The position numbers and the translations under genes are program-made. From Aurantimicrobium sp. INA4 (GTDB taxonomy: Bacteria > Actinomycetota > Actinomycetes > Actinomycetales > Microbacteriaceae): DNA of 64,000 bases. Location of the stretch: the NCBI RefSeq assembly GCF_027924525.1, contig NZ_AP027040.1:1426001-1490000 (forward strand), read 5' to 3'. Shown piece by piece: positions 1 to 64,000 of the stretch. A model generated the notes under the pieces. The model was not told the DNA's origin. It saw nothing but the letters and a program-made list of their open reading frames with translations, and ran no database searches. Position 1 is the first letter of the stretch. Each line of letters opens with the position of its first letter.

Positions 1-1
1 C

Positions 2-262
2 GCGGCTATTTCTTCTGCGATTGCATTCACCGTTGGAGCCCTTCTTCCGCTGTTAGCTGTCTTACTCACCCCAGAGCCTTTCAAGATTGCCGCTACAGTG
101 GCAGCGTCTCTCTTGGCGCTGGCACTGACCGGCGGAATTGGTGCCTACATCGGAGGCGCACCTGTTCCTCGCGCAATTCTGCGCGTGACTATCGGTGGGG
201 CGCTTGCACTTGCAGTGACCTACTTCATCGGTTCGCTTTTAGGCGGTGGCGCAGCAATCTAA
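2..262 (+). CDS. VIT1/CCC1-family transporter, C-terminal end (partial)
   Basis: The reading frame is open from the left edge to a TAA stop and encodes about 86 residues, so only the C-terminus is present. It starts AISSAIAFTVGALLPLLAVL, followed by two more hydrophobic segments and a Gly/Ala-rich end (TYFIGSLLGGGAAI). This pattern matches the last three membrane helices of the vacuolar iron transporter (VIT1/CCC1) family, membrane proteins that move Fe2+ or Mn2+ out of the cytosol in bacteria and into vacuoles in eukaryotes. Family assignment is from the conserved C-terminal layout; the metal cannot be told from this fragment. It converges on pcrA with a 13-nt gap. Confidence 0.75.
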   Translation, partial: AAISSAIAFTVGALLPLLAVLLTPEPFKIAATVAASLLALALTGGIGAYIGGAPVPRAILRVTIGGALALAVTYFIGSLLGGGAAI

Positions 263-275
263 GTTTGCGCTCTCC

Positions 276-2603
276 TTATAGTTTTTCGATTGGCGCAATC
301 TTGATCAGGAGCTTCTTTGCTCCAGCAGTATCAAACTTCACGTGAGCAACACTCTTGGCACCTTCACCTGTTACCTGGTTGACCGTTCCTTCACCAAAGT
401 CGGCGTGAGAAATACGGTCGCCAGCGACAAGAACGAGGTTGCCGTTGTCACGAATCTTGTTCGTGACCCGATTAGCCCATTCGGTCTTTGGTTTAGGGGC
501 AGCCTCGAGAGAGTTCCAGCCACCTTCGGTAGAGCCCCAACCACCAAGCTCACTCGAACCAAAGCCGCCGTCATAGCGTGAACCTCGAGCATTGAGTGCT
601 CGTGATTGATAACCGTCACGCCCGTTCACTGTTCCAGGTGACTGGCGCCATTCAATGAGCTCTGAGGGAATCTCCTGCAGATAGCGAGAGGGCATAGCGA
701 CATTGGTCTGACCAAATTGTGCTCGACTCATCGCCAAAGACAGGAACAGCTTCTTGCGCGCACGTGTGATTCCCACATAGAACAAGCGACGTTCTTCGGC
801 AGGTCCACCAGGTTCCCCGGAGGACATCCGGTGAGGGAGGAGTTCTTCTTCAACACCTGTAATAAATACAGCGTTGTATTCCAAACCTTTTGCGGTGTGC
901 AAGGTCATGAGCGAGACGGTGCCACTGGCATCGTCGAGCTCGTCTGCGGCGGCCACGAGAGAAACCTCGGTCAAGAAATCAACGAGCGTACCGCCGGGGT
1001 TGTTCTTATCGAACTCTTTGGTCACCGCCAAGAGTTCTTCGACGTTCTCTGCCCGTGCTTCATCTTGAGGATCACGAGTTGCTCTGAGTAAATCCACATA
1101 TCCGGTTTCTTCCAGAATCCGTGTGAGGACGTCAGCAACGGGTGAAGATTCGGCCAGCGAGGTTGCTTCATCAATGAGGCCCGAGAGTTTGGCAATTGCT
1201 CCGGAGACCTTGGGGCCAAGACCGAGGGAGTCTGCAGAGCGCAATGCGTCGCGCAAGGTGATCTGGTTGGTGTCGGCGTAGTTCTGCAGACCTGTTTCGG
1301 TGGCAGGACCAATTCCGCGCTTGGGAACATTGAGAATACGGCGAACAGCAAGCGAATCAGCTGGGTTCGCCACAGCAACTAAGTACGCCAAGATGTCTTT
1401 GATCTCTGCACGTTCATAGAACTTCGTGCCGCCCAAGATTCGGTAGGGAAGAGCTGAGCGGATAAAGATTTCTTCCAGCGCACGCGTTTGAGAGTTCGTT
1501 CGGTAGAAAACCGCTATCTCGTTGTAGCCCATTCCCTGCGCGTGGAGGGCACTAATTTCATCCACGACAAACTGGGCCTCATCGTGTGCTGAGTAACCAG
1601 TGAATCCAACAATGAGATCGCCATCACCCACATCGGTCCACAGCTTTTTATCCTTGCGATCAAAGTTGTTGGAAATGACCGCATTAGCTGCAGAAAGAAT
1701 GGTCTGTGTTGACCGATAGTTTTGCTCCAGCATGACCACGTGGGCGCCAGGGAAATCACGTTCGAACTCAGTAATGTTGCGCATATCTGCGCCACGGAAA
1801 GCGTAAATGGACTGATCGGAATCACCCACCACCGTCAGTGAAGCGCCAGGAAGACCATCTGCTGTTTCTCGAGTGAGCTCGTGAATGAGTGCATATTGTG
1901 CGTGGTTGGTGTCCTGATACTCGTCAACCAGGATGTGCCTAAATTGTTTGCGATAGTGATCTGCAACATGTGGGAATGCCCGAAATAAGAACACCGTCTG
2001 GGCAATGAGGTCATCAAAGTCAAAGGCATTGGCTGCCTGGAGTGCGCGGGTATACCCGCGGAAGATTTCGAGGAACTTCACCTCGGTTGGATCATTGAGA
2101 TTTGCATTACGGGAGTAGCTGTCAACATCAGAGAGCTCATTTTTGAGTCGAGAAATCTTTCCGGCAACACCTGAAACAGAAAGTCCGTAGGTATCTGCTT
2201 CATACTCCTTGATAAGTCGTTTGATCAGGGTACGTGAGTCATGTGAGTCATAGATGGTGAACGCTTTGGTGAAACCGAAGTTCTCCGCCTCACGTCGCAG
2301 TATGCGAACACAGGACGAGTGGAAGGTTGAAATCCACATCCCTTCGGTCGCCGCACCCAGCATTTTTTCTGCACGTTCGCGCATTTCTGCGGCAGCTTTG
2401 TTGGTGAAGGTGATGGCCAAGATATTGCTGGGCCACGCTTCCCGATTACTAATCAGGGAAGCAATACGTCGGGTGAGGACACTGGTTTTTCCCGAACCTG
2501 CTCCGGCAACAATAAGTAAGGCGGGGCCACGGTATTCCACCGCTTCACGCTGCTGGGGATTAAGCCCATCCAGTAAAGGGTTGGGCGATGAAAGCTCACT
2601 CAT
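276..2603 (-). CDS. pcrA: ATP-dependent DNA helicase PcrA/UvrD
   Basis: Superfamily 1A 3'-5' DNA helicase of 775 residues, acting in nucleotide excision repair, replication restart and removal of RecA filaments. Visible motifs are the Q motif near LNPQQREAV (residues 14-22), Walker A AGAGSGKT (about 33-40), motif Ia ITFTNKAAAEMRER, the DEYQDTN Walker B (about 225), QNYRST, and motifs V/VI LMTLHTAKGLEY and VGITRARK. The C-terminal tail (GDRISHADFGEGTV onward) is the Tudor-like RNA polymerase-binding domain typical of PcrA. The ATG follows an AAGG sequence. It begins 12 nt after the glycerophosphodiesterase stop, so the two are probably cotranscribed. Confidence 0.96.
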   Translation of the reverse strand: MSELSSPNPLLDGLNPQQREAVEYRGPALLIVAGAGSGKTSVLTRRIASLISNREAWPSNILAITFTNKAAAEMRERAEKMLGAATEGMWISTFHSSCVRILRREAENFGFTKAFTIYDSHDSRTLIKRLIKEYEADTYGLSVSGVAGKISRLKNELSDVDSYSRNANLNDPTEVKFLEIFRGYTRALQAANAFDFDDLIAQTVFLFRAFPHVADHYRKQFRHILVDEYQDTNHAQYALIHELTRETADGLPGASLTVVGDSDQSIYAFRGADMRNITEFERDFPGAHVVMLEQNYRSTQTILSAANAVISNNFDRKDKKLWTDVGDGDLIVGFTGYSAHDEAQFVVDEISALHAQGMGYNEIAVFYRTNSQTRALEEIFIRSALPYRILGGTKFYERAEIKDILAYLVAVANPADSLAVRRILNVPKRGIGPATETGLQNYADTNQITLRDALRSADSLGLGPKVSGAIAKLSGLIDEATSLAESSPVADVLTRILEETGYVDLLRATRDPQDEARAENVEELLAVTKEFDKNNPGGTLVDFLTEVSLVAAADELDDASGTVSLMTLHTAKGLEYNAVFITGVEEELLPHRMSSGEPGGPAEERRLFYVGITRARKKLFLSLAMSRAQFGQTNVAMPSRYLQEIPSELIEWRQSPGTVNGRDGYQSRALNARGSRYDGGFGSSELGGWGSTEGGWNSLEAAPKPKTEWANRVTNKIRDNGNLVLVAGDRISHADFGEGTVNQVTGEGAKSVAHVKFDTAGAKKLLIKIAPIEKL

Positions 2604-2615
2604 TGCGCCTTAAGT

Positions 2616-3614
2616 CTATGGGCGCGTACGGACAGCCAAGTCAGGGAAGTCACTGAACACCCCATCAACGCCCAGCGACCATAACAACTCAAAGAACTCT
2701 TCCCAGTTACCCGGTTCATGATCTGCGCCATCGGTGCGAAATTCTTCAGGAAGAAAGACATTCTCTATACGCAATGACCACACCCAGACTGTCAAACCAC
2801 GCTGATGTGCACTTTCAACAATTCTGCGTCCTTGCTCAACATCTAATGTGGAATCTCTTCCCATGAGCAGACTCCAGGCGAGGGCCACACCGTCAAGTTT
2901 CTCCGCGAATATATCTAGGCCAGCATCTGAAAGTTCATCATGGTTCGAAATAGAAGGGACTCCTTCTGAGAGCGCCCACTGCACTTCATCGAAAGCGGTG
3001 TAACCAAAATCCATGATGTAGACATGTCTGGCGCCCACGCCATTGTCTTTGCAGCGCATCACAACACTCTTCTCGAAGCTTTCAATGAAGATTCGGGGGT
3101 CGTTTAAGTGCCAGCCTGCAAGAAATAAATCTTGAGCAATGAGGTCCTCAAAAGCAAAACCCTGCTGTGCAAAATAGGTGGGGTGCTTAATCTCTACGAC
3201 GAGCGTGAGCTTTCGAGGTGCCTGGTCTGCAATCTCTAACAGATCAATGAAACGGAGCATGGCATATTCGCCATTCTCTAGAGCATTTTGTGGCCGCAAC
3301 TGGGGCACACGTTCGATGCAGCGCAAAGTGGAAAGCTCAGCCCAGGTGAAATCCTCGGTGAACCAACCTGTGAGCTCTTCCCCATCTACAACTTTTGTAG
3401 TGAGGAGGTGGGCAAACTCTGGTCTGCTTGCCACATCTGTGGTACCTGAGATTTCATTCTCGTGCCGGATGACAAGGACTCCGTCTCGGGAAATCACGAG
3501 ATCAGGCTCAATTGCGTCAGCGCCTTGTTCAATTGCGGTGAGGTAGGCCTTCCGAGTGTGCTCAGGATGGTAGCCACTTGCACCGCGATGGGCAATGACG
3601 AGAGGTGAAGTCAT
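2616..3614 (-). CDS. Glycerophosphodiester phosphodiesterase (GDPD)
   Basis: A 332-residue GDPD-family TIM-barrel enzyme that hydrolyses deacylated phospholipids to sn-glycerol 3-phosphate and an alcohol. The N-terminal catalytic signature is complete: VIAHRGASGYHPEHT (residues 7-21) with His, Arg and Glu, then EPDLVISRDGVLVIRHE giving the second Glu/Asp pair and the catalytic His. VVEIKH near the middle supplies another metal ligand, and the C-terminus has VWVWSL and GVDGVFSDFPDL. There is no signal peptide, so it is predicted cytosolic, like UgpQ rather than GlpQ. It lies upstream of pcrA with a 12-nt gap. No convincing PHO box precedes it. Confidence 0.92.
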   Translation of the reverse strand: MTSPLVIAHRGASGYHPEHTRKAYLTAIEQGADAIEPDLVISRDGVLVIRHENEISGTTDVASRPEFAHLLTTKVVDGEELTGWFTEDFTWAELSTLRCIERVPQLRPQNALENGEYAMLRFIDLLEIADQAPRKLTLVVEIKHPTYFAQQGFAFEDLIAQDLFLAGWHLNDPRIFIESFEKSVVMRCKDNGVGARHVYIMDFGYTAFDEVQWALSEGVPSISNHDELSDAGLDIFAEKLDGVALAWSLLMGRDSTLDVEQGRRIVESAHQRGLTVWVWSLRIENVFLPEEFRTDGADHEPGNWEEFFELLWSLGVDGVFSDFPDLAVRTRP

Positions 3615-3822
3615 GTTTCAAGAATGGCAGAGTGCATGGATAAACATGCTGATTATTCACTAGGAATACATTTACCTCTTGGCTTGAGGATGCTCGGTGT
3701 GATCACATCTGCCCTAGACAGTTGAAAACACAGCTAATTCTCGGAAAACTCACTACCCACACTCGGTATCGTGGAGGTAGCGCTTCACAGCGCCCAACTC
3801 CTCGAAAGGATGAACAACCGTC

Positions 3823-4617
3823 ATGGCTGTTAACAACCCTGCTTTTACTGGCAACAAGGCGTTCTCCCCGAACGCAACTGCCGAAGAGCTCCAAGCACTC
3901 TACGACGCACCATCAGCTAACCGTGCGCCAGAGCCTGCTCTCACCTATGAAGCAACAATTGCGAAGTCGTTCATTTCCTTCGCCGTTTTGCTCGTCGGTG
4001 CAGTAGCTGGCTGGATAATTACCGCCAGCAACCCCGGCTTCGGAATGACGCTGGTGATGTTTGCAGCTATTGGTGCTCTCGTTCTGGCTATGGTGAACAT
4101 CTTCAAAAAGGAGCCAGTGCCCGCACTGATCCTCGGCTATGCAGCACTTGAAGGTGTCTTCATTGGTGGAATCTCACTGGTCTTTGATGCCCAGTGGAGT
4201 GGCATTGTTGCCCAGGCTGTCATCGCAACCATCGTCGTGGTGGGTGTCACCTTGGCACTATTCGCCAGTGGCAAGATTCGCGCCTCGGCTCGTGCAACAA
4301 AGATCTTCTTCATCGGAATCATTTCCTACCTGGTCTTCAGCCTGGTCAGCTTCTTCATGCAGCTGTTCGGTGCTACAAGCGGAACCTTTGGCCTCAACAG
4401 TGTTGAGATCTTCGGCATCCCACTTGGCCTGATCATTGGCCCACTGGTGATTCTGCTTGCTGCGTACTCACTCGTTCTGGACTTCGACATGATTCAGCGC
4501 GGTGTGGTCAACAAGGCTCCTGCCAAGTTCGCTTGGACCGGTGCGTTCAGCATCATGGTGACCGTGGTCTGGCTATACCTCCAGATCCTCCAGTTCCTGG
4601 CTATCGCTCGCGACTAG
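3823..4617 (+). CDS. Bax inhibitor-1/YccA family membrane protein
   Basis: A 264-residue polytopic membrane protein of the Bax inhibitor-1 / YccA family. The N-terminal 40 residues are polar and cytosolic (MAVNNPAFTGNKAFSPNATA). About seven hydrophobic helices follow, with the family's PALILGYAALEGVFIGGISL segment and the terminal LVLDFDMIQRG...WTGAFSIMVTVVWLYLQILQFLA. The DFD aspartates are the pH-sensing pair of the calcium-leak fold. Bacterial members are linked to calcium leak and FtsH modulation; the physiological role here is unknown. It stands alone, divergent from the glycerophosphodiesterase across a 208-nt gap, and ends in a strong hairpin. Confidence 0.9.
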   Translation: MAVNNPAFTGNKAFSPNATAEELQALYDAPSANRAPEPALTYEATIAKSFISFAVLLVGAVAGWIITASNPGFGMTLVMFAAIGALVLAMVNIFKKEPVPALILGYAALEGVFIGGISLVFDAQWSGIVAQAVIATIVVVGVTLALFASGKIRASARATKIFFIGIISYLVFSLVSFFMQLFGATSGTFGLNSVEIFGIPLGLIIGPLVILLAAYSLVLDFDMIQRGVVNKAPAKFAWTGAFSIMVTVVWLYLQILQFLAIARD

Positions 4618-4633
4618 TCACTGCACGAACAAA

Positions 4634-4668
4634 CAACTGTGGCCTCCCTTTATGGGAGGCCACAGTTG
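4634..4668 (+). terminator. Rho-independent-type hairpin after the Bax inhibitor-1 gene
   Basis: Perfect 15-bp inverted repeat, CAACTGTGGCCTCCC and its complement, with a 5-nt TTTAT loop, 16 nt after the stop codon. No long T tract follows, as is common in Actinobacteria. It could also serve the leftward winged-helix gene whose stop is near 4744. Confidence 0.8.
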
Positions 4669-4743
4669 CTTAACCAGCGTATGTACCGTACCTAGTCTGA
4701 AACTCATGAGCTACATCTGTAGAAGAAATAGCTGTTGAGCTCT

Positions 4744-5022
4744 CTAGTTTCCTTCAGAAAACAGGGACAGTAGCTCTGCAATGGGGGTTTGGTTGTTGAG
4801 CGGGTGACGCAAAGGAATCTCGCCATGAACCGTGTAGTGGTTGTTCCGACCGTTCTTGGTCTTCTCCACGTACCCGGCCTCAACAAGATCGTTGAGTATT
4901 CCGGCAGTGGCCCTGGCTGTAATTCCTACCTTGGCCGCAATCTGATCGACCGTGAGGTCAGCGTGTTGTGAGACGGCTACGAGCACATGCCCGTGGTGGG
5001 TGAGGAATGTCCAGTTGGCCAT
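4744..5022 (-). CDS. Small winged-helix DNA-binding protein (MarR/ArsR-like)
   Basis: A 92-residue protein made of one winged helix-turn-helix domain: HHGHVLVAVSQHADLTVDQI, the recognition region KVGITARATAGILNDLVEAG, and the wing YVEKTKNGRNNHYTVHGE. It resembles truncated MarR/ArsR-type regulators without an obvious metal site. It starts 2 nt after the TerC stop, so it is cotranscribed with TerC and may autoregulate that operon. A near-palindrome in the TerC/SbtA gap (6068-6090) is a candidate binding site. The ligand cannot be inferred. Confidence 0.75.
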   Translation of the reverse strand: MANWTFLTHHGHVLVAVSQHADLTVDQIAAKVGITARATAGILNDLVEAGYVEKTKNGRNNHYTVHGEIPLRHPLNNQTPIAELLSLFSEGN

Positions 5023-5024
5023 GG

Positions 5025-6038
5025 CTACATCTTTCCAGACTTACGCCAAGTTGGAGCCAATGCCGCCATTTCCTCCTCTGTCGCTTCAGGGAGTTGCTGG
5101 CGTGAGGCAGGCTCGATGTGCTCGGCTTCTTTGTTTCTGCTGACGATAAAGCTCGCAACGATAGAAACAGTCAGGATAGTCAGGATTACTGTCAGTGAGA
5201 TGCCAGTAGGAACCTTGACGATGTCGTGCAGGGCCATCTTGACACCAACCCAGACCAGTACGAACGCCAGTCCGATCTTGAGATACACAAAGCGGTACAT
5301 CAGGTCAGCTAGTAGGAAGTACATTGCGCGCAGACCCAGGATTGCGAATGCGTTAGCGGTGAAGACGAGGAACGGTTCAGAGGTCACCGCGAAGATTGCG
5401 GGAATCGAGTCAACCGCAAAAATGATGTCGGTGAACTCAACCAGAACCAACACCATAAGCAATGGTGTTGCCAGGAGAACGCCTCCAACACGGACGAATA
5501 ATTTCTGCCCGTAGTACTTCTTGGTTGAAGGTACGACCGAAGAGAACCACTTGAAGAAGCGTCCTTGTGTGGGATCAGCATGCTCGTTCCGCTTGATGAG
5601 CATGTGAATACCGGTGTAGATCAAGAAGGCTGCAAAGAGGTAGAGAACCCAGGCAAAGTTTTCAAGAATGACCGCACCGAGTGCGATGAAGATTCCACGG
5701 AAGACCAGTGCACCCAGAACACCTAAGAAGAGGACGCGGTGCTGATACTTGCGTGGGACGCTGAAGGAGGCGAAGATCAAAGCCCAGATAAAGACGTTGT
5801 CAACGGCTAAAGATTTCTCGATGACAAATCCGGCGAAGTACTGCTGGCCATATTCAGCGCCAAAGTAGTTCCACACCAAGACGCCAAAGCCAATACCGGT
5901 GGCTACCCAGAAAGCGGACCATGCTGCGGCCTCGCGAAGAGAGATCTCGTGCGCCTTGCGGTGAGCAAAGAGGTCAACGAGCAGCATCACAATAATTGCT
6001 GCGAGTACTGCAAACCACATCCAGAGTTCTACGTTCAT
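5025..6038 (-). CDS. TerC family integral membrane protein
   Basis: A 337-residue membrane protein of the TerC family, implicated in metal export (Mn2+ in several bacteria, including metallating secreted proteins) and in tellurium resistance. It has about nine helices and the family hallmarks GFVIEKSLAVDNVFIW near residue 75 and VLVEFTDIIFAVDSIPAIFA near 200, whose acidic residues in the membrane are the likely metal site. A polar tail (EAEHIEPASRQQLPEATEEE) follows the last helix. It forms an operon with the downstream winged-helix gene and is divergent from the SbtA-like gene across 77 nt of AT-rich DNA. Confidence 0.93.
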   Translation of the reverse strand: MNVELWMWFAVLAAIIVMLLVDLFAHRKAHEISLREAAAWSAFWVATGIGFGVLVWNYFGAEYGQQYFAGFVIEKSLAVDNVFIWALIFASFSVPRKYQHRVLFLGVLGALVFRGIFIALGAVILENFAWVLYLFAAFLIYTGIHMLIKRNEHADPTQGRFFKWFSSVVPSTKKYYGQKLFVRVGGVLLATPLLMVLVLVEFTDIIFAVDSIPAIFAVTSEPFLVFTANAFAILGLRAMYFLLADLMYRFVYLKIGLAFVLVWVGVKMALHDIVKVPTGISLTVILTILTVSIVASFIVSRNKEAEHIEPASRQQLPEATEEEMAALAPTWRKSGKM

Positions 6039-6067
6039 GACATCCTTACTAAAGAAGATTGATTACT

Positions 6068-6090
6068 GAATATTATTTCCTGTATTATTC
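6068..6090. promoter_or_regulatory. Near-palindromic operator candidate between TerC and SbtA genes
   Basis: GAATATTA, a 7-nt spacer and TATTATTC form an imperfect palindrome (one internal mismatch per arm) in a strongly AT-rich divergent promoter region of only 77 nt. The TATTAT repeats could also be -10 elements on either strand. The small winged-helix protein of the TerC operon is the obvious candidate binder; this is inference. Confidence 0.3.
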
Positions 6091-6115
6091 TTCTAGTCAA
6101 CTGATTGGACGAAAA

Positions 6116-7078
6116 ATGTTTGAATCTCTCGAGCTCGCAGTGAGCAACTTGACCTCACCCCCAGTCCTAGCCTTCGTGCTGGGACTTATTGCTGTAGGGC
6201 TGCGCTCGAGACTAGAGATTCCACCACAGATTTTCAGTGCCCTCTCGATATACCTTCTACTTGCTATCGGCATCAAAGGCGGGGTGGGGCTCCGAATGGC
6301 AGAGCCAGCCGACATCGCCGCACCCATCGCCCTCGCCATCATTGTGGGCCTGGCAATACCCGTCGCTGCATTCGCAGTTCTGAAAGTTCTCACCCCACTA
6401 AACCAAACCGAGCGTGGTGCCATCGCTGCGCACTACGGCTCAACATCACTTGTGACCTTCACTGCAGGTCTCATGTTTGTGGAGTCCCTTGGTCTTGATC
6501 CCGAAGGTTACCTCGCCACACTGCTGGCAATCATGGAAGTACCGGGTCTGATTGTCGGTCTTGTTCTTGCCCGCAAAGCGAGCAAGCAGCAAAGTTGGGG
6601 GCCCCTTATGCACGAGGTCCTCACCGGAAAATCAATCCTGCTGCTGGTTGGTGGTTTGGTCATCGGCGCCGTCAGTGGGCCCGTCGGTTACGAGCGCGTA
6701 GAACCCTTCTTCGGTGCCCTCTTCGTCGGTGTACTCACACTCTTCCTTCTGCAACTGGGTATCCAAGCAGGGTCTCACCTCAAAGAACTCCCCCAGGCAG
6801 GTTGGGGACTGCTCATCTTCGCAATCGCATTCCCGCTCGTGATTGGTATCGCGGGAGTTGGACTAGCAACCCTCATCGGGCTGAGCGCCGGAGGCGCAGC
6901 CGTGTTTGGTGTCCTCTGCGCAAGTGCCTCCTACATCGCCGCACCGGCGGCAGTGAAACTATCTCTGCCAGAAGCAAACCCGGGCTTCTACCTCACCGCC
7001 AGTTTGGGAATTACCTTCCCCTTCAACCTGCTGATTGGTATCCCGGTCTTTGTCTGGTTCGCACAGCTCATCTCCTAG
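6116..7078 (+). CDS. SbtA-like sodium-dependent bicarbonate permease
   Basis: A 320-residue membrane protein of the DUF897/SbtA family, whose cyanobacterial members import bicarbonate with Na+. It shows the two-repeat architecture: LTSPPVLAFVLGLIAVGLRS then IPPQIFSALSIYLLLAIGIKGGVGL in the first half, and AHYGSTSLVTF and FGVLCASASYIAAPAAVKLS in the second. The open frame extends to an ATG at 6059, but the conserved family start (MFESLELAVSNLTSPP) fits the ATG at 6116. No SbtB-type regulator lies beside it. In a heterotroph it could supply carbon for anaplerotic carboxylation or biosynthesis. Confidence 0.85.
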   Translation: MFESLELAVSNLTSPPVLAFVLGLIAVGLRSRLEIPPQIFSALSIYLLLAIGIKGGVGLRMAEPADIAAPIALAIIVGLAIPVAAFAVLKVLTPLNQTERGAIAAHYGSTSLVTFTAGLMFVESLGLDPEGYLATLLAIMEVPGLIVGLVLARKASKQQSWGPLMHEVLTGKSILLLVGGLVIGAVSGPVGYERVEPFFGALFVGVLTLFLLQLGIQAGSHLKELPQAGWGLLIFAIAFPLVIGIAGVGLATLIGLSAGGAAVFGVLCASASYIAAPAAVKLSLPEANPGFYLTASLGITFPFNLLIGIPVFVWFAQLIS

Positions 7079-7105
7079 ATCTCACTGCTCGACCAGGTAG
7101 GCAGG

Positions 7106-8206
7106 CTAAGGGTTGATGATGAAGAAGATGAAGCCGGCAAAAATACTGAGGTGAATTGCCCCCTGCAATATGGTTGCCCGCCCGGGCACCACGGTGAGAA
7201 TACTCACGGCTACCGTCAAGACAAAGAGAACAAGCTCAGTTGCGCTCAAGCCCAGGACTATGGGGAAGCCAAAGAATATTGACATCACCGCAATAACCGG
7301 AATGGTTAGCCCAATGCTCGCCATTGCAGAGCCATATGCCAAGTTCAGGCTGGTTTGAGTCCGGCCAAAATAGGCCGCCCGAACCGCGGCAATTGATTCA
7401 GGCAACAGAACAAGCCCGGCAATGCTCACAGCAATCAGTGTTGAGGGAAGCCCCGCACCATAGATCGCCGTTTCCAGGAGTGGGCTTGTGATTTTGGCCA
7501 AGCCGACAACACTCACCAGAGCAACGACCAACAGTCCAAAACTGGTCCATGCCTGCTGTGAACTTGGGGGTTCTTTGTGTTCTGCAACCAAAGTGGTGCT
7601 GTTTTCGGAAACAGGCGGAGGCAAGAAGAAGTCACGGTGCCGAACAGTTTGAACGAAAACAAAAATGAGATAAATCACCAAGGCTGTTACGGCTGCAAAA
7701 ACAAGCTGAGCAGGTGAAAAGGTTGCGCCCGGTGTTGACGTAGTGAAAGAGGGCAAAATCAAACTCATCGTTGCCAAAGCTGTAATTGCAGCTAATGCTC
7801 CACCAATGCCTTCGGCGTTGAAGGTAGCTGTTCGTTTACGTTGAGCTTTCACGATCAACGAGATACCGACAATTCCATTACAAATAATCATGATTGCGGA
7901 AAAGACGGTGTCTCTGGCCAGAGTTGCCGATTCCTGTGGTGAGGCAATCATCAACGTCACCAGCATGCCCACTTCGATCACGGTGACAGCCGCCGCAAGG
8001 ATGAGAGAACCATAGGGTTCACCCACCTTGTGGGCTATTACCTCAGCATGGTGAACAGCTGCCAGCACAGAAACTGCCAGCAAGATTCCGAGCAGAACCA
8101 TGACAAAAAGGGAGGGTGTGGAATTCCAAAAAACTAGCAAACTGGCCAACGCCACAATTGGCAAAGCATTGACGCTCGCAATAGAAACTCGGGACAGAAG
8201 TTTCAT
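7106..8206 (-). CDS. ChaA-like cation/proton antiporter (CaCA superfamily)
   Basis: A 366-residue antiporter of the ChaA/CAX branch, which exchanges Ca2+ (or Na+/K+) for protons across the cytoplasmic membrane. About eleven helices are seen, with the two alpha-repeat signatures GEPYGSLILAAAVTVIEVGM (around residue 62) and LPESIAAVRAAYFGRTQTSL (around 270), whose acidic residues bind the cation. The two halves are joined by a hydrophilic loop (PPPVSENSTTLVAEHKEPPS). It converges on the SbtA-like gene with a 27-nt gap. It stands alone, and substrate specificity cannot be read from the sequence. Confidence 0.88.
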   Translation of the reverse strand: MKLLSRVSIASVNALPIVALASLLVFWNSTPSLFVMVLLGILLAVSVLAAVHHAEVIAHKVGEPYGSLILAAAVTVIEVGMLVTLMIASPQESATLARDTVFSAIMIICNGIVGISLIVKAQRKRTATFNAEGIGGALAAITALATMSLILPSFTTSTPGATFSPAQLVFAAVTALVIYLIFVFVQTVRHRDFFLPPPVSENSTTLVAEHKEPPSSQQAWTSFGLLVVALVSVVGLAKITSPLLETAIYGAGLPSTLIAVSIAGLVLLPESIAAVRAAYFGRTQTSLNLAYGSAMASIGLTIPVIAVMSIFFGFPIVLGLSATELVLFVLTVAVSILTVVPGRATILQGAIHLSIFAGFIFFIINP

Positions 8207-8331
8207 GACAGCTCACCTCCACGGCCACGGACAAGGTCTGGACTAGCTCTTTTTCCAAACTAGTTTGTGTTCTTGAAAAAGCTCCGAGAATTCAAGCTGA
8301 AGTACGTTGTGAAGTCGTGATTTCAAAAACA

Positions 8332-8356
8332 AAAATCCCCACACTGTGGGGATTTT
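8332..8356 (-). terminator. Terminator after tRNA-Met
   Basis: Inverted repeat AAAATCCCCACA / TGTGGGGATTTT, followed on the minus strand by a T-rich run (TTTTTGTTTTTG). It lies 6 nt beyond the tRNA-Met 3' end and is a classic intrinsic terminator for the tRNA transcript. Confidence 0.85.
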
Positions 8357-8362
8357 CTTCTG

Positions 8363-8436
8363 TAGCTGGAGCGGGGCTCGATCCCGCGACCTCACGATTA
8401 TGAGTCGTGCGCTCTAACCACCTGAGCTACCCAGCC
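8363..8436 (-). tRNA. tRNA-Met (CAT), elongator type
   Basis: Cloverleaf read on the minus strand: acceptor GGCTGGG paired with TCCAGCT (including G-U pairs at the end and at position 7), D arm GCTC...GAGC, anticodon stem CACGA/TCGTG with loop CTCATAA (anticodon CAT at 8400-8402), T arm GCGGG/CCCGC with loop ATCGAGC, and discriminator A. The sequence resembles actinobacterial elongator tRNA-Met. Initiator hallmarks (mismatched 1:72, GGG/CCC anticodon stem) are absent. CCA is not fully encoded. Confidence 0.93.
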
Positions 8437-8489
8437 ACGAACACTCATCTTGTGGAACAGGAAACCTGCAGCAGTCGAAGAATGATCGG

Positions 8490-8560
<71 letters not shown>

Positions 8561-8606
8561 GTATCCGAACCTTCAGGATTGCTCCCGAAAATTGGCACCG
8601 TTAGAG

Positions 8607-8612
8607 ATTATC
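8607..8612 (-). promoter_or_regulatory. Candidate -10 element of the tRNA-Thr/tRNA-Met transcript
   Basis: GATAAT on the minus strand, about 46 nt upstream of the tRNA-Thr 5' end. A TTTTTC about 16 nt further upstream is a weak -35. The call rests on position and sequence only. Confidence 0.3.
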
Positions 8613-8689
8613 ACCTCTCGCCATTTGCGAAAAACTCAGAAGCTCGAAGGATTACTCGCGAGGCAACTTCTGTGCTGAGCTCCGCTACC

Positions 8690-8695
8690 TAAACT
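8690..8695 (+). promoter_or_regulatory. Leaderless-type -10 of the GH13 gene at 8703
   Basis: TAAACT with 7 nt to the ATG and no Shine-Dalgarno between, which would start the mRNA at or next to the start codon. Confidence 0.5.
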
Positions 8696-8702
8696 TGCTT
8701 TC

Positions 8703-10346
8703 ATGGTTGAAAAAGAGTGGTGGCGTTCCTCCGTTATTTATCAGATTTACCCCAGGTCCTTTGCCGATTCCAACGGTGACGGCATTGGTGATCTGCCAGG
8801 AATTACAGCACGTCTACCCAAGCTCAAAGAGCTGGGGGTCGACGCAATTTGGCTGTCACCATTTATGACCAGTCCGCAAAAGGATGCCGGTTATGACGTT
8901 GCCAACTATTGCGATGTTGACCCTTTGTTTGGGACTCTCGCTGATTTCGATGCACTTGAGGCCAGAGCGCACAGTCTCGGCCTCAAAGTGATTGTGGATT
9001 TAGTTCCCAACCACTGTTCTTCCGAACACCCCTGGTTTGTGGAAGCTCTTGCCGCCGGTGAGGGCAGCAAGGAGCGCGCTCGGTTTATGTTCCGGGAAGG
9101 CAAAGGAGAAAACGGAGAACTTCCCCCCAATAACTGGGAATCCGTTTTTGGCGGTCCGGCGTGGACTCGAACCACCAACCCAGACGGCACACCTGGACAA
9201 TGGTATCTCCACCTCTTTGACTCCAGCCAACCTGACTTCGACTGGACAAACCCCTGGGTCCGTGAGCGCTTTATTGAGATTCTGAAGTTTTGGCTGGACC
9301 GTGGAGTTGACGGCTTTCGTGTTGATGTTGCTCATGGTCTTTCTAAAGCACCTGGGCTTCCTGATTTCCGCCGTGACGAGGAGTACTGGAACACTCCTCC
9401 AGAAGAGCGCATCGATAACCCCTACTTCGGACACGAAGGTGTTCACGAGATCTACCGTGAGTGGAACAAGGTTCTTGCCGAATATCCCGGCGAGCGCATT
9501 TTGTGTGCCGAGGCATTTGTCGAGCCTTTGAGCAAAATGGCGCTGTGGGTTCGCCCTGATGAAATGCAACAGGCTTTCAACTTCCCTTTCCTCGTCACAC
9601 GCTGGAATGGCGAACAGATGCGTCAGGTTATCAAGGATTCCATCTCCGCTTTTGGCGAGGTGGGTGCGCCAAGTACGTGGGTGCTCTCAAACCACGACCA
9701 GGTGCGACATGCCACGCGATTAGCTCTGGACCCCAACACCAACACCGCAGATCGCATTACCGGTATTGGACCATTGACGGAACCCAAACCAGATCCAGCT
9801 TTAGGTCTTGCTCGCGCTCGCGCAGCGTCCGTGATGATGCTTGCTTTGCCTGGGGTTGCGTACATGTATCAGGGTGAAGAGCTGGGTCTTCCCGAAGCTG
9901 TAGATATTCCTGATGACAAACGCCAAGACCCTACGTTCTTCAGAACAGCTGGTAAATCGTATGGTCGTGATGGCTGCCGCGTTCCTCTTCCTTGGGAAGC
10001 CGAAGAGACAAACTTTGGTTTTGGTGCTGCGGGAGAACCTTGGTTGCCTCAGCCTGAGGTTTACCGCGCGTATTCTCGTGATCTCGAAGAAGCAGACCCT
10101 GACTCAACACTGTCATTGTATAAAGCAGCGCTAGCGGGGCGTAAGGAGTTGCGTCTTGGCGAGGGAGAACTGGAGTGGATTGAAGGAACTCCCGAGAACA
10201 TTCTTGGTTTCCGAAACAACGACGTCACGGTGTTTATCAACTACAGCGAGGACGACTTTGCTCTTCCAGCGGGAAAGATCATCCTCGATAGTGCTGACAG
10301 TAGTGACGGGATTCTCAAGCCCGCTAGTGCAGTGTGGTTGGTGTAA
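8703..10346 (+). CDS. GH13 alpha-glucosidase (GH13_30-like)
   Basis: A 547-residue cytosolic glycoside hydrolase family 13 enzyme predicted to release glucose from maltose, sucrose or malto-oligosaccharides. All four GH13 regions are present: VDLVPNHCSSEHPWF (region I), GFRVDVAHG with the nucleophile Asp (II, about residue 205), ILCAEAFVE with the acid/base Glu (III) and SNHD (IV). The Asp-Val-Ala-His-Gly after the nucleophile and the opening WWRSSVIYQIYPRSFADSNG are typical of actinobacterial alpha-glucosidases. There is no signal peptide, so the sugar must be imported. No transporter or regulator is adjacent. It ends 2 nt before the convergent M23 gene. Confidence 0.92.
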   Translation: MVEKEWWRSSVIYQIYPRSFADSNGDGIGDLPGITARLPKLKELGVDAIWLSPFMTSPQKDAGYDVANYCDVDPLFGTLADFDALEARAHSLGLKVIVDLVPNHCSSEHPWFVEALAAGEGSKERARFMFREGKGENGELPPNNWESVFGGPAWTRTTNPDGTPGQWYLHLFDSSQPDFDWTNPWVRERFIEILKFWLDRGVDGFRVDVAHGLSKAPGLPDFRRDEEYWNTPPEERIDNPYFGHEGVHEIYREWNKVLAEYPGERILCAEAFVEPLSKMALWVRPDEMQQAFNFPFLVTRWNGEQMRQVIKDSISAFGEVGAPSTWVLSNHDQVRHATRLALDPNTNTADRITGIGPLTEPKPDPALGLARARAASVMMLALPGVAYMYQGEELGLPEAVDIPDDKRQDPTFFRTAGKSYGRDGCRVPLPWEAEETNFGFGAAGEPWLPQPEVYRAYSRDLEEADPDSTLSLYKAALAGRKELRLGEGELEWIEGTPENILGFRNNDVTVFINYSEDDFALPAGKIILDSADSSDGILKPASAVWLV

Positions 10347-10348
10347 AC

Positions 10349-11818
10349 CTAGCCTGCGTAGTTGCTCATGAATGGAGCGGGGTCAATTTGTACTCCATTG
10401 ACATGCACTTCAAAGTGAAGGTGAGAACCTGTTGAGTTACCTGTGCTTCCTACAGCCCCGATAACTTGGCCAGCGCCCACGCCTTGGCCAACTCCTACGT
10501 CGAGACGGCTGAGGTGACCATAGAGGGTGTCAAACTGAACACCGTTCACGTTGTGCGCGATGATGACACAGACACCCAAGCTGTTGTTGGGTGATGGCTG
10601 AGCAGCCTTAACAATTCCGTCGGCAACAGAATAAATGGGGGTTCCTGTTTCACCCTCAAAGTCAATACCTGCGTGCAGGGATCCCCAGCGATAACCGTAT
10701 CCAGAGGAAACTTTTCTGTTGGTCAACGGCCATGTAATGGCCCCTCCTGACGAAGGTGGGTTTACTGAAGTTTCTTCACCACACAGCCCAGAGTTTCCAT
10801 AGAACTGTATGGGGGCCGCCTTGGCAGCCAGTGTGACGTCAACCCCATCGCGTGAAGCGGTGGCAGTCGTAGAATCTGCATCAACATCCACCGACTGGCT
10901 AGCCAAGGAGACTTGCTCGTCCAAGAAGGCTTGCATCTTGATCTTTGCTACGTCCGATTGGGTAAGCAGAGCATTAGCCGGGATAGAGATGGACAGCGCG
11001 AATGCGAAGCATGCAAATAAAGCAAGCACTGAGAAAACTCGCTGAGAAATTTGACGGCGGCGGTCAGCTGCACTTCGATCACGTTGACTGCGGTTGCTCA
11101 AGAATGCAGGGCGTCGTGGCATTGTTCGCTTGACCAATTTGTGTGGTCGAACACTTTGCTCTTCAGAAGTACTCTCACGAGCAGCGTTCTGCAAGGCAGC
11201 AGTTTGAGCAATAGTGAGAGATGCTGCCGGGGCTAACGGCTCTGAACCTCCAGGCGTTTCAATAGCCTCTGGCTCAGTTTCCTCAACGGGTTCGACGGAG
11301 ACCACTGGTTCTGCCACCGGTACAACAAAGTTACCGACAGGTTCAACCTCGAGTTCAGGAATTGTCTCTTCACTGACCGACTCAGTGAGTGCAGCAGGTT
11401 GAAGCTCGGGGACAATAACTGGGGCAACAGCAGGTTTTACTTCTTCGGAAATCTCAGGAACGACAACCACATTGTGAGATTCAGCACTTGCTACCGGAGA
11501 GGCATCATCTATTCCAGGTTGCGATGAATTAGTCAGAAGGCCCTGCTCGCGTAAGCGGAGCTCACGACGCGTGAGAGGCTGATCGCTCCGAGGAGTACCT
11601 ACAGGCTGCGCTTGAGGCGCAGAAATTGGTGGGGTGTGAGTTTGTGGGGTCGCGGAAACAGCAGGTTCTTGCACAGGAACATCTTGCCGTGCAGAAACAA
11701 CAGGATTGACACCGTTCTTGCGCTCCCACTCACGCAGTTCTCGTCTGGTGAGTCCTGCAGGAGGGGTCAACGCAGAGCTAGTTGCCGCGGCAACGTTCTC
11801 TTCGAATTCTCCGGCCAT
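10349..11818 (-). CDS. Membrane-anchored M23 (LytM-type) peptidase with long cytosolic N-terminus
   Basis: A 489-residue protein. Residues 1 to about 255 are rich in Pro, Glu, Val and Ala, with two RRELREWERK / RRELRLREQG-like short repeats (TRREL near 25 and 83). A basic stretch (RSAADRRRQISQR) precedes one membrane helix (about 259-281). The outer part ends in an M23 domain: WPLTNRKVSSGYGYR, the zinc-ligand motif HAGID, a GHLSRL segment, and SHLHFEVHVNG. It is predicted to cleave peptidoglycan cross-links or, if weakly active, to activate other hydrolases. Zinc ligands look complete. The long cytosolic tail is unusual and may bind a division or cell-wall partner. Confidence 0.9.
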   Translation of the reverse strand: MAGEFEENVAAATSSALTPPAGLTRRELREWERKNGVNPVVSARQDVPVQEPAVSATPQTHTPPISAPQAQPVGTPRSDQPLTRRELRLREQGLLTNSSQPGIDDASPVASAESHNVVVVPEISEEVKPAVAPVIVPELQPAALTESVSEETIPELEVEPVGNFVVPVAEPVVSVEPVEETEPEAIETPGGSEPLAPAASLTIAQTAALQNAARESTSEEQSVRPHKLVKRTMPRRPAFLSNRSQRDRSAADRRRQISQRVFSVLALFACFAFALSISIPANALLTQSDVAKIKMQAFLDEQVSLASQSVDVDADSTTATASRDGVDVTLAAKAAPIQFYGNSGLCGEETSVNPPSSGGAITWPLTNRKVSSGYGYRWGSLHAGIDFEGETGTPIYSVADGIVKAAQPSPNNSLGVCVIIAHNVNGVQFDTLYGHLSRLDVGVGQGVGAGQVIGAVGSTGNSTGSHLHFEVHVNGVQIDPAPFMSNYAG

Positions 11819-11937
11819 GCACTCTCATCCAAATTGTGGGCGCGAAAAAGCACCCTCGAAATGTAACGGAATGATTAAGGTTACCCGGCTAGCCTGAGAA
11901 ACTCCACCGAAAATTGGTCTAATTCCGGGTAAAAATA

Positions 11938-12747
11938 CTACTTGAGCAGGAGTTTTTCAATTTCAGGAAACAGTTGTTTATTCGTTGCCAAAAGCATAGA
12001 TTCACCTTCTGGAGCACCGTTGAGCCCACCAACGACGACACCGGCTTCGCGCGCAATCAAACTCCCGGCTGCATGATCCCAAGGCTTGGTGCCGCGCTCG
12101 AAGTAGCCATCTAGTCGACCTGATGCCACTGCACACAAGTCCAAAGATGCTGCACCAGCACGGCGAATATCCCTTACTGAAGGAAGGATTCTTGTCAGAA
12201 CCTGAGCTTGTTCACTGCGAACTTCAGAACTGTAGCCAAATCCTGTGGCAAAAAGAGCATGAGCAAGAAGGGTTTCTTCGTTGACTCGCAATTGCGTAAT
12301 CGTTCCATTCCATTCTTGGAATGCACCGCCGCCGCCGCTTCCGTAATACAAATCTTCGATGGCTGGGTTATACACAACACCGGCGAGCTGCTTCCAGCTT
12401 GCTGGGTCAGCAATCCCCTCAACGACAGCAATGCTCACCGCGTATTGAGGAATGTCATAGAGGTAGTTGACCGTGCCATCGATGGGGTCAACAATCCAGG
12501 TCAACCCAGATGTTCCTGAGCTATCACTGCCCTCTTCACCATAGAAACCATCCTCGGGACGCAGCTGGGCAAGACGTGCCTTCACGAACTCTTCACACTC
12601 ACGGTCTGCAAGCGTTACAACGTCAATAGAAGTTGACTTCGTTGCTGCAACAGTCACACCTTCACGTCGCCGACGTGCGACAAGCTCACCAGCTTCGAGG
12701 GCAACAGTGCGAGCTATATCAAGAAGTTCGGTGGGAGAAACAGCCAT
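11938..12747 (-). CDS. Inositol monophosphatase family protein
   Basis: A 269-residue Mg2+-dependent phosphatase of the IMPase/FBPase superfamily. Motifs are DVVTLADRECEEFV, GEEGSD for the first metal Glu, the signature WIVDPIDGTVNYLYDIP (about residue 87), RRAGAASLDLCAVASGRLDG, and KPWDHAAGSLIAREAG carrying the third metal Asp. Family members hydrolyse inositol phosphates, histidinol phosphate (HisN) or PAP; which substrate applies here is not clear. The start lies 9 nt after the BadF-type kinase stop. No ribosome binding site at useful spacing is seen, but TAGCCT is 6 nt ahead of the ATG. Confidence 0.9.
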   Translation of the reverse strand: MAVSPTELLDIARTVALEAGELVARRRREGVTVAATKSTSIDVVTLADRECEEFVKARLAQLRPEDGFYGEEGSDSSGTSGLTWIVDPIDGTVNYLYDIPQYAVSIAVVEGIADPASWKQLAGVVYNPAIEDLYYGSGGGGAFQEWNGTITQLRVNEETLLAHALFATGFGYSSEVRSEQAQVLTRILPSVRDIRRAGAASLDLCAVASGRLDGYFERGTKPWDHAAGSLIAREAGVVVGGLNGAPEGESMLLATNKQLFPEIEKLLLK

Positions 12748-12753
12748 ACTCCA

Positions 12754-12759
12754 AGGCTA
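12754..12759 (-). promoter_or_regulatory. Leaderless-type -10 overlapping the kinase stop codon
   Basis: TAGCCT on the minus strand with exactly 6 nt to the IMPase ATG. Its first three bases are the TAG stop of the upstream kinase gene. Confidence 0.4.
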
Positions 12760-13701
12760 CAAGTTGTTTTCGTCGCGGGAGGCCGTGTGAATGCTCCCGC
12801 GCAAGGCAGAAGTTTCAGGAAGTGAAGACAGGAGTGCAACACCTTCAATTGGCTCTGCCAGCGGAGCGACAAACTCCGCCTGAGGTACATCTTGCAGAAC
12901 AGCGGTAACGAAAGCATCTTTGAGCATCTCAGCTTTCATGACGTTTCCAACCCAACTAAAACGTGGGGAGTCTGAATCACGTAGCCCAACTCGTTGAGCA
13001 GCTGTCACAGCTGACAAAGCCAACTCCTGACCAGCCGCGTTGACGATTCTGCGAGCTTCCTCATCTTCTTCAGCGAGCTCGATAACACTCTTAGCGAAAG
13101 ACGCGATTCGAGCGACGCGGTCATTGCTGGTTTGCAATTCTATGTATGCCTCTTCGGGATGCGAGAAGTTCTCGGTCACCAAAGAGAGCAAACTACTTGA
13201 GGGGATACGGCCGTCGTAAACTCGCATGCCGGCTTCTAACCCTGCTCGACCAATCCAATAGGCAGAACCAGCATCTCCTATGAGATTTCCCCAACCGTCT
13301 ATCCGCACCATGTCGTTTTCACCGACACCGAGGGTGACCACCCCTGTACCCACTGCCGTAACGATGCCCAACTGTGTTCCCAACGCACCTAAGAACCCAG
13401 TGATCGAGTCATGAGCGAGGGACACGTCTCGAACATTGACAGGCAAAAGTTCAAGTAACTCTGCTGGCCTACTCTGAGCTGCAGTCAGCCCTGTCATCCC
13501 AATCGATAGTGAAACTGGTGCGTTCACTCCCTCCAACGAGGTAGTGATGAAATCTGCCAGCTGAGAAAAGAGTTCCCGGTCGGTCTTTACTCCGGGAAAA
13601 TGCTGCAGGGAACGGATATCCCTATCGATGAGAAGAGTGCGAACACCAGTCTGCCCAGCATCGAGCGCAAGAGTGAGATTCGTTGAAGGTGACGTGTTCA
13701 C
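12757..13701 (-). CDS. BadF/BadG-type ATPase, N-acetylglucosamine-kinase-like
   Basis: A 314-residue ASKHA-fold protein. The phosphate-1 loop LALDAGQTGVRTLLID (10-25), ISIGMTGL-like core, AHDSITGFLGAL, phosphate-2 ITAVGTG-like TAVGTGVVTLGV (about 115) and GWGNLIGDAGSAYWIGRAGL match the BcrAD/BadFG ATPase group. This includes eukaryote-type GlcNAc kinase and bacterial sugar kinases such as MurK. A role in recycling cell-wall amino sugars would fit the neighbouring M23 peptidase, but that is inference. Start is a GTG. It is followed closely by the IMPase-family gene. Confidence 0.85.
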   Translation of the reverse strand: MNTSPSTNLTLALDAGQTGVRTLLIDRDIRSLQHFPGVKTDRELFSQLADFITTSLEGVNAPVSLSIGMTGLTAAQSRPAELLELLPVNVRDVSLAHDSITGFLGALGTQLGIVTAVGTGVVTLGVGENDMVRIDGWGNLIGDAGSAYWIGRAGLEAGMRVYDGRIPSSSLLSLVTENFSHPEEAYIELQTSNDRVARIASFAKSVIELAEEDEEARRIVNAAGQELALSAVTAAQRVGLRDSDSPRFSWVGNVMKAEMLKDAFVTAVLQDVPQAEFVAPLAEPIEGVALLSSLPETSALRGSIHTASRDENNL

Positions 13702-13763
13702 GATTAACCGATCTGCTTAGAGCTTGAGGTACAAGCAAAGAGACGACATGGTGCTTCGGAATG

Positions 13764-15500
13764 CTATGCCTGGAAAGCGAGCGTTCCGTCGATGTAGGTT
13801 TCGTTGACCACAATCTTGTCCCAGCTAGCTGGGTCTGACGTCCACGGATTACTATCAACCACCGCGTAGTCGGCACGCTTTCCAACTTCCAGTGAACCCC
13901 GGTCATCTGCGTGAATCTGCCAGGCAGCATTCGTGGTGATCGCGGCAAGTGCTTGCGCGGGAGTAGCACATTCAGCAGCGTTGAGGACAGAACCATCCGC
14001 CTGCAGCTGTCGCAGCACAGCGGTTCGTGCGCTTTGAAGAGGGTGAACCTTGCTCACGTTGTAATCGGAGTGAAGGCTAGGGCGAAGCCCTGCTTTATAT
14101 GCTGAGGCAACCCGATCAAGTAGTTGAGCACGCTCCGGGCCAAGGATGGTGTCGCGGAAGGCAGCCCCCCAGTAGTACACGTGGTTCATCAAGAAGCTGG
14201 GGCTAATGTTCGCTTTGGCGAGACGAGCAAGGTGGTCATCTGTGGTGAAGGACACGTGCTCGAAACGGTGGCGCAGGTCGTTGGCTCCATAACCAGGAAG
14301 AATCTCTTCCATGGCTTCCAACGCCATTTCAACCGCAGCATCACCATTGGTGTGAACCATGATCTGCCAACCGTCATCGAGACCAGCCTTCAACGCACCA
14401 CGCAAACCTTCTGGAGTCCAGTCGGCGTGACCACCATTGTCTTCACCGAGGTAGGGCTGTGAGAAGTAGCCGGAGCGGCCTTGGTTAGAACCATCAGCGA
14501 CAACCTTCCACGCGTCTGCGCGAACCATTTCGTCTCCGCTGAACGGAGTGACACCCGCGTCCTTCCAAGTTTGAGCAACCTCAGCAGGTGTCTTGCCTGC
14601 CATTATCGCGAACTGAGCAGTGGAAACTCGAACGGGAAGACGCTTTGCCCCATTCATTTGGTGCAGCAACGCTAACTCACTCACACCAACAAGGCTTCCG
14701 GTTCCTGCTTCACGCAGGGAGGTAACACCCTGCTTGGCACACTCGTTCAAAATCTCGGTAATGCCAGCAGCCATATCTGCGGCGGAAGGCTTGGGGAATT
14801 TCGCCAACATCATCAACATGGCAGGGATCTCACCAATAACGCCAGTGAGTTTGCCATCTGCACGGAAAAATGTTCCGCCCGGAGGGTCCATAGTCTGGTA
14901 GTTGACTCCAGCTAGTTCAAATGCGGCACTGTTGGCATAGAGGTAGTGCATCGACGCATTCATCACAAGGACAGGGTTGTTGGGTGCAATCTGATCCAAA
15001 ATGTCGCGGGTGAGATCAGGTTCGCCAGGGAACAAGCTGGGGTCAAAAAGCTTTCCGAGGACGTATTGACCGGCAGGGGTCTGAGCAGCTGTTTGCTTCA
15101 GGGTGGCGACGACATCGTCAAAAGTTGCACACACTTCGTGAGACACGTCAGTCCAGGTGAGGTTGAGTAGAGATGACCAGATGTGCATGTGGGGCTCTAT
15201 CAAGCCAGGAATGACGACACCCTCTGGCTTGACGGTTGTGGTGGAAGAGTCTGTGAGGCCTTCAACGTCGTTGAGCGCACCTATACCGATAATCACACCA
15301 CCAGAAATAGCCATTGCTTCCGCAAGGGGTGCGGCAGGATTTCCTGTGGCAATAGTTCCCACTACAAGTGTCTCTGCGGCGTGGCCAACCTGGAGCCCCG
15401 CAGCGTGCTTGGCGGGAGTGATGGTGCTTCCAGCGGTGCTCAGCGCAGCACCTATGTGTTCTCTGGAGAGGGGGTGGGCTGAACAGCATCCTGTAGACAT
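13764..15500 (-). CDS. YtcJ-like amidohydrolase (amidohydrolase family 3)
   Basis: A metal-dependent hydrolase of about 578 residues in the YtcJ/Amidohydro_3 branch of the amidohydrolase superfamily. The metal motif is EPHMHIWS (the HxH). Later come WKVVADGSNQGRSGYFSQPY, MVHTNGDAAVEMALEAMEE, RHRFEHVSFTT and LHSDYNVSKVHP with the catalytic Asp, ending in the composite beta-domain motif GKRADYAVVDSNPW. The open frame runs upstream to 15656, but the ATG at 15500 has a strong AAAGGAG site and is preferred. Members act on various amides; the substrate is unknown. Confidence 0.88.
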   Translation of the reverse strand: MSTGCCSAHPLSREHIGAALSTAGSTITPAKHAAGLQVGHAAETLVVGTIATGNPAAPLAEAMAISGGVIIGIGALNDVEGLTDSSTTTVKPEGVVIPGLIEPHMHIWSSLLNLTWTDVSHEVCATFDDVVATLKQTAAQTPAGQYVLGKLFDPSLFPGEPDLTRDILDQIAPNNPVLVMNASMHYLYANSAAFELAGVNYQTMDPPGGTFFRADGKLTGVIGEIPAMLMMLAKFPKPSAADMAAGITEILNECAKQGVTSLREAGTGSLVGVSELALLHQMNGAKRLPVRVSTAQFAIMAGKTPAEVAQTWKDAGVTPFSGDEMVRADAWKVVADGSNQGRSGYFSQPYLGEDNGGHADWTPEGLRGALKAGLDDGWQIMVHTNGDAAVEMALEAMEEILPGYGANDLRHRFEHVSFTTDDHLARLAKANISPSFLMNHVYYWGAAFRDTILGPERAQLLDRVASAYKAGLRPSLHSDYNVSKVHPLQSARTAVLRQLQADGSVLNAAECATPAQALAAITTNAAWQIHADDRGSLEVGKRADYAVVDSNPWTSDPASWDKIVVNETYIDGTLAFQA

Positions 15501-15560
15501 TCGAACTCCTTTGTTTTGTTCTGTGTTCAACGTAGCAGCGAAATCTGATTGACTAAGCCC

Positions 15561-16550
15561 ATGGTTAGACCAGCTCTCAAAGCAAACATCATGTTTTTCT
15601 CGAGCATTGTGTTTATGCTCATTCCCACAATTTTGGTTGTGTTGGTCGGGTGGCAATCTGCTGCCTCACTAGCAATGCTTGCGGCCATGGGTGGACTCTT
15701 CTCCATGATTGGGTTGCACGGCCGAGGAATGCTGCTCCTGGTGATCGCTACGGGAGTTACGACATTTGCCGCCTCATTAGTCAGTAGTAATCCATGGGCT
15801 TCGGCAGTTTTGATGTTGATCTGTGGCGCTGGCCTTGGAGCCGTCAACAAGTGGGGCCTGTCTTTGTGGAACTTCATGTTCCCTGTCTTCGCTGCTGCAG
15901 TTATTGCTCAACCCCCCAAGGTTGCTACAGGAGCTCTCCCCAACGCACTCCTCACCAGTGGAATAGCAATGGGGTCATTGATTCTCGCTGCTGTGCTCAC
16001 CATGATTCTTGTGAAAGAGCCTCGCCAGAAAGAGATCACGGTTTACCCTCTCAAGGTCAACGTGATGTACGCCGTGAACTTAGGGTTACTTCTCGCTGCC
16101 GCCGGCTATTTCAGCTCGATCTACCGCCACGAACAATTAGGTGTGTGGCTCACGCTGACCATCGTGATTATTTTGATCTACCCCTATGCGGGCCAGAGCA
16201 CGAGCCGTGCGATCCAACGTGCTGCAGGAACAATACTTGGTTTCTTGATAGCTATTGGAGTGGGTGCATCAGGATTGCCCGATTTCCTTTTTTACGCAGC
16301 CGCCTTTGTTTTCCTCGAGATTGCACTGTTGATGCGTATTGTTCCTGGCAAGAAGTATTGGGAGTACGTCATGTTCCTCACCCCTGGCGTGGTGTTGATC
16401 TCTGGAAAGCCCGCTGAGTTGGCCACTGTCTCACACGATCGCCTCTATGCCACCATCATCGCGGCGGTTGCCTGCCTCTTAGTTCTCGCCATTGAACGAG
16501 GCTTGTTCTGGCGAGGCGGCTTAAATAAAAAGCCGGACCAAGCTTCCTAG
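15561..16550 (+). CDS. FUSC-like membrane protein
   Basis: A polytopic membrane protein of about 329 residues. Two hydrophobic blocks of roughly five or six helices each are separated by a short polar linker (VKEPRQKEITVYPLK). The second block begins VNVMYAVNLGLLLAAAGYFS and holds YPYAGQSTSRAIQRAAGTILGF, which matches the core of FUSC/aromatic-acid-exporter-like domains (PF13515 type). Such proteins are efflux components for aromatic acids or similar compounds; the substrate is unknown. An ATG at 15561 is taken as start; a TTG at 15549 in frame is possible. It is divergent from the amidohydrolase gene and ends in a strong terminator. Confidence 0.75.
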   Translation: MVRPALKANIMFFSSIVFMLIPTILVVLVGWQSAASLAMLAAMGGLFSMIGLHGRGMLLLVIATGVTTFAASLVSSNPWASAVLMLICGAGLGAVNKWGLSLWNFMFPVFAAAVIAQPPKVATGALPNALLTSGIAMGSLILAAVLTMILVKEPRQKEITVYPLKVNVMYAVNLGLLLAAAGYFSSIYRHEQLGVWLTLTIVIILIYPYAGQSTSRAIQRAAGTILGFLIAIGVGASGLPDFLFYAAAFVFLEIALLMRIVPGKKYWEYVMFLTPGVVLISGKPAELATVSHDRLYATIIAAVACLLVLAIERGLFWRGGLNKKPDQAS

Positions 16551-16560
16551 GAAAGCCAAA

Positions 16561-16591
16561 AAAGAACGCCTCCCTAGGGGAGGCGTTCTTT
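16561..16591. terminator. Bidirectional terminator between FUSC-like and icd genes
   Basis: Perfect 14-bp inverted repeat AAAGAACGCCTCCC / GGGAGGCGTTCTTT with a 3-nt loop, A-rich on the left and T-rich on the right, so it can work for both convergent genes. Confidence 0.88.
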
Positions 16592-16607
16592 CAGTTAGGC
16601 AATCAAA

Positions 16608-18833
<2,226 letters not shown>

Positions 18834-18938
18834 TTACCATTCTTCTTTTGGAGTGGTCTCTAAAAATCCTTCCCCAGCCTACCAAAAGTATCTTGATATC
18901 GAGCTATTTTTCTTGAGGGCCCATTTGCCAACAAACAA

Positions 18939-18970
18939 GAAAGCGCCAGGACAAAAGTCCTGGCGCTTTC
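18939..18970 (-). terminator. Terminator after the MMPL gene
   Basis: Perfect 14-bp inverted repeat GAAAGCGCCAGGAC / GTCCTGGCGCTTTC with an AAAA loop, 11 nt beyond the MMPL stop on the minus strand, followed there by TTGTTTG. Confidence 0.85.
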
Positions 18971-18981
18971 TGTTGATTCAG

Positions 18982-21084
18982 TTAGCCAAATTTGGGAGCC
19001 GTGAGCTTCTTTCGTGGCCACCAGAACTTGTCCCCTGTCATAAATGCCAGGGCTGGAACAATCACTGTTCTTACCAGGAGGGTATCCAGCAGAACACCAA
19101 TACCGACGATGATGCCGATCTGGTAGAGAGCGATCAGTGGCAAGACACCGAGAACCGCGAAGACCGCTGCGAGCAAAATACCCGCGCTGGTAATCACACC
19201 ACCTGTTGTGGCCAAGGCACGAATCATGCCCTCCTTTGTGCCAAAGTGCACCGCTTCTTCCTGGGCTCTGGCAACAAGGAAGATGTTGTAGTCAACACCC
19301 AAGGCGACCAAGAACAGGAAGGAGAAGAGGAAGACGCTCAGATCAAGCGCGGGGATTCCCAACACGTTGGTGAACAACAGCCATGCTGCTCCCTGCGCTG
19401 CGAAGAAGGATGCCACGACTGTGAGCAGCAGCAAGATTGGTGCTACAAGTGCTCTCAACAAGAAGACAAGAACACCAAATACCAGCAGCAGAATCAGTGG
19501 GATCACAATCATCTGGTCGTGCGCATAAGCGGTGCGAACATCAAGTTGTTCAGCATCGAGTCCACCGACGAGAGCATCTGCGCCGTCAACGGTTGCCAGC
19601 TCTGTGCGCAGGTCCTTGATGGACTGATACGCCTCTTCAGAACCTGGTTCGCCGTCCAGGATCACATCGATGCGAGCGATGGAATCGTTCTGTGACACTT
19701 CAGTTGCCGACGCAACACCGCCTACTGATTCTGCAGCAGCAATCGCTTTGTCAGCACTGTCTTTGTTCACGATCACGATGGTGGGAGTGGTTGCCCCAGC
19801 AGGGAACGCTTCGGCAAGAACTTCCTGACCATAAACAGCCTCAGGCTTAACTCGGAACTGCTCAGTGCTGGACAGACCAACCTTGATTCCGGTTGCCCCC
19901 AGAGCGAGGGCAAAAAGGATTCCAAATCCAACGATGGAGATGATGACCGGACGCTTAGCAACACCTCGTCCGAGCTTGCCCCAAACACCCTTGAGTGATT
20001 TGTTTTCAGCACCAAGCTTGGGAACGAATGGCCAGAAGAGTCCGCGACCGAACACCACCAGTGATGCTGGCAGGAATACCAGGGCGGCAATCATGGCAAT
20101 CACGATTCCGGTGGCACACACAAGACCGAGTGCACGGTTTCCACCAAGCTCTGCAAGTGTGAGGGTCAGCAACGCCAAGGTCACTGTTGAGCCGGAGGCA
20201 ATAATTGCGGGGCCCGCACCGCGTAAGGCAGCTGCCATAGCCACGTGACGATCTTCGTTGCGGAGAAGTTCTTCCCGGTATCGGGCTATAAGGAGCAGGG
20301 CGTAGTTCGTTCCCGCACCAAAAACGAGTACGGACAAAATACCCGTGACAGAACCATCAGGAACTATTCCAAAAGCGGTTGCGACATTTCGACCAACCTG
20401 GCCGGCAACACCATCAGCGGTTCCTACTACCAAGAGCGGAACAATCCACAGCACAGGTGAGCGATAGGTCACGATCAGCAGAACCGCGACAACAATCACT
20501 GTGAAGAGCAACAGGGTGAAGTCTGCTCCAGCGAAAACACCAACCAGGTCTGCTTGGAATCCTTCAGGCCCTGTGACATAGGTGGTGATGCCGCTTGGCA
20601 GACCCTCTTGGGCTGTGGCACGAATTTCCTTGATGCGCTCGGCAACAACCTCAGTCTCATCGCTCTTTTCCAAAGGAATGGTCACGACCGCAGTGGTGTT
20701 GTCCTCGGAAACAATTGCTGGAGGAACGAAAGGTTCGCCGTTGACTTCTGCGTTAGAAAATTCGGTGAATTGCTCGTTCACACCACCGGTGGGTAGTTGA
20801 ACAATGGGGTTAAAGGTTCCTTGTAACCACTCAAGTTGAGAATCAGTGAAAGTACTGTCTGATTTGTAGACGACAACCGCAGCGGTGGAATTGGCCCCAG
20901 GCAAATCCTTCACAGCTTCATTGACCAAAGCTGTCTCACTGTCGGAAGGCAGACCGTTGGTGGGGTTTGTTTCAGTCGTCGCAGCACGGAATGGGCCCAG
21001 CGCTAATGCCGCCAGGATAAATCCAACAACGATGGTGGCCCAGGCAGTTTTCCTACCCGTGATGAATGAGATGAGACGATTCAT
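18982..21084 (-). CDS. MMPL-family RND-type exporter
   Basis: A membrane transporter of about 700 residues in the MMPL family: one N-terminal helix, a large outer domain (residues about 35-180), a block of helices containing VLVFGAGTNYALLLIARYRE, a second outer domain, and a second block with FLVALGVDYNIFLVARAQEE. The GTNY/GVDY Asp/Tyr segments belong to the proton relay. It likely exports lipids or hydrophobic drugs. A GTG at 21117 is in frame, but the ATG at 21084 has AAGGAAA just ahead and starts directly before the first helix, so it is preferred. It is divergent from a MarR gene, its probable repressor. Confidence 0.92.
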   Translation of the reverse strand: MNRLISFITGRKTAWATIVVGFILAALALGPFRAATTETNPTNGLPSDSETALVNEAVKDLPGANSTAAVVVYKSDSTFTDSQLEWLQGTFNPIVQLPTGGVNEQFTEFSNAEVNGEPFVPPAIVSEDNTTAVVTIPLEKSDETEVVAERIKEIRATAQEGLPSGITTYVTGPEGFQADLVGVFAGADFTLLLFTVIVVAVLLIVTYRSPVLWIVPLLVVGTADGVAGQVGRNVATAFGIVPDGSVTGILSVLVFGAGTNYALLLIARYREELLRNEDRHVAMAAALRGAGPAIIASGSTVTLALLTLTLAELGGNRALGLVCATGIVIAMIAALVFLPASLVVFGRGLFWPFVPKLGAENKSLKGVWGKLGRGVAKRPVIISIVGFGILFALALGATGIKVGLSSTEQFRVKPEAVYGQEVLAEAFPAGATTPTIVIVNKDSADKAIAAAESVGGVASATEVSQNDSIARIDVILDGEPGSEEAYQSIKDLRTELATVDGADALVGGLDAEQLDVRTAYAHDQMIVIPLILLLVFGVLVFLLRALVAPILLLLTVVASFFAAQGAAWLLFTNVLGIPALDLSVFLFSFLFLVALGVDYNIFLVARAQEEAVHFGTKEGMIRALATTGGVITSAGILLAAVFAVLGVLPLIALYQIGIIVGIGVLLDTLLVRTVIVPALAFMTGDKFWWPRKKLTAPKFG

Positions 21085-21142
21085 GAATTTCCTTGGAGTT
21101 GTGGCAACCTTCGACACAGTTGGCTAGATGAAGTCAACTTAA

Positions 21143-21155
21143 TTCGACAGTCGAA
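21143..21155. promoter_or_regulatory. Palindromic operator candidate for the MarR regulator
   Basis: TTCGACAGTCGAA is a perfect 6+1+6 palindrome in the middle of the MMPL/marR divergent gap. A further TTCGA lies 3 nt beyond its right side. Size and place suit a MarR dimer site controlling both genes. Confidence 0.6.
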
Positions 21156-21181
21156 CTATTCGATAGCTAAAATATATATCA

Positions 21182-21643
21182 ATGGATGAACAAAGCCAAA
21201 CAGAAGAAGCCTTATTTGGCCACCGCGCCACAAGGCTGCTTCGCTCTGTCATTCAAGAGAGTGAAGAATACTCAAAAACTGTTGGCCAGCACTTGATGGT
21301 GAATCAGACTGATCTCCAAGCAATGACCCACCTGATTGAAAATGGACCGATGTCCGCAGGAGATCTTGCCAAGTCTGTAGGACTCAGCCCCGCCGCGGGG
21401 ACCACCATGATTGACAGACTGGTTGAAGTTGGCCACGTCTCACGAGAATCTCATCCCACCGACCGCAGGGCAGTAGTTGTTGTTCCCAACCCTCAATCGG
21501 TTGCAAGTGCTTGGCAAAGAATCATGCCTTTGATTAGTGCCAGTGAATCTATCCTCGATGATATGAACGAGGAGGAGCGAGCTGCAGTGGAAAAGTATCT
21601 TGCCCTGATGCTGACGGCATACAAAGCAGAAGCTGAAAAGTAG
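21182..21643 (+). CDS. MarR-family transcriptional regulator
   Basis: A 153-residue MarR-type dimeric repressor. The helix-turn-helix is GPMSAGDLAKSVGLSPAAGT (about residues 58-77), followed by MIDRLVEVGHVSRESHPTDRRAVVVV, the recognition-helix tail and wing with the conserved Asp-Arg-Arg. The C-terminal helices form the dimer interface. It is divergent from the MMPL exporter with a perfect palindrome between the two, so it probably represses the exporter and itself and responds to a compound the exporter removes. TAAAAT lies about 8 nt ahead of the ATG with no clear Shine-Dalgarno site. Confidence 0.92.
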   Translation: MDEQSQTEEALFGHRATRLLRSVIQESEEYSKTVGQHLMVNQTDLQAMTHLIENGPMSAGDLAKSVGLSPAAGTTMIDRLVEVGHVSRESHPTDRRAVVVVPNPQSVASAWQRIMPLISASESILDDMNEEERAAVEKYLALMLTAYKAEAEK

Positions 21644-21650
21644 CTAAAGA

Positions 21651-21679
21651 AAAAAGCCTCCCAAGTTGGGAGGCTTTTT
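21651..21679. terminator. Bidirectional terminator between marR and tRNA-Tyr
   Basis: AAAAAGCCTCCC, a short AAGTT-type loop and GGGAGGCTTTTT. Poly-A on the left and poly-T on the right make it a good intrinsic terminator for both the rightward marR and the leftward tRNA-Tyr. Confidence 0.9.
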
Positions 21680-21684
21680 GATTG

Positions 21685-21766
21685 TGGCAAGTGAGGGATT
21701 CGAACCCCCGAAGGCTGAGCCGTCTGATTTACAGTCAGATCCCTTTGGCCGCTAGGGTAACTTGCC
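21685..21766 (-). tRNA. tRNA-Tyr (GTA)
   Basis: Minus-strand class II tRNA of 82 nt: acceptor GGCAAGT/ACTTGCC, anticodon stem TCTGA/TCAGA with loop CTGTAAA (anticodon GTA), a long variable arm, T arm with GTTCGAATCC, and discriminator A. The CCA tail is not fully encoded. Confidence 0.95.
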
Positions 21767-21842
21767 GTTGCAAACTTCTTGAATACTCAAGAGTGCCTCT
21801 CAACAATACCGGGATGACGCGATTGTCGAAAATCGGCGTGAA

Positions 21843-22652
21843 CTACTTGGATTTTTCTGCGTACTCTTTGGCTTTGTTGGAGACATCCTGAGCGTAAGTA
21901 TTTGATGCGTTGTATCCGCGGAGAGCCTTGCGCCACCCTTCAGGTGTTGAGAGGTCTCCCCCGCTGAAACAGAGATACCGTCCTGCTGCGAAGGCAGAGT
22001 CATCAATGTTTTGGCCATCTTCAATTCCGTCACCGTTTCCATCGCTGTGCCATGCTGCCCAGGTTGGTGGAATAAATTGCATGGGGCCAACAGCACGGTC
22101 AAACTCGGCAGTGCCATCAAAGTTTCCGTCGTCAAAATCAGGGAGAGCTTTGGTGTTGTTTTTGCCATCGAGAGGAATGCCATAAATAGGCTCACTCATA
22201 TTTCCGTTGCTCTTGACCTTGCCACCGAAAATAGTTCCGTGTCGAGATTCCACCCAACCAATTCCGGCAAGAGTGTTCCACGACAACTTGCACTCTGGCT
22301 TATAGGCGTTCAGCTGCAACGCAACACCGGCATAGGCGGTGAGAACTCGCTTCGGAATTCCCGTTTTTTCTGACGTGGCTTTGACCCACGTGGGGTCCGC
22401 CAAGCCTGCAACAGGTGAGTTAGCTAAGTCATAGTTAGTGACCCCCTCCTTCACCGGAGGCAGCGCCGCTGCCTCCGGAAGGAGAGAAACGGCAAACTCA
22501 TCTACGGTCGGGGTAGGCGTTGGGGTTGCTGTTGAGGTGTTTTCTGCAACTGACGATTGCCCTCCGACGCATGAGGTGAACCACCAAATTCCCAGCACAA
22601 ACACCGCAAACACCGTGAGTGTGCGGTTACGTCTAACGCGTCGAGAAGCCAT
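21843..22652 (-). CDS. Secreted lytic transglycosylase (SLT family)
   Basis: A 269-residue exported or anchored protein: basic start RRVRRNR, hydrophobic segment TVFAVFVLGIWWFTSC (about residues 12-27) ending in a Cys that may be a lipidation site, then a Thr/Pro linker (TPTPTPTVDEF). The catalytic domain has WNTLAGIGWVESRHGTIFGG with the catalytic Glu, AVGPMQFIPPTWAAWHSDGN, and an EF-hand-like DGNGDGIEDGQNIDD. The rest (FAAGRYLCFSGGDL, ALRGYNASNTYAQDV) is typical of SLT_2 transglycosylases that cleave peptidoglycan glycan strands. Good Shine-Dalgarno GGAAGGA. Confidence 0.9.
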   Translation of the reverse strand: MASRRVRRNRTLTVFAVFVLGIWWFTSCVGGQSSVAENTSTATPTPTPTVDEFAVSLLPEAAALPPVKEGVTNYDLANSPVAGLADPTWVKATSEKTGIPKRVLTAYAGVALQLNAYKPECKLSWNTLAGIGWVESRHGTIFGGKVKSNGNMSEPIYGIPLDGKNNTKALPDFDDGNFDGTAEFDRAVGPMQFIPPTWAAWHSDGNGDGIEDGQNIDDSAFAAGRYLCFSGGDLSTPEGWRKALRGYNASNTYAQDVSNKAKEYAEKSK

Positions 22653-22705
22653 GTCCTTCCATTCTGAGGGGCACAGCTGGCAATCTGCCGAAGGCTGGGC
22701 TTAGA

Positions 22706-22711
22706 TAACAT
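22706..22711 (+). promoter_or_regulatory. Leaderless-type -10 of the yajQ-family gene
   Basis: TAACAT with exactly 6 nt to the ATG at 22718; no Shine-Dalgarno sequence fits. Confidence 0.5.
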
Positions 22712-22717
22712 GGACTC

Positions 22718-23206
22718 ATGGCAGATTCATCATTTGACGTAGTAAGCAAGGTCGACAAAATGGAGACCGATAACGCACTCAACCAGGCAGTTAAAGAGGT
22801 TGAACAGCGCTATGACTTCAAGAATGTAGGCGCATCCATCGAATGGAGCGGCGACAAAATTCTGATGAAGGCGAACTCAGAAGAACGAGTCAAAGCCATC
22901 CTCGACGTTTTCGAACAGAAGCTCATCAAGCGTGGAATCTCATTGCGCAGTCTTGACGCGGGTGACCCCTTCCCCTCGGGTAAAGAATTCCGCATTGAAG
23001 CCAAAATGAAAGAGGGCATCGATCAGGAAAACGCGAAGAAAGTCACCAAGCTCATTCGCGACGAGGGCCCCAAGTCTGTCAAAGCACAGATTCAGGGCGA
23101 TGAAGTGCGGGTTTCTTCAAAGAGCCGCGATGACCTACAGGCAACCATGGCACTGCTGAAAAACGCAGACCTGCCCGTTGCATTGCAGTTTGTGAACTTC
23201 CGCTAA
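22718..23206 (+). CDS. YajQ-family nucleotide-binding protein
   Basis: A 162-residue protein of the YajQ/UPF0234 family, with the complete conserved sequence: [20 protein letters not shown] at the start, [60 protein letters not shown] and the end [16 protein letters not shown]. It has a two-domain ferredoxin-like fold. Some members bind cyclic di-GMP and act with transcription factors, but that function is not established in Actinobacteria. It is isolated and convergent with the carboxylesterase gene. Confidence 0.95.
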
Positions 23207-23217
23207 ACCCTCGCGGC

Positions 23218-24783
23218 TTATTTGAAGCCGAGTATCTGCTCACCCCACGCCTTGCGAATATCTCCGTCGGGGTCGTTCTCAATGGAATCTGTCCCGTTAA
23301 TGATGAGGGTCGCACGGGTGGTTTCGTCATAGCGCGGCCAGGTGAGGTCGTGACCGGTTTCTGAATCAACCGTTTGGGGATCAGAGGTTCTGGCAAAACT
23401 GGTCCAACGTGCTTGAATTCGCTGAGAAATAACCCACGCTTCTTTCAGTCCGCCCAACCTAAACTGCAGCGCCTTCTTGTTCATCTTAAGCGGCAGGGTT
23501 CCAAAGACATAGGGCAACTCTGTCGCATGGCTTGCACCAATACCCAGCAGTTTCATGAGGGGTGGTGCCTGGTCGAAGCGATACATCCAGGTGGGGGCCA
23601 CTTTCGAATGAGCTTCTGCAACCCAGACTGAAGGCATTCGGAATCCTGCGTCGCGAGAGATTTCCATCGCACCCTTTTGCTTAGGGAAATCAGGATAAGC
23701 ATCCAGTATTCGTTCTTCGTCGAAGTCTTTGTCTGGATGATCTTTGGACATTAGGTCGAACATTTCCTGAATGCTGGATTCACTAATGGGCATCAGGGGA
23801 GATTTCATCATTTTGAACAATGCAGCTTCGTCTTTGTTCGTTCCGATGATGAGCGGAACTTTGTGTTGCTTTCCGTCGCGGAAAGTTTGCACCGGATAGT
23901 GAGGAACGAATCTTCCGTCAACAATGGGGGCAAAAGCAACCGTTCCCGGCCACGTCAACGAGACGTGGTCGAGCAATTTGGTTGTAAAGGATGCCAACGT
24001 CTTGGCATCGGTTTCACGCAGATACCGAGGGGCGTCTTTTGTGCTCACTCCCATCAACTCGAGATACGCATGCGCAACGAGAGCTGCACGTTCTGGTTTG
24101 TAGACACTGGTGGCTGGTGAACTTTCCGCAATTGCTTTGTGGAAAAGCCCTTTCGCCTCGGGCATTGTCATCAATGTGGTAACACAACCACCACCAGCCG
24201 ATTCACCAAAGAGGGTCACGTCATCAGGATTTCCCCCGAATGCCGCAATGTTGTTTTTCACCCACTGCAACGCGAGCACAAGATCAGTCAGACCCATGTT
24301 GTTCTCGAAACTGGGATCAAGCGAACTGAAATCTAGCCACCCGAGCGCACCGAGTCGATAGTTCACGGTGACGATAATGACATCGCCGTTTTCAGCCAAG
24401 GAACGGCCGTTGTAGACAGCCTGGGATGAAAACCCGATGAAATACGCACCACCGTGAATCCAGACCATGACGGGTTTGGGCTTATCTCCAGGCTTTGGGA
24501 TTGGTGCCCAAATGTTCAGATTGAGACAATCCTCGTCAATCTCAACCCCAGGAGGAATGGGTATGAGCTTGGTTGGCTCCTGTGGTGCAATATTCCCAAA
24601 TTCAAGCGCGTCTCGGGTGCCCTGCCAAGGTTCAACAGGCACAGACCTGCGATAGCGAAAGTCTCCCACGGGGGCTTTACCATAGGGCACACCCAGCCAG
24701 CGGTGTGTGTTTCCATCTTGGGTGCCGCGCACAACACCGGCTGTCGTAGTAACCAAGAGCGAGGGGTCAGAAAAAGCGTCCAT
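23218..24783 (-). CDS. Type B carboxylesterase
   Basis: A 521-residue alpha/beta-hydrolase of the carboxylesterase/lipase B family. It has TTAGVVRGTQDGNTHRWLGVPYGKAPVG at the start, EDCLNLNIWAP, the oxyanion region VMVWIHGGAYFIGFSSQ, the nucleophile elbow TLFGESAGGGCVTTL (Ser about 190-200), a Glu from the GTNKDEAALF region, and a His in GIGASHATELPYVFG. All catalytic residues are present and there is no signal peptide, so it is a cytosolic esterase of unknown substrate. It begins 3 nt after the stop of the upstream hydrolase gene, so the two form an operon. Confidence 0.92.
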   Translation of the reverse strand: MDAFSDPSLLVTTTAGVVRGTQDGNTHRWLGVPYGKAPVGDFRYRRSVPVEPWQGTRDALEFGNIAPQEPTKLIPIPPGVEIDEDCLNLNIWAPIPKPGDKPKPVMVWIHGGAYFIGFSSQAVYNGRSLAENGDVIIVTVNYRLGALGWLDFSSLDPSFENNMGLTDLVLALQWVKNNIAAFGGNPDDVTLFGESAGGGCVTTLMTMPEAKGLFHKAIAESSPATSVYKPERAALVAHAYLELMGVSTKDAPRYLRETDAKTLASFTTKLLDHVSLTWPGTVAFAPIVDGRFVPHYPVQTFRDGKQHKVPLIIGTNKDEAALFKMMKSPLMPISESSIQEMFDLMSKDHPDKDFDEERILDAYPDFPKQKGAMEISRDAGFRMPSVWVAEAHSKVAPTWMYRFDQAPPLMKLLGIGASHATELPYVFGTLPLKMNKKALQFRLGGLKEAWVISQRIQARWTSFARTSDPQTVDSETGHDLTWPRYDETTRATLIINGTDSIENDPDGDIRKAWGEQILGFK

Positions 24784-24786
24784 GTT

Positions 24787-25860
24787 CTAAAGGTAGGCCT
24801 TCAACCAGCGAGTTAGTTCAGCAAATGCTTTCTGCCGCACGGGACGCGCAGAAAGGATGACGTCATGCATAGCGTTCTCAATACGAGACAAGGTGACGAG
24901 TTTGCCCAGATGGTGAACGCGGGCTGCCACAATATTCACATCGATAGCAACATCTGCTTTCTTCATATCTGGGCTCCACCTGGGCACTAACAAACTCTTG
25001 GTGGATAACCAGGTGAATACCGGCGCATCAATATCTAAGCCGGCAGCGACTTTGGCGTGGCCTGTCAAGATCGCGTTCAACCAGGCAGGACGAACAGGGA
25101 AACCGTGTTCTGGGCGCCAGTCAAGATTGAATTCCCATTCACCATCTTTGTGAATGTCGATGGTGCGCGAGTAAAAACCAAAGTCAATGCTTGGCATCTT
25201 GGTTTTTGGATTCAGTTTCGCTCCAGCACGTAAGGCAGGAGTTACAAGTGCTCGTGCCGCAGCAGTGAGTTGATATTCCAACCAAGGACTGTTCAGCACA
25301 ACAGCATCGGCACGGCCAGGATTGCGATCTGCCCACAAGCTCAACACCAGCCCGCCGGTGGAGTGGCCCATCAACACAAGTTTGCGGCCAGCTGCGGCAT
25401 GAGAGTCAGATTGTGACTTCTTGGTGCCATGGCCCATGACCTCGAGAGCTAGCTCGATTTCTTCGTCATAGTCAGACAGGTCTTCAATGAAACCTTCCGA
25501 TTGGCCTTGCCGAATACTCCTGCCATATTTGCGCAAGTCGAGTGCATAAAACTGGGCTCCCTGCGAGCGCCAATATTCCGCCAAGTTCTTTTGGAAAAAG
25601 TAGTCAGACCAGCCATGGATGTAGAGAACATCGGTATTTGTTGCGACCTGCTCTGCTTTACCCACTAAACGAGAGAAGAACGATGGAACCTTCGGCGGAA
25701 GTGCTTTGACCAGGGTTGCGACCACCTCACCTTCGGCGTCAGGTTTGAGTTCGAGGGTTGCCTGCAAATACCCGATACCAAATACGTCGGGTTTCCAGGT
25801 GACTGACTTATCCACAATTCCATTGTGTACCCGAAATATGTTGTGGGACTGTGAATTCAC
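24787..25860 (-). CDS. Alpha/beta hydrolase (serine hydrolase, lysophospholipase-like)
   Basis: A 357-residue alpha/beta hydrolase with a GTG start. The strand-helix pattern begins TDVLYIHGWSDYFFQKNLAEYW, followed by FYALDLRKYGRSIRQGQSEG, the nucleophile elbow LVLMGHSTGGLVLSLWADR (Ser about 170), and the C-terminal HHLGKLVTLSRIENAMHDVI holding the likely catalytic His. The overall layout resembles monoacylglycerol lipase/lysophospholipase types. The substrate is unknown. It forms an operon with the carboxylesterase downstream; TATGAT lies 8 nt ahead of the GTG. Confidence 0.88.
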   Translation of the reverse strand: MNSQSHNIFRVHNGIVDKSVTWKPDVFGIGYLQATLELKPDAEGEVVATLVKALPPKVPSFFSRLVGKAEQVATNTDVLYIHGWSDYFFQKNLAEYWRSQGAQFYALDLRKYGRSIRQGQSEGFIEDLSDYDEEIELALEVMGHGTKKSQSDSHAAAGRKLVLMGHSTGGLVLSLWADRNPGRADAVVLNSPWLEYQLTAAARALVTPALRAGAKLNPKTKMPSIDFGFYSRTIDIHKDGEWEFNLDWRPEHGFPVRPAWLNAILTGHAKVAAGLDIDAPVFTWLSTKSLLVPRWSPDMKKADVAIDVNIVAARVHHLGKLVTLSRIENAMHDVILSARPVRQKAFAELTRWLKAYL

Positions 25861-25868
25861 GGATTAGC

Positions 25869-25874
25869 ATCATA
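25869..25874 (-). promoter_or_regulatory. Leaderless-type -10 of the alpha/beta hydrolase gene
   Basis: TATGAT on the minus strand with 8 nt to the GTG start; no Shine-Dalgarno lies between. Confidence 0.45.
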
Positions 25875-25877
25875 TAG

Positions 25878-25891
25878 TGAGGAAATCCTCA
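25878..25891. promoter_or_regulatory. Short palindrome upstream of the hydrolase promoter
   Basis: TGAGGA-AA-TCCTCA, a perfect 6-bp inverted repeat immediately upstream of the presumed -10 of the hydrolase gene and in the divergent gap to the aminotransferase gene. It is a possible operator; no regulator is encoded nearby. Confidence 0.3.
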
Positions 25892-25970
25892 GTAAATATG
25901 GCTACGAACTATCAATTTCGCCAGTAAATTCTCAAATTTGCTACTTATTTCGTATCCGCAAAGGAAAATG

Positions 25971-27326
25971 ATGATTGACAGAACCCGTTTAGCTGAACTC
26001 TTTGACCGCGAGCGCGCCACGTTCACTGCCGCGCACCCCAAGTCACAGGCCGCCTACGAAAACGCTACCCACCTCTTTGGCCGCGTTCCCATGACCTGGA
26101 TGAACAAGAAAGCTGGTGGCTTCCCCATTTATCTCGACCGCGCCAAAGGAAACCGCGTGTGGGATATTGACGGACACGAATACATCGACTTTGCTCTTGG
26201 AGACACCGGCTCGATGGCAGGTCACTCCAACCCCGACGTTGTCGCCGCAATTAAGAAGCGTGTCGACGAACAAGGTGGTCTCACCACCATGCTTCCCACC
26301 GAAGACGCCGAGTGGGTGGGTGCAGAACTGTCACGCCGCTTCGGAATGGATAAGTGGAGCTTCTCTCTCACAGCAACTGATGCGAACCGTTGGGCTATTC
26401 GATTGGTACGTGCACTGACAGGTCGCAGCAAGATCCTGTTCCACTCATACTGCTACCACGGTTCCGTAGACGAATCGCTGATTGTGGTGGGACCTGACGG
26501 TCACGGAATGAGTCGACCAGGCAATGTGGGGGAACCCGTTGATGTCACAATGACAAGCCGTGTTGCTGAGTTCAATGACCTCGAGATGCTCGAGCGTGAA
26601 TTGGCCAACGGCGATGTTGCAGCTGTACTCATCGAGCCTGCACTGACCAACATCGGTATTGTGCTGCCAGATCCTGGTTACCACGAAGGTGTTCGTGCTC
26701 TCACTCGTAAATACGGAACCCTGCTCATCATCGATGAGACCCACACCTTCTCTGCAGGCCCTGGCGGTATGACCCAGCGTGACAACCTGGAGCCTGACAT
26801 CGTGATCATTGGTAAGTCCATTGCCGGCGGTATTCCAACCGGTGCCTATGGTCTCAGTGCAGACTTCGCAGAGAAAGCCTTGGCTCGCACCGACCTCGAC
26901 TTAGTCGACATGGGTGGTGTGGGCGGAACCCTGGCTGGAAACCCACTCTCTGTTGCAGCCATGAGAGCAACGCTCGAGAACGTCCTCACTGAGGAAGCTT
27001 TCGACAAGATGATTGCTACCGCGACAGTCTTCAACGACGGCGTTCAAGAGCTCTTTGACAAGTACGACCTGCCTTGGTCGATTAACCAATTGGGAGCTCG
27101 TGCTGAATACCGTTTTGCAAAGCCCTACCCCAAGAACGGTACTGAGGCGAACGCCGCCGCCGACGGTGAGCTCGAAGACTTCCTTCACCTCTACCTTGCT
27201 AACCGTGGCATTTTGCTCACGCCTTTCCACAACATGGCCTTGATGTGCCCCACCACCACGGTGGAGGATGTCCAGAAGCATCACGAAGTATTTGAAGAAG
27301 CGATAAAAGAATTGTTGGGACAATAG
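25971..27326 (+). CDS. Class III aminotransferase (PLP), first of a tandem pair
   Basis: About 451 residues, PLP-dependent class III (omega/glutamate-1-semialdehyde-like) aminotransferase. Features are VWDIDGHEYIDFALGDTGSM (substrate side), ATDANRWAIRLVRALTGRSK, FHSYCYHGSVDESL, LLIIDETHTFSAGPGG with the PLP Asp, and IIGKSIAGGIPTGAYG with the Schiff-base Lys. The GSAM-like LIIDETHT supports this branch, but hemA/hemL context is missing, so it is not called HemL. Two ATGs in tandem follow AAAGGAAA; the second (25971) has better spacing. The next aminotransferase begins 4 nt after its stop. Confidence 0.88.
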   Translation: MIDRTRLAELFDRERATFTAAHPKSQAAYENATHLFGRVPMTWMNKKAGGFPIYLDRAKGNRVWDIDGHEYIDFALGDTGSMAGHSNPDVVAAIKKRVDEQGGLTTMLPTEDAEWVGAELSRRFGMDKWSFSLTATDANRWAIRLVRALTGRSKILFHSYCYHGSVDESLIVVGPDGHGMSRPGNVGEPVDVTMTSRVAEFNDLEMLERELANGDVAAVLIEPALTNIGIVLPDPGYHEGVRALTRKYGTLLIIDETHTFSAGPGGMTQRDNLEPDIVIIGKSIAGGIPTGAYGLSADFAEKALARTDLDLVDMGGVGGTLAGNPLSVAAMRATLENVLTEEAFDKMIATATVFNDGVQELFDKYDLPWSINQLGARAEYRFAKPYPKNGTEANAAADGELEDFLHLYLANRGILLTPFHNMALMCPTTTVEDVQKHHEVFEEAIKELLGQ

Positions 27327-27330
27327 GCTC

Positions 27331-28653
27331 ATGACTGAATCACCATTGATGCACCCTGCCGATAACGCCACCGTTCGCGAGGCAGACACCAGTAACGTCT
27401 TCCACTCATGGTCAGCACAGGGAACTCTTGCTCCCTTTGTGATTGCCGGAGGCAAGGGTGCACGGGTGTGGGATTACGAGGGCAACACCTACCTCGACTT
27501 CTCCTCCATGTTGGTCAACGTCAACATTGGCCACCAACACCCCAAGGTGATTGCTGCACTCAAAGCCCAAGCCGATGTGCTCACCACTGTGGCGCCAGCA
27601 CACGCGAACAATGTTCGCGCGCTGGCAGCACAGAAAATTCTCTCTCACGCACCCAAGGGTTTTGAGAAAGTCTTCTTCACTAACGGTGGTGCTGACGCGA
27701 ATGAGAACGCCATCCGCATGGCTCGTCTGCACACAGGACGTGACAAGGTCATCTCGTTCTACCGCTCGTATCACGGCAACACCGGTGCAGCAATTGTGTC
27801 GACCGGTGACTGGCGTCGTATTCCAAACGAATACTCACGTGGGCACAAGCACGTATTCGGACCCTACCTCTATCGCTCCGAATACTGGGCAACCACCCCT
27901 GAGCAAGAGTCAGAGCGTGCTCTGCACTTCCTCGAACGCACCATTCAAGCAGAAGGCCCTGCAAGCATTGCGGCCTTCCTGATTGAATCCGTTCCTGGCA
28001 CCGCAGGTATTCTTACTCCTCCTCCTGGCTTCCTTAAGGGTGTACGCGCTCTGGCTGATAAGTACGGCATCGTGCTGATCTTGGATGAAGTCATGGCTGG
28101 CTTTGGTCGAACCGGTGAATGGTTCGCTTTCAATGCCTTCGATGTGGTTCCTGACCTCATCACCTTTGCCAAGGGTGTGAACTCTGGCTACATCCCCGTC
28201 GGTGGTGTGATCATCAACAGCGAGATTGCTCACGCCTTCGACGAGCGCGTCTTTCCCGGTGGTCTCACCTACTCAGGTCACCCTCTCGCTTGCGCAACCA
28301 TTGTTGCCACCATTGAGGCAATGGAAGAAGAGAAGGTCGTCGAAAACTCCAAGCACATCGGTGCAACTGTTCTTGGCCCCGGTCTGAACGCACTCAAGGA
28401 CAAGCACCAGATCATTGGTGACGTCCGTGGTTCAGGTGTGTTCTGGGCTGTGGAGTTCGTGACTAACCGGGACACCAAAGAGCCCGTTGACGCGGCCTGG
28501 ATGGGCAAGCTCAAGGCAGCTCTCATGGCTCACAAGCTGCTCCCCTTCATGGCTGATAACCGTCTCCACGTTGTTCCACCCTGCGTGGTCACGGAAGACG
28601 AAGCACGTGAAGGTCTTGCAATCATTGATGCCGTTCTCACAGAGTTGAGCTAA
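27331..28653 (+). CDS. Class III aminotransferase (PLP), second of a tandem pair
   Basis: A 440-residue class III aminotransferase distinct from its neighbour. Features are VWDYEGNTYLDFSSMLVNVN, IGHQHPKVIAALKAQAD, FFTNGGADANENAIRMARLH, ISFYRSYHGNTGAAIVSTGD, LILDEVMAGFGRTGEWFAFN with the PLP Asp, and FAKGVNSGYIPVGGVIINSE with the catalytic Lys. It resembles taurine- or beta-alanine-pyruvate-type omega-aminotransferases. The substrate is unknown. Two different aminotransferases cotranscribed with a 4-nt gap suggests a short amine-degrading or amine-making route, with no oxidoreductase partner in view. Confidence 0.9.
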   Translation: MTESPLMHPADNATVREADTSNVFHSWSAQGTLAPFVIAGGKGARVWDYEGNTYLDFSSMLVNVNIGHQHPKVIAALKAQADVLTTVAPAHANNVRALAAQKILSHAPKGFEKVFFTNGGADANENAIRMARLHTGRDKVISFYRSYHGNTGAAIVSTGDWRRIPNEYSRGHKHVFGPYLYRSEYWATTPEQESERALHFLERTIQAEGPASIAAFLIESVPGTAGILTPPPGFLKGVRALADKYGIVLILDEVMAGFGRTGEWFAFNAFDVVPDLITFAKGVNSGYIPVGGVIINSEIAHAFDERVFPGGLTYSGHPLACATIVATIEAMEEEKVVENSKHIGATVLGPGLNALKDKHQIIGDVRGSGVFWAVEFVTNRDTKEPVDAAWMGKLKAALMAHKLLPFMADNRLHVVPPCVVTEDEAREGLAIIDAVLTELS

Positions 28654-28672
28654 CTGCACCCAAGGAATGACA

Positions 28673-29116
28673 ATGGGTGTTCGTTACACAACCGAGGTTC
28701 TGGGCGAAGGAAACCACGCCTCTCTGTTGATTCCGGAGTGGGTGCTCACCGAACTGGGCGCCAATAAACGTGCTCCGCTGAAAGTGACCATCAATGGCCA
28801 CACTTACCGAAGCACGGCAACAGGAGTGGCAGGAGAATGCAGAGTTGTCTTCCCTCAGAAAGAACGAACTGCTGCAGGCGTTTCTTCCGGCGAGTCGGTA
28901 ACAATAGACCTCGAACTTGATGCCGGATACCGCGAAGTAGACATTCCACCTGAACTTGCCATTGCTCTCGACAAGCACAACCTCAGCCAGGTGTTCGCCA
29001 AGTTGAGTTACTCCCACCGTCGTGAATACGCGAGAGCTGTTTCCGAAGCCAAAGCACCCGAAACCAAAGAACGAAGGGTGCTCAAAGCCATCGAGAAAAT
29101 CTCGAACTTGGCATAA
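28673..29116 (+). CDS. DUF1905 / YdeI-like protein
   Basis: About 147 residues. The first part (VRYTTEVLGEGNHASLLIPE, ... KVTINGHTYRSTATGVAGEC) is a DUF1905 beta-barrel, and the tail (DIPPELAIALDKHNLSQVFAKLSYSHRREYARAVSEAKAPETKERR) is the YdeI/OmdA-like segment with the SHRREY motif. Such proteins are annotated as bacteriocin-protection or OmpD-associated, but the biochemical role is unknown. Two ATGs are possible; the one at 28673 has AAGGA 7 nt ahead, whereas the first overlaps that site. It follows the second aminotransferase by about 20 nt, so probably the last gene of that transcript. Confidence 0.8.
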   Translation: MGVRYTTEVLGEGNHASLLIPEWVLTELGANKRAPLKVTINGHTYRSTATGVAGECRVVFPQKERTAAGVSSGESVTIDLELDAGYREVDIPPELAIALDKHNLSQVFAKLSYSHRREYARAVSEAKAPETKERRVLKAIEKISNLA

Positions 29117-29147
29117 AGAAACCCCCTCCGTCGGAGGGGGTTTCTTT
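29115..29147. terminator. Bidirectional terminator between YdeI-like and pstB genes
   Basis: Perfect inverted repeat AAAGAAACCCCCTCCG...CGGAGGGGGTTTCTTT overlapping the last two bases of the YdeI-like stop codon. Flanking A and T runs allow termination of both convergent units. Confidence 0.9.
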
Positions 29148-29161
29148 GGTGAGTTGAGTGG

Positions 29162-29941
29162 TTATCCGAAGCGACCGGAGATGTAGTCCTCAGTTGCTTG
29201 AACGTGAGGGTTTTCAAAGATCGTGGTGGTGTCATCGAACTCGATGAGTCGACCAGGTTCACCGGTTCCTGCGATGTTGAAGAAAGCAGTCTTGTCTGAC
29301 ACACGCGATGCCTGCTGCATGTTGTGGGTCACGATGACGATCGTGTACTTGGCCTTGAGCTCTTCGATGAGGTCCTCAATGGCCAGGGTTGAGATGGGGT
29401 CCAGTGCCGAGCAGGGTTCATCCATGAGGATGACCTCAGGTGACACCGCAATCGCACGAGCAATACACAGACGCTGCTGCTGACCACCTGAAAGACCAGA
29501 ACCGGGAAGATCCAAACGGTCCTTCACTTCTTTCCAGAGATTGGCTCCCTTGAGCGACTTCTCAACAAGGTTGTCGGCATCTGATTTTGAAATCTTTTTG
29601 TTGTTGAGCTTCACACCAGCGAGGACGTTGTCCTTGATCGACATGGTGGGGAAAGGATTGGGGCGCTGGAACACCATACCGACCTGGCGACGAACCATCA
29701 CCGGGTCCACATCGGGGTCATAGAGGTTCTTGCCATCGATGAGCACTTCGCCGTCAACGGTTGCACCGGGAATAACCTCGTGCATGCGGTTGAGTGTGCG
29801 CAGGAAGGTTGACTTGCCACAACCGGAGGGGCCAATGAAAGCGGTGACGGTGCGAGGTTCGATGGTGAGCGAGACGTCTTCGACGGCCTTGAACTTGCCG
29901 TAGTAAACGTTGAGGTCTTTGACTTCGATGCGCTTAGACAC
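29162..29941 (-). CDS. pstB: Phosphate ABC transporter ATP-binding protein
   Basis: A 259-residue ABC ATPase that powers high-affinity phosphate uptake. Walker A is GPSGCGKST (37-45), the Q loop [13 protein letters not shown] is the PstB-specific version, the signature is LSGGQQQRL, Walker B is [13 protein letters not shown], and the switch His lies in VTHNMQQA. The end (EDYISGRFG) is typical. It is the last gene of the pstSCAB run, 26 nt after pstA, and ends at a strong bidirectional terminator. Confidence 0.98.
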
Positions 29942-29967
29942 AGGTTTTCCTTCTGGTGTGGTGAAAC

Positions 29968-31038
29968 TTAGCGGAGGCCCTTGGGAGCCAAGAGTTTAGA
30001 GACGAGTCGAGCAATAAGGTTCAACGCCATCACGATCAAGATCAGGACCAAGGCACCGGTCCATGCGCGGTCGATGTATGCCTGAGCGTCAGCACCTTGG
30101 CTGGCGTATTGGGTGTACACGAACACAGGCAGTGTTGCCATGCGGTCGGAGAACAGGTTGTAGTTCATGCTCGTACTCATGCCCACGATGATGAGCAGCG
30201 GTGCTGTTTCACCAATAATGCGCGAGATAGACAGCATCACACCGGTGATGATTCCAGCGATAGAAGTAGGAATCACAATTTTGACAATCGTCAGCCACTT
30301 GGGAACACCCAGAGCATAGGAAGCTTCACGCAACTCGTTCGGAACAAGCTTGAGCATTTCTTCGGTGGAGCGAACGACAACCGGGATCATGAGGATTGAC
30401 AGTGCAACCGAACCACCAATACCGAAACGAATACCGGGACCGAGGAATATCGCAAACAGTGCGAAGGCGAACAAACCGGCAACAATCGACGGAATGCCCG
30501 TCATCACGTCGACGAAGAAGGTGATGGCTTTAGCCAAACGACCCTTGCCGTATTCAACAAGATAGATCGCGGTCATAATTCCGATGGGAACCGAAATAAT
30601 CGTCGCGGCAAGGGTGATTTCTAACGTTCCAATAATGGCGTGAAGACCACCACCACCGGCACCCACCACGTTGCGCATGGAGGAGTTGAAGAACGTGGCA
30701 TCAAAACGGGGCAAACCATTGATAACAGCGGTGTAGACCAATGAAATCAGGGGCAATAACGCCACGACGAAAGCAGTTGTAACCAAACCTGTCGCGAGAC
30801 GGTCAGATGCTTTACGACGTCCCTCTACGATGCGGGAAAGAATGTAGGAAAGCAAAACAAAAAGCACTGCTGAAACAAAGACCGCAGCAACAATATTGAA
30901 TCCTTCGGAGATTCCAGCCGCCATAAGCACTCCAAAAACACCGAAGGCAACAAGTGCACTTACGCCAGCGGTTGCCCACAAAGTGAGCTTAGAGAGGCGG
31001 CGTGCGCTGGTCGGAGCTGGAACAACGAGGGCGGTCAT
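29968..31038 (-). CDS. pstA: Phosphate ABC transporter permease PstA
   Basis: A 356-residue membrane permease, longer at the N-terminus than Escherichia coli PstA. About eight helices are predicted; the core has [40 protein letters not shown], and the EAA coupling loop [20 protein letters not shown], with [19 protein letters not shown] further on. It forms the translocation pore with PstC. The N-terminal 30 residues ([19 protein letters not shown]) are polar. Its start codon overlaps the pstC stop by 1 nt. Confidence 0.96.
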
Positions 31039-31982
31039 TAGTTAGCTCCCGAGAAGTCTTTGCCGCGGTTGATCACCATACGAGCCAGCGAGTTCACCAG
31101 GAGCGTGATGAGGAACAAGATCAAACCTGTCGCGATGAGCACGTTCACACCGAGATCGTGTGCTTCAGGGAAGTTCAGCGCAATGTTTGCTGCGATGGTG
31201 GTGGGGTTCTGTGATTGCAGAAGTGCGAAAGAAATAATCACCGAGGGAGAGAGCACCATTGCTACGGCCATCGTTTCACCGAGTGCGCGCCCCAGGCCAA
31301 GCATGGTTGCTGAGATAATTCCTGGGCGAGCAAACGGGAGAACTGCAGTCTGAATCATTTCCCAGCGAGTGGCGCCCAAAGCCAGAGCAGCTTCTTCGTG
31401 GAGGACTGGTGTTTGCAGGAAGATTTCGCGTGTAATGGCCGTAATGATGGGCAAAATCATGACGCCCAAAACAATGGCCACGGTCAGAATGGTTCGCCCC
31501 GTTCCAGAGACTGGGCCTTCGAAAATCGGAATCCAGCCGAGGTTATCGACCAACCATGAGAAGAAGGGCTGAACAGCTGGAGCGAGAACAGTAATTCCCC
31601 ATAGGCCAAACACAACCGAAGGAACGGCTGCGAGCAAGTCAATGATGTAACCAAGTCCCTGAGCGAGCTTGCGAGGTGCAAAGTGAGAGATAAACAGCGC
31701 AATACCGATTGCAAAGGGAACCGCTATCAGGAGAGCGAGTGCTGCAGCCCAGACTGTTCCAAAAACGAGAGGGAACACATATGCCCAGAATCCCTCGCCC
31801 TTACCAACCTTGGACGGATCTGCAATAAATGCCGGGATACTTTGAGCAATGAGGAAGATGGCAACTGCAGCAAGAACGGCGAGGATGATTGATCCTGCAA
31901 CGAGGCTAGAAGTGGAGAAGACTTTGTCTCCTCGTCGACTGGGTGCTTTGACCTGAGTCGGTTCTTGAACGTCGATAGCCAC
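31038..31982 (-). CDS. pstC: Phosphate ABC transporter permease PstC
   Basis: A 314-residue permease subunit with six or seven helices. VPFAIGIALFISHFAPRKLA, DLLAAVPSVVFGLWGITVLA, the EAA loop HEEAALALGATRWEMIQTAV, and MLGLGRALGETMAVAMVLSP are all PstC hallmarks. Its stop overlaps the pstA start, so the two subunits are translationally coupled. It follows pstS across an 86-nt gap that contains a large hairpin, which may let pstS be made in excess. Confidence 0.96.
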   Translation of the reverse strand: MAIDVQEPTQVKAPSRRGDKVFSTSSLVAGSIILAVLAAVAIFLIAQSIPAFIADPSKVGKGEGFWAYVFPLVFGTVWAAALALLIAVPFAIGIALFISHFAPRKLAQGLGYIIDLLAAVPSVVFGLWGITVLAPAVQPFFSWLVDNLGWIPIFEGPVSGTGRTILTVAIVLGVMILPIITAITREIFLQTPVLHEEAALALGATRWEMIQTAVLPFARPGIISATMLGLGRALGETMAVAMVLSPSVIISFALLQSQNPTTIAANIALNFPEAHDLGVNVLIATGLILFLITLLVNSLARMVINRGKDFSGAN

Positions 31983-32015
31983 GAGTCCTTCTTACTGCAA
32001 AAATCCGGTTTTGGG

Positions 32016-32061
32016 TAATGCCCAGCCTAGAGAATCTGATGATTCCCCAGGCTGGGCATTA
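32016..32061 (-). repeat. Intercistronic hairpin between pstS and pstC
   Basis: TAATGCCCAGCCT and its exact complement AGGCTGGGCATTA (13-bp arms) enclose a 20-nt loop that itself pairs GAATC with GATTC. The RNA would form one long stem with a small internal bulge. No T tract follows on the minus strand, so it is more likely a stabiliser, processing site or partial attenuator than a full terminator. Confidence 0.7.
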
Positions 32062-32068
32062 GAGGTTG

Positions 32069-33166
32069 TTACTTGATTGCAGAAACGATGGCAGTTGCCT
32101 GCTTGGAAACTGCTGCATCGAGAGGTGCTGAACCAGCAGATGCAGCTGCGTCAGCCTGACCCTGTGCGCTGAGAATGTAGGTGAAGTATGGCTTCACCAA
32201 GTCAGCGACACCGGCCTCAGCGTACTCGTTGCAACCAATGAGGTAGGAGACGAGAACGATGGGGTAGTGGGTTGGGTCGGTGGTGGTGCGGTTGATGCTG
32301 ATAGCCATGTCGGTGTCTGCACGACCGTCAACTGGCTTGGATTCAGCGACAACTGCAGCAGCAGCCTCTGGGGTGTACTTGACGAACTTGTCGCCAACCT
32401 TGATGTTGGCAACACCGAGCTTGCCAGCCTTGGAAGCGTCAGCGTAACCGATGGTTCCAGTTCCGTTCTTGACAGCGTCAACAACACCAGAGGTACCCTG
32501 TGCACCTTCACCGGTCTGGAAGGGGAAGGTGTCAGCTGGCTTCTCGATTGCCCAGTCAGCCTTGGCAGTCTGGAAGAGGTAGTCAGAGAAGTTCTTGGTG
32601 GTACCCGAGTCATCTGAACGGTGAACTGCGGTGATAGCAAGGTCAGGGAGCTTCGCCTTGGGGTTCAGCGCTGCGATTGCTGCATCGTTCCAGTTGGTGA
32701 TTGCACCAGAGAAGATCTTCGCAATGGTAGATGCGTCCAGGTTGAGGTCAGTTACACCATCAACGTTGTAGATCACCGCGATAGGGGAAATGTAGGCAGG
32801 AACTTCGAAAGGAGCGGTGCCGGGTGCACATGCTGCGAAAGTACCAGCGAGCTCTTCGTCCTTGAGGTAGGAGTCAGAACCAGCGAAGTTGGATCCACCA
32901 GCGATGAAGGTTTCGCGACCTGCTCCAGAACCGGAGGGGTCATAGGTGATGGTGACATCTGGGTTAGCAGTCTGGAACGCTGCAATCCAGGCCTCCTGAG
33001 CAGAACCCTGGCTGGATGCGCCAGCTCCGACTAGGGTGCCGGAAAGAGTCGAGACGCTTGCCTCTGGTGTTGCGCTTTCGTTTGCTGCACATGCACTGAA
33101 AGCAAGAGCGGTAGTTGCTGCGATAGCAATGGCTGCCATGGGGCGGCCGTAACGTGTGATGTTCAC
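32069..33166 (-). CDS. pstS: Phosphate-binding lipoprotein PstS
   Basis: A 365-residue periplasmic-type solute-binding lipoprotein: signal peptide MNITRYGRPMAAIAIAATT with lipobox AFSAC (Cys26). The mature part has LSGTLVGAGASSQGSAQEAW, TYDPSGSGAGRETFIAGGSN, GSDSYLKDEEL, the HRSDDSGTTKNFSDYL phosphate-contact loop, and GYADASKAG. Phosphate-binding Ser/Asp/Arg/Thr positions are all present. It delivers phosphate to PstCAB. A PHO-box-like direct repeat lies about 100 nt upstream, and a hairpin separates it from pstC. Confidence 0.97.
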   Translation of the reverse strand: MNITRYGRPMAAIAIAATTALAFSACAANESATPEASVSTLSGTLVGAGASSQGSAQEAWIAAFQTANPDVTITYDPSGSGAGRETFIAGGSNFAGSDSYLKDEELAGTFAACAPGTAPFEVPAYISPIAVIYNVDGVTDLNLDASTIAKIFSGAITNWNDAAIAALNPKAKLPDLAITAVHRSDDSGTTKNFSDYLFQTAKADWAIEKPADTFPFQTGEGAQGTSGVVDAVKNGTGTIGYADASKAGKLGVANIKVGDKFVKYTPEAAAAVVAESKPVDGRADTDMAISINRTTTDPTHYPIVLVSYLIGCNEYAEAGVADLVKPYFTYILSAQGQADAAASAGSAPLDAAVSKQATAIVSAIK

Positions 33167-33262
33167 GTGTAATCCTTTCGGGATTTTTCTTCTTGGTGTG
33201 AGGACTCGTTGTGATTCCTGGATTCACGTTATGGGACGTGGGTGACGTGATGGCACACGCAA

Positions 33263-33280
33263 GGTAAACAGTTGGTGAAC
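33263..33280 (-). promoter_or_regulatory. PHO box (RegX3/PhoP site) upstream of pstS
   Basis: On the minus strand GTTCACC-AACT-GTTTACC, two 7-nt units with 11-nt periodicity, matching the actinobacterial PhoP/RegX3 direct-repeat consensus GTTCACC. On the plus strand two weaker GG-starting units (GGCACAC at 33252, GGTGACG at 33241) continue the same 11-nt phase. Confidence 0.75.
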
Positions 33281-33303
33281 GATCAAAAATGTCATGAAAA
33301 CAG

Positions 33304-33334
33304 AAAAAGACCCGCGATTCTCTCGCGGGCCTTT
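33304..33334 (-). terminator. Terminator after phoU
   Basis: On the minus strand AAAGGCCCGCGA and TCGCGGGTCTTT form a 12-bp stem (one G-U pair) followed by TTTCTG. It begins about 10 nt beyond the phoU stop and separates phoU from pstS. Confidence 0.8.
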
Positions 33335-33344
33335 CTGCGGGCAA

Positions 33345-34019
33345 TTACGCCTTAGATTCAGTGATTTCGTCGATGTCGGGTGCCCATTCTCCGGTGGAGA
33401 GATAGGCAACCTTTCGAGCAATCGAAATAGCGTGGTCTGAGAAGCGTTCATAGTAACGGCTAGCCAGAGTGGCGTCCACAGTATCCATGGATGTTCCCGC
33501 CCATGTGTCGGAGAGAACCTTGTCAAAGACAGAGAGGTGAAGTGAGTCAATCTTGTCATCAAGATCGCGAATCTTTTCAAGCTGCTTGAGTTCTTGGGAC
33601 TTGAGCATCTTGATGAGCTTCTCAGCAATCTGGATGTCGATTTCACCCATTTCCTTGAAGGTTGAGCGAAGACCCTTCGCAATGACCTTGTCAGGGAAGC
33701 GGTATCGAGTGAGCTGAGCCAGGTGCTCAGCCATGTCACCCATGCGCTCGAGGTTGGCGCTCATGCGTAGAGCACTCACAACAACACGCAAGTCGCGAGC
33801 AACTGGCTGTTGGCGAGCAAGAATTTGAATTGCTAGTTCGTCGAGGGTGAGTGCAAGCTCATCGATGTGAGCATCCTCTTCAATGACTTCCTCGGCAAGA
33901 GTGATGTCGCTGTCTTGGAAAGCAGTGGTGGCCTTGCGCATTGCTTCGGCAACAAGCTCGGCAATCTCTACTAGACGCTGCTGAACTTCCTGAAGTTCTT
34001 GCTGAAACACGTCGCGCAT
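33345..34019 (-). CDS. phoU: Phosphate signalling protein PhoU
   Basis: A 224-residue two-domain alpha-helical protein that couples the Pst transporter to the sensor kinase and holds the system off in high phosphate. Repeat 1 has MRDVFQQELQEVQQRLVEIAELVAE, then EDAHIDELALTLDELAIQIL with the metal-binding E/D residues. ARDLRVVVSALRMSANLERMGDMAEHLA follows, and repeat 2 has DKIDSLHLSVF and YYERFSDHAISIARKVAYL. It is separated from pstS by a terminator, and is divergent from senX3. Confidence 0.97.
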   Translation of the reverse strand: MRDVFQQELQEVQQRLVEIAELVAEAMRKATTAFQDSDITLAEEVIEEDAHIDELALTLDELAIQILARQQPVARDLRVVVSALRMSANLERMGDMAEHLAQLTRYRFPDKVIAKGLRSTFKEMGEIDIQIAEKLIKMLKSQELKQLEKIRDLDDKIDSLHLSVFDKVLSDTWAGTSMDTVDATLASRYYERFSDHAISIARKVAYLSTGEWAPDIDEITESKA

Positions 34020-34067
34020 GTGAATTCCTTATACATAGTTTTTATCAACCGCTATCTCAGTAAGCCC

Positions 34068-34093
34068 TGTGACAGTGAAGTTGAGCTGTCACA
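34068..34093. repeat. Inverted repeat in the phoU/senX3 gap
   Basis: TGTGACAG and CTGTCACA, perfect 8-bp arms with a 10-nt spacer, directly beside the GGTTAAC repeats in the divergent regulatory region. It may be a protein-binding dyad. Confidence 0.4.
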
Positions 34094-34095
34094 CA

Positions 34096-34124
34096 GGTTA
34101 ACGAAAAGAGCGAGTCAGGTTAAC
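34096..34124. promoter_or_regulatory. PHO-box-like repeat between phoU and senX3
   Basis: GGTTAAC occurs at 34096-34102 and again at 34118-34124, exactly 22 nt apart, twice the 11-nt period of actinobacterial PHO boxes (GGTGAAC on this strand). Both repeats lie on the same DNA face. The middle unit is degenerate. Confidence 0.5.
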
Positions 34125-34183
34125 AGTTGACTTTCCCAGCCTACTCCTGCCTTTTTTCTTTTTGAGGGAAGGCAAAGGTGGGT

Positions 34184-34189
34184 TAGCGT
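34184..34189 (+). promoter_or_regulatory. Leaderless-type -10 of senX3
   Basis: TAGCGT with 9 nt to the ATG and no Shine-Dalgarno; the mRNA would start within a few bases of the start codon. Confidence 0.35.
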
Positions 34190-34198
34190 TAGAGCATC

Positions 34199-35320
34199 AT
34201 GTCTGCCCCATTGATCTTGCTCGCCATCGGTGTGGGAGCTGTCGCGGGCGCAGCAATCGTTCTTCTCATCATCTGGGTGCTACGTCAGCGCGAAGAAGAA
34301 GCCGAACGTTCCTCCAATGATCTGCCACGTGGTGTTGCACAAGTAGTCAGCAGACTTGACGGCGCGGTCTTTGTAGTCGACAAATCCCTCAATGTTCTCA
34401 CCGCATCTGAGGGAGCAAGCATTCTTTCCCTCGTGGGCCAAGGACGGATTCTTATCCCTGAGATTGTCTTGATTGCGGAGGCAGCGCTCAGAGGCAACGA
34501 CGTCCGTGAAGACGACATGGAAATTGCTCGCGGGCCTTTAGGCGATGCCACCTTGACTGTCTCCGTTCACGCCTCTCCCTTTAGAAGCCGTTTTGTTCTG
34601 ATTAGTGTGGTTGACCGTGGCGAGTTCAAGCGTCTGGATGATATCCGCAGAGAATTTGTGGCCAATGTTAGTCACGAACTCAAAACCCCGATTGCTTCAG
34701 TGGGTCTCCTCGCTGAAGCACTGCGGGAAGCAGCCGACGAACCAGAGACAGTTCGTCACTTTGCTGATCGCCTGAGCACCGAAGCTAAGCGCTTAGGTGA
34801 TATCACTCGTGAAATCATTGAGCTCTCTCGCCTGCAAGCAGAGGGGGCATTGGCTGAATTTGAACAGGTCACCATCGGAGACATTGTTGAACAGGCTATT
34901 GATTACAACCGAGTGGTTGCAAAAGCACGCAAGATCAGACTGGTGAGCGGAGGCGAGCTCGACAGCACCATTTATGGTGACCCCGCACGGCTTGTGGTTG
35001 CGATTAGCAATCTCATCGCCAACGCAGTGCACTACTCCCCTGACAAATCGCAGGTTGGTATTGGTGTTGCCCGCCGAAATTCATTTATTGAGATTGCCGT
35101 TACTGACCAGGGCATTGGTATGACCAAGGAAGAAGTCGAACGCGTCTTTGAGCGTTTCTACCGAACCGACCAAGCGCGTTCGCGATCGACAGGTGGAACT
35201 GGTCTGGGCCTGAGCATCGTGAAGCACATTGTTTCTAACCACGGTGGTGACATCCGCGTCTGGTCTTCCCCAGGTAAAGGTTCCACCTTCACCATTCGTA
35301 TCCCCGAAGCAACCCAATAG
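34199..35320 (+). CDS. senX3: Sensor histidine kinase of the phosphate response (SenX3/PhoR type)
   Basis: A 373-residue kinase: one N-terminal membrane helix region (about residues 4-28), a linker, a PAS-like domain, then the HisKA dimerisation domain FVANVSHELKTPIASVGLLA (phospho-acceptor His159). The ATPase domain has N box ISNLIANAVHYSPDKS, G1 VTDQGIGMTKEEVERVFERFYR and G2 GGTGLGLSIVKHIVSNHGGD. It phosphorylates the regulator encoded 11 nt downstream when phosphate is scarce and is modulated by PhoU. Name by gene order and length; PhoR is a valid alternative. Confidence 0.94.
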   Translation: MSAPLILLAIGVGAVAGAAIVLLIIWVLRQREEEAERSSNDLPRGVAQVVSRLDGAVFVVDKSLNVLTASEGASILSLVGQGRILIPEIVLIAEAALRGNDVREDDMEIARGPLGDATLTVSVHASPFRSRFVLISVVDRGEFKRLDDIRREFVANVSHELKTPIASVGLLAEALREAADEPETVRHFADRLSTEAKRLGDITREIIELSRLQAEGALAEFEQVTIGDIVEQAIDYNRVVAKARKIRLVSGGELDSTIYGDPARLVVAISNLIANAVHYSPDKSQVGIGVARRNSFIEIAVTDQGIGMTKEEVERVFERFYRTDQARSRSTGGTGLGLSIVKHIVSNHGGDIRVWSSPGKGSTFTIRIPEATQ

Positions 35321-35331
35321 AAGGACATCTC

Positions 35332-36015
35332 GTGAGCCGAATACTCCTGGTTGAAGACGAAAGCGCACTGAGCGAGCCTCTAGCCTTTTTGCTCACACGC
35401 GAAGGCTTTGAGGTCGAAATTGCCGAGGATGGTCAGCAGGCGCTCGATGTGTATGCCAACGGCACATACGACATCATTCTGTTGGATCTCATGATTCCCA
35501 AAGTTCCTGGGACAGAAGTGTGCCGACAAATTCGCACCACCTCGAACATTCCCATCATCATGCTCACCGCCAAAGACACGGAGGTGGACAAGGTTGTGGG
35601 ATTAGAGCTTGGGGCAGATGACTATGTCACCAAGCCCTACTCAACACGCGAACTCCTCGCCCGCATCAAAGCTGTGCTTCGACGCAATGTTCGAGACGAA
35701 GACAGCAGCAATGACGGTGTCATCGACATTGCAGGAATCCGTCTAGATGCTGACCGCCACACCCTGCATGTTCAGGGTGAGCTAGTTGCAACTCCGCTGA
35801 AAGAATTTGAGCTCCTGGAATACCTCATGAGCAATGTTGGACGCGTGTTGACTCGTGGGCAGCTCATCGACCGCGTCTGGGGAGCCGATTACTACGGCGA
35901 CACCAAGACATTAGATGTTCACATCAAACGTTTGCGCTCCAAAATCGAGGCAGACCCTGCTGAGCCGGTTCACCTCGTGACCGTGCGTGGCCTGGGATAC
36001 CGCTTCGACGCCTAA
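35332..36015 (+). CDS. regX3: Response regulator of the phosphate response (RegX3/PhoP type)
   Basis: A 227-residue OmpR/PhoB-family regulator, GTG start. The receiver domain has EDE (residues 8-10), the phospho-acceptor Asp52 in ILLDLMIPK, the Thr in IIMLTAKD and the Lys in VTKPYSTRELLARI. The winged-helix DNA-binding domain has TPLKEFELLEYLMSNVGRVLTRGQLIDRVWG and VDVHIKRLRSKIE-like TKTLDVHIKRLRSKIEADP, ending VRGLGYRFDA. It should bind GTTCACC-type PHO boxes such as those seen here near pstS. The aquaporin gene begins 12 nt after its stop. Confidence 0.96.
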   Translation: MSRILLVEDESALSEPLAFLLTREGFEVEIAEDGQQALDVYANGTYDIILLDLMIPKVPGTEVCRQIRTTSNIPIIMLTAKDTEVDKVVGLELGADDYVTKPYSTRELLARIKAVLRRNVRDEDSSNDGVIDIAGIRLDADRHTLHVQGELVATPLKEFELLEYLMSNVGRVLTRGQLIDRVWGADYYGDTKTLDVHIKRLRSKIEADPAEPVHLVTVRGLGYRFDA

Positions 36016-36027
36016 GGGCTTCGCCAG

Positions 36028-36705
36028 ATGCACACTCTCAGACTCGCCCTTGCAGAGTTCTTCGGAACCCTCGTTCTCGTAGCCACCGTCGTGGGCTCCG
36101 GAATCATGGGCACCCAGATATCTGATAATCCTGGCGTTGCACTGTTGATCAACACGTTGTCGACCATTTTCGTGCTGGCATTACTCATCCTGATCTTGGG
36201 GCCCATTAGCGGCGCCCACTTCAACCCTGCGGTCACACTTGTGATGTGGGCAAAGAAGCTCCAACCAGGAGCACACGTTCTTCCCTATGTGATCGCACAG
36301 ATTACGGGCGCCATCGCCGGAGCAATCTTGGCAAACATCATGTTTGACCAAGCGCCTATCCAAATAGCATCAACACAGCGGGTCTCACCCGGATTGTTTA
36401 TCGGTGAAATAGTTGCAACAGCCGGCCTGCTGGTTGTGATTTTGGTTTTCATCGCTCGTGACCAAGCACGGTTTGTTCCCTTTGCCGTCGCGGCATGGAT
36501 TGGCTCGGCCTACTTCTTCACCTCCTCCACATCTTTTGCAAACCCTGCCGTGACCATTGGTCGCGTATTCAGTGACAGCTTTGCCGGCATTGCACCTGCA
36601 TCTGTTGGCCCCTTTGTTCTTGCACAGCTCATCGGCGCCGCACTCGGTGCCGTCTTAGCTTGGGCAATCATTGACTCCACACACAGGAAAGAAAATCATG
36701 TCTGA
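36028..36705 (+). CDS. Aquaporin-family channel (MIP), arsenic-associated
   Basis: A 225-residue major intrinsic protein with six helices and both NPA boxes: GPISGAHFNPAVTLVMW near residue 67 and FANPAVTIGRVFSDSF near 175, with the selectivity-filter Arg directly after the second. It lacks the glycerol-facilitator NPARD Asp. An aquaporin fused in operon with arsenate reductase is the AqpS arrangement, in which arsenite formed by ArsC leaves through the channel. The gene overlaps arsC by 8 nt, which suggests coupled translation and supports that role. It directly follows the phosphate regulator genes. Confidence 0.9.
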   Translation: MHTLRLALAEFFGTLVLVATVVGSGIMGTQISDNPGVALLINTLSTIFVLALLILILGPISGAHFNPAVTLVMWAKKLQPGAHVLPYVIAQITGAIAGAILANIMFDQAPIQIASTQRVSPGLFIGEIVATAGLLVVILVFIARDQARFVPFAVAAWIGSAYFFTSSTSFANPAVTIGRVFSDSFAGIAPASVGPFVLAQLIGAALGAVLAWAIIDSTHRKENHV

Positions 36706-37108
36706 TAAAAAAGCAACCGTCCTCTTCGTCTGTGTCCACAACGCAGGACGTTCGCAAATGGCAGCCGGCTATCTCCAACATCTAGCTGGTGACCGTGTTG
36801 AGGTACTTTCAGCAGGCACCGAACCACGTGACCAGGTCAATCCTTCTGCCATCGCCGTCATGGCAGAAGAAGGAATCGACCTCACCTCATCAACACCCAA
36901 GGTGCTGACCGACGAGGCAGTCATGGCATCTGACTACGTCATCACCATGGGCTGCGGAGACAAGTGCCCCTTCTTCCCTGGCAAGCAATACCTTGACTGG
37001 CCCCTGGCAGATCCAGCAGGCAAGGGAGTGGAAGATGTCCGCCCCATTCGTGACGAAATTCGCGGCAAGATCGAAGCACTCATCGCAGAGATTGACGCGA
37101 AGTTCTAA
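36698..37108 (+). CDS. arsC: Arsenate reductase (LMW-phosphatase fold)
   Basis: A 136-residue protein of the low-molecular-weight tyrosine-phosphatase fold. The CX5R loop is VCVHNAGRSQMA (Cys12, Arg18), and GCGDKCPFFPGK carries the redox-relay Cys pair of thioredoxin- or mycothiol-linked ArsC enzymes. WPLADPAGKGVEDVR holds the catalytic Asp-Pro. It reduces arsenate to arsenite. The ATG at 36698 has AGGAAAG 7 nt ahead and overlaps the aquaporin stop. It is the last gene of the senX3-regX3-aquaporin-arsC run and ends at a 17-bp palindrome. Confidence 0.93.
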   Translation: MSDKKATVLFVCVHNAGRSQMAAGYLQHLAGDRVEVLSAGTEPRDQVNPSAIAVMAEEGIDLTSSTPKVLTDEAVMASDYVITMGCGDKCPFFPGKQYLDWPLADPAGKGVEDVRPIRDEIRGKIEALIAEIDAKF

Positions 37109-37120
37109 CTTCACTTCTTC

Positions 37121-37157
37121 AATGACTATGGCCACCCAATGGGTGGCCATAGTCATT
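37121..37157. terminator. Bidirectional hairpin between arsC and fprA
   Basis: Perfect 17-bp arms AATGACTATGGCCACCC / GGGTGGCCATAGTCATT around a 3-nt AAT loop, in the gap of the convergent genes. There is no T tract, so it may also act as a transcription roadblock or RNA stabiliser. Confidence 0.8.
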
Positions 37158-37172
37158 AGGCATTATGAGCAC

Positions 37173-38546
37173 TTACTCTGCGCGCGACTCTTTCAGCATG
37201 GTCTCTCTATCGACAACCTTGATGCGCGCACGTCCTTCGGGCTCACCAAGCTTCTGCTCGTATTCATCGAGTGCAGTCCAGCCCTGAGCTGTGGTGAATT
37301 CGATACCGCGGCTTTCCATCAAATCAACGATGGCGCCTTCTTCAGGCTCCTCAGGAGTCCACCATGAATCTTGATCCTCAAGCACATGAGCAATGGTTTC
37401 CATCGCGTCACTCTTGGTATGACCGATGAGTCCTACGGGTCCACGCTTAATCCATCCGGTTGCATAAACACCAGGGATGTGCTTTCCAGACTCATCAATG
37501 ACCTGGCCTTCGTGGTTAGGAATAACACCCTTGACCACATCAAAGGGAACATCTTTCAGTGGTGAGCTGTAGTAACCAATAGCGCGATACAAAGCCTGTA
37601 CTTCAACTTCACGGATTTCACCAGTGCCCACAACGCCACCTGTGCCATCGGGGGCGGTGCGCTCGTATCGGAAGCCCGTCACGTTACCGGCGTCATCACC
37701 GAGCACCTCAAGAGGGTTGGCATAGAAGTGCAAGTGCAGACGTCGTGACGCCTTGCCGGTCTCGCGGGTGCGCCACTCGTTCATGACCTTGTTGAGAACA
37801 AAGACCTGCTTGTTGGAATCAATCAGTGCCTGGCTTGCAGGATCAATTTCAAAGTCTTCGTCATAGACAATCATGTCCACATCGCGAAGTTCGCCCAGCT
37901 CTCGCAGCTCCAGCGGAGAGAACTTTGCTTGCGCGGGTCCACGGCGACCAAAGACGTGAACGTCGGTCACCGGCGATGCCTTGAGTCCTTGGTAGACGTT
38001 GTCCGGAATCTCGGTGACGAGAAGATCATCGGCGTGCTTGGCAAGCATGCGAGCTGCATCAAGTGCCACGTTTCCGTTACCAATGACTGCAACAGATTGC
38101 GCAGTCAGTGGCCACGTGCGGGGAACATCAGGATGGCCGTCATACCAACTGACGAAGTCAGCTGCGCCATAGCTGCCATTGAGCTCAATCCCTGGGATGT
38201 TCATCGGAACATCCTTCGTTGCACCGGTGGCAAAGATGACGGCGTTGTAGTGCTTCTTGAGATCGTCCATGGTGATGTCAACGCCGTATTCCACGTTGCC
38301 AAACAAGCGGATGTCTCCGCGGTCCAGTACCTCGCGCAAGGCTGTGATGATGCCTTTGATACGTGGGTGGTCTGGAGCAACACCGTAACGAACCAAACCA
38401 TAGGGTGCGGGGAGGTGTTCAAAAAGGTCAATGGAAAGATCGAAGTCGCGTTCGGCTTTCATCGCAATATCTGCAGCGTAGATTCCTGCGGGGCCGGCGC
38501 CAACAATGGCCAGTCGAAGCTTGGTCACGGGGTATTTAATCCTCAT
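37173..38546 (-). CDS. fprA: Ferredoxin-NADP reductase, FprA type
   Basis: A 457-residue flavoprotein of the adrenodoxin-reductase-like FprA family. The FAD Rossmann motif LAIVGAGPAGIYAADI lies at about 11-26; LPAPYGLVRYGVAPDHPRIKG is family-specific; the NADP motif VAVIGNGNVALDAARMLAKH is near 155; and the C-terminal FAD motif is GVYATGWIKRGPVGLIGHTK. It transfers electrons between NADPH and ferredoxin. It is isolated, with a start ATG close to the divergent purD gene. Its tail (WTALDEYEQKLGEPEGRARIKV) is normal for the family. Confidence 0.96.
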   Translation of the reverse strand: MRIKYPVTKLRLAIVGAGPAGIYAADIAMKAERDFDLSIDLFEHLPAPYGLVRYGVAPDHPRIKGIITALREVLDRGDIRLFGNVEYGVDITMDDLKKHYNAVIFATGATKDVPMNIPGIELNGSYGAADFVSWYDGHPDVPRTWPLTAQSVAVIGNGNVALDAARMLAKHADDLLVTEIPDNVYQGLKASPVTDVHVFGRRGPAQAKFSPLELRELGELRDVDMIVYDEDFEIDPASQALIDSNKQVFVLNKVMNEWRTRETGKASRRLHLHFYANPLEVLGDDAGNVTGFRYERTAPDGTGGVVGTGEIREVEVQALYRAIGYYSSPLKDVPFDVVKGVIPNHEGQVIDESGKHIPGVYATGWIKRGPVGLIGHTKSDAMETIAHVLEDQDSWWTPEEPEEGAIVDLMESRGIEFTTAQGWTALDEYEQKLGEPEGRARIKVVDRETMLKESRAE

Positions 38547-38586
38547 ACGTGGAAGGCAAGTGAATTCCCAGTTTAGTCGGGGGCAA

Positions 38587-38592
38587 TAGGCT
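38587..38592 (+). promoter_or_regulatory. Leaderless-type -10 of purD
   Basis: TAGGCT with exactly 6 nt to the GTG start and no Shine-Dalgarno site in the gap. Confidence 0.5.
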
Positions 38593-38598
38593 TAACTC

Positions 38599-39867
38599 GT
38601 GAAAATCCTGGTTCTTGGCTCCGGTGCCCGCGAGCACGCAATTGTTACCGCATTACTGGCAGAAAACGCTGACCACGAGATTACTGTTGCCCCAGGTAAC
38701 GCCGGTATCGCTTTCGATGTTCCCTGTGTCACCACAGACATCCTCAATCCAGAAGCCGTGGCCTTCCTGGCCGAGGGGCTCGATGTTGATCTTGTTGTGG
38801 TGGGTCCTGAAGCTCCTCTTGTTGCTGGCGTCGCTGACCCACTGCGTGAAATGGGCATCCCCGTCTTCGGCCCCAACCAGGCAGCTGCCGCTTTGGAAGG
38901 TTCAAAAACTTTTGCCAAGCGCATCATGGATGAGGCCGGAGTTCCTACAGGACGTGCAATCAAGGTGTCAACACTGCTTGATGCTGAGACAGCATTGGAT
39001 GACTACGGCGCTCCCTACGTCATCAAAGCGGATGGGCTTGCTGCCGGTAAAGGTGTACTCGTAACCCACGATCGCGAAGCAGCTGTGGCGCACGCCTCCC
39101 ACTACCTCACCCAAGGTTCAGTCCTCATTGAAGAATTCTTGGACGGTCAAGAAGTGTCGCTGTTCATGTTTGCTGATGGCCACGACGTGCTGCCACTTTC
39201 TCCAGCGCAAGATTTCAAGCGCCTCAAAGACAATGATGAAGGCCCCAACACTGGCGGAATGGGCGCCTACTCACCACTTCCGTGGCTGACAGAACAGTTT
39301 GGTAGCGAAGACGCGTTCGTCACCGAAGTGATTGAAACGATTGCTCTACCCACCATCCGCCAGCTCGAGGCTGAAGGAACGCCCTTCCAAGGCTTGCTCT
39401 ACTGCGGACTTATCCTCACCTCCAAAGGAATCCGCGTTATCGAATTCAATGCGCGATTTGGAGACCCAGAAACTCAGGTTGTTCTGCCAAGGCTCAAAAC
39501 TCCACTCTCTGAACTCATGATGGCTTCGGCCACTGGAAGTCTCGCCGGTCGAGAGCGCCCCAAGTTCTCAGATGAAGCAGTCGTCACTGTTGTTCTCGCT
39601 AGCGAGAACTATCCCGAGACTCCCGTTACTGGCAGAGTGTTGACCGGTATTCCTCTGGCAAACGCCGTTGAGGGTGTGCACGTTACCCATGCTGCAACCA
39701 CCGAACAAGATGGTGAGCTCATTGCGACCGGTGGTCGGGTCCTGAGCGTTGTTGGTCGCGGAAAAGACTTTGCAGAGGCACGCTCGCGTGCCTACGAAGG
39801 CTTGTCCAAGATCTCTCTTGAAGGTGGCCAATACCGCACTGATATCGCCAAGAAGGTTGTGAAGTAA
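38599..39867 (+). CDS. purD: Phosphoribosylamine-glycine ligase
   Basis: A 422-residue ATP-grasp enzyme (GTG start) that joins phosphoribosylamine and glycine in the second step of purine synthesis. Features are ILVLGSGAREHAIVTALLAE, VVVGPEAPLVAGVADPLREM, FGPNQAAAALEGSKTFAKR, YVIKADGLAAGKGVLVTHDR, EEFLDGQEVSLFMFADG, and IEFNARFGDPETQVVLPRLK (ATP-grasp metal loop). The purC start overlaps its stop by 1 nt, so the two are cotranslated. TAGGCT sits 6 nt ahead of the start, consistent with a leaderless mRNA. Confidence 0.97.
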   Translation: MKILVLGSGAREHAIVTALLAENADHEITVAPGNAGIAFDVPCVTTDILNPEAVAFLAEGLDVDLVVVGPEAPLVAGVADPLREMGIPVFGPNQAAAALEGSKTFAKRIMDEAGVPTGRAIKVSTLLDAETALDDYGAPYVIKADGLAAGKGVLVTHDREAAVAHASHYLTQGSVLIEEFLDGQEVSLFMFADGHDVLPLSPAQDFKRLKDNDEGPNTGGMGAYSPLPWLTEQFGSEDAFVTEVIETIALPTIRQLEAEGTPFQGLLYCGLILTSKGIRVIEFNARFGDPETQVVLPRLKTPLSELMMASATGSLAGRERPKFSDEAVVTVVLASENYPETPVTGRVLTGIPLANAVEGVHVTHAATTEQDGELIATGGRVLSVVGRGKDFAEARSRAYEGLSKISLEGGQYRTDIAKKVVK

Positions 39868-40754
39868 TGTCCGGTTTCACCGGTGGTCAGAAACTCACCC
39901 TTCCCGGCTGGACTCATGCCTACTCAGGCAAAGTTCGTGACCTGTACGTTCCCCAAGGTGAAACTTTGGAGTCAACGCCTCGAGTGTTGGTTGTTGCGAG
40001 CGATCGTGTCAGCGCATTCGATCACGTGCTCGAACCGGGTATCCCCGGCAAGGGCGAACTGCTCACCACGTTGAGCCTGTGGTGGTTTGATCAGCTTGCT
40101 GTTCCCAATCACCTGCGCGCTGGGGAGATTCCACCAGAGGTTCAGGGCAAGGCAATGCTGGTTGCCAACCTCGATATGTTCCCCGTGGAATGTGTAGTCC
40201 GTGGCTATCTTTCCGGGAGCGGCTATCTCGAGTACCTCGAACACCAAAGTGTGTGTGGAATCCCTTTACCTACTGGTTTGAAAGACGGAGACAAACTCCC
40301 CGAGCCGATTTACACCCCTGCATGGAAAGCGCCATTTGGCGAACACGATGAGAACATCACATTTGAGAGAACTGTGGAACTCATTGGGCTCGAAGACGCT
40401 ACTGCCTTACGCGACCTTTCACTCCAAATCTTCACTCAGGCCAGTGAGCTCGCAGCAGCCAAGGGAATCATCCTGGCTGACACGAAGTTCGAATTTGGTC
40501 GCGACAGAGAAACCGGTGTCATTACTCTCGCTGATGAGGTTCTCACCTCGGACTCCTCTCGTTACTGGGATGCGACCGCTTATGACGCAGGAACTACCCC
40601 TGCAGAGAAGATGACCAGCTTCGATAAGCAGATTGTCCGCAATTGGCTTTCAGCCAATTGGGACAAGCAGGGCACTCCTCCGGTTCTTCCAGAGGAGATT
40701 GTTCAGAAAACTGCCGACCGCTATCGCGAGCTCATCAGCCGGATGCTGGGATAG
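39867..40754 (+). CDS. purC: Phosphoribosylaminoimidazole-succinocarboxamide synthase
   Basis: A 295-residue SAICAR synthetase, the long actinobacterial form. Features are AYSGKVRDLYVPQGE near the start, LVVASDRVSAFDHVLEPGIP, ECVVRGYLSGSGYLEY, IYTPAWKAPFGEHDENITFE, ILADTKFEFGRDRETGVITL with ADEVLTSDSSRYWD next, and KQIVRNWLSANWDK at the C-terminus. It converts CAIR and aspartate to SAICAR. It is coupled to purD by a TAATG overlap. Confidence 0.97.
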   Translation: MSGFTGGQKLTLPGWTHAYSGKVRDLYVPQGETLESTPRVLVVASDRVSAFDHVLEPGIPGKGELLTTLSLWWFDQLAVPNHLRAGEIPPEVQGKAMLVANLDMFPVECVVRGYLSGSGYLEYLEHQSVCGIPLPTGLKDGDKLPEPIYTPAWKAPFGEHDENITFERTVELIGLEDATALRDLSLQIFTQASELAAAKGIILADTKFEFGRDRETGVITLADEVLTSDSSRYWDATAYDAGTTPAEKMTSFDKQIVRNWLSANWDKQGTPPVLPEEIVQKTADRYRELISRMLG

Positions 40755-40801
40755 CCGTAATAATTCTTTGGTGAAGTTTCCCCAACATTGTGCTGTGCGC
40801 C

Positions 40802-40807
40802 TAGCCT
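40802..40807 (+). promoter_or_regulatory. Leaderless-type -10 of the YczE-like gene
   Basis: TAGCCT with exactly 6 nt to the ATG at 40814; no Shine-Dalgarno site. Confidence 0.5.
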
Positions 40808-40813
40808 GAAGTC

Positions 40814-41470
40814 ATGCGCAGATTCATCAACGCCATTTTCGAAGTGCCTCGTAGTGGTGCTCCGATGTGGAAAAGACTGGTGCTGGTAGAAACCGGACTC
40901 ATTATCTGCGGTTTTGCTTTTGCCATAATGTTGCAAGCTGCAATTGGGCTCGACCCCTGGGATGCCTTCCACTTAGGTCTTTCTATCGTCACTGGAGTCT
41001 CAATTGGCCTCGTGGTCGTGATCGTGGGCTTTGCTGTTCTTTTTCTCTGGATTTTCCTCAAACAAAAACTTGGCATTGGAACCATCCTCAACGCCATCAC
41101 TATTGGTATTTCTATTGACCTGTTTATTGCCATCATTCCCAAGGCGCCAGATTTCTGGTGGGGGTTAGGGTATTTCCTCATTGCCATCCTGATAAACGGT
41201 TTAGGCATTTCGATGTATATCGGTGCTGGCCTAGGTCCAGGGCCTCGTGATGGTTTGATGACGGGAATCGTGCGAATTACTGGTCGCCCTATCTGGCTTG
41301 TTCGAACGGCAATTGAAGTCGTCGTGCTGGGGCTTGGCTGGGTGATGGGAGGCGCTGTCGGCTTGGGAACCATCATTTATGCCTTCAGCATTGGCCCCGT
41401 CGTTCACGTGATGTTGCCGTGGTTCAACCTAGACAAAGTGAAAGAACCGGAAGAAGTCGAGGGTCACTAA
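40814..41470 (+). CDS. YczE/YitT-like integral membrane protein
   Basis: A 218-residue membrane protein with about five helices. ICGFAFAIMLQAAIGLDPWD, GISIDLFIAIIPKAPDFWWG, ISMYIGAGLGPGPRDGLMTG and RTAIEVVVLGLGWVMGGAVG, then GLGTIIYAFSIGPVVH, match the YczE (YyaS/YitT-related) family, known in Bacillus as a membrane protein of unknown activity affecting lipopeptide synthesis. It has the GLDPWDAFHLGL and GPGPRDG repeats typical of the internal duplication. Function unknown here. It is not part of the purC transcript by spacing (59 nt) and has its own promoter. Confidence 0.82.
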   Translation: MRRFINAIFEVPRSGAPMWKRLVLVETGLIICGFAFAIMLQAAIGLDPWDAFHLGLSIVTGVSIGLVVVIVGFAVLFLWIFLKQKLGIGTILNAITIGISIDLFIAIIPKAPDFWWGLGYFLIAILINGLGISMYIGAGLGPGPRDGLMTGIVRITGRPIWLVRTAIEVVVLGLGWVMGGAVGLGTIIYAFSIGPVVHVMLPWFNLDKVKEPEEVEGH

Positions 41471-41514
41471 AGCTCCGGCCCGCTCTCGGCAAGCTCATAG
41501 GAAACTTTGAAACA

Positions 41515-42105
41515 ATGAAGGCTATGAATAAGTCATCGCGTGCAGCAGTCGCCGGTTCAAGCCTTCTCATTGGAGCTCTCTTGCTCACTGGATGCTCGAG
41601 TACCGGAATGGCAAATTCAGACGCACACACCATCATGGAGAGTCAGTTAGACACTTCTGTCTACTCCAGTTCTGACATCATGTTTGCGCAAATGATGATT
41701 CCACACCACCAGCAAGCAGTAGACATGTCTACCCTTGCTGAGACCCGCACCACAAACCCAGAAATTCTTGCCCTTGCCCAGCAAATCAAAAACGCTCAAG
41801 CTCCAGAGATACAACAGATGACTGCATGGTTAGAGAGCGCCGGTGCTGGCATGGATATGGGTCATGACATGGGTATGGATGGCATGCTTACTGACGAACA
41901 AATGACGGCGCTCAGCAATGCCACAGGAGCTGACTTCGACAAACTGTATCTTCAAGGAATGATTGCCCACCACGAGGGAGCAATCCAGATGGCCCAAATG
42001 ATTGTTGGTTCCAACAATGCCGAAGCCAAGCAATTAGCTGCGGCAATTATTACAAGCCAGACTGCAGAGATTGAGAAGATGAAAACTCTTCTGGCTGGAA
42101 TGTAA
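41515..42105 (+). CDS. DUF305 lipoprotein (copper-linked four-helix protein)
   Basis: A 196-residue exported protein with signal peptide and lipobox LLTGCSS (Cys about 26). The mature part is a DUF305 domain: FAQMMIPHHQQAVDMSTLAE and LYLQGMIAHHEGAIQMAQMI carry paired His residues, and a Met/His-rich linker (MDMGHDMGMDGM) may bind copper or silver. Members of this ferritin-like group occur in copper stress loci. The frame is open further upstream, but the ATG at 41515 has AGGAAA and begins the signal peptide. Its stop overlaps the copZ start by 1 nt. Confidence 0.9.
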   Translation: MKAMNKSSRAAVAGSSLLIGALLLTGCSSTGMANSDAHTIMESQLDTSVYSSSDIMFAQMMIPHHQQAVDMSTLAETRTTNPEILALAQQIKNAQAPEIQQMTAWLESAGAGMDMGHDMGMDGMLTDEQMTALSNATGADFDKLYLQGMIAHHEGAIQMAQMIVGSNNAEAKQLAAAIITSQTAEIEKMKTLLAGM

Positions 42106-42317
42106 TGACTACGTCCCTTTACACGGTCACTGGGATGACATGCCAGCACTGTGTGGCAAGCGTTACGAGTGAAGTCAGCCAACTCTCCCACGTCACCTCT
42201 GTTGACGTTGACCTTCCCACTGGAAGAGTCACGGTGGAAAGCGATGCCCCCATCCCTGCTGACGACGTTGTCGCCGCCATTGATAAGGCTGGCTATCCGG
42301 CAGTCGCTACTGTCTAG
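42105..42317 (+). CDS. copZ: Heavy-metal-associated domain protein (CopZ-like copper chaperone)
   Basis: A 70-residue ferredoxin-like metal-binding domain: YTVTGMTCQHCVASVTSEVS with the CxxC pair Cys13/Cys16, then VTSVDVDLPTGRVTVESD and the end DKAGYPAV. It resembles CopZ chaperones that hand Cu+ to a P-type ATPase or a regulator. No ATPase is adjacent, so the partner is elsewhere or is the DUF305 lipoprotein with which it is translationally coupled. Its TAG stop shares the CTAG palindrome with the stop of the convergent glucosidase gene. Confidence 0.92.
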   Translation: MTTSLYTVTGMTCQHCVASVTSEVSQLSHVTSVDVDLPTGRVTVESDAPIPADDVVAAIDKAGYPAVATV

Positions 42318-43951
42318 TTCTTCACCGTGACAAAAGCTTGCCACGGAGCAAGCACGTCAGACTTCACACCGAGAACAGCATCGCCCGATACTGATTCTGG
42401 AAGCTCCACTGTGTCATTAGACAAGTTGGCAACCACCGTTAGAACCTGCCCGTTGAGTTTACGTTCATAGGCAAAGAGGTGCTCGTGTTCAATCCAGAGC
42501 ATGTCGAAGGAGCCATTGACCACCACATCCATGCCGTGACGCATTGCGATGAGTTTTTGGTAGTGATGGAAGACCGAGTCGGCATCCGCAACTGCTCCCG
42601 CCGCATTGATCTCGGGGTAGTTGGTGTTCACCGAGATCCAAGGTTCACCTGAGCTGAAACCTGCGTTAGGTGAGTCGTCCCACTGCATCGGTGTGCGAGC
42701 GTTGTCGCGACCCTTGTAGCCGACCGCTTTGAGAACGTAGTCCTCAGTAATCCCCATTGAGGATGCCTCTGCTGCCCAGTTAAGAGTCTCGAGGTCTCGG
42801 TATTGGCTCAGCTTGGTGAAGTGAGCATTGGTCATGCCGATCTCTTCACCCTGATACACATACGGCGTTCCACGCATCAAGTGCAGCACGGTCCCGAAAG
42901 CTTTCGCAGAGTTCACCCGGTGCTCAGTTGAGTCGTTACCCCAACGCGAAACAATGCGCGGCTGGTCGTGGTTGTTCCAATATAAAGAGTTCCAACCGAC
43001 CTGCTCCAAACCTTTCTGCCATTTGTTTAGGTTCTCTTTAAGTGCCTTGACAGAGAATGGAGCAAGATCCCATTTCCCGAATCCATCTGGGTTCGTATCC
43101 AGATTCATGTGCTCGAACGTGAACACCATGTTGACCTCATGGCGTTCGGGAGCGGTGTATTCCTGGGCTAACTGTATGGTGCAACCAGGCATCTCGCCAA
43201 CGGTAATCAATCCCTTGTCACGAAGGACCTCGCGATTCATTTCTTGCAAGAATTCGTGAATACGTGGACCGTTCATCCAAGGCCCAAACAAGCCCTCTGC
43301 ATCAGAGAAGTCCTGACGTTTTGAAATGAGATTAATCACATCCATGCGGAATCCATCAACGCCTTGCTCAAGCCACCAATTCATCATTGAATAAACGGCG
43401 GCTCTGACATCTGGATTTTCCCAGTTCAGGTCAGGTTGCTTCTTGGAGAAGATGTGTAGGAAGTATTGCTGGGTGTTTTCGTCCCACTGCCAGGCAGATC
43501 CAGAGAATGCTGATTGATGGGATGTGGGCTCGCGGCCGTCGACAGCGTCGCGCCAGATATACCAATCTCGCTTGGGGTTATCCAGAGAAGATGAGCTCTC
43601 CACAAACCAGGGGTGCTCATCGGAGGTGTGGTTGACCACGAGATCCATCACGAGCTTCATGCCGCGGGCATGGGTCTCGTTGATGAGGTGGCGCATGTCT
43701 TCGAGCGTGCCGAAGAGGGGATCAATGTCTTGGTAGTCCGAGATGTCATAGCCGTTGTCATCTTGAGGGGACTTGTAGACAGGGGAAAGCCAGAGGACAT
43801 CAACACCGAGGTCAGCAAGGTAGTCCAGCTTGGAAGTGATACCAGGGATATCCCCGATGCCGTCGCCGTTCGAGTCAGCGAACGATCGAGGGTAGATCTG
43901 GTACACAACGGCACCCTTCCACCAGTCATCTTTACCTAGGGTGATGCTCAT
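42314..43951 (-). CDS. GH13 alpha-glucosidase / oligo-1,6-glucosidase (GH13_31-like)
   Basis: A 545-residue GH13 hydrolase, a paralogue of the enzyme at 8703. It begins DDWWKGAVVYQIYPRSFADS. Catalytic regions are VMDLVVNHTSDEHPWF, GFRMDVINLISKRQD with the nucleophile Asp, TVGEMPGCTIQ with the acid/base Glu, and YWNNHDQPRIVSRWG. The MDVINLI and GEMPG segments are those of GH13_31 alpha-1,6/1,4-glucosidases. The frame continues upstream to 44104, but the ATG at 43951 has AAGGAG and is the family start. Probably cytosolic, acting on imported isomalto- or malto-oligosaccharides or sucrose. Confidence 0.93.
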   Translation of the reverse strand: MSITLGKDDWWKGAVVYQIYPRSFADSNGDGIGDIPGITSKLDYLADLGVDVLWLSPVYKSPQDDNGYDISDYQDIDPLFGTLEDMRHLINETHARGMKLVMDLVVNHTSDEHPWFVESSSSLDNPKRDWYIWRDAVDGREPTSHQSAFSGSAWQWDENTQQYFLHIFSKKQPDLNWENPDVRAAVYSMMNWWLEQGVDGFRMDVINLISKRQDFSDAEGLFGPWMNGPRIHEFLQEMNREVLRDKGLITVGEMPGCTIQLAQEYTAPERHEVNMVFTFEHMNLDTNPDGFGKWDLAPFSVKALKENLNKWQKGLEQVGWNSLYWNNHDQPRIVSRWGNDSTEHRVNSAKAFGTVLHLMRGTPYVYQGEEIGMTNAHFTKLSQYRDLETLNWAAEASSMGITEDYVLKAVGYKGRDNARTPMQWDDSPNAGFSSGEPWISVNTNYPEINAAGAVADADSVFHHYQKLIAMRHGMDVVVNGSFDMLWIEHEHLFAYERKLNGQVLTVVANLSNDTVELPESVSGDAVLGVKSDVLAPWQAFVTVKN

Positions 43952-44082
43952 GTGTCTCCTTCTTGTCTCAACAATCAACTGTATTGGTGTGTGGGACTTC
44001 AGAAACTTTTTTCTCACCAACACTGACGAAGAAACACCTCTTCTGGCTAGGGTAAATGAGTTCCCAGAAGGAGGTTCCACAC

Positions 44083-44931
44083 ATGGGTGTTGAAAACAAC
44101 ACACGCGACATTGAAGAAACTGTCGTCACCGACTTCACAGACCGGATGAGTTACGGCGGCTATCTCGATCTAGAGACTCTGCTTTCTGCGCAAAAGCCGC
44201 TGAGCGATCACCACGATGAGTTGCTGTTTATCATTCAGCACCAAACCACCGAATTGTGGATGAAGTTGATGGTGCATGAACTCATCGGGGCAGCAAACTA
44301 TCTGCGTAGTGACGATTTGGGCCAGGCACTCAAATGCATTGCCCGCCTCAAGCACATCCAAAAGACACTCACTGAACAATGGTCTGTCCTGGCTACGTTG
44401 ACCCCCAGTGAATATGCACAATTTCGTGACCGTTTGGGTAACTCCAGCGGATTCCAATCCCACCAATACCGCGCCATTGAATTCATGCTGGGTAACAAAA
44501 ACGAGAAGATGATCAAAGTCTTTGACGCAGACCCTGAAGCTCAAGCACTTCTCGTAACTGCATTGAATGCTCCCACCATCTATGACGAGTTCCTGCGATA
44601 CCTCTCTCGTCGCGGATATGCCATCCCTGATGACGTACTCAACCGCGACGTCACCAAAGCTTGGGTGTTCTCCGAGGATTTACTGTCAGTGTTTATCACG
44701 ATCTATAACGAGCACGAAGAACACTGGGAAGCCTACGAAACCTGCGAAGAACTTGTGGACTTAGAAGAAAACTTCCAGTTCTGGCGCTTCCGTCACCTGC
44801 GCACGGTGCAGCGCATCATTGGAATGAAGATGGGTACCGGCGGAAGCTCAGGTGCTCCTTTCTTACAAAAAGCTCTCGAACTGACGTTCTTTCCTGAACT
44901 CTTTGCCGTGCGCACTGAGATCGGAAAGTAG
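44083..44931 (+). CDS. kynA: Tryptophan 2,3-dioxygenase
   Basis: A 282-residue haem dioxygenase that opens tryptophan to N-formylkynurenine. Features are MSYGGYLDLETLLSAQKPLS, DHHDELLFIIQHQTTELWMK, the SSGFQSHQYRAIEFMLGNKN segment and FWRFRHLRTVQRIIGMKMGT, with GGSSGAPFLQKAL next. The haem-ligand His lies in FRHLRTVQR. The ATG at 44083 has AAGGAGG 8 nt ahead; a start 27 nt upstream is possible but lacks that site. It is first in a three-gene tryptophan catabolic operon. Confidence 0.97.
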   Translation: MGVENNTRDIEETVVTDFTDRMSYGGYLDLETLLSAQKPLSDHHDELLFIIQHQTTELWMKLMVHELIGAANYLRSDDLGQALKCIARLKHIQKTLTEQWSVLATLTPSEYAQFRDRLGNSSGFQSHQYRAIEFMLGNKNEKMIKVFDADPEAQALLVTALNAPTIYDEFLRYLSRRGYAIPDDVLNRDVTKAWVFSEDLLSVFITIYNEHEEHWEAYETCEELVDLEENFQFWRFRHLRTVQRIIGMKMGTGGSSGAPFLQKALELTFFPELFAVRTEIGK

Positions 44932-44940
44932 CACTCCTTC

Positions 44941-45879
44941 ATGAGCTCTGCTTCACAGAAACCTGGCAACCCCTATGGGGTTGGGGTTTCTGTGCGCCTG
45001 GCATCCGGCGAGCGCGGAACATTGTTTCCCTTATTTGGTGATGCCCACGTTCACTTAGGACTCATCGAGCCTGAACTTCTTCTTCCCGGAGGAATTGGTC
45101 GCGTGCTCGATCTGGGATGGTCAACGCCTGAGCTGCAAATTTGGGCACACACTATCCCTGGACTCGATGTTGACTTCGCTGGAAACTTCCTCGCGGCCGA
45201 GGGCGGTTACCCTTCCGACCGGTCCTGGGCACCTGCAGGAGCAACGGTATTCGTTGAGAACGCCAGAGACGCGGTTGCTGAACAGGTTGCATCTGGCTCG
45301 AGCGCTATCAAGATCACACTTAATACGGATGCTGGCCCTGTTCACACAGATGAGGTTCTCGCTGAACTTGTTGCTGCGGCAGAAGATGCTGGTCTGCCTG
45401 CTGTTATTCATGCTGAGGGACACGGGCAAGCAGAACGCGCACTTCGCGCAGGCAAAGTTGTTCTCGCACACACTCCTTTCTCTGAGGTACTCACCGATGA
45501 TCTGATTGTTCACGCTGCACAGAACAATTTGGGCTGGATGAGCACCCTCGACATTCATGGCTATGGCGACCACACCCCCGCCTTTGATGTGGTATTGGAG
45601 AACCTGCGCAGGTTCGTTGCTGCTGGCGGAACGGTCTTCTATGGCACCGATTTAGGCAATGGGGCGCTGCCGTTAGGCATCAATGCCCGAGAACTCGCTG
45701 CTCTGGAACTCAGTGGAATGAGCCACGAACAGATTGTTCACTCCCTGAGTTCGTGGTGGAGATCAACTCCTGTTTCCCGGTCAAGTTTTATCTCTGAGAT
45801 GTCAGACAACACCTGTGCAGATTTCAGCACCTGGCTGTGTTCTGCGCGTATCGTCGAAAACACTGAAGTGGAGTCATGA
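44941..45879 (+). CDS. Amidohydrolase-superfamily protein, candidate N-formylkynurenine formamidase
   Basis: A 312-residue metal-dependent hydrolase. Ligands that can be seen are FGDAHVHLGL (HxH, residues about 36-38), SSAIKITLNTDAG with a possible carbamylated Lys, VIHAEGHGQAER (His), VLAHTPFSEV (His) and FYGTDLGNGALPLG with the Asp base. Between kynA (9-nt gap) and kynU (4-nt ATGA overlap) it occupies the slot of the formamidase that makes kynurenine. KynB-type cyclases and the alpha/beta-hydrolase formamidase have quite different motifs, neither seen here. The function is inference from operon position; a different amide bond is possible. Confidence 0.72.
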   Translation: MSSASQKPGNPYGVGVSVRLASGERGTLFPLFGDAHVHLGLIEPELLLPGGIGRVLDLGWSTPELQIWAHTIPGLDVDFAGNFLAAEGGYPSDRSWAPAGATVFVENARDAVAEQVASGSSAIKITLNTDAGPVHTDEVLAELVAAAEDAGLPAVIHAEGHGQAERALRAGKVVLAHTPFSEVLTDDLIVHAAQNNLGWMSTLDIHGYGDHTPAFDVVLENLRRFVAAGGTVFYGTDLGNGALPLGINARELAALELSGMSHEQIVHSLSSWWRSTPVSRSSFISEMSDNTCADFSTWLCSARIVENTEVES

Positions 45880-47126
45880 TGACAAGTTTTGAAACACGTG
45901 CTGAAGAGCTCGATGCAGCTGATCCTTTAGCTGCCCACCGCGCGAAGTTCTTTGGCACCGATGAGGCAACACAGTCTTCAACTCCCGGTATGCCTCTGGC
46001 CTACTTCGATGGCAACTCTCTGGGCCGCCCCATGAGCGCCAGCTTTGACCGCATTGAAGCCTTCCTTCGTCATGACTGGGGAACACGCCTTATTCGAAGC
46101 TGGGACGAGCAGTGGTTGAACCTACCACTCGAACTCGGTAACAAGATTGGTGCTGCTGCTCTCGGTGCTGCACCTGGTCAAACCTTTGTAGGTGACTCAA
46201 CGAGTGTGCTTCTCTACAAGATGGCGCGAGCTGCCATTGCCGCACGCCCAGGTCGCATCGAGATCGTGCTCGATACCGATAACTTCCCAACCGATCGCTA
46301 CCTTCTCGAAGGTATCGCTGACGAACTCAACATGACTCTGGTGTGGATTGAGGCTGACACCTCTGCCGGCGTCACGCCTGAACAAGTTGCTGCTGTCGTG
46401 AACTCCAACACCGCTCTGGTGCTTCTCAGCCATGTTGCCTACCGCTCCGGCTTTATGGCGGATGCTCCTGCAATCACAAAGATCACCCACGACGCTGGCG
46501 CATTGATTGTGTGGGACCTGAGCCACTCGGTGGGTTCTGTCGTAGTCGAACTAGATAAGTGGAATGTCGACATCGCCGTGGGCTGTTCGTATAAGTACCT
46601 CTGCGGCGGCCCGGGTGCTCCTGCCTGGGCGTATGTGCGCAAAGACCTACAGACCAAGATTGAACAGCCCATTCAGGGTTGGTGGGGAACCAAGAACATG
46701 TTTCTGATGGGTCCTGGCTATGACCCTGAGAACGACCTGCGCCGCTTCATAACCGGCACCACTCCCGTCGTGGGTATGCAGGCCATGATTGACCCTGTTG
46801 AACTCATCGGAGAAGTCAGCATTGAAGCAATTCGTGCTAAGTCCCTGCTGCTGACACAGTTCGTCATCGACTACACCGACGAAGTGCTAGCGCCAATGGG
46901 GGTGACCGTGGCAACGCCACGCGACCCCGCCCAGCGTGGTGGCCATGTCACGTTGAACCACCCCCACATGCGTGACATAAATGCGTTGCTGTGGAAGGAA
47001 GACATCATTCCCGACTACCGTGATCCGCACGGATTACGCATCGGATTGTCGCCGCTGACAACTTCTTTCCACGAAGTCTTCCTCGGCATGGAGAAGGTCA
47101 AGGAGACACTGCTCTCCCTCCGATAG
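45876..47126 (+). CDS. kynU: Kynureninase
   Basis: A 416-residue PLP enzyme that splits kynurenine to anthranilate and alanine (3-hydroxykynurenine if present). Features are PLAYFDGNSLGRPM, FVGDSTSVLLYKMARAAIAA, VLLSHVAYRSGFMADAPAIT, IVWDLSHSVGSVVVELDKWN, the PLP Lys in VGCSYKYLCGGPGAPAWAYV, and QPIQGWWGTKNMFLMGPGY. The start overlaps the amidohydrolase stop by 4 nt, so translation is coupled. No kynurenine 3-monooxygenase or anthranilate-degrading gene is present here, so anthranilate would feed tryptophan synthesis or leave the cell. Confidence 0.97.
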   Translation: MMTSFETRAEELDAADPLAAHRAKFFGTDEATQSSTPGMPLAYFDGNSLGRPMSASFDRIEAFLRHDWGTRLIRSWDEQWLNLPLELGNKIGAAALGAAPGQTFVGDSTSVLLYKMARAAIAARPGRIEIVLDTDNFPTDRYLLEGIADELNMTLVWIEADTSAGVTPEQVAAVVNSNTALVLLSHVAYRSGFMADAPAITKITHDAGALIVWDLSHSVGSVVVELDKWNVDIAVGCSYKYLCGGPGAPAWAYVRKDLQTKIEQPIQGWWGTKNMFLMGPGYDPENDLRRFITGTTPVVGMQAMIDPVELIGEVSIEAIRAKSLLLTQFVIDYTDEVLAPMGVTVATPRDPAQRGGHVTLNHPHMRDINALLWKEDIIPDYRDPHGLRIGLSPLTTSFHEVFLGMEKVKETLLSLR

Positions 47127-47170
47127 GATTGAGGTAATCCCTTACTCGCGAAATCGCTGGAGTCGCCCCC

Positions 47171-47419
47171 ATGCCCACCATCGTTGTCGAGGTAATGCCC
47201 AAGGCTGAAATTCTTGACCCACAGGGCAAGGCAGTCGCTGGCGCTCTTACCCGCCTAGGTCACAACCAATTCACCGGTGTTCGCATCGGAAAGCGCTTCG
47301 AGCTCACCGTTGACGGTCCCGTCACCGCTGAAACTCTTGAGGCCGTCAAGACCATCGCAGAGGACATCCTCTCGAACTCGGTCATCGAAGATGTCGTCAG
47401 CATCTCCGAGGCCAAGTAA
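47171..47419 (+). CDS. purS: FGAM synthase subunit PurS
   Basis: An 82-residue PurS subunit. It reads IVVEVMPKAEILDPQGKAVA, GALTRLGHNQFTGVRIGKRF, and VKTIAEDILSNSVIEDVVSI. PurS joins PurQ and PurL in the actinobacterial and Bacillus-type three-part FGAM synthase of purine synthesis. Its stop overlaps the purQ start by 1 nt (TAATG). A CTGGAG sequence lies about 9 nt ahead of the ATG. Confidence 0.96.
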   Translation: MPTIVVEVMPKAEILDPQGKAVAGALTRLGHNQFTGVRIGKRFELTVDGPVTAETLEAVKTIAEDILSNSVIEDVVSISEAK

Positions 47420-48120
47420 TGCGCGTCGGAGTTATTACCTTCCCCGGCTCACTCGATGAGCGTGACGCGCAGCGTGCGGTAAAGCTCGCGGGTGGAACAC
47501 CTGTTGCCCTGTGGCACGGAGCGCATGACCTTGAGGGCGTGGAAGCCATCATTCTTCCCGGCGGTTTCAGCTACGGCGACTATCTGCGTGCAGGTTCAAT
47601 TGCCAGTCACGCCCCCATCATGGCTGAAGTCATCGATGCAGCTCACAAGGGTATGCCCGTGCTCGGTATTTGTAACGGATTCCAGATGCTTGCTGAAGCT
47701 CGCTTGGTTCCCGGTGCTCACACCCGCAATGACTGCCAGACTTTCGTTCGCCGCGATCAAAAGCTCATCGTGGAGAACAACAACACAGCGTGGACGAAAG
47801 ACTTCGCCCAGGGTGAAGAAATCATCATTCCGCTGAAGAACGCAGACGGTCGTTTCGTCGCTGACGCTGACACCATCAAGCGCATCGAAGACAACGGTCA
47901 GGTGACCTTCCGCTATGTCGGCGTGAACCCCAACGGTTCCATCGATGACATTGCCGGTGTTTCAAACGAAGCTGGCAACGTGGTTGGTTTGATGCCTCAC
48001 CCCGAGCACGCAGTGGAGCCAGGCTTTGGCCCCGACACCGCGGTAGCAATGCGCTCAGGACTGGATGGGCTCAAATTCTTTACCTCCGTCATCCAAAGCA
48101 CCATCCTGTCCAAGGCATAA
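47419..48120 (+). CDS. purQ: FGAM synthase glutaminase subunit PurQ
   Basis: A 233-residue class I glutamine amidotransferase. VGVITFPGSLDERDAQRAVK at the start, IILPGGFSYGDYLRAGSIAS, the nucleophile elbow PVLGICNGFQMLAEARLVPG (Cys about 90), and the His/Glu pair in MPHPEHAVEPGFG complete the catalytic set. It supplies ammonia to PurL. Coupled to purS upstream. Confidence 0.97.
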   Translation: MRVGVITFPGSLDERDAQRAVKLAGGTPVALWHGAHDLEGVEAIILPGGFSYGDYLRAGSIASHAPIMAEVIDAAHKGMPVLGICNGFQMLAEARLVPGAHTRNDCQTFVRRDQKLIVENNNTAWTKDFAQGEEIIIPLKNADGRFVADADTIKRIEDNGQVTFRYVGVNPNGSIDDIAGVSNEAGNVVGLMPHPEHAVEPGFGPDTAVAMRSGLDGLKFFTSVIQSTILSKA

Positions 48121-48125
48121 GCCTC

Positions 48126-48617
48126 GTGAACGCAGTAAACACAGCACACGCCCCGGGATTTACTCCCCGCAAGCTCTACTTTGTACTTGCCATTGCGGAA
48201 GCATGCACCTGGACACTGTTGATCACTGGCTTGATCTTGCGAGCCACCACCGGCATTGACCAAACCTTATTCACCACCATCGGTGGCCTGCACGGTTTCG
48301 TCTTTATTGCCTATGGCGCAACCTCCATCCTCATCGCCTTCAACCAGCGCTGGGGATTCTGGATGGGTTTGCTTGCCGTGATTACCGCGATCTTGCCCTA
48401 TGCCACTATCCCTTTCGAACTTGTTCAAGCCAAGCGCGGAGCACTCGAAGGGCCCTGGCGCCGTGAGGCAACGGACGATCCTCGTGATGCCCGTCCGTTG
48501 GATCGACTTTTCCGTTGGTTCTTGAACCACCCGATTTTGTTGATACTGGTCATTGTTCTAGCGATTGTCGCCGTCTTCACAACTTTGCTCATCATCGGTC
48601 CTCCCGGGGGACGCTAA
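48126..48617 (+). CDS. DUF3817 membrane protein within the pur operon
   Basis: A 163-residue membrane protein with a GTG start. Its core is ARKL-like [60 protein letters not shown] and the polar [18 protein letters not shown], which matches the DUF3817 family. A further C-terminal helix ([20 protein letters not shown]) ends it. Function unknown. It sits 5 nt after purQ and 49 nt before purL, hence cotranscribed with the FGAM synthase genes. Confidence 0.85.
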
Positions 48618-48666
48618 AGATAATGAGCACTCTCACTTTTCCCACCCACATGAAGGGACTTCACGC

Positions 48667-50958
48667 GTGAGCAACCACGTCGCCGACACCGTAGAGAACG
48701 CCATCGCAACACCCGACAAGGTTCAGCCCTACGGCGCCCTTGGTCTCAAGGATGACGAGTACGCCAAGATTCGTGAAATCCTCGGACGCCGTCCCACCTC
48801 TGGTGAGCTGGCGATGTATTCGGTGATGTGGAGTGAACACTGCTCTTACAAATCTTCGAAGATTTACCTTCGCCAGTTTGGCCAGAAGGTCAGCGAGAAG
48901 ATGAAAGAAAAGCTCATGGTCGGCATGGGCGAGAACGCCGGTGTTGTCGATGTCGGAGAGGGCTGGGCTGTCACCTTCAAAGTAGAAAGCCACAACCACC
49001 CCAGCTACATCGAGCCCTTCCAGGGCGCTGCCACAGGTGTGGGTGGAATCGTCCGTGACATCATCTCGATGGGTGCACGTCCCGTGGCAGTGATGGACCA
49101 GTTACGTTTTGGTGCCATTGACCACCCTGACACTCCTCGTGTACTCCACGGTGTTGTCGGAGGTATTAGCTTCTATGGGAACTGCCTTGGTCTTCCCAAC
49201 ATTGGTGGCGAGACCTACTTCGACTCTTGCTACCAGGGCAACCCGCTCGTAAACGCGCTTTCTGTTGGTGTGCTGCGTCACGAAGACCTTCACCTCGCTA
49301 ACGCTTCTGGTGTGGGCAACAAGATTGTTCTCTTCGGTGCACGCACCGGTGGAGACGGTATTGGTGGCGCATCGATTCTTGCCTCTGACTCCTTCGATTC
49401 CACCGGACCAACCAAGCGTCCTGCAGTTCAAGTTGGTGACCCCTTCGCTGAGAAGGTGCTCATCGAGTGCTGTCTTGAGCTATACCGTGAAGGCCTCGTT
49501 GAAGGTATTCAAGACCTCGGTGCTGCTGGTATTTCCTGTGCAACAAGCGAACTTGCTTCTAATGGTGACGGTGGCATGTTTGTTGAACTCGACAATGTTC
49601 TCCTGCGCGACCCCACCCTCACCGCGGAAGAAATCCTCATGTCAGAGAGCCAGGAGCGCATGATGGCTGTGGTCAAGCCTGAGCTGCTGGATCAATTCAT
49701 GGCTGTCGTCAACAAGTGGGATGTGGAAACCAGTGTTCTCGGTGAAGTGACCGACACCGGTCGCCTCGTGATCCACCACGGTGGCGAAGAAATCGTGAAC
49801 GTGGACCCTCGCACCGTCGCTATTGACGGTCCCGTCTATGAACGTCCCGTTACTTACCCCGCATGGATTGATGCACTGCAGGCTGATTCAGCTGACAAGC
49901 TGACTCGTCCCACAACAGGTGCAGAGCTGAAGGACCAGTTCTTGAAGCTTGTTGCCAGCCCCAACCTGGCGGACAAGTCACTCATCACCACCCAATATGA
50001 CTACTTCGTGATGGGTAACACGGCACTGAGCTTCCCTGACGACGCCGGCATGATTCGCGTCGATGAAGAGTCTGGCCTTGGCTTTGCTATCGCCACCGAT
50101 GCCAACGGTCGCTACTGCCAGCTTGACCCCTATAACGGTGCTCGTCTAGCTCTCGCAGAGGCCTACCGCAACGTTGCTGTCTCCGGTGCTGTTCCTGCAG
50201 CTGTCACTGACTGCCTCAACTTTGGCTCTCCCGAGAACCCCGAAGTGATGTGGCAGTTCAAGCAAGCTGTAGCTGGTCTGGCAGATGGGTGTTTGGAGCT
50301 CGAGATCCCTGTCACGGGTGGAAACGTCTCCTTCTATAACCAGACCGGTGATGCCCCCATCCACCCCACTCCAGTTGTGGGAGTGCTGGGTGTCATTGAC
50401 GATGTTGCCCGTCGTATTCCTTCCGCATGGCAGGACGAAGGCAACAACATCTACCTCCTGGGTTACACCCGCACCGAACTTGATGGTTCGGCCTGGGCTG
50501 GCACCATCCACAACCACCTCGGTGGTGTTCCACCTGTTGTTGACCTGGCTCAAGAAAAAGAGTTGGCGGATCTCCTGCAAGGTGCTGCTATCGAGAGCTT
50601 GATTCTTTCTGCCCACGACCTCAGTGATGGTGGTCTGGGGCAGGCATTGGCGGAGTCTGTGATGCGCTTTGGTGTTGGTGCTCGCGTCTGGCTCGATGAA
50701 ATCATCGAGCGTGACGGTGTTGACGCCGCTACTGCGCTGTTCTCTGAATCAACAGGTCGTGTGATTGTTTCTGTTCCTCGCGAAGACGACGTTCGATTCT
50801 TAGGACTGTGTGAAGCACGCAACTACCCTGTTTTGCGTATCGGTGTTACCGACCAAGGTGGGGCAGATGCCAAGCTTGACGTTCAAGGACTGTTCGAAGT
50901 CTCTGTCGAGGAAATTAGACAACGCAGTAACGAGACCCTGCCAAAATACTTTGGCTAA
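48667..50958 (+). CDS. purL: FGAM synthase subunit PurL (small type)
   Basis: A 763-residue large subunit of the three-part FGAM synthase. Features are [100 protein letters not shown], and in the second half [32 protein letters not shown] [17 protein letters not shown], and [20 protein letters not shown]. The GTG at 48667 is chosen because it gives the family N-terminus; the frame is open about 100 nt farther upstream. A GAAGGGA lies just ahead. Confidence 0.97.
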
Positions 50959-50973
50959 CCATCTGGAGTAATC

Positions 50974-51810
50974 ATGACTGACCACGTAGGCGGCCCCCGC
51001 CTTGTAATGAATGACGGATTGGTCATTCCTCAGATTGGCTATGGCGTTTTCAAAGTCGAAGACGACGTAGCAGAACACTCTGTCGTAGACGCACTTGAGG
51101 CAGGTTACCGACACATCGACACGGCAGCCATCTATCAGAACGAACGCGGAGTTGGTGCTGCGCTGAAGGCCTCAGCTTTGCCACGCGAGGAGATTTTTGT
51201 CACAACCAAACTGTGGAACACAGACCAAGCTCCTGATGCTGCCTGGCCAGCCCTTCACAAAAGCCTTGATCTTATGGGACTCGAATATGTTGATCTGTAT
51301 CTGATCCACTGGCCTTCACCATGGAGGGGCAACTTTCTAGCTGCATGGGAAACCCTCATCGAGATGCGCGAGAAAGGTCTTGTGAAGTCCATCGGTGTAT
51401 CCAACTTTGAAGAGGAACACCTCACTGAGATTATTTCGGCTACGGGAGTAACTCCTGCAGTCAACCAGATTGAACTTCACCCCTATTTGCAGCAGGAGTC
51501 GCTCTCTGAAATTGATGCAAGGCATGGGATTCTGACTGAGGCTTGGTCACCGTTGGGACAGGGGCAAGCACTCGAGGATGCTGTGTTGAGCTCGATTGCC
51601 CTCAAGCACAACGTCAGCACTGCACAAGTGATTATTCGTTGGCACGTTCAGTCCGGACGTATTGTGATTCCGAAATCTGTGACGACGTCACGAATTCAAT
51701 CGAACATTGACGTGTTCGGTTTTGAACTTGATCAGGACGATCTTGCAGCTATCAAGACTCTGAACACAGACAGCCGTATTGGTCCAGACCCCAGGACTGC
51801 TGACTTTTAA
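50974..51810 (+). CDS. Aldo/keto reductase
   Basis: A 278-residue NADPH-dependent (beta/alpha)8 reductase. The catalytic tetrad is present: Asp and Tyr in GYRHIDTAAIYQNERGVGAA, Lys in EIFVTTKLWNTDQA and His in YLIHWPSPWRGNF. VNQIELHPYLQQESL and the cofactor segment RIVIPKSVTTSRIQSNIDVF follow. It is close to the 2,5-didehydrogluconate-reductase-like group of Actinobacteria. Substrate unknown. It begins 15 nt after purL, and a small membrane-protein gene starts directly at its stop. Confidence 0.93.
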   Translation: MTDHVGGPRLVMNDGLVIPQIGYGVFKVEDDVAEHSVVDALEAGYRHIDTAAIYQNERGVGAALKASALPREEIFVTTKLWNTDQAPDAAWPALHKSLDLMGLEYVDLYLIHWPSPWRGNFLAAWETLIEMREKGLVKSIGVSNFEEEHLTEIISATGVTPAVNQIELHPYLQQESLSEIDARHGILTEAWSPLGQGQALEDAVLSSIALKHNVSTAQVIIRWHVQSGRIVIPKSVTTSRIQSNIDVFGFELDQDDLAAIKTLNTDSRIGPDPRTADF

Positions 51811-52038
51811 GTGGTTGGGCAAATTGTGGAGCTTGTATTACCAATACTCATTGCTGCTTTTTGGGGTGCAATTGCGGTAGGAATTTTGATCCGATTTACG
51901 CGAGCAAAGAAGGGTAAACGAATCAGAACTGCCACAGAACCTGTCGTAGCAGCAGCCGAGTCTTACCAGGAGAATCTCATTGGTAAAACAGGCATGCAAA
52001 ATCTCAACGAAGCTTCGGATTTGGATCAATCCAAGTAG
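51811..52038 (+). CDS. Small single-helix membrane protein, unrecognised
   Basis: A 75-residue frame with a GTG start directly after the aldo/keto reductase TAA. It has one hydrophobic helix (LVLPILIAAFWGAIAVGILI, about 8-27), then a basic stretch (RFTRAKKGKRIR) and a polar tail (ESYQENLIGKTGMQNLNEAS). The layout is that of a small N-out membrane protein. I do not recognise the family. Its tight coupling and intact membrane pattern argue for a real gene, but a chance frame is possible. Confidence 0.5.
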   Translation: MVGQIVELVLPILIAAFWGAIAVGILIRFTRAKKGKRIRTATEPVVAAAESYQENLIGKTGMQNLNEASDLDQSK

Positions 52039-52047
52039 TAACTGCTC

Positions 52048-52500
52048 TTACAGAGTTTTGATCGCCAGACTGTTGAGTTCCTGACCAACCTGATATTGCT
52101 CGCCGAGGACTAAACGTCCTTCAGCAGTGAGAGTGGTGCGATATTCATTGCTATCGCCGATGCGTTCAATCTTGACAAAGGGAACAAACGTTTCAGGGGA
52201 GAGGATTCCTCCCTGCGCTATCAAGAGAGTTCCCACACCATTCTGAAGCTCGACGAGAGGGTTCTTGAGCACGATGTTCATCATGCCCCAGTGGCCACTG
52301 AGCTTGGCGGTTCCGAGAAATTGCAGTGTGCCTGTTGCCGTGTCAGCGTCAAAGTTCGACGCAGCACCATCTTCACTAAAAGTGAAAAGATTGCCCTCAA
52401 ACACAGCAGGAGAATCTGCTTCGATGAGGCCATCCTCAATGCCACGCAGATAACCTAACAAAGAATCCTTGATGCCCCACTGGAGCTGGTAGTCAGACAT
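52048..52500 (-). CDS. Stand-alone HtaA-domain protein
   Basis: A 150-residue protein made of one HtaA domain: YQLQWGIKDSLLGYLRGIED at the start, then GNLFTFSEDGAASNFDADTA, TLQFLGTAKLSGHWGMMNIV, LQNGVGTLLIAQG and LTAEGRLVLGEQYQVGQ. HtaA domains bind haem in secreted Corynebacterium proteins, with a conserved Tyr and His. Here there is no signal peptide or cell-wall signal, so it is predicted cytosolic, and its haem role is uncertain. The ATG at 52500 is 2 nt after the chorismate mutase stop, so the two are cotranscribed. Confidence 0.78.
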   Translation of the reverse strand: MSDYQLQWGIKDSLLGYLRGIEDGLIEADSPAVFEGNLFTFSEDGAASNFDADTATGTLQFLGTAKLSGHWGMMNIVLKNPLVELQNGVGTLLIAQGGILSPETFVPFVKIERIGDSNEYRTTLTAEGRLVLGEQYQVGQELNSLAIKTL

Positions 52501-52502
52501 AC

Positions 52503-52805
52503 TTAGCCTCGAGCTTGCACGTGGTGATGAATAACTTCTTCCACAACGAAGTGGAACCACTTTTCTGCAAAGGTGGGATCGAGGTTGGCTTCTTCAGCAA
52601 GTGCGCGCAGTCTGGCAACCTGACGTGCTTCACGCTCGGGGTCCGATGGCGGAAGATTGTTGGCTGCTTTGAGAGTTCCGACCTTCTGAGTGAACTTAAA
52701 GCGTTCAGCGAGCATGTGAATCAGTGCAGCATCAATGTTGTCGATGCTCTCTCGAATACCTGCAAGCTCTGCTGCGACCTCAGGGGTCATGTCGTTCTGC
52801 GCCAT
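52503..52805 (-). CDS. Chorismate mutase (AroQ type)
   Basis: A 100-residue all-helical chorismate mutase that turns chorismate into prephenate for Phe/Tyr synthesis. Features are ELAGIRESIDNIDAALIHML with the conserved Arg and Asp, AERFKFTQKVGTLKAANNLP with the active-site Lys, and DPEREARQVARLRALAEEAN followed by FVVEEVIHHHV. The length matches stand-alone AroQ enzymes. It precedes the HtaA-domain gene by 2 nt. Confidence 0.92.
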   Translation of the reverse strand: MAQNDMTPEVAAELAGIRESIDNIDAALIHMLAERFKFTQKVGTLKAANNLPPSDPEREARQVARLRALAEEANLDPTFAEKWFHFVVEEVIHHHVQARG

Positions 52806-52811
52806 AGATTC

Positions 52812-52817
52812 AGGGTA
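52812..52817 (-). promoter_or_regulatory. Leaderless-type -10 of the chorismate mutase gene
   Basis: TACCCT on the minus strand with exactly 6 nt to the ATG at 52805; no Shine-Dalgarno. Confidence 0.45.
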
Positions 52818-52829
52818 GCGCAGGACTGA

Positions 52830-53744
52830 TTACTTCTGAGCTTGCCTGCGCATGATGAGTACACCAGCGATAACGATGGCGCCACCAACTGGTTCATACC
52901 AGTGCAGAGTTTCGCCCAAGAAAACAACACCAAGCATGATGCCAACAATGGGCATCACGTAAGTTACTGAGGAAGCACGGGTTGGGCCCCAAGATTCGAG
53001 CACATCGTTGAACCACAAATATGCCAGGCCGGTTCCACCAAATCCGATAATCGAAATGGCTATGACGGTGCTCCAGTCGATAGTGACCGGGCCGGTTGCA
53101 AGAAATGGTGTGAGCAGAAGGATGAACAATGCTGCTGCACCAACCTCAATGATGGAGATAGCTTTGGCGGAGACACCGCTGGGGAACACATACTTCTTGA
53201 GATAGGTTCCCGAGAATCCATACATCACAGCCGCGCTCAGTGCCGCAATCTGGCCCCAGAAACTTCCACCCAGGTCAGTGATAGTCCAGGGCGCGATAAC
53301 CACGACAAGCCCTGCTAAACCAACGAGCACACCAACTGCTTGATTGCGGTTGAAGTTCTCAACCCGCAACACATAAACAGCAATGATGGCGGTCATGATC
53401 GGGGTAAGGCCGTTGTAAATGGTGGCAACGGCAGAGGTGATGTACTGCTCAGCCCACGGGAAGAAGATGAAGGGAATACCAATACCGATGATTCCGGCGA
53501 CGGTGATGTGGCCCCAGAGTTTGATGTCCTTGGGGAGTTTTTCACGACTAATCAACCAAAAGACAAGCATGAATATGCCGCCGGCAACCACGCGTGCCCA
53601 CGCAACCTGCCCCCAGCTCAGAGTGTCTAGGGCGATCTTGATGAAGAAGAAACTCGAACCCCACAACAGCGCCAACGCCACAAACTTGAAGGCAATAAGT
53701 GCCGGAGATTGGCCGCGCTTGAAGTTGGTGGCTGAAGTCGTCAT
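52830..53744 (-). CDS. EamA/DMT-family transporter
   Basis: A 304-residue drug/metabolite transporter with ten helices in two EamA repeats: KFVALALLWGSSFFFIKIAL with WARVVAGGIFMLVF, and AALSAAVMYGFSGTYLKKYV followed by YLWFNDVLESWGPTRASSVT, which carries the repeat-end motif. VMPIVGIMLGVVFLGETLHW ends it. Probably an exporter of an amino acid or metabolite; substrate unknown. Convergent genes are not near; it stands alone between purA and chorismate mutase on the same strand. Confidence 0.9.
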   Translation of the reverse strand: MTTSATNFKRGQSPALIAFKFVALALLWGSSFFFIKIALDTLSWGQVAWARVVAGGIFMLVFWLISREKLPKDIKLWGHITVAGIIGIGIPFIFFPWAEQYITSAVATIYNGLTPIMTAIIAVYVLRVENFNRNQAVGVLVGLAGLVVVIAPWTITDLGGSFWGQIAALSAAVMYGFSGTYLKKYVFPSGVSAKAISIIEVGAAALFILLLTPFLATGPVTIDWSTVIAISIIGFGGTGLAYLWFNDVLESWGPTRASSVTYVMPIVGIMLGVVFLGETLHWYEPVGGAIVIAGVLIMRRQAQK

Positions 53745-53825
53745 AACCTCTTCAGCCTAGCCCTGAACAAGCTCATTCAGGCATGAACGATATGTCCAAA
53801 CTGGCCAGCCGGCCAGACAGAGTTC

Positions 53826-55112
53826 TTAGCCGACCAGGTCGTGCTGCACGATGATGGCATCACGTGCAGGGCCAACGCCAATAGCGGAGAAACGAGCACC
53901 GCTCATAGCTTCCAGAGCAGTGACGTAGTCTTGAGCGTTCTTTGGAAGATCACTGAACTTTCGTGCACCGGTGATGTCTTCGCTCCAGCCGGGGAAGTAT
54001 TCCAAGATGGGCTTTGCGTGGTGGAAGTCTGTCTGGTTGACAGGAACTTCGTCGTGGCGAACACCATCAACGTCATAGGCCACACACACAGGAATCTTCT
54101 CGAGGCCAGTGAGAACATCCAGTTTTGTTAAGACAAAGTCGGTCACACCGTTGATGCGAGCGGTGTAACGAGCAATGGGAGCGTCGTACCAACCGCAGCG
54201 ACGAGGGCGTCCCGTGGTGGTTCCAAACTCGAAGCCCTTGGCACGCAAGAATTCACCATCGGCATCAAAGAGTTCCGTGGGAAACGGACCAGCACCGACA
54301 CGAGTTGTGTAAGCCTTGATGACAGCAATCACGCGCTCGAACTTGTTGGGCCCAATACCGGATCCAGTCGAAGCGCCACCTGCGGTGGCGTTCGACGAGG
54401 TTACGAAAGGATACGTTCCGTGATCGATGTCCAGCATGGTTGCCTGGCCACCTTCAAAAAGAACAACCTTGTCAGCTTCGAGAGCCTGGTTGAGTTCTAG
54501 AGCAGTATCAGCAACCATGGGCGCAAGGCGCTCACGGTAGGAAAGAAGTTCTTCAATCACAGCGTCAGCAGAGATGGCGCGACGGTTATAGATCTTGGCG
54601 AGCAGGTGGTTCTTGATATCTAAAGCTGCTTCAACCTTTTGACGCAGAATGCCTTCGTCAAAGATGTCTTGGATACGAATACCAACACGGTTAATCTTGT
54701 CGGCGTATGTGGGACCAATGCCTCGGCCGGTAGTACCAATTTGTCGCTTGCCTAAGAAGCGCTCAGTGACCTTATCCAAGGTGCGGTGGTAGTCAGTGAT
54801 GACGTGGGCGTTGGCACTCACACGCAACTTTGAGGTGTCGATACCGCGCGAGTTGAGGGCGTCCAACTCAGCAAAGAGAACAGAGATGTCAATAACAACA
54901 CCGTTAGCAATCACGGGAGTAACACCGGGGGTGAGAATGCCAGAAGGAAGAAGGTGGAGGGCGTACTTCTCGTCACCAATAACAACGGTGTGACCGGCGT
55001 TGTTTCCGCCGTTGAACTTGACCACGTAGTCGATGCGCTCTGCGAGAAGGTCGGTAGCTTTACCTTTACCTTCATCGCCCCACTGGGCACCAATCAACAC
55101 GATTGCTGGCAT
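53826..55112 (-). CDS. purA: Adenylosuccinate synthetase
   Basis: A 428-residue GTP-dependent enzyme converting IMP and aspartate to adenylosuccinate. It begins [20 protein letters not shown] (P-loop with the catalytic Asp), then [20 protein letters not shown] with the catalytic His, [49 protein letters not shown] and [20 protein letters not shown]. All conserved sections are intact. A third purine locus in the window, but not linked to the others. Confidence 0.98.
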
Positions 55113-55206
55113 GACGATATCCCCTCGTCCTTTGTTCGGCGAGCGCGACTGCGACCTGCCAGTAATTCATTCTACCGGCTCAGCAATGCCTATTTCTTGC
55201 GGTTAC

Positions 55207-55833
55207 TTATGCAGCGGCAGTGGCCAGTAGCACCGCATCGATCGCCTTACGCTGCTGGTCGCCGCTCACAAAGTAGCGCTCACGTAGGGTGAGGGTTTCT
55301 ATGTTCATACCCACCGCTTCACAGGCAGCGCGAAGTTCATCCTGTGTGGGGTTGAGCTCAGGGCTTGGTGGTCCCCCAAAGCCATATTCAAGGTTTTCTC
55401 GGGCATGCCACACACCAAACAATGTGCCACCTGGGCGCAGGCTGTGCGCTGCCGAGGCTATCGCGGCAGCGAGGTCTGCTGCAGGAATCTGGAGATAGGC
55501 CATCACGGCCAGATCTACTGGCTTGGTGACGCAGGACTCAGGGTGGGTCGCATCCACTGTTGTTCCTGTGCACAGTTCAAAGAGACCTTCACGTTCAGCA
55601 CGCTGCAGGAATTTAGTGACCGCTACTGCCGAAAAATCTGAGTTCTCAACATGCCAGCCACGGCTGGCAAACCACAGGGCATTGCGGCCCTCTCCGCCAC
55701 CAAGGTCGAGCATCTTTCCAGCCGGAAGATCAGAGAGATATTCGACGACGAACTCGTTCGGTTCTAATGACCACACCATCTCCGACTCGGCATAGCGCTG
55801 ATCCCAAGCTTCAGGAGAGTTCCGGGTAGTCAT
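55207..55833 (-). CDS. Class I SAM-dependent methyltransferase
   Basis: A 208-residue methyltransferase. The SAM motif I is KMLDLGGGEGRNALWFASRG (about 35-54), followed by the Asp-containing VENSDFSAVAVTKFL, and ALRPGG-like HSLRPGGTLFGVWHARENL near residue 130. It resembles TehB-like small methyltransferases. Substrate unknown. It begins 2 nt after the upstream SpoU-type gene stop and forms part of a pyrE-spoU-methyltransferase run. Confidence 0.85.
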   Translation of the reverse strand: MTTRNSPEAWDQRYAESEMVWSLEPNEFVVEYLSDLPAGKMLDLGGGEGRNALWFASRGWHVENSDFSAVAVTKFLQRAEREGLFELCTGTTVDATHPESCVTKPVDLAVMAYLQIPAADLAAAIASAAHSLRPGGTLFGVWHARENLEYGFGGPPSPELNPTQDELRAACEAVGMNIETLTLRERYFVSGDQQRKAIDAVLLATAAA

Positions 55834-55835
55834 TT

Positions 55836-56474
55836 CTAATCAAACTTCACGTGCTGCATGATCCAGGAGTGCATAGTGACCGCAGCTGCAGCACTAGCGT
55901 TGATTGAACGAGTTGATCCGAACTGGGTGATCTCAATCACTGCTTCGGCCGCATCAATTGCCTCAGCAGAAAGACCCGGGCCTTCTTGGCCGAACAGAAA
56001 CAGGCAGCGCTCGGGCAGAGCATAGGTCTCGATCTTGACGCAGCCAGGAACGTTATCGATGGCCAAGATGGGAAGTTCATGCTCAGTAGTCCAGGCCACG
56101 AGGTCTGCGACAGTGTCGTGATACAGAACGTGTTGATAGCGGTCTGTGACCATTGCTCCGCGCTTGTTCCAGCGCTTCCGCCCCACAATGTGGACGGTGT
56201 CTGCGCCAAAGGCATTAGCCGAACGCACGATGGAACCAATGTTCATATCGTGTTGCCAGTTCTCAATGGCTACATGGAAGGGATGACGCTTCTCGTCGAG
56301 GTCTGCGACGATCGCTTCCATCTTCCAATAGCGATAGCGGTCAATAACGTTTCGGGTATCGCCCTTTTCTAGAAGCTCTGGGTCATACCAAGGCTCCTCA
56401 GGGAGCTCGCCAATCCATGGCCCCACACCCGAGGTGCTGAGCTCATGCGTGGGAGAGTCAGGAAGTTCTGTCAC
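55836..56474 (-). CDS. TrmH/SpoU-family RNA 2'-O-methyltransferase
   Basis: A 212-residue SPOUT-fold enzyme. The three family motifs are seen: IENWQHDMNIGSIVRSANAF (motif 1, Asn and Arg), RCLFLFGQEGPGLSAEAIDA (motif 2), and FGSTRSINASAAAAVTMHSW (motif 3), which together form the SAM knot. About 50 N-terminal residues (PWIGELPEEPWYDPELLEKG) precede. It methylates a ribose in tRNA or rRNA; the site is unknown. Cotranscribed with pyrE (2 nt) and the methyltransferase (2 nt). Confidence 0.9.
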   Translation of the reverse strand: MTELPDSPTHELSTSGVGPWIGELPEEPWYDPELLEKGDTRNVIDRYRYWKMEAIVADLDEKRHPFHVAIENWQHDMNIGSIVRSANAFGADTVHIVGRKRWNKRGAMVTDRYQHVLYHDTVADLVAWTTEHELPILAIDNVPGCVKIETYALPERCLFLFGQEGPGLSAEAIDAAEAVIEITQFGSTRSINASAAAAVTMHSWIMQHVKFD

Positions 56475-56476
56475 AG

Positions 56477-57031
56477 TTACTGAGGCTCAAGCCCGAGGTC
56501 CTCAAGACCGATTGCATAGAAGTAGGGGTATCCGGCTGTTTCAATACGTTGACGTGCGTCAGTTGCACGGTCGACCACTACAGCAACACCGGCAACCTCA
56601 GCGCCAACCTTCTCGAGTGCTTCAATGGCTTTCAGTGGCGAGCCTCCGGTGGTGGAGGTGTCCTCAAGAACGACTACTCGCTTACCTGTGAGGTCGGGGC
56701 CTTCAACCTGGCGACCACGTCCGTGGTCTTTGGGTTCTTTGCGGACAACAAAAGCGTCATAGGTTAGTCCGCGGGCAGCACCCTGGTGCAGGACAGCTGT
56801 CGCGATGGGGTCTGCACCCATGGTGAGGCCACCCACGGCATCAACATCGGGAATTTGAGCCAGCACGTCCAACATGACCTGCCCAATCAGTGGGGCAACG
56901 CGGTGATCGAGCGAGATCTTGCGCATGTCGACGTAGTAGGTTGCCTTCTTGCCGCTTGTCAGCGTGAAGTCACCGTGAAACACGGCTTCTTCTTTGATGA
57001 AGTTGATGAGTTGTTCGCGTGCAGAAGTCAT
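56477..57031 (-). CDS. pyrE: Orotate phosphoribosyltransferase
   Basis: A 184-residue enzyme joining orotate and PRPP to OMP in pyrimidine synthesis. It begins AREQLINFIKEEAVFHGDFT, with LTSGKKATYYVDMRKISLDH, and VRKEPKDHGRGRQVEGPDLT; the PRPP-binding loop is VVVLEDTSTTGGSPLKAIEA. A GTG 6 nt upstream is in frame, but the ATG at 57031 has TAAACT exactly 6 nt ahead and is preferred as a leaderless start. It leads a tight run with two methyltransferase genes. Confidence 0.95.
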   Translation of the reverse strand: MTSAREQLINFIKEEAVFHGDFTLTSGKKATYYVDMRKISLDHRVAPLIGQVMLDVLAQIPDVDAVGGLTMGADPIATAVLHQGAARGLTYDAFVVRKEPKDHGRGRQVEGPDLTGKRVVVLEDTSTTGGSPLKAIEALEKVGAEVAGVAVVVDRATDARQRIETAGYPYFYAIGLEDLGLEPQ

Positions 57032-57037
57032 GCTCAC

Positions 57038-57043
57038 AGTTTA
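57038..57043 (-). promoter_or_regulatory. Leaderless-type -10 of pyrE
   Basis: TAAACT on the minus strand with exactly 6 nt to the ATG at 57031; no Shine-Dalgarno. Confidence 0.5.
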
Positions 57044-57067
57044 TCGGCCAGTACTTGGCCGCTTTGC

Positions 57068-57994
57068 CTAGTGAGGCAGAGGCTCGAGTGGAACGATGTC
57101 CTCGTCATCATCATCATCACTGGGTGTTCCTGCGATGTGTTCCTTTTTGCCTTTAGTTGGCCATTCCACGATGACCATGGCGGCAACCATGAAGGCTCCA
57201 CCAATGATGGTTTTGAGTGCCAATACTTCTTGCCCCACAGCAACGGAGACCACCGCGGTGAACACCACTTCTAAGGTGAGGATGATGGCCACGCGGGCTG
57301 GTTCCATTTGTGCTTGCGCCCAGGTTTGAACAAAGAAGCCGATGACGGTGGCAAAGATTGCCGTGAAGAGGACAGCCATCCACACATCAACAGTGGGGGG
57401 TGCTTGGTAGCCATCTGGAAGAGCACCAATCCAGCACACCACTGCCACAAACAGCAGTTGAGCAAAGGTCAGTGCATAGGAATCCAGACCAGAACTGAAT
57501 TTACCCAGACCTACAATGTGCAGGGCGTAAAGCACCGCACAAATAATTCCCCAAATTTGGCCAACCTCAATAGTTACCCCGGTAATGGAAATCAGTCCTA
57601 AACCAATCAGTGCCAACACGGCACCGAGGGCAACCTTGATTCCGACCTTGCGGCGGAAAATAATCCAGCCCAAAATAGGCGTTAGCACAACATATGTTCC
57701 CGTGAGGAAGCCTGTGATTGCAGCAGTGGTCATTTCTAAGGCGATGGTTTGCGTGATGTAGGCAAGACCTAACACGATCCCTAAACCCGCGCCAACTGCA
57801 AGCATTTTGCCCTTGAGGGCCAGTACAACCTTGGGTTTGATGGCCAGCATGATTCCAGCGGCTATCGTGAACCTGATCGCCAAGAAGTCAAAGAATGGCT
57901 GCTGCTCGATAGCGGGTTTCATCACCACAAAGGCGATACCCCACATCGCTGCCACTGAGATCAGTGACCACACAGCGAGGCGGGAGGTTGTCAT
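57068..57994 (-). CDS. EamA/DMT-family transporter
   Basis: A 308-residue drug/metabolite transporter. Ten helices in two repeats: VWSLISVAAMWGIAFVVMKP, FLAIRFTIAAGIMLAIKPKV, GFLTGTYVVLTPILGWIIFR, and in the second VWMAVLFTAIFATVIGFFVQ with TWAQAQMEPARVAIILTLE (repeat-end motif) and VFTAVVSVAVGQEVLALK. It ends with an acidic tail (SDDDDDEDIVPLEPL) after the last helix. Substrate unknown. It differs from the DMT protein at 52830 and is not in its operon. Confidence 0.9.
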   Translation of the reverse strand: MTTSRLAVWSLISVAAMWGIAFVVMKPAIEQQPFFDFLAIRFTIAAGIMLAIKPKVVLALKGKMLAVGAGLGIVLGLAYITQTIALEMTTAAITGFLTGTYVVLTPILGWIIFRRKVGIKVALGAVLALIGLGLISITGVTIEVGQIWGIICAVLYALHIVGLGKFSSGLDSYALTFAQLLFVAVVCWIGALPDGYQAPPTVDVWMAVLFTAIFATVIGFFVQTWAQAQMEPARVAIILTLEVVFTAVVSVAVGQEVLALKTIIGGAFMVAAMVIVEWPTKGKKEHIAGTPSDDDDDEDIVPLEPLPH

Positions 57995-58000
57995 CCCTCC

Positions 58001-58006
58001 AGCCTA
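58001..58006 (-). promoter_or_regulatory. Leaderless-type -10 of the DMT gene at 57994
   Basis: TAGGCT on the minus strand with exactly 6 nt (GGAGGG) to the ATG. The GGAGGG is too close to the ATG to act as a normal Shine-Dalgarno. Confidence 0.4.
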
Positions 58007-58023
58007 GCTAGGAGCCAGCCGGT

Positions 58024-61000
58024 CTAAGAATTTGAGCGACGGCGTCGAATCGGTGAATCATCATCACCATCGTCGTCAATGACTAACGTTTCAAAGACAG
58101 GTTCTGAGGATGACGCAGGTGGTGCAGGAGTTCCTGCCTTGGCCTGCTTCTTCTCTGCACGCTTTGCTTTACGCTTCTCGCGACCACCTTCAACCAAGTT
58201 GTAGATGGTGGGAAGAACAATCAAGGTCAGCGCGGTCGAAGAAATCAATCCACCAATTACCACGATGGCCAAAGGCTGGGAAATGAATCCACCGGAGCCG
58301 GTGATACCCACAGCCATAGGAATCAAAGCAAAGATGGTGGCCAATGCCGTCATCAAGATTGGACGCAAACGACGAGTCGAACCCTCAGTGAGAGCCTCTC
58401 GAACTGGCAGACCCTTAGCCCGATACTGGTTGACCAAGTCGATGAGCACGATGGCATTTGTAACCACGATTCCCACCAGCATCAGCAAACCAATGAAGGA
58501 GGGGACACCCAGTGGAACACCGGTAATGACCTGCAGGCCAATGGCGCCTGTTGCCGCGAAGGGAACTGAAATCAGAAGCAACATTGGCTGAAGCAAGGAA
58601 CCAAAAGTTGCCACCATGATGATGTAGACCACGAGGATGGCGACAAGCAGTGCAATACCCAGCGAGCTAAACGCGGAAGCCTGGTCGGCGCTCACGCCGC
58701 CAATCTTTGCTGAGGCACCAGCTGGAAGGTTGAGATCGGTCAGTGCTCTGTTGACAGCAGCAGTTGCAGTGCCGAGGTCTTCACTATTGGGTGTGATGGT
58801 GACGGTAGCACTGCGCTGTCCCTTTACTGTGGTGACCGTGGCGGGACCATCTTTGACCTCAACGGTGGCCAAGGTGTCCAAAGGAACTGGACCCTGCGCG
58901 GTGGGAATAACAAGTGCAGCAAGTTCAGCTTCGGTTGCAGGTGGATCTTCAGAAGCGATGTAGATATCGAGAGTAGTTCCCTCAATCACCACCGTTCCGA
59001 TGGTGGTGGGTCGCATCGCTTGAGCAACGTAGCCTGCGAGTGCAACCTCTGAGAAGCCAGCCTCAGCTGCTTCTGTTCGCTTCACGGTCACAGCAATGTA
59101 AGGGCGAGCTTCGGTCAGATTACTGGTGACTTGCTTTGCTTCGGGCAACGCCGTCATGGTCTTCTGAACCTCGGCAGCAGCCTTTTCCAAATCTGCTTGG
59201 TTCGGAGCAGTGATGTTGACTTCAATATCGCTGCTGGCACCAAACCCGCCCGAAGAACCAATAGTGATGGTGTCCTTGTCGGCTACCTTCTCGACAGCGA
59301 TACGGGCATCTTCTTGAATCTTCTGCTGGTCGCCACCTTCAACGGTGGTTACTGAGTATGTGATAGCGGTATCTCCACCGCCGACAAAGGCGTCACGGAG
59401 TGCGTTTCCGGAAGAACCAATAGAGACCTGGACAATTTCGACGCCCTTGGTGTCGAGCAAAGCGCCTTCAACATCGGCAGCCATCGCATCCTGCGCTTCC
59501 AGGCTGGTTCCGGGCTTTATGGATTCGGTCACAGTGAACGTGTTCTGACCGGAGGATCCAAGGAAGTTAGTTTTCATCAGCGGCAGAATTGCGCCGGTGC
59601 CAACGAGGACAAGGACAGCAAGAATAATCGTGACAACACTGTGCTTGAGGGTCCAGTTGATAATCGGCAGGTACCCCTTTTGCAGCCAGCCTGGCTTTTC
59701 TTCGCCAGCGAGCTCAGCTTCTTTAGCTTTGGCAGCACGCTTGCCAGTCTCGGAAGGTGCGCGCAGGAACCAGTAGGCAAGCACGGGAACGATAGTCAAT
59801 GAAACGAGCAGTGACGCTACCAGCGCGATGGTGACTGTCAGCGCGAACGGGCGGAACAGCTCGCCGGTGATGTCTCCCACGAAGGCAAGAGGCAAGAACA
59901 CAGCAACGGTCGTTGCGGTGGAAGCTGTAATCGCACCAGCCACTTCTCGAACTGCATCCACAATAGTTGCTGCCCGGTCCACTCCCGGAACAAGTCGACG
60001 CTTGATGTTTTCGATAACCACGATGGAGTCATCCACAACACGACCGATTGCGATCGTCAGCGCACCCAGGGTAAGGATGTTGAGCGTGTAGTTCGACGCC
60101 TGCAGACCAATGAAGGTGATGAGGACCGAGGTAGGGATTGAGATTGCCGTCACTATGGTCGAACGAATTGAGACGAGGAAGACGAGAATCACAAGAACGG
60201 CGAAGAGCAGACCCAACAAACCTTCGGTCGTCAATGACTCGATGGATTTTTCAATGTAGGGAGCCTGGTCAAAGACGACAGTAAAGGTGGCGTTATTTCC
60301 CAAGCTTGCCTGAAGTTCAGGAATGACAGCGTTAACTGCGTGAGAGACATCTACCGTGTTCGCGCCGGGAAGTTTAGTAACGGCAATCGTCAGAGCTGGC
60401 TGGCCGTTGACGCGAGAAATCGTTGTTTCGGGCGCGTTAGTCAGTTCAACGGTAGAGACATCACCAATAGTGACAACACCGGGACCTTTGGCCCCCACGA
60501 GCGGCAGATTCGCAATCTCTTCTGTTGAGGTAATGCGTTCACCAATTTGAACAGAGAGTGTCTGGTCATTCTCGGTTATTTCACCGGCGGGGATGAGTAG
60601 ACCATTTGCATCAAGAGTGTCTTTGATAGCTGCTGTGGTGAGGCCCTGGGCTTGAAGCGCACCGAAATCTGGAGTGATCGTGACGCGCTTTTCTGGAGCA
60701 CCAAGTAAAGCGGCGTCACGAACGCCTTCAACATCTTTGATTTCTCCAAGTGTGGAAGCGCGAAGCAGGTCAGCTAGCTCGAGTGTGCTGACATCACTCG
60801 AGACCGCAATCTGCATGACAGGGAAATCACTGAAGCTTCCGGTGATGACCTGCGGGTCAACATCGGTCGGAAGCTGGGATTTGATGCGGTTGATTGCCTG
60901 GTTGATCTTTTGCTCAGAAATGATCAGGTCTGTTCCGTATGTAAAGGAGACAGAAATCAGGCTCAGGTTGGTACTTGAGGTTGCTGTGGTGTTTTCGATA

Positions 61001-61230
61001 CCCGGAACACCCTGAATTGCTGTTTCAATCGGGTTCGAGACGTCCTGGTTGACTACTTCGGGTGCAGCACCGGGGTAAACAGTGAGCACAGCCAGCTGAG
61101 GGAACTGAACGCTTGGCGCTAATTCCTGCTTGAGATTGGTCAGTGCAAGACCACCAAAGATGGCAACAACGACCGTGACCAGCGCAATGAGGGCGCGGTT
61201 TTTCATACTGGCTTTAGCTAAAAGAAACAC
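58024..61230 (-). CDS. RND-superfamily efflux permease (AcrB/HAE-like)
   Basis: A proton-driven exporter of about 1068 residues with the full AcrB-type twofold layout. It starts KNRALIALVTVVVAIFGGLA, then KQELAPSVQFPQLAVLTVYPGA. Helix 4 proton-relay Asp residues are visible in ALTIAIGRVVDDSIVVIENI (about 380-400), and FLPLAFVGDITGELFRPFAL follows. The second half has GVPSFIGLLMLVGIVVTNAI with VLIDLVNQYRAKGLPVREAL. A polar, basic tail (SPIRRRRSNS) ends it. The frame begins at 61326, but GTG at 61230 fits family length. No membrane-fusion protein is adjacent. Confidence 0.9.
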   Translation of the reverse strand: MFLLAKASMKNRALIALVTVVVAIFGGLALTNLKQELAPSVQFPQLAVLTVYPGAAPEVVNQDVSNPIETAIQGVPGIENTTATSSTNLSLISVSFTYGTDLIISEQKINQAINRIKSQLPTDVDPQVITGSFSDFPVMQIAVSSDVSTLELADLLRASTLGEIKDVEGVRDAALLGAPEKRVTITPDFGALQAQGLTTAAIKDTLDANGLLIPAGEITENDQTLSVQIGERITSTEEIANLPLVGAKGPGVVTIGDVSTVELTNAPETTISRVNGQPALTIAVTKLPGANTVDVSHAVNAVIPELQASLGNNATFTVVFDQAPYIEKSIESLTTEGLLGLLFAVLVILVFLVSIRSTIVTAISIPTSVLITFIGLQASNYTLNILTLGALTIAIGRVVDDSIVVIENIKRRLVPGVDRAATIVDAVREVAGAITASTATTVAVFLPLAFVGDITGELFRPFALTVTIALVASLLVSLTIVPVLAYWFLRAPSETGKRAAKAKEAELAGEEKPGWLQKGYLPIINWTLKHSVVTIILAVLVLVGTGAILPLMKTNFLGSSGQNTFTVTESIKPGTSLEAQDAMAADVEGALLDTKGVEIVQVSIGSSGNALRDAFVGGGDTAITYSVTTVEGGDQQKIQEDARIAVEKVADKDTITIGSSGGFGASSDIEVNITAPNQADLEKAAAEVQKTMTALPEAKQVTSNLTEARPYIAVTVKRTEAAEAGFSEVALAGYVAQAMRPTTIGTVVIEGTTLDIYIASEDPPATEAELAALVIPTAQGPVPLDTLATVEVKDGPATVTTVKGQRSATVTITPNSEDLGTATAAVNRALTDLNLPAGASAKIGGVSADQASAFSSLGIALLVAILVVYIIMVATFGSLLQPMLLLISVPFAATGAIGLQVITGVPLGVPSFIGLLMLVGIVVTNAIVLIDLVNQYRAKGLPVREALTEGSTRRLRPILMTALATIFALIPMAVGITGSGGFISQPLAIVVIGGLISSTALTLIVLPTIYNLVEGGREKRKAKRAEKKQAKAGTPAPPASSSEPVFETLVIDDDGDDDSPIRRRRSNS

Positions 61231-61293
61231 AAGTCTCAGTCTGGCACTACTTTTCGTTAAACAAATGAGAGTTCTCTGTGGGAAGAATCGGCG

Positions 61294-61299
61294 TAAAGT
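61294..61299 (+). promoter_or_regulatory. Leaderless-type -10 of the KimA-like gene
   Basis: TAAAGT with 8 nt to the GTG start; no Shine-Dalgarno. Confidence 0.4.
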
Positions 61300-61307
61300 A
61301 GCCTTTC

Positions 61308-63365
61308 GTGAGTCCTGAAGAAACACCCACTGGTTCTATTCCTGAATCAAAGTCACCAAAACGCTGGATTATTGGTGACCCTCTCCCCACAGCAATGCTG
61401 GAAGGTGAACTTCTCAAGAAGCGAATAGCCCTTCCCATCTTCGCCAGTGACCCACTTTCTTCGGTGGCATACGCCCCTCAAGAACTGTTGATGATTCTGC
61501 TCATCGGTGGACTTGCCTTCCTCAGCTTTGCGCCGTGGATTGCCGCCTGCGTTATCTTGCTCATGATTGTGGTGATTGCCAGTTATCGCCAACTCATCAA
61601 GGCTTATCCATCAGGCGGTGGTGACTACGAAGTTGCACACAAGAACCTGGGCGAGAAGGCCGGTGTTGTTGTAGCTTCCGCTTTGCTCGTTGACTATGTC
61701 ATGACCGTTGCGGTATCGGTTGCCTCCGGTGTGGACAACATCATTTCCGCTATTCCCGAATTGGCTCCAGAACGCGTTCTTCTTGCCGTTGTCTTCGTCA
61801 TCATTCTGGCCGCCATCAACCTGCGTGGTGTTCGCGAATCAGGTAAAGCCTTTGCTTTCCCGACCTACTTCTTCGTAGCCAGCGTCTTTTTCATGATTGT
61901 GGTCGGCATTGTGCGAACCATCATGGGCGACCCCCCTGTGGCTGAATCTTCTGAATATCTAGTTCAGGGCGAGAATGTAGCCCAAGCTGCGCTTGTTCTC
62001 TTATTGTTGCGCTCCTTTGCCAGCGGTTGTGCTGCGCTCACCGGTGTTGAGGCTATTTCTAACGGAGTTCCTGCCTTCCGCGCTCCCAAGATTAAGAACG
62101 CTCAGACCACACTGGTGATTATGGGAGCCATTGCCATCACATTGTTTGCCGGCCTGATCATCATGGCTTTCATCTCTGGTGTCCGTTATGCCGAAGATGC
62201 CTGCCATCTCATTGGCTTTGCCAACTGTGAGACAACTCCGCAGAGATCCCTCATTGCACAGATTGCCGCCGCTACTTTCGGCAACAACACATTCTTGTTC
62301 TATGCCATTCAGGCTGGAACCGCCTTAGTGCTATTGCTTGCGGCAAATACTGCTTTCAATGGATTCCCACTATTGGGTTCAGTTCTGGCACGCGACGGAT
62401 ATGCACCTAAGTCTCTTGAAACTCGTGGGGACCGCCTGATTTACTCCAACGGTGTTATTTCCTTGGGCTTGGCGGCCATTGTCATTTTGGTTGTTTTCCA
62501 AGCCAACCTCACACAGCTCATTCAGCTGTACATCATCGGTGTTTTCGTGTCCTTCACACTGGGCCAATCCGGCATGGTTGTGCACTGGACCAGACTGCTC
62601 AAGACAAAACCGGACAACCCCGGAAGCATTAAAAGATCACGCTTGATCAACATCACCGGGGCCACGTTCACCGCGACAGTTCTCATCATTGTGACTGTGA
62701 CAAAGTTCACCCACGGAGCCTGGATTGTCTTCTTGGCTATGCCGATTCTCTTCACCCTCATGATTGGTGTGAATCGCTACTACCGTGACGTTGAAGCGGA
62801 AGTCGCAGTTGACGCTGTCACAACCTTCGGCGCGAAGGGTGACCACGCCATTGTGCTGGTGGGCAAGATGCAAAAGCCCATCCTCAAAGCAATCGACTAT
62901 GCGATTGCTGCCCGTCATGATTCCATCGAAGCCGTCCACGTCTCCATTAACGAAGTGGCAACAGCTCGACTTGAACTGGACTGGATACGCCAAAACATCC
63001 ACTTACCGCTGCGCATCATTAGCTCGCCCTATCGCGACCTGAGCTGGCCACTGATTCAGCACATTCGTGAACACCGGGCTCAGCACGGTTCTGAAATCGT
63101 GACAGTGTATTTACCTCAATACATCGTGGGCCACTGGTGGGAGCATGCTCTGCACAACCACAAGGCGCGACGCCTGAAAATGAAACTCATGCTTGAGCAC
63201 GGTGTCACTATCGCACTCGTGCCTTGGCTTCTCGACTCCACAGACCTCATTTATGGTCGCCGCTCTCGTCCGGTGCCCGGACAATCACGTCGTGGAGAAC
63301 CTGTACGTCCCCCCGCACGTAAGCCGATGACACCGGCTAAGCGCGAAAAGACTGACACTGAGTGA
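61308..63365 (+). CDS. KimA-like high-affinity potassium importer (APC superfamily)
   Basis: A 685-residue protein, GTG start. Twelve membrane helices are followed by a cytosolic domain of about 190 residues. Segments that match Bacillus KimA closely are ALPIFASDPLSSVAYAPQEL, SYRQLIKAYPSGGGDYEVAH, KNLGEKAGVVVASALLVDYV, FASGCAALTGVEAISNGVPA and AANTAFNGFPLLGSVLARDG. The tail (EAVHVSINEVATARLELDWI, IRQHEP-like regions) has the USP-like fold. KimA is a K+/H+ symporter controlled by cyclic di-AMP. The fluC gene overlaps its stop. Specificity is inferred from similarity only. Confidence 0.85.
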   Translation: MSPEETPTGSIPESKSPKRWIIGDPLPTAMLEGELLKKRIALPIFASDPLSSVAYAPQELLMILLIGGLAFLSFAPWIAACVILLMIVVIASYRQLIKAYPSGGGDYEVAHKNLGEKAGVVVASALLVDYVMTVAVSVASGVDNIISAIPELAPERVLLAVVFVIILAAINLRGVRESGKAFAFPTYFFVASVFFMIVVGIVRTIMGDPPVAESSEYLVQGENVAQAALVLLLLRSFASGCAALTGVEAISNGVPAFRAPKIKNAQTTLVIMGAIAITLFAGLIIMAFISGVRYAEDACHLIGFANCETTPQRSLIAQIAAATFGNNTFLFYAIQAGTALVLLLAANTAFNGFPLLGSVLARDGYAPKSLETRGDRLIYSNGVISLGLAAIVILVVFQANLTQLIQLYIIGVFVSFTLGQSGMVVHWTRLLKTKPDNPGSIKRSRLINITGATFTATVLIIVTVTKFTHGAWIVFLAMPILFTLMIGVNRYYRDVEAEVAVDAVTTFGAKGDHAIVLVGKMQKPILKAIDYAIAARHDSIEAVHVSINEVATARLELDWIRQNIHLPLRIISSPYRDLSWPLIQHIREHRAQHGSEIVTVYLPQYIVGHWWEHALHNHKARRLKMKLMLEHGVTIALVPWLLDSTDLIYGRRSRPVPGQSRRGEPVRPPARKPMTPAKREKTDTE

Positions 63366-63757
63366 AAGATCTAAAAAAAGATCTCATACCCGTCATCATT
63401 GGTGGTGCACTGGGTACAGCATTACGCATCCTGTTGGACATCATTCTCAGTCTCGTCTTTGCAACTTTCTCGCTCGCTAGCACGATGCTCATCAATGCTG
63501 TGGGCTCATTCGCCTTAGGTTTCTTGGTTGCTGGCCTGTGGGCCAAACCGAAAACTCCTCGCTGGTTCAAGGTAGGCATTGGGCCTGGCCTGCTCGGCGG
63601 TTTCACGACATTCTCTGGTGTGATGTTGCAGGCCTTGCTGATACAGAATCCAATGATGACCGCAGCATTCCTGGCGCTGTCTATTGCGACTAGCCTCTTT
63701 GCTGCAGTGCTCGGAATCTGGCTGGGAACCCCTCGCAAGAAGGGAGCTCGACGATGA
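63362..63757 (+). CDS. Fluoride channel subunit FluC/CrcB, first copy
   Basis: A 131-residue, four-helix membrane protein of the CrcB/FluC family that exports fluoride as a dual-topology dimer. Features are PVIIGGALGTALRILLDIIL, the central INAVGSFALGFLVAGLW with the Asn, and GIGPGLLGGFTTFSGVMLQA containing the Phe-box and Thr. The GTG start overlaps the KimA-like stop by 4 nt (GTGA), and the next fluC overlaps this stop by 4 nt (ATGA). Paired, different subunits usually form a heterodimer. Confidence 0.9.
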   Translation: MKDLKKDLIPVIIGGALGTALRILLDIILSLVFATFSLASTMLINAVGSFALGFLVAGLWAKPKTPRWFKVGIGPGLLGGFTTFSGVMLQALLIQNPMMTAAFLALSIATSLFAAVLGIWLGTPRKKGARR

Positions 63758-64000
63758 ATGCGCTCTCATTTATTCTCGCGATTGTTGCCGGTGGGATCGG
63801 GGCTGGGCTGCGCTATGGCGCAACGGTTGTGCTGCCCCCGAAGAAGGAAGGCTTCCCATTGGCAATTTTTATTATCAATGTGGTGGGCTCATTCCTCATT
63901 GGTATTTTCACTGCGCTATTGATCAACACAGTGCTCTCAACCGAATTGGGATTCATACTGGTAGCAGGTTTCTGCGGAGGATTTACCACGATGAGCACCT
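63754..64000 (+). CDS. Fluoride channel subunit FluC/CrcB, second copy (partial)
   Basis: Runs off the right edge after about 82 codons. It starts MNALSFILAIVAGGIGAGLR, has IFIINVVGSFLIGIFTALL with the conserved Asn, and LVAGFCGGFTTMST, the FluC Gly-Phe-Thr-Thr filter region. It overlaps the first fluC by 4 nt (ATGA), so the two subunits are cotranslated. The C-terminal helix lies outside the window. Confidence 0.9.
   Translation, partial: MNALSFILAIVAGGIGAGLRYGATVVLPPKKEGFPLAIFIINVVGSFLIGIFTALLINTVLSTELGFILVAGFCGGFTTMST

Follow-up and report, generated by a model that had tools for sequence, protein, structure and literature searches.

Three genes on the forward strand of the window (the whole stretch of DNA analysed, 64,000 nucleotides from the complete 1.58 Mb genome, G000, of an Aurantimicrobium, family Microbacteriaceae) follow one another in the order kynA-AH-kynU, AH being used here for a protein of the amidohydrolase superfamily. 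The features concerned are:

44056..44931, + strand: kynA, tryptophan 2,3-dioxygenase (TDO) (TIGR03036, 399.7 bits; PF03301)
44941..45879, + strand: AH, amidohydrolase-superfamily protein, candidate N-formylkynurenine formamidase (family alignments, AlphaFold model, linkage)
45046..45054, + strand: codons of H36-x-H38 in AH, predicted metal ligands after strand 1 (conservation; aligned with the DxHxH of solved enzymes)
45310..45312, + strand: codon of K124, predicted carboxylated bridging lysine (97 of 97 rows; aligned with solved enzymes)
45409..45411, + strand: codon of H157, predicted metal ligand (97 of 97 rows; aligned with solved enzymes)
45469..45471, + strand: codon of H177, predicted metal ligand (96 of 97 rows; aligned with solved enzymes)
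45649..45651, + strand: codon of D237, predicted metal ligand and general acid/base (97 of 97 rows; aligned with solved enzymes)
45876..47126, + strand: kynU, kynureninase (KYNU_C, TIGR01814)

The kynA score is above the TIGR03036 cut-off of 390.7, though the gene may in fact start further downstream than the ATG given here. The kynU product is above the cut-off for Pfam KYNU_C (85 bits, cut-off 27) and below that for TIGR01814 (222.4 bits, cut-off 246.4). AH, with 312 amino acids, an ATG start and a TGA stop, is tightly fitted between them: the kynA stop codon, TAG, is at 44929-44931, nine nucleotides before the AH ATG at 44941, and the AH stop at 45877-45879 shares an ATGA with the kynU start at 45876, so that the 9-nt gap and overlap described in an earlier note on this DNA are borne out by the coordinates. 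A scan of 43900-47450 returned no promoter-like sites, and its 5 terminator-like sites, with 3.3 expected by the scan, are uninformative. Further out (39867-50958) the operon is flanked by what we take to be genes of purine synthesis, purC, a purS-like gene, purQ and purL. Among the best 80 of 377 relatives dealt with below, a purQ match is also present in 37 loci and a purC match in 27, within the stretch examined. The formate that a formamidase sets free could supply purine formylation; alternatively, the kyn genes could simply have inherited their place next to the pur genes.

The ligand motif predicted for AH comprises D34-x-H36-x-H38, K124, H157, H177 and D237. The family is strongly conserved, and in a 97-sequence alignment D34, H36, K124, H157 and D237 are invariant, with H38 and H177 each kept in 96 rows. 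This series of HxH, Lys, two His and Asp, which the earlier note had picked out from the single sequence, aligns with that of solved amidohydrolase-superfamily members, and the confident AlphaFold model (pLDDT 95) has the amidohydrolase fold, with a barrel similar to theirs, as that note had anticipated. Nearest in fold and profiles are Xaa-Pro and arginine carboxypeptidases and ochratoxin amidases. With PF01979 (Amidohydro_1) AH gives 23.6 bits, the gathering cut-off being 25, and E <= 1e-3 is reached by 12 of 20 relatives; with the Xaa-Pro dipeptidase model NF051886 it gives 22.7 bits, below the curated cut-off of 500, and all 20 members of one family set (A1) match, the best at E 1e-15. (Some sequences are counted in more than one set, and there are closely related genomes among the AH loci.) Identity as an imidazolonepropionase or an Xaa-Pro dipeptidase was considered and rejected, given such weak similarity (22.7 against 500 bits) and the misfit with gene context. 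At E <= 1, neither cyclase profiles (TIGR03035, PF04199) nor alpha/beta-hydrolase profiles in Pfam or NCBIfam match AH, and its sequence lacks a GxSxG serine motif, which upholds the earlier reading that neither known formamidase type is recognizable in it. Its odd-looking tail had suggested a C-terminal frameshift, an idea dropped since relatives can be aligned with it through to the end, WL..ARIVE.

Two peptide patterns conserved in the family, scanned against named genomes, gave 422 matched stretches, 377 of them encoding relatives, and the best 80 of these 377 were analysed. In 61 of the 80, kynA is upstream and kynU downstream of the AH gene; 17 have kynU without neighbouring kynA, one has kynA only (L033, where the contig end cuts kynA) and one has neither (L077). 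One or both genes thus accompany AH in 79 of these best 80, in stretches of at most 13 kb, a minor fraction of genomes that measure at least 1.6 Mb. The 80 loci are not independent of one another: a single genome contributes both L018 and L019, Cryobacterium accounts for many of the loci, and three from Aurantimicrobium belong to genomes already in the genus set. Within that set AH is present in 7 of 8 genomes, and TDO and kynU are in the same 7, adjacent in each; a sister genome, G002, lacks all three. Among 72,556 plasmid records the sole match is from Embleya (Streptomycetaceae), again in the order kynA-AH-kynU.

A sample of the class gives a similar picture for the closest matches. The family profile is matched at E <= 1e-3 by 160 of 296 genomes, mostly weakly. 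Linkage is seen in every one of the best 14 (E <= 1.4e-75, a set that includes the window's genome): 12 have both genes nearby, L092 has kynU and L097 has kynA (in L099 the kynA and kynU matches are each split in two pieces). In the following 6 genomes (E 3e-51 to 3e-44) neither gene is present within flanks of at most 1.5 kb. TDO is present in 185 of the 296, including all 14 with close AH. In the window's family (14 sampled genomes) AH and TDO occur together in 11 and neither in 3; among these, a kynureninase match is present in G190 and absent from G128 and G249. The survey upholds, for the genus, the best 14 genomes of the class sample and the best 80 of 377 loci, the tight link to kynA and kynU on which the earlier proposal depended. 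A FastTree tree was built from 110 loci, dropping L035, L074, L110 and L114 (too short) and L019 and L089 (identical to others). It separates 90 tips (from L008-L101, the unlinked L077 included) from 14 others with support 1.0, and alignment positions 128 and 160 set the linked clade apart (21 of 94 loci checked). L102-L107, a separate clade of related amidohydrolases, share the metal ligands of AH, carry E at position 128 and lack kyn genes beside them in the stretch examined. As the metal ligands are common to unlinked relatives, they do not fix the substrate. Database names of family members in the lists examined are only of the kind "amidohydrolase" or "hypothetical protein".

Since AH is, in related bacteria, nearly always beside the gene for the preceding or the following step, it is a candidate N-formylkynurenine formamidase. 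The preferred reading, with a probability of roughly 0.8, is that this amidohydrolase-superfamily protein acts as a metal-dependent N-formyl-L-kynurenine formamidase, non-homologous to KynB or to the alpha/beta-hydrolase formamidases. Behind it stand the order of the genes, their conservation and that of the ligands, the fold predicted for AH, and a genome in which no KynB-type match was found; the substrate, the identity and number of the metals and the catalytic steps are deduced. TDO would convert tryptophan to N-formylkynurenine. AH would then hold two divalent metals, with carboxylated K124 and a hydroxide as bridges between them and H36, H38, H157, H177 and D237 as further ligands; the hydroxide would attack the formyl carbon of the formanilide bond, with D237, as acid/base, protonating the leaving aniline. 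Formate and L-kynurenine would be released, the latter presumably to be split by kynureninase into anthranilate and alanine. If this is right, AH supplies the second step that has been missing from the kynurenine pathway in a group of environmental Actinomycetes, and a third unrelated fold serves one reaction already known from enzymes of different ancestry.

Loci without a neighbouring kynA are pertinent to the breadth of such a role. Searches of whole genomes for the 17 loci of this type found TDO elsewhere in 5 and nowhere in 12 (7 Microbacterium and 5 Frigoribacterium, genome completeness not stated: L028, L038, L048, L060, L061, L070, L072, L079, L080, L082, L084 and L086); the genome of L077, whose AH is linked to neither gene, also has no TDO match. 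Indoleamine 2,3-dioxygenase (IDO), another source of N-formylkynurenine, was found in 0 of 14 genomes, with controls silent too, making that search uninformative. Retention of the AH-kynU pair in TDO-less genomes requires either another source of substrate or a wider role for AH. A tentative extension, at a little short of even odds, is that a third class of formamidase, evolved independently on the amidohydrolase barrel, serves many Actinomycetes and that TDO-less Microbacterium and Frigoribacterium scavenge extracellular N-formylkynurenine, e.g. from photo-oxidised tryptophan.

The same 12 genomes would also suit a hydrolase that salvages other N-acyl or conjugated kynurenines, or related exogenous amides, to feed kynureninase, and for which N-formylkynurenine is one substrate among others; the nearest solved relatives do cleave peptides, N-acyl amino acids and ochratoxin. 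However, AH is gained and lost together with TDO in the genus and the sampled family members, and the window's genome showed no further dedicated formamidase, so that a salvage role of this kind is improbable. More improbable yet is a swap of steps, with kynureninase cleaving N-formylkynurenine itself and AH deformylating the resulting N-formylanthranilate. That AH tracks kynU more than kynA (kynU downstream in 78 and kynA upstream in 62 of the best 80 of 377), and stays paired with kynU where no TDO match is found, is in keeping with a swap, but it would still require N-formylkynurenine as input, and the order kynA-AH-kynU of 61 of those 80 loci argues for the conventional sequence. So do L097 and L033, in which kynA-AH is without adjacent kynU (kynU being elsewhere in both genomes), and an FAD monooxygenase encoded downstream in Nocardioides L039. 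Kynurenine monooxygenases act on free kynurenine.

The L039 arrangement merits description. AH is followed by a divergent kynU (31% identity), the FAD monooxygenase (best model VioC, below cut-off) and a 2-hydroxymuconic semialdehyde dehydrogenase (model score above cut-off), with a dihydroxy-acid dehydratase upstream of AH and TDO elsewhere in the genome. It looks like the gene set of an aminomuconate-type route, and ties the AH family to kynurenine metabolism in a second gene order, with a different kynureninase. AH with a divergent kynureninase, then two open reading frames of similar size, is common to the Nocardioides loci L039, L020 and L050.

A formamidase of known type elsewhere in the window's genome would undercut the preferred reading, and the earlier note had proposed looking for both types. 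As to kynB, PF04199 has no match there, while the control genomes matched in 8 of 14 cases (7 of 14 above cut-off), and the class-sample profile search with TIGR03035 also gave none, so that a KynB elsewhere in this genome was rejected. (At E <= 1e-3, TIGR03035 has matches in 149 of the 296 class genomes, and its cut-off is reached in 0 of the 296 and 0 of 14 controls; that cut-off thus had no positive control.) As to the alpha/beta-hydrolase type, two proteins of the broad BD-FAE/Abhydrolase_3 kind are encoded, with BD-FAE scores of 103.9 bits in a 349-amino-acid frame and 42.8 bits in one of 522, and promiscuous deformylation by them could occur. (In the window, a 522-amino-acid open frame with an alpha/beta-hydrolase domain is noted at about 24076-24501 on the - strand.) Matches in frames of 522-577 amino acids are present in 8 of 8 genomes of the genus, and as matches of similar frame size extend to G002, which has no kyn genes, these hydrolases do not track the pathway. 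That one of them is the formamidase and AH has an unrelated function is highly improbable, despite a BD-FAE protein directly after kynU in another locus (L130) and an annotated alpha/beta hydrolase near kynA on the opposite strand of an Arthrobacter plasmid (L146, which has a further amidohydrolase there), since neither of the two hydrolases of the window's genome is inside the kyn operon, matches in frames of similar size occur in all 8 genus genomes, also in G002, where kynA and kynU are lacking, and the conserved linkage of AH would be left unexplained.

With TDO in 185 of 296 class genomes and close AH in only 14, other solutions to the formamidase step exist. Twenty TDO regions, hand-picked from TDO-positive genomes as a check on displacement, have an AH match in none and kynU in 10. 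One neighbouring open reading frame, scanned in each of 10 of these loci, was an alpha/beta-hydrolase in one case (L130) and had no Pfam match in 3. A Rhodococcus plasmid (L145) is annotated with kynA-kynU and no named formamidase. Over these 20 regions and two plasmid loci, no formamidase could be assigned to most other TDO-bearing Actinomycetes.

Tar16 of taromycin is reportedly a characterised kynurenine formamidase. In the open-licence literature searched, the sole amidohydrolase found to be proposed for the N-formylkynurenine step is MyeD/MymD of mycemycin biosynthesis, suggested in 2018 to cleave the amide of N-formylkynurenine (PMC5867642). With myeD deleted, mycemycins A and B were no longer made; the role is put forward as a proposal, and the portions of that paper available contain no enzyme assay. 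MymD has 513 amino acids and belongs to a secondary-metabolite cluster, as against the 312 of AH (PMC5867642, in part). Hence, of the earlier suggestion of a third, undescribed class of formamidase, the third type is probably right and "undescribed" has to be tempered. Elsewhere, the excerpts available name two non-orthologous enzymes (PMC4217691), AFMID (PMC13151070) or cyclase-type enzymes (PMC10608976, PMC5341072) for the step.

Among known systems, KynB (the TIGR03035/PF04199 cyclase) is like the AH candidate in pathway slot and in metal-dependent amide hydrolysis, with a binuclear site, and is described, in the text available, as a novel amidase fold, unlike any known amidase or amidohydrolase and unrelated to the eukaryotic enzymes (PMC4243253); its sequence is unrelated to AH, which no cyclase profile matches. 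The eukaryotic-type arylformamidase, an alpha/beta hydrolase, presumably shares the reaction and relies on a catalytic serine, whereas AH has a predicted metal site and no GxSxG. Closest is the group of Xaa-Pro dipeptidases, arginine carboxypeptidases and ochratoxin amidases, which has the fold and metal-ligand set of AH at about 16-24% identity (structure alignments, rows 1-17). The solved chains of that group are about 380-440 amino acids long, whereas AH, at 312, has little before the barrel and is linked to kynA and kynU.
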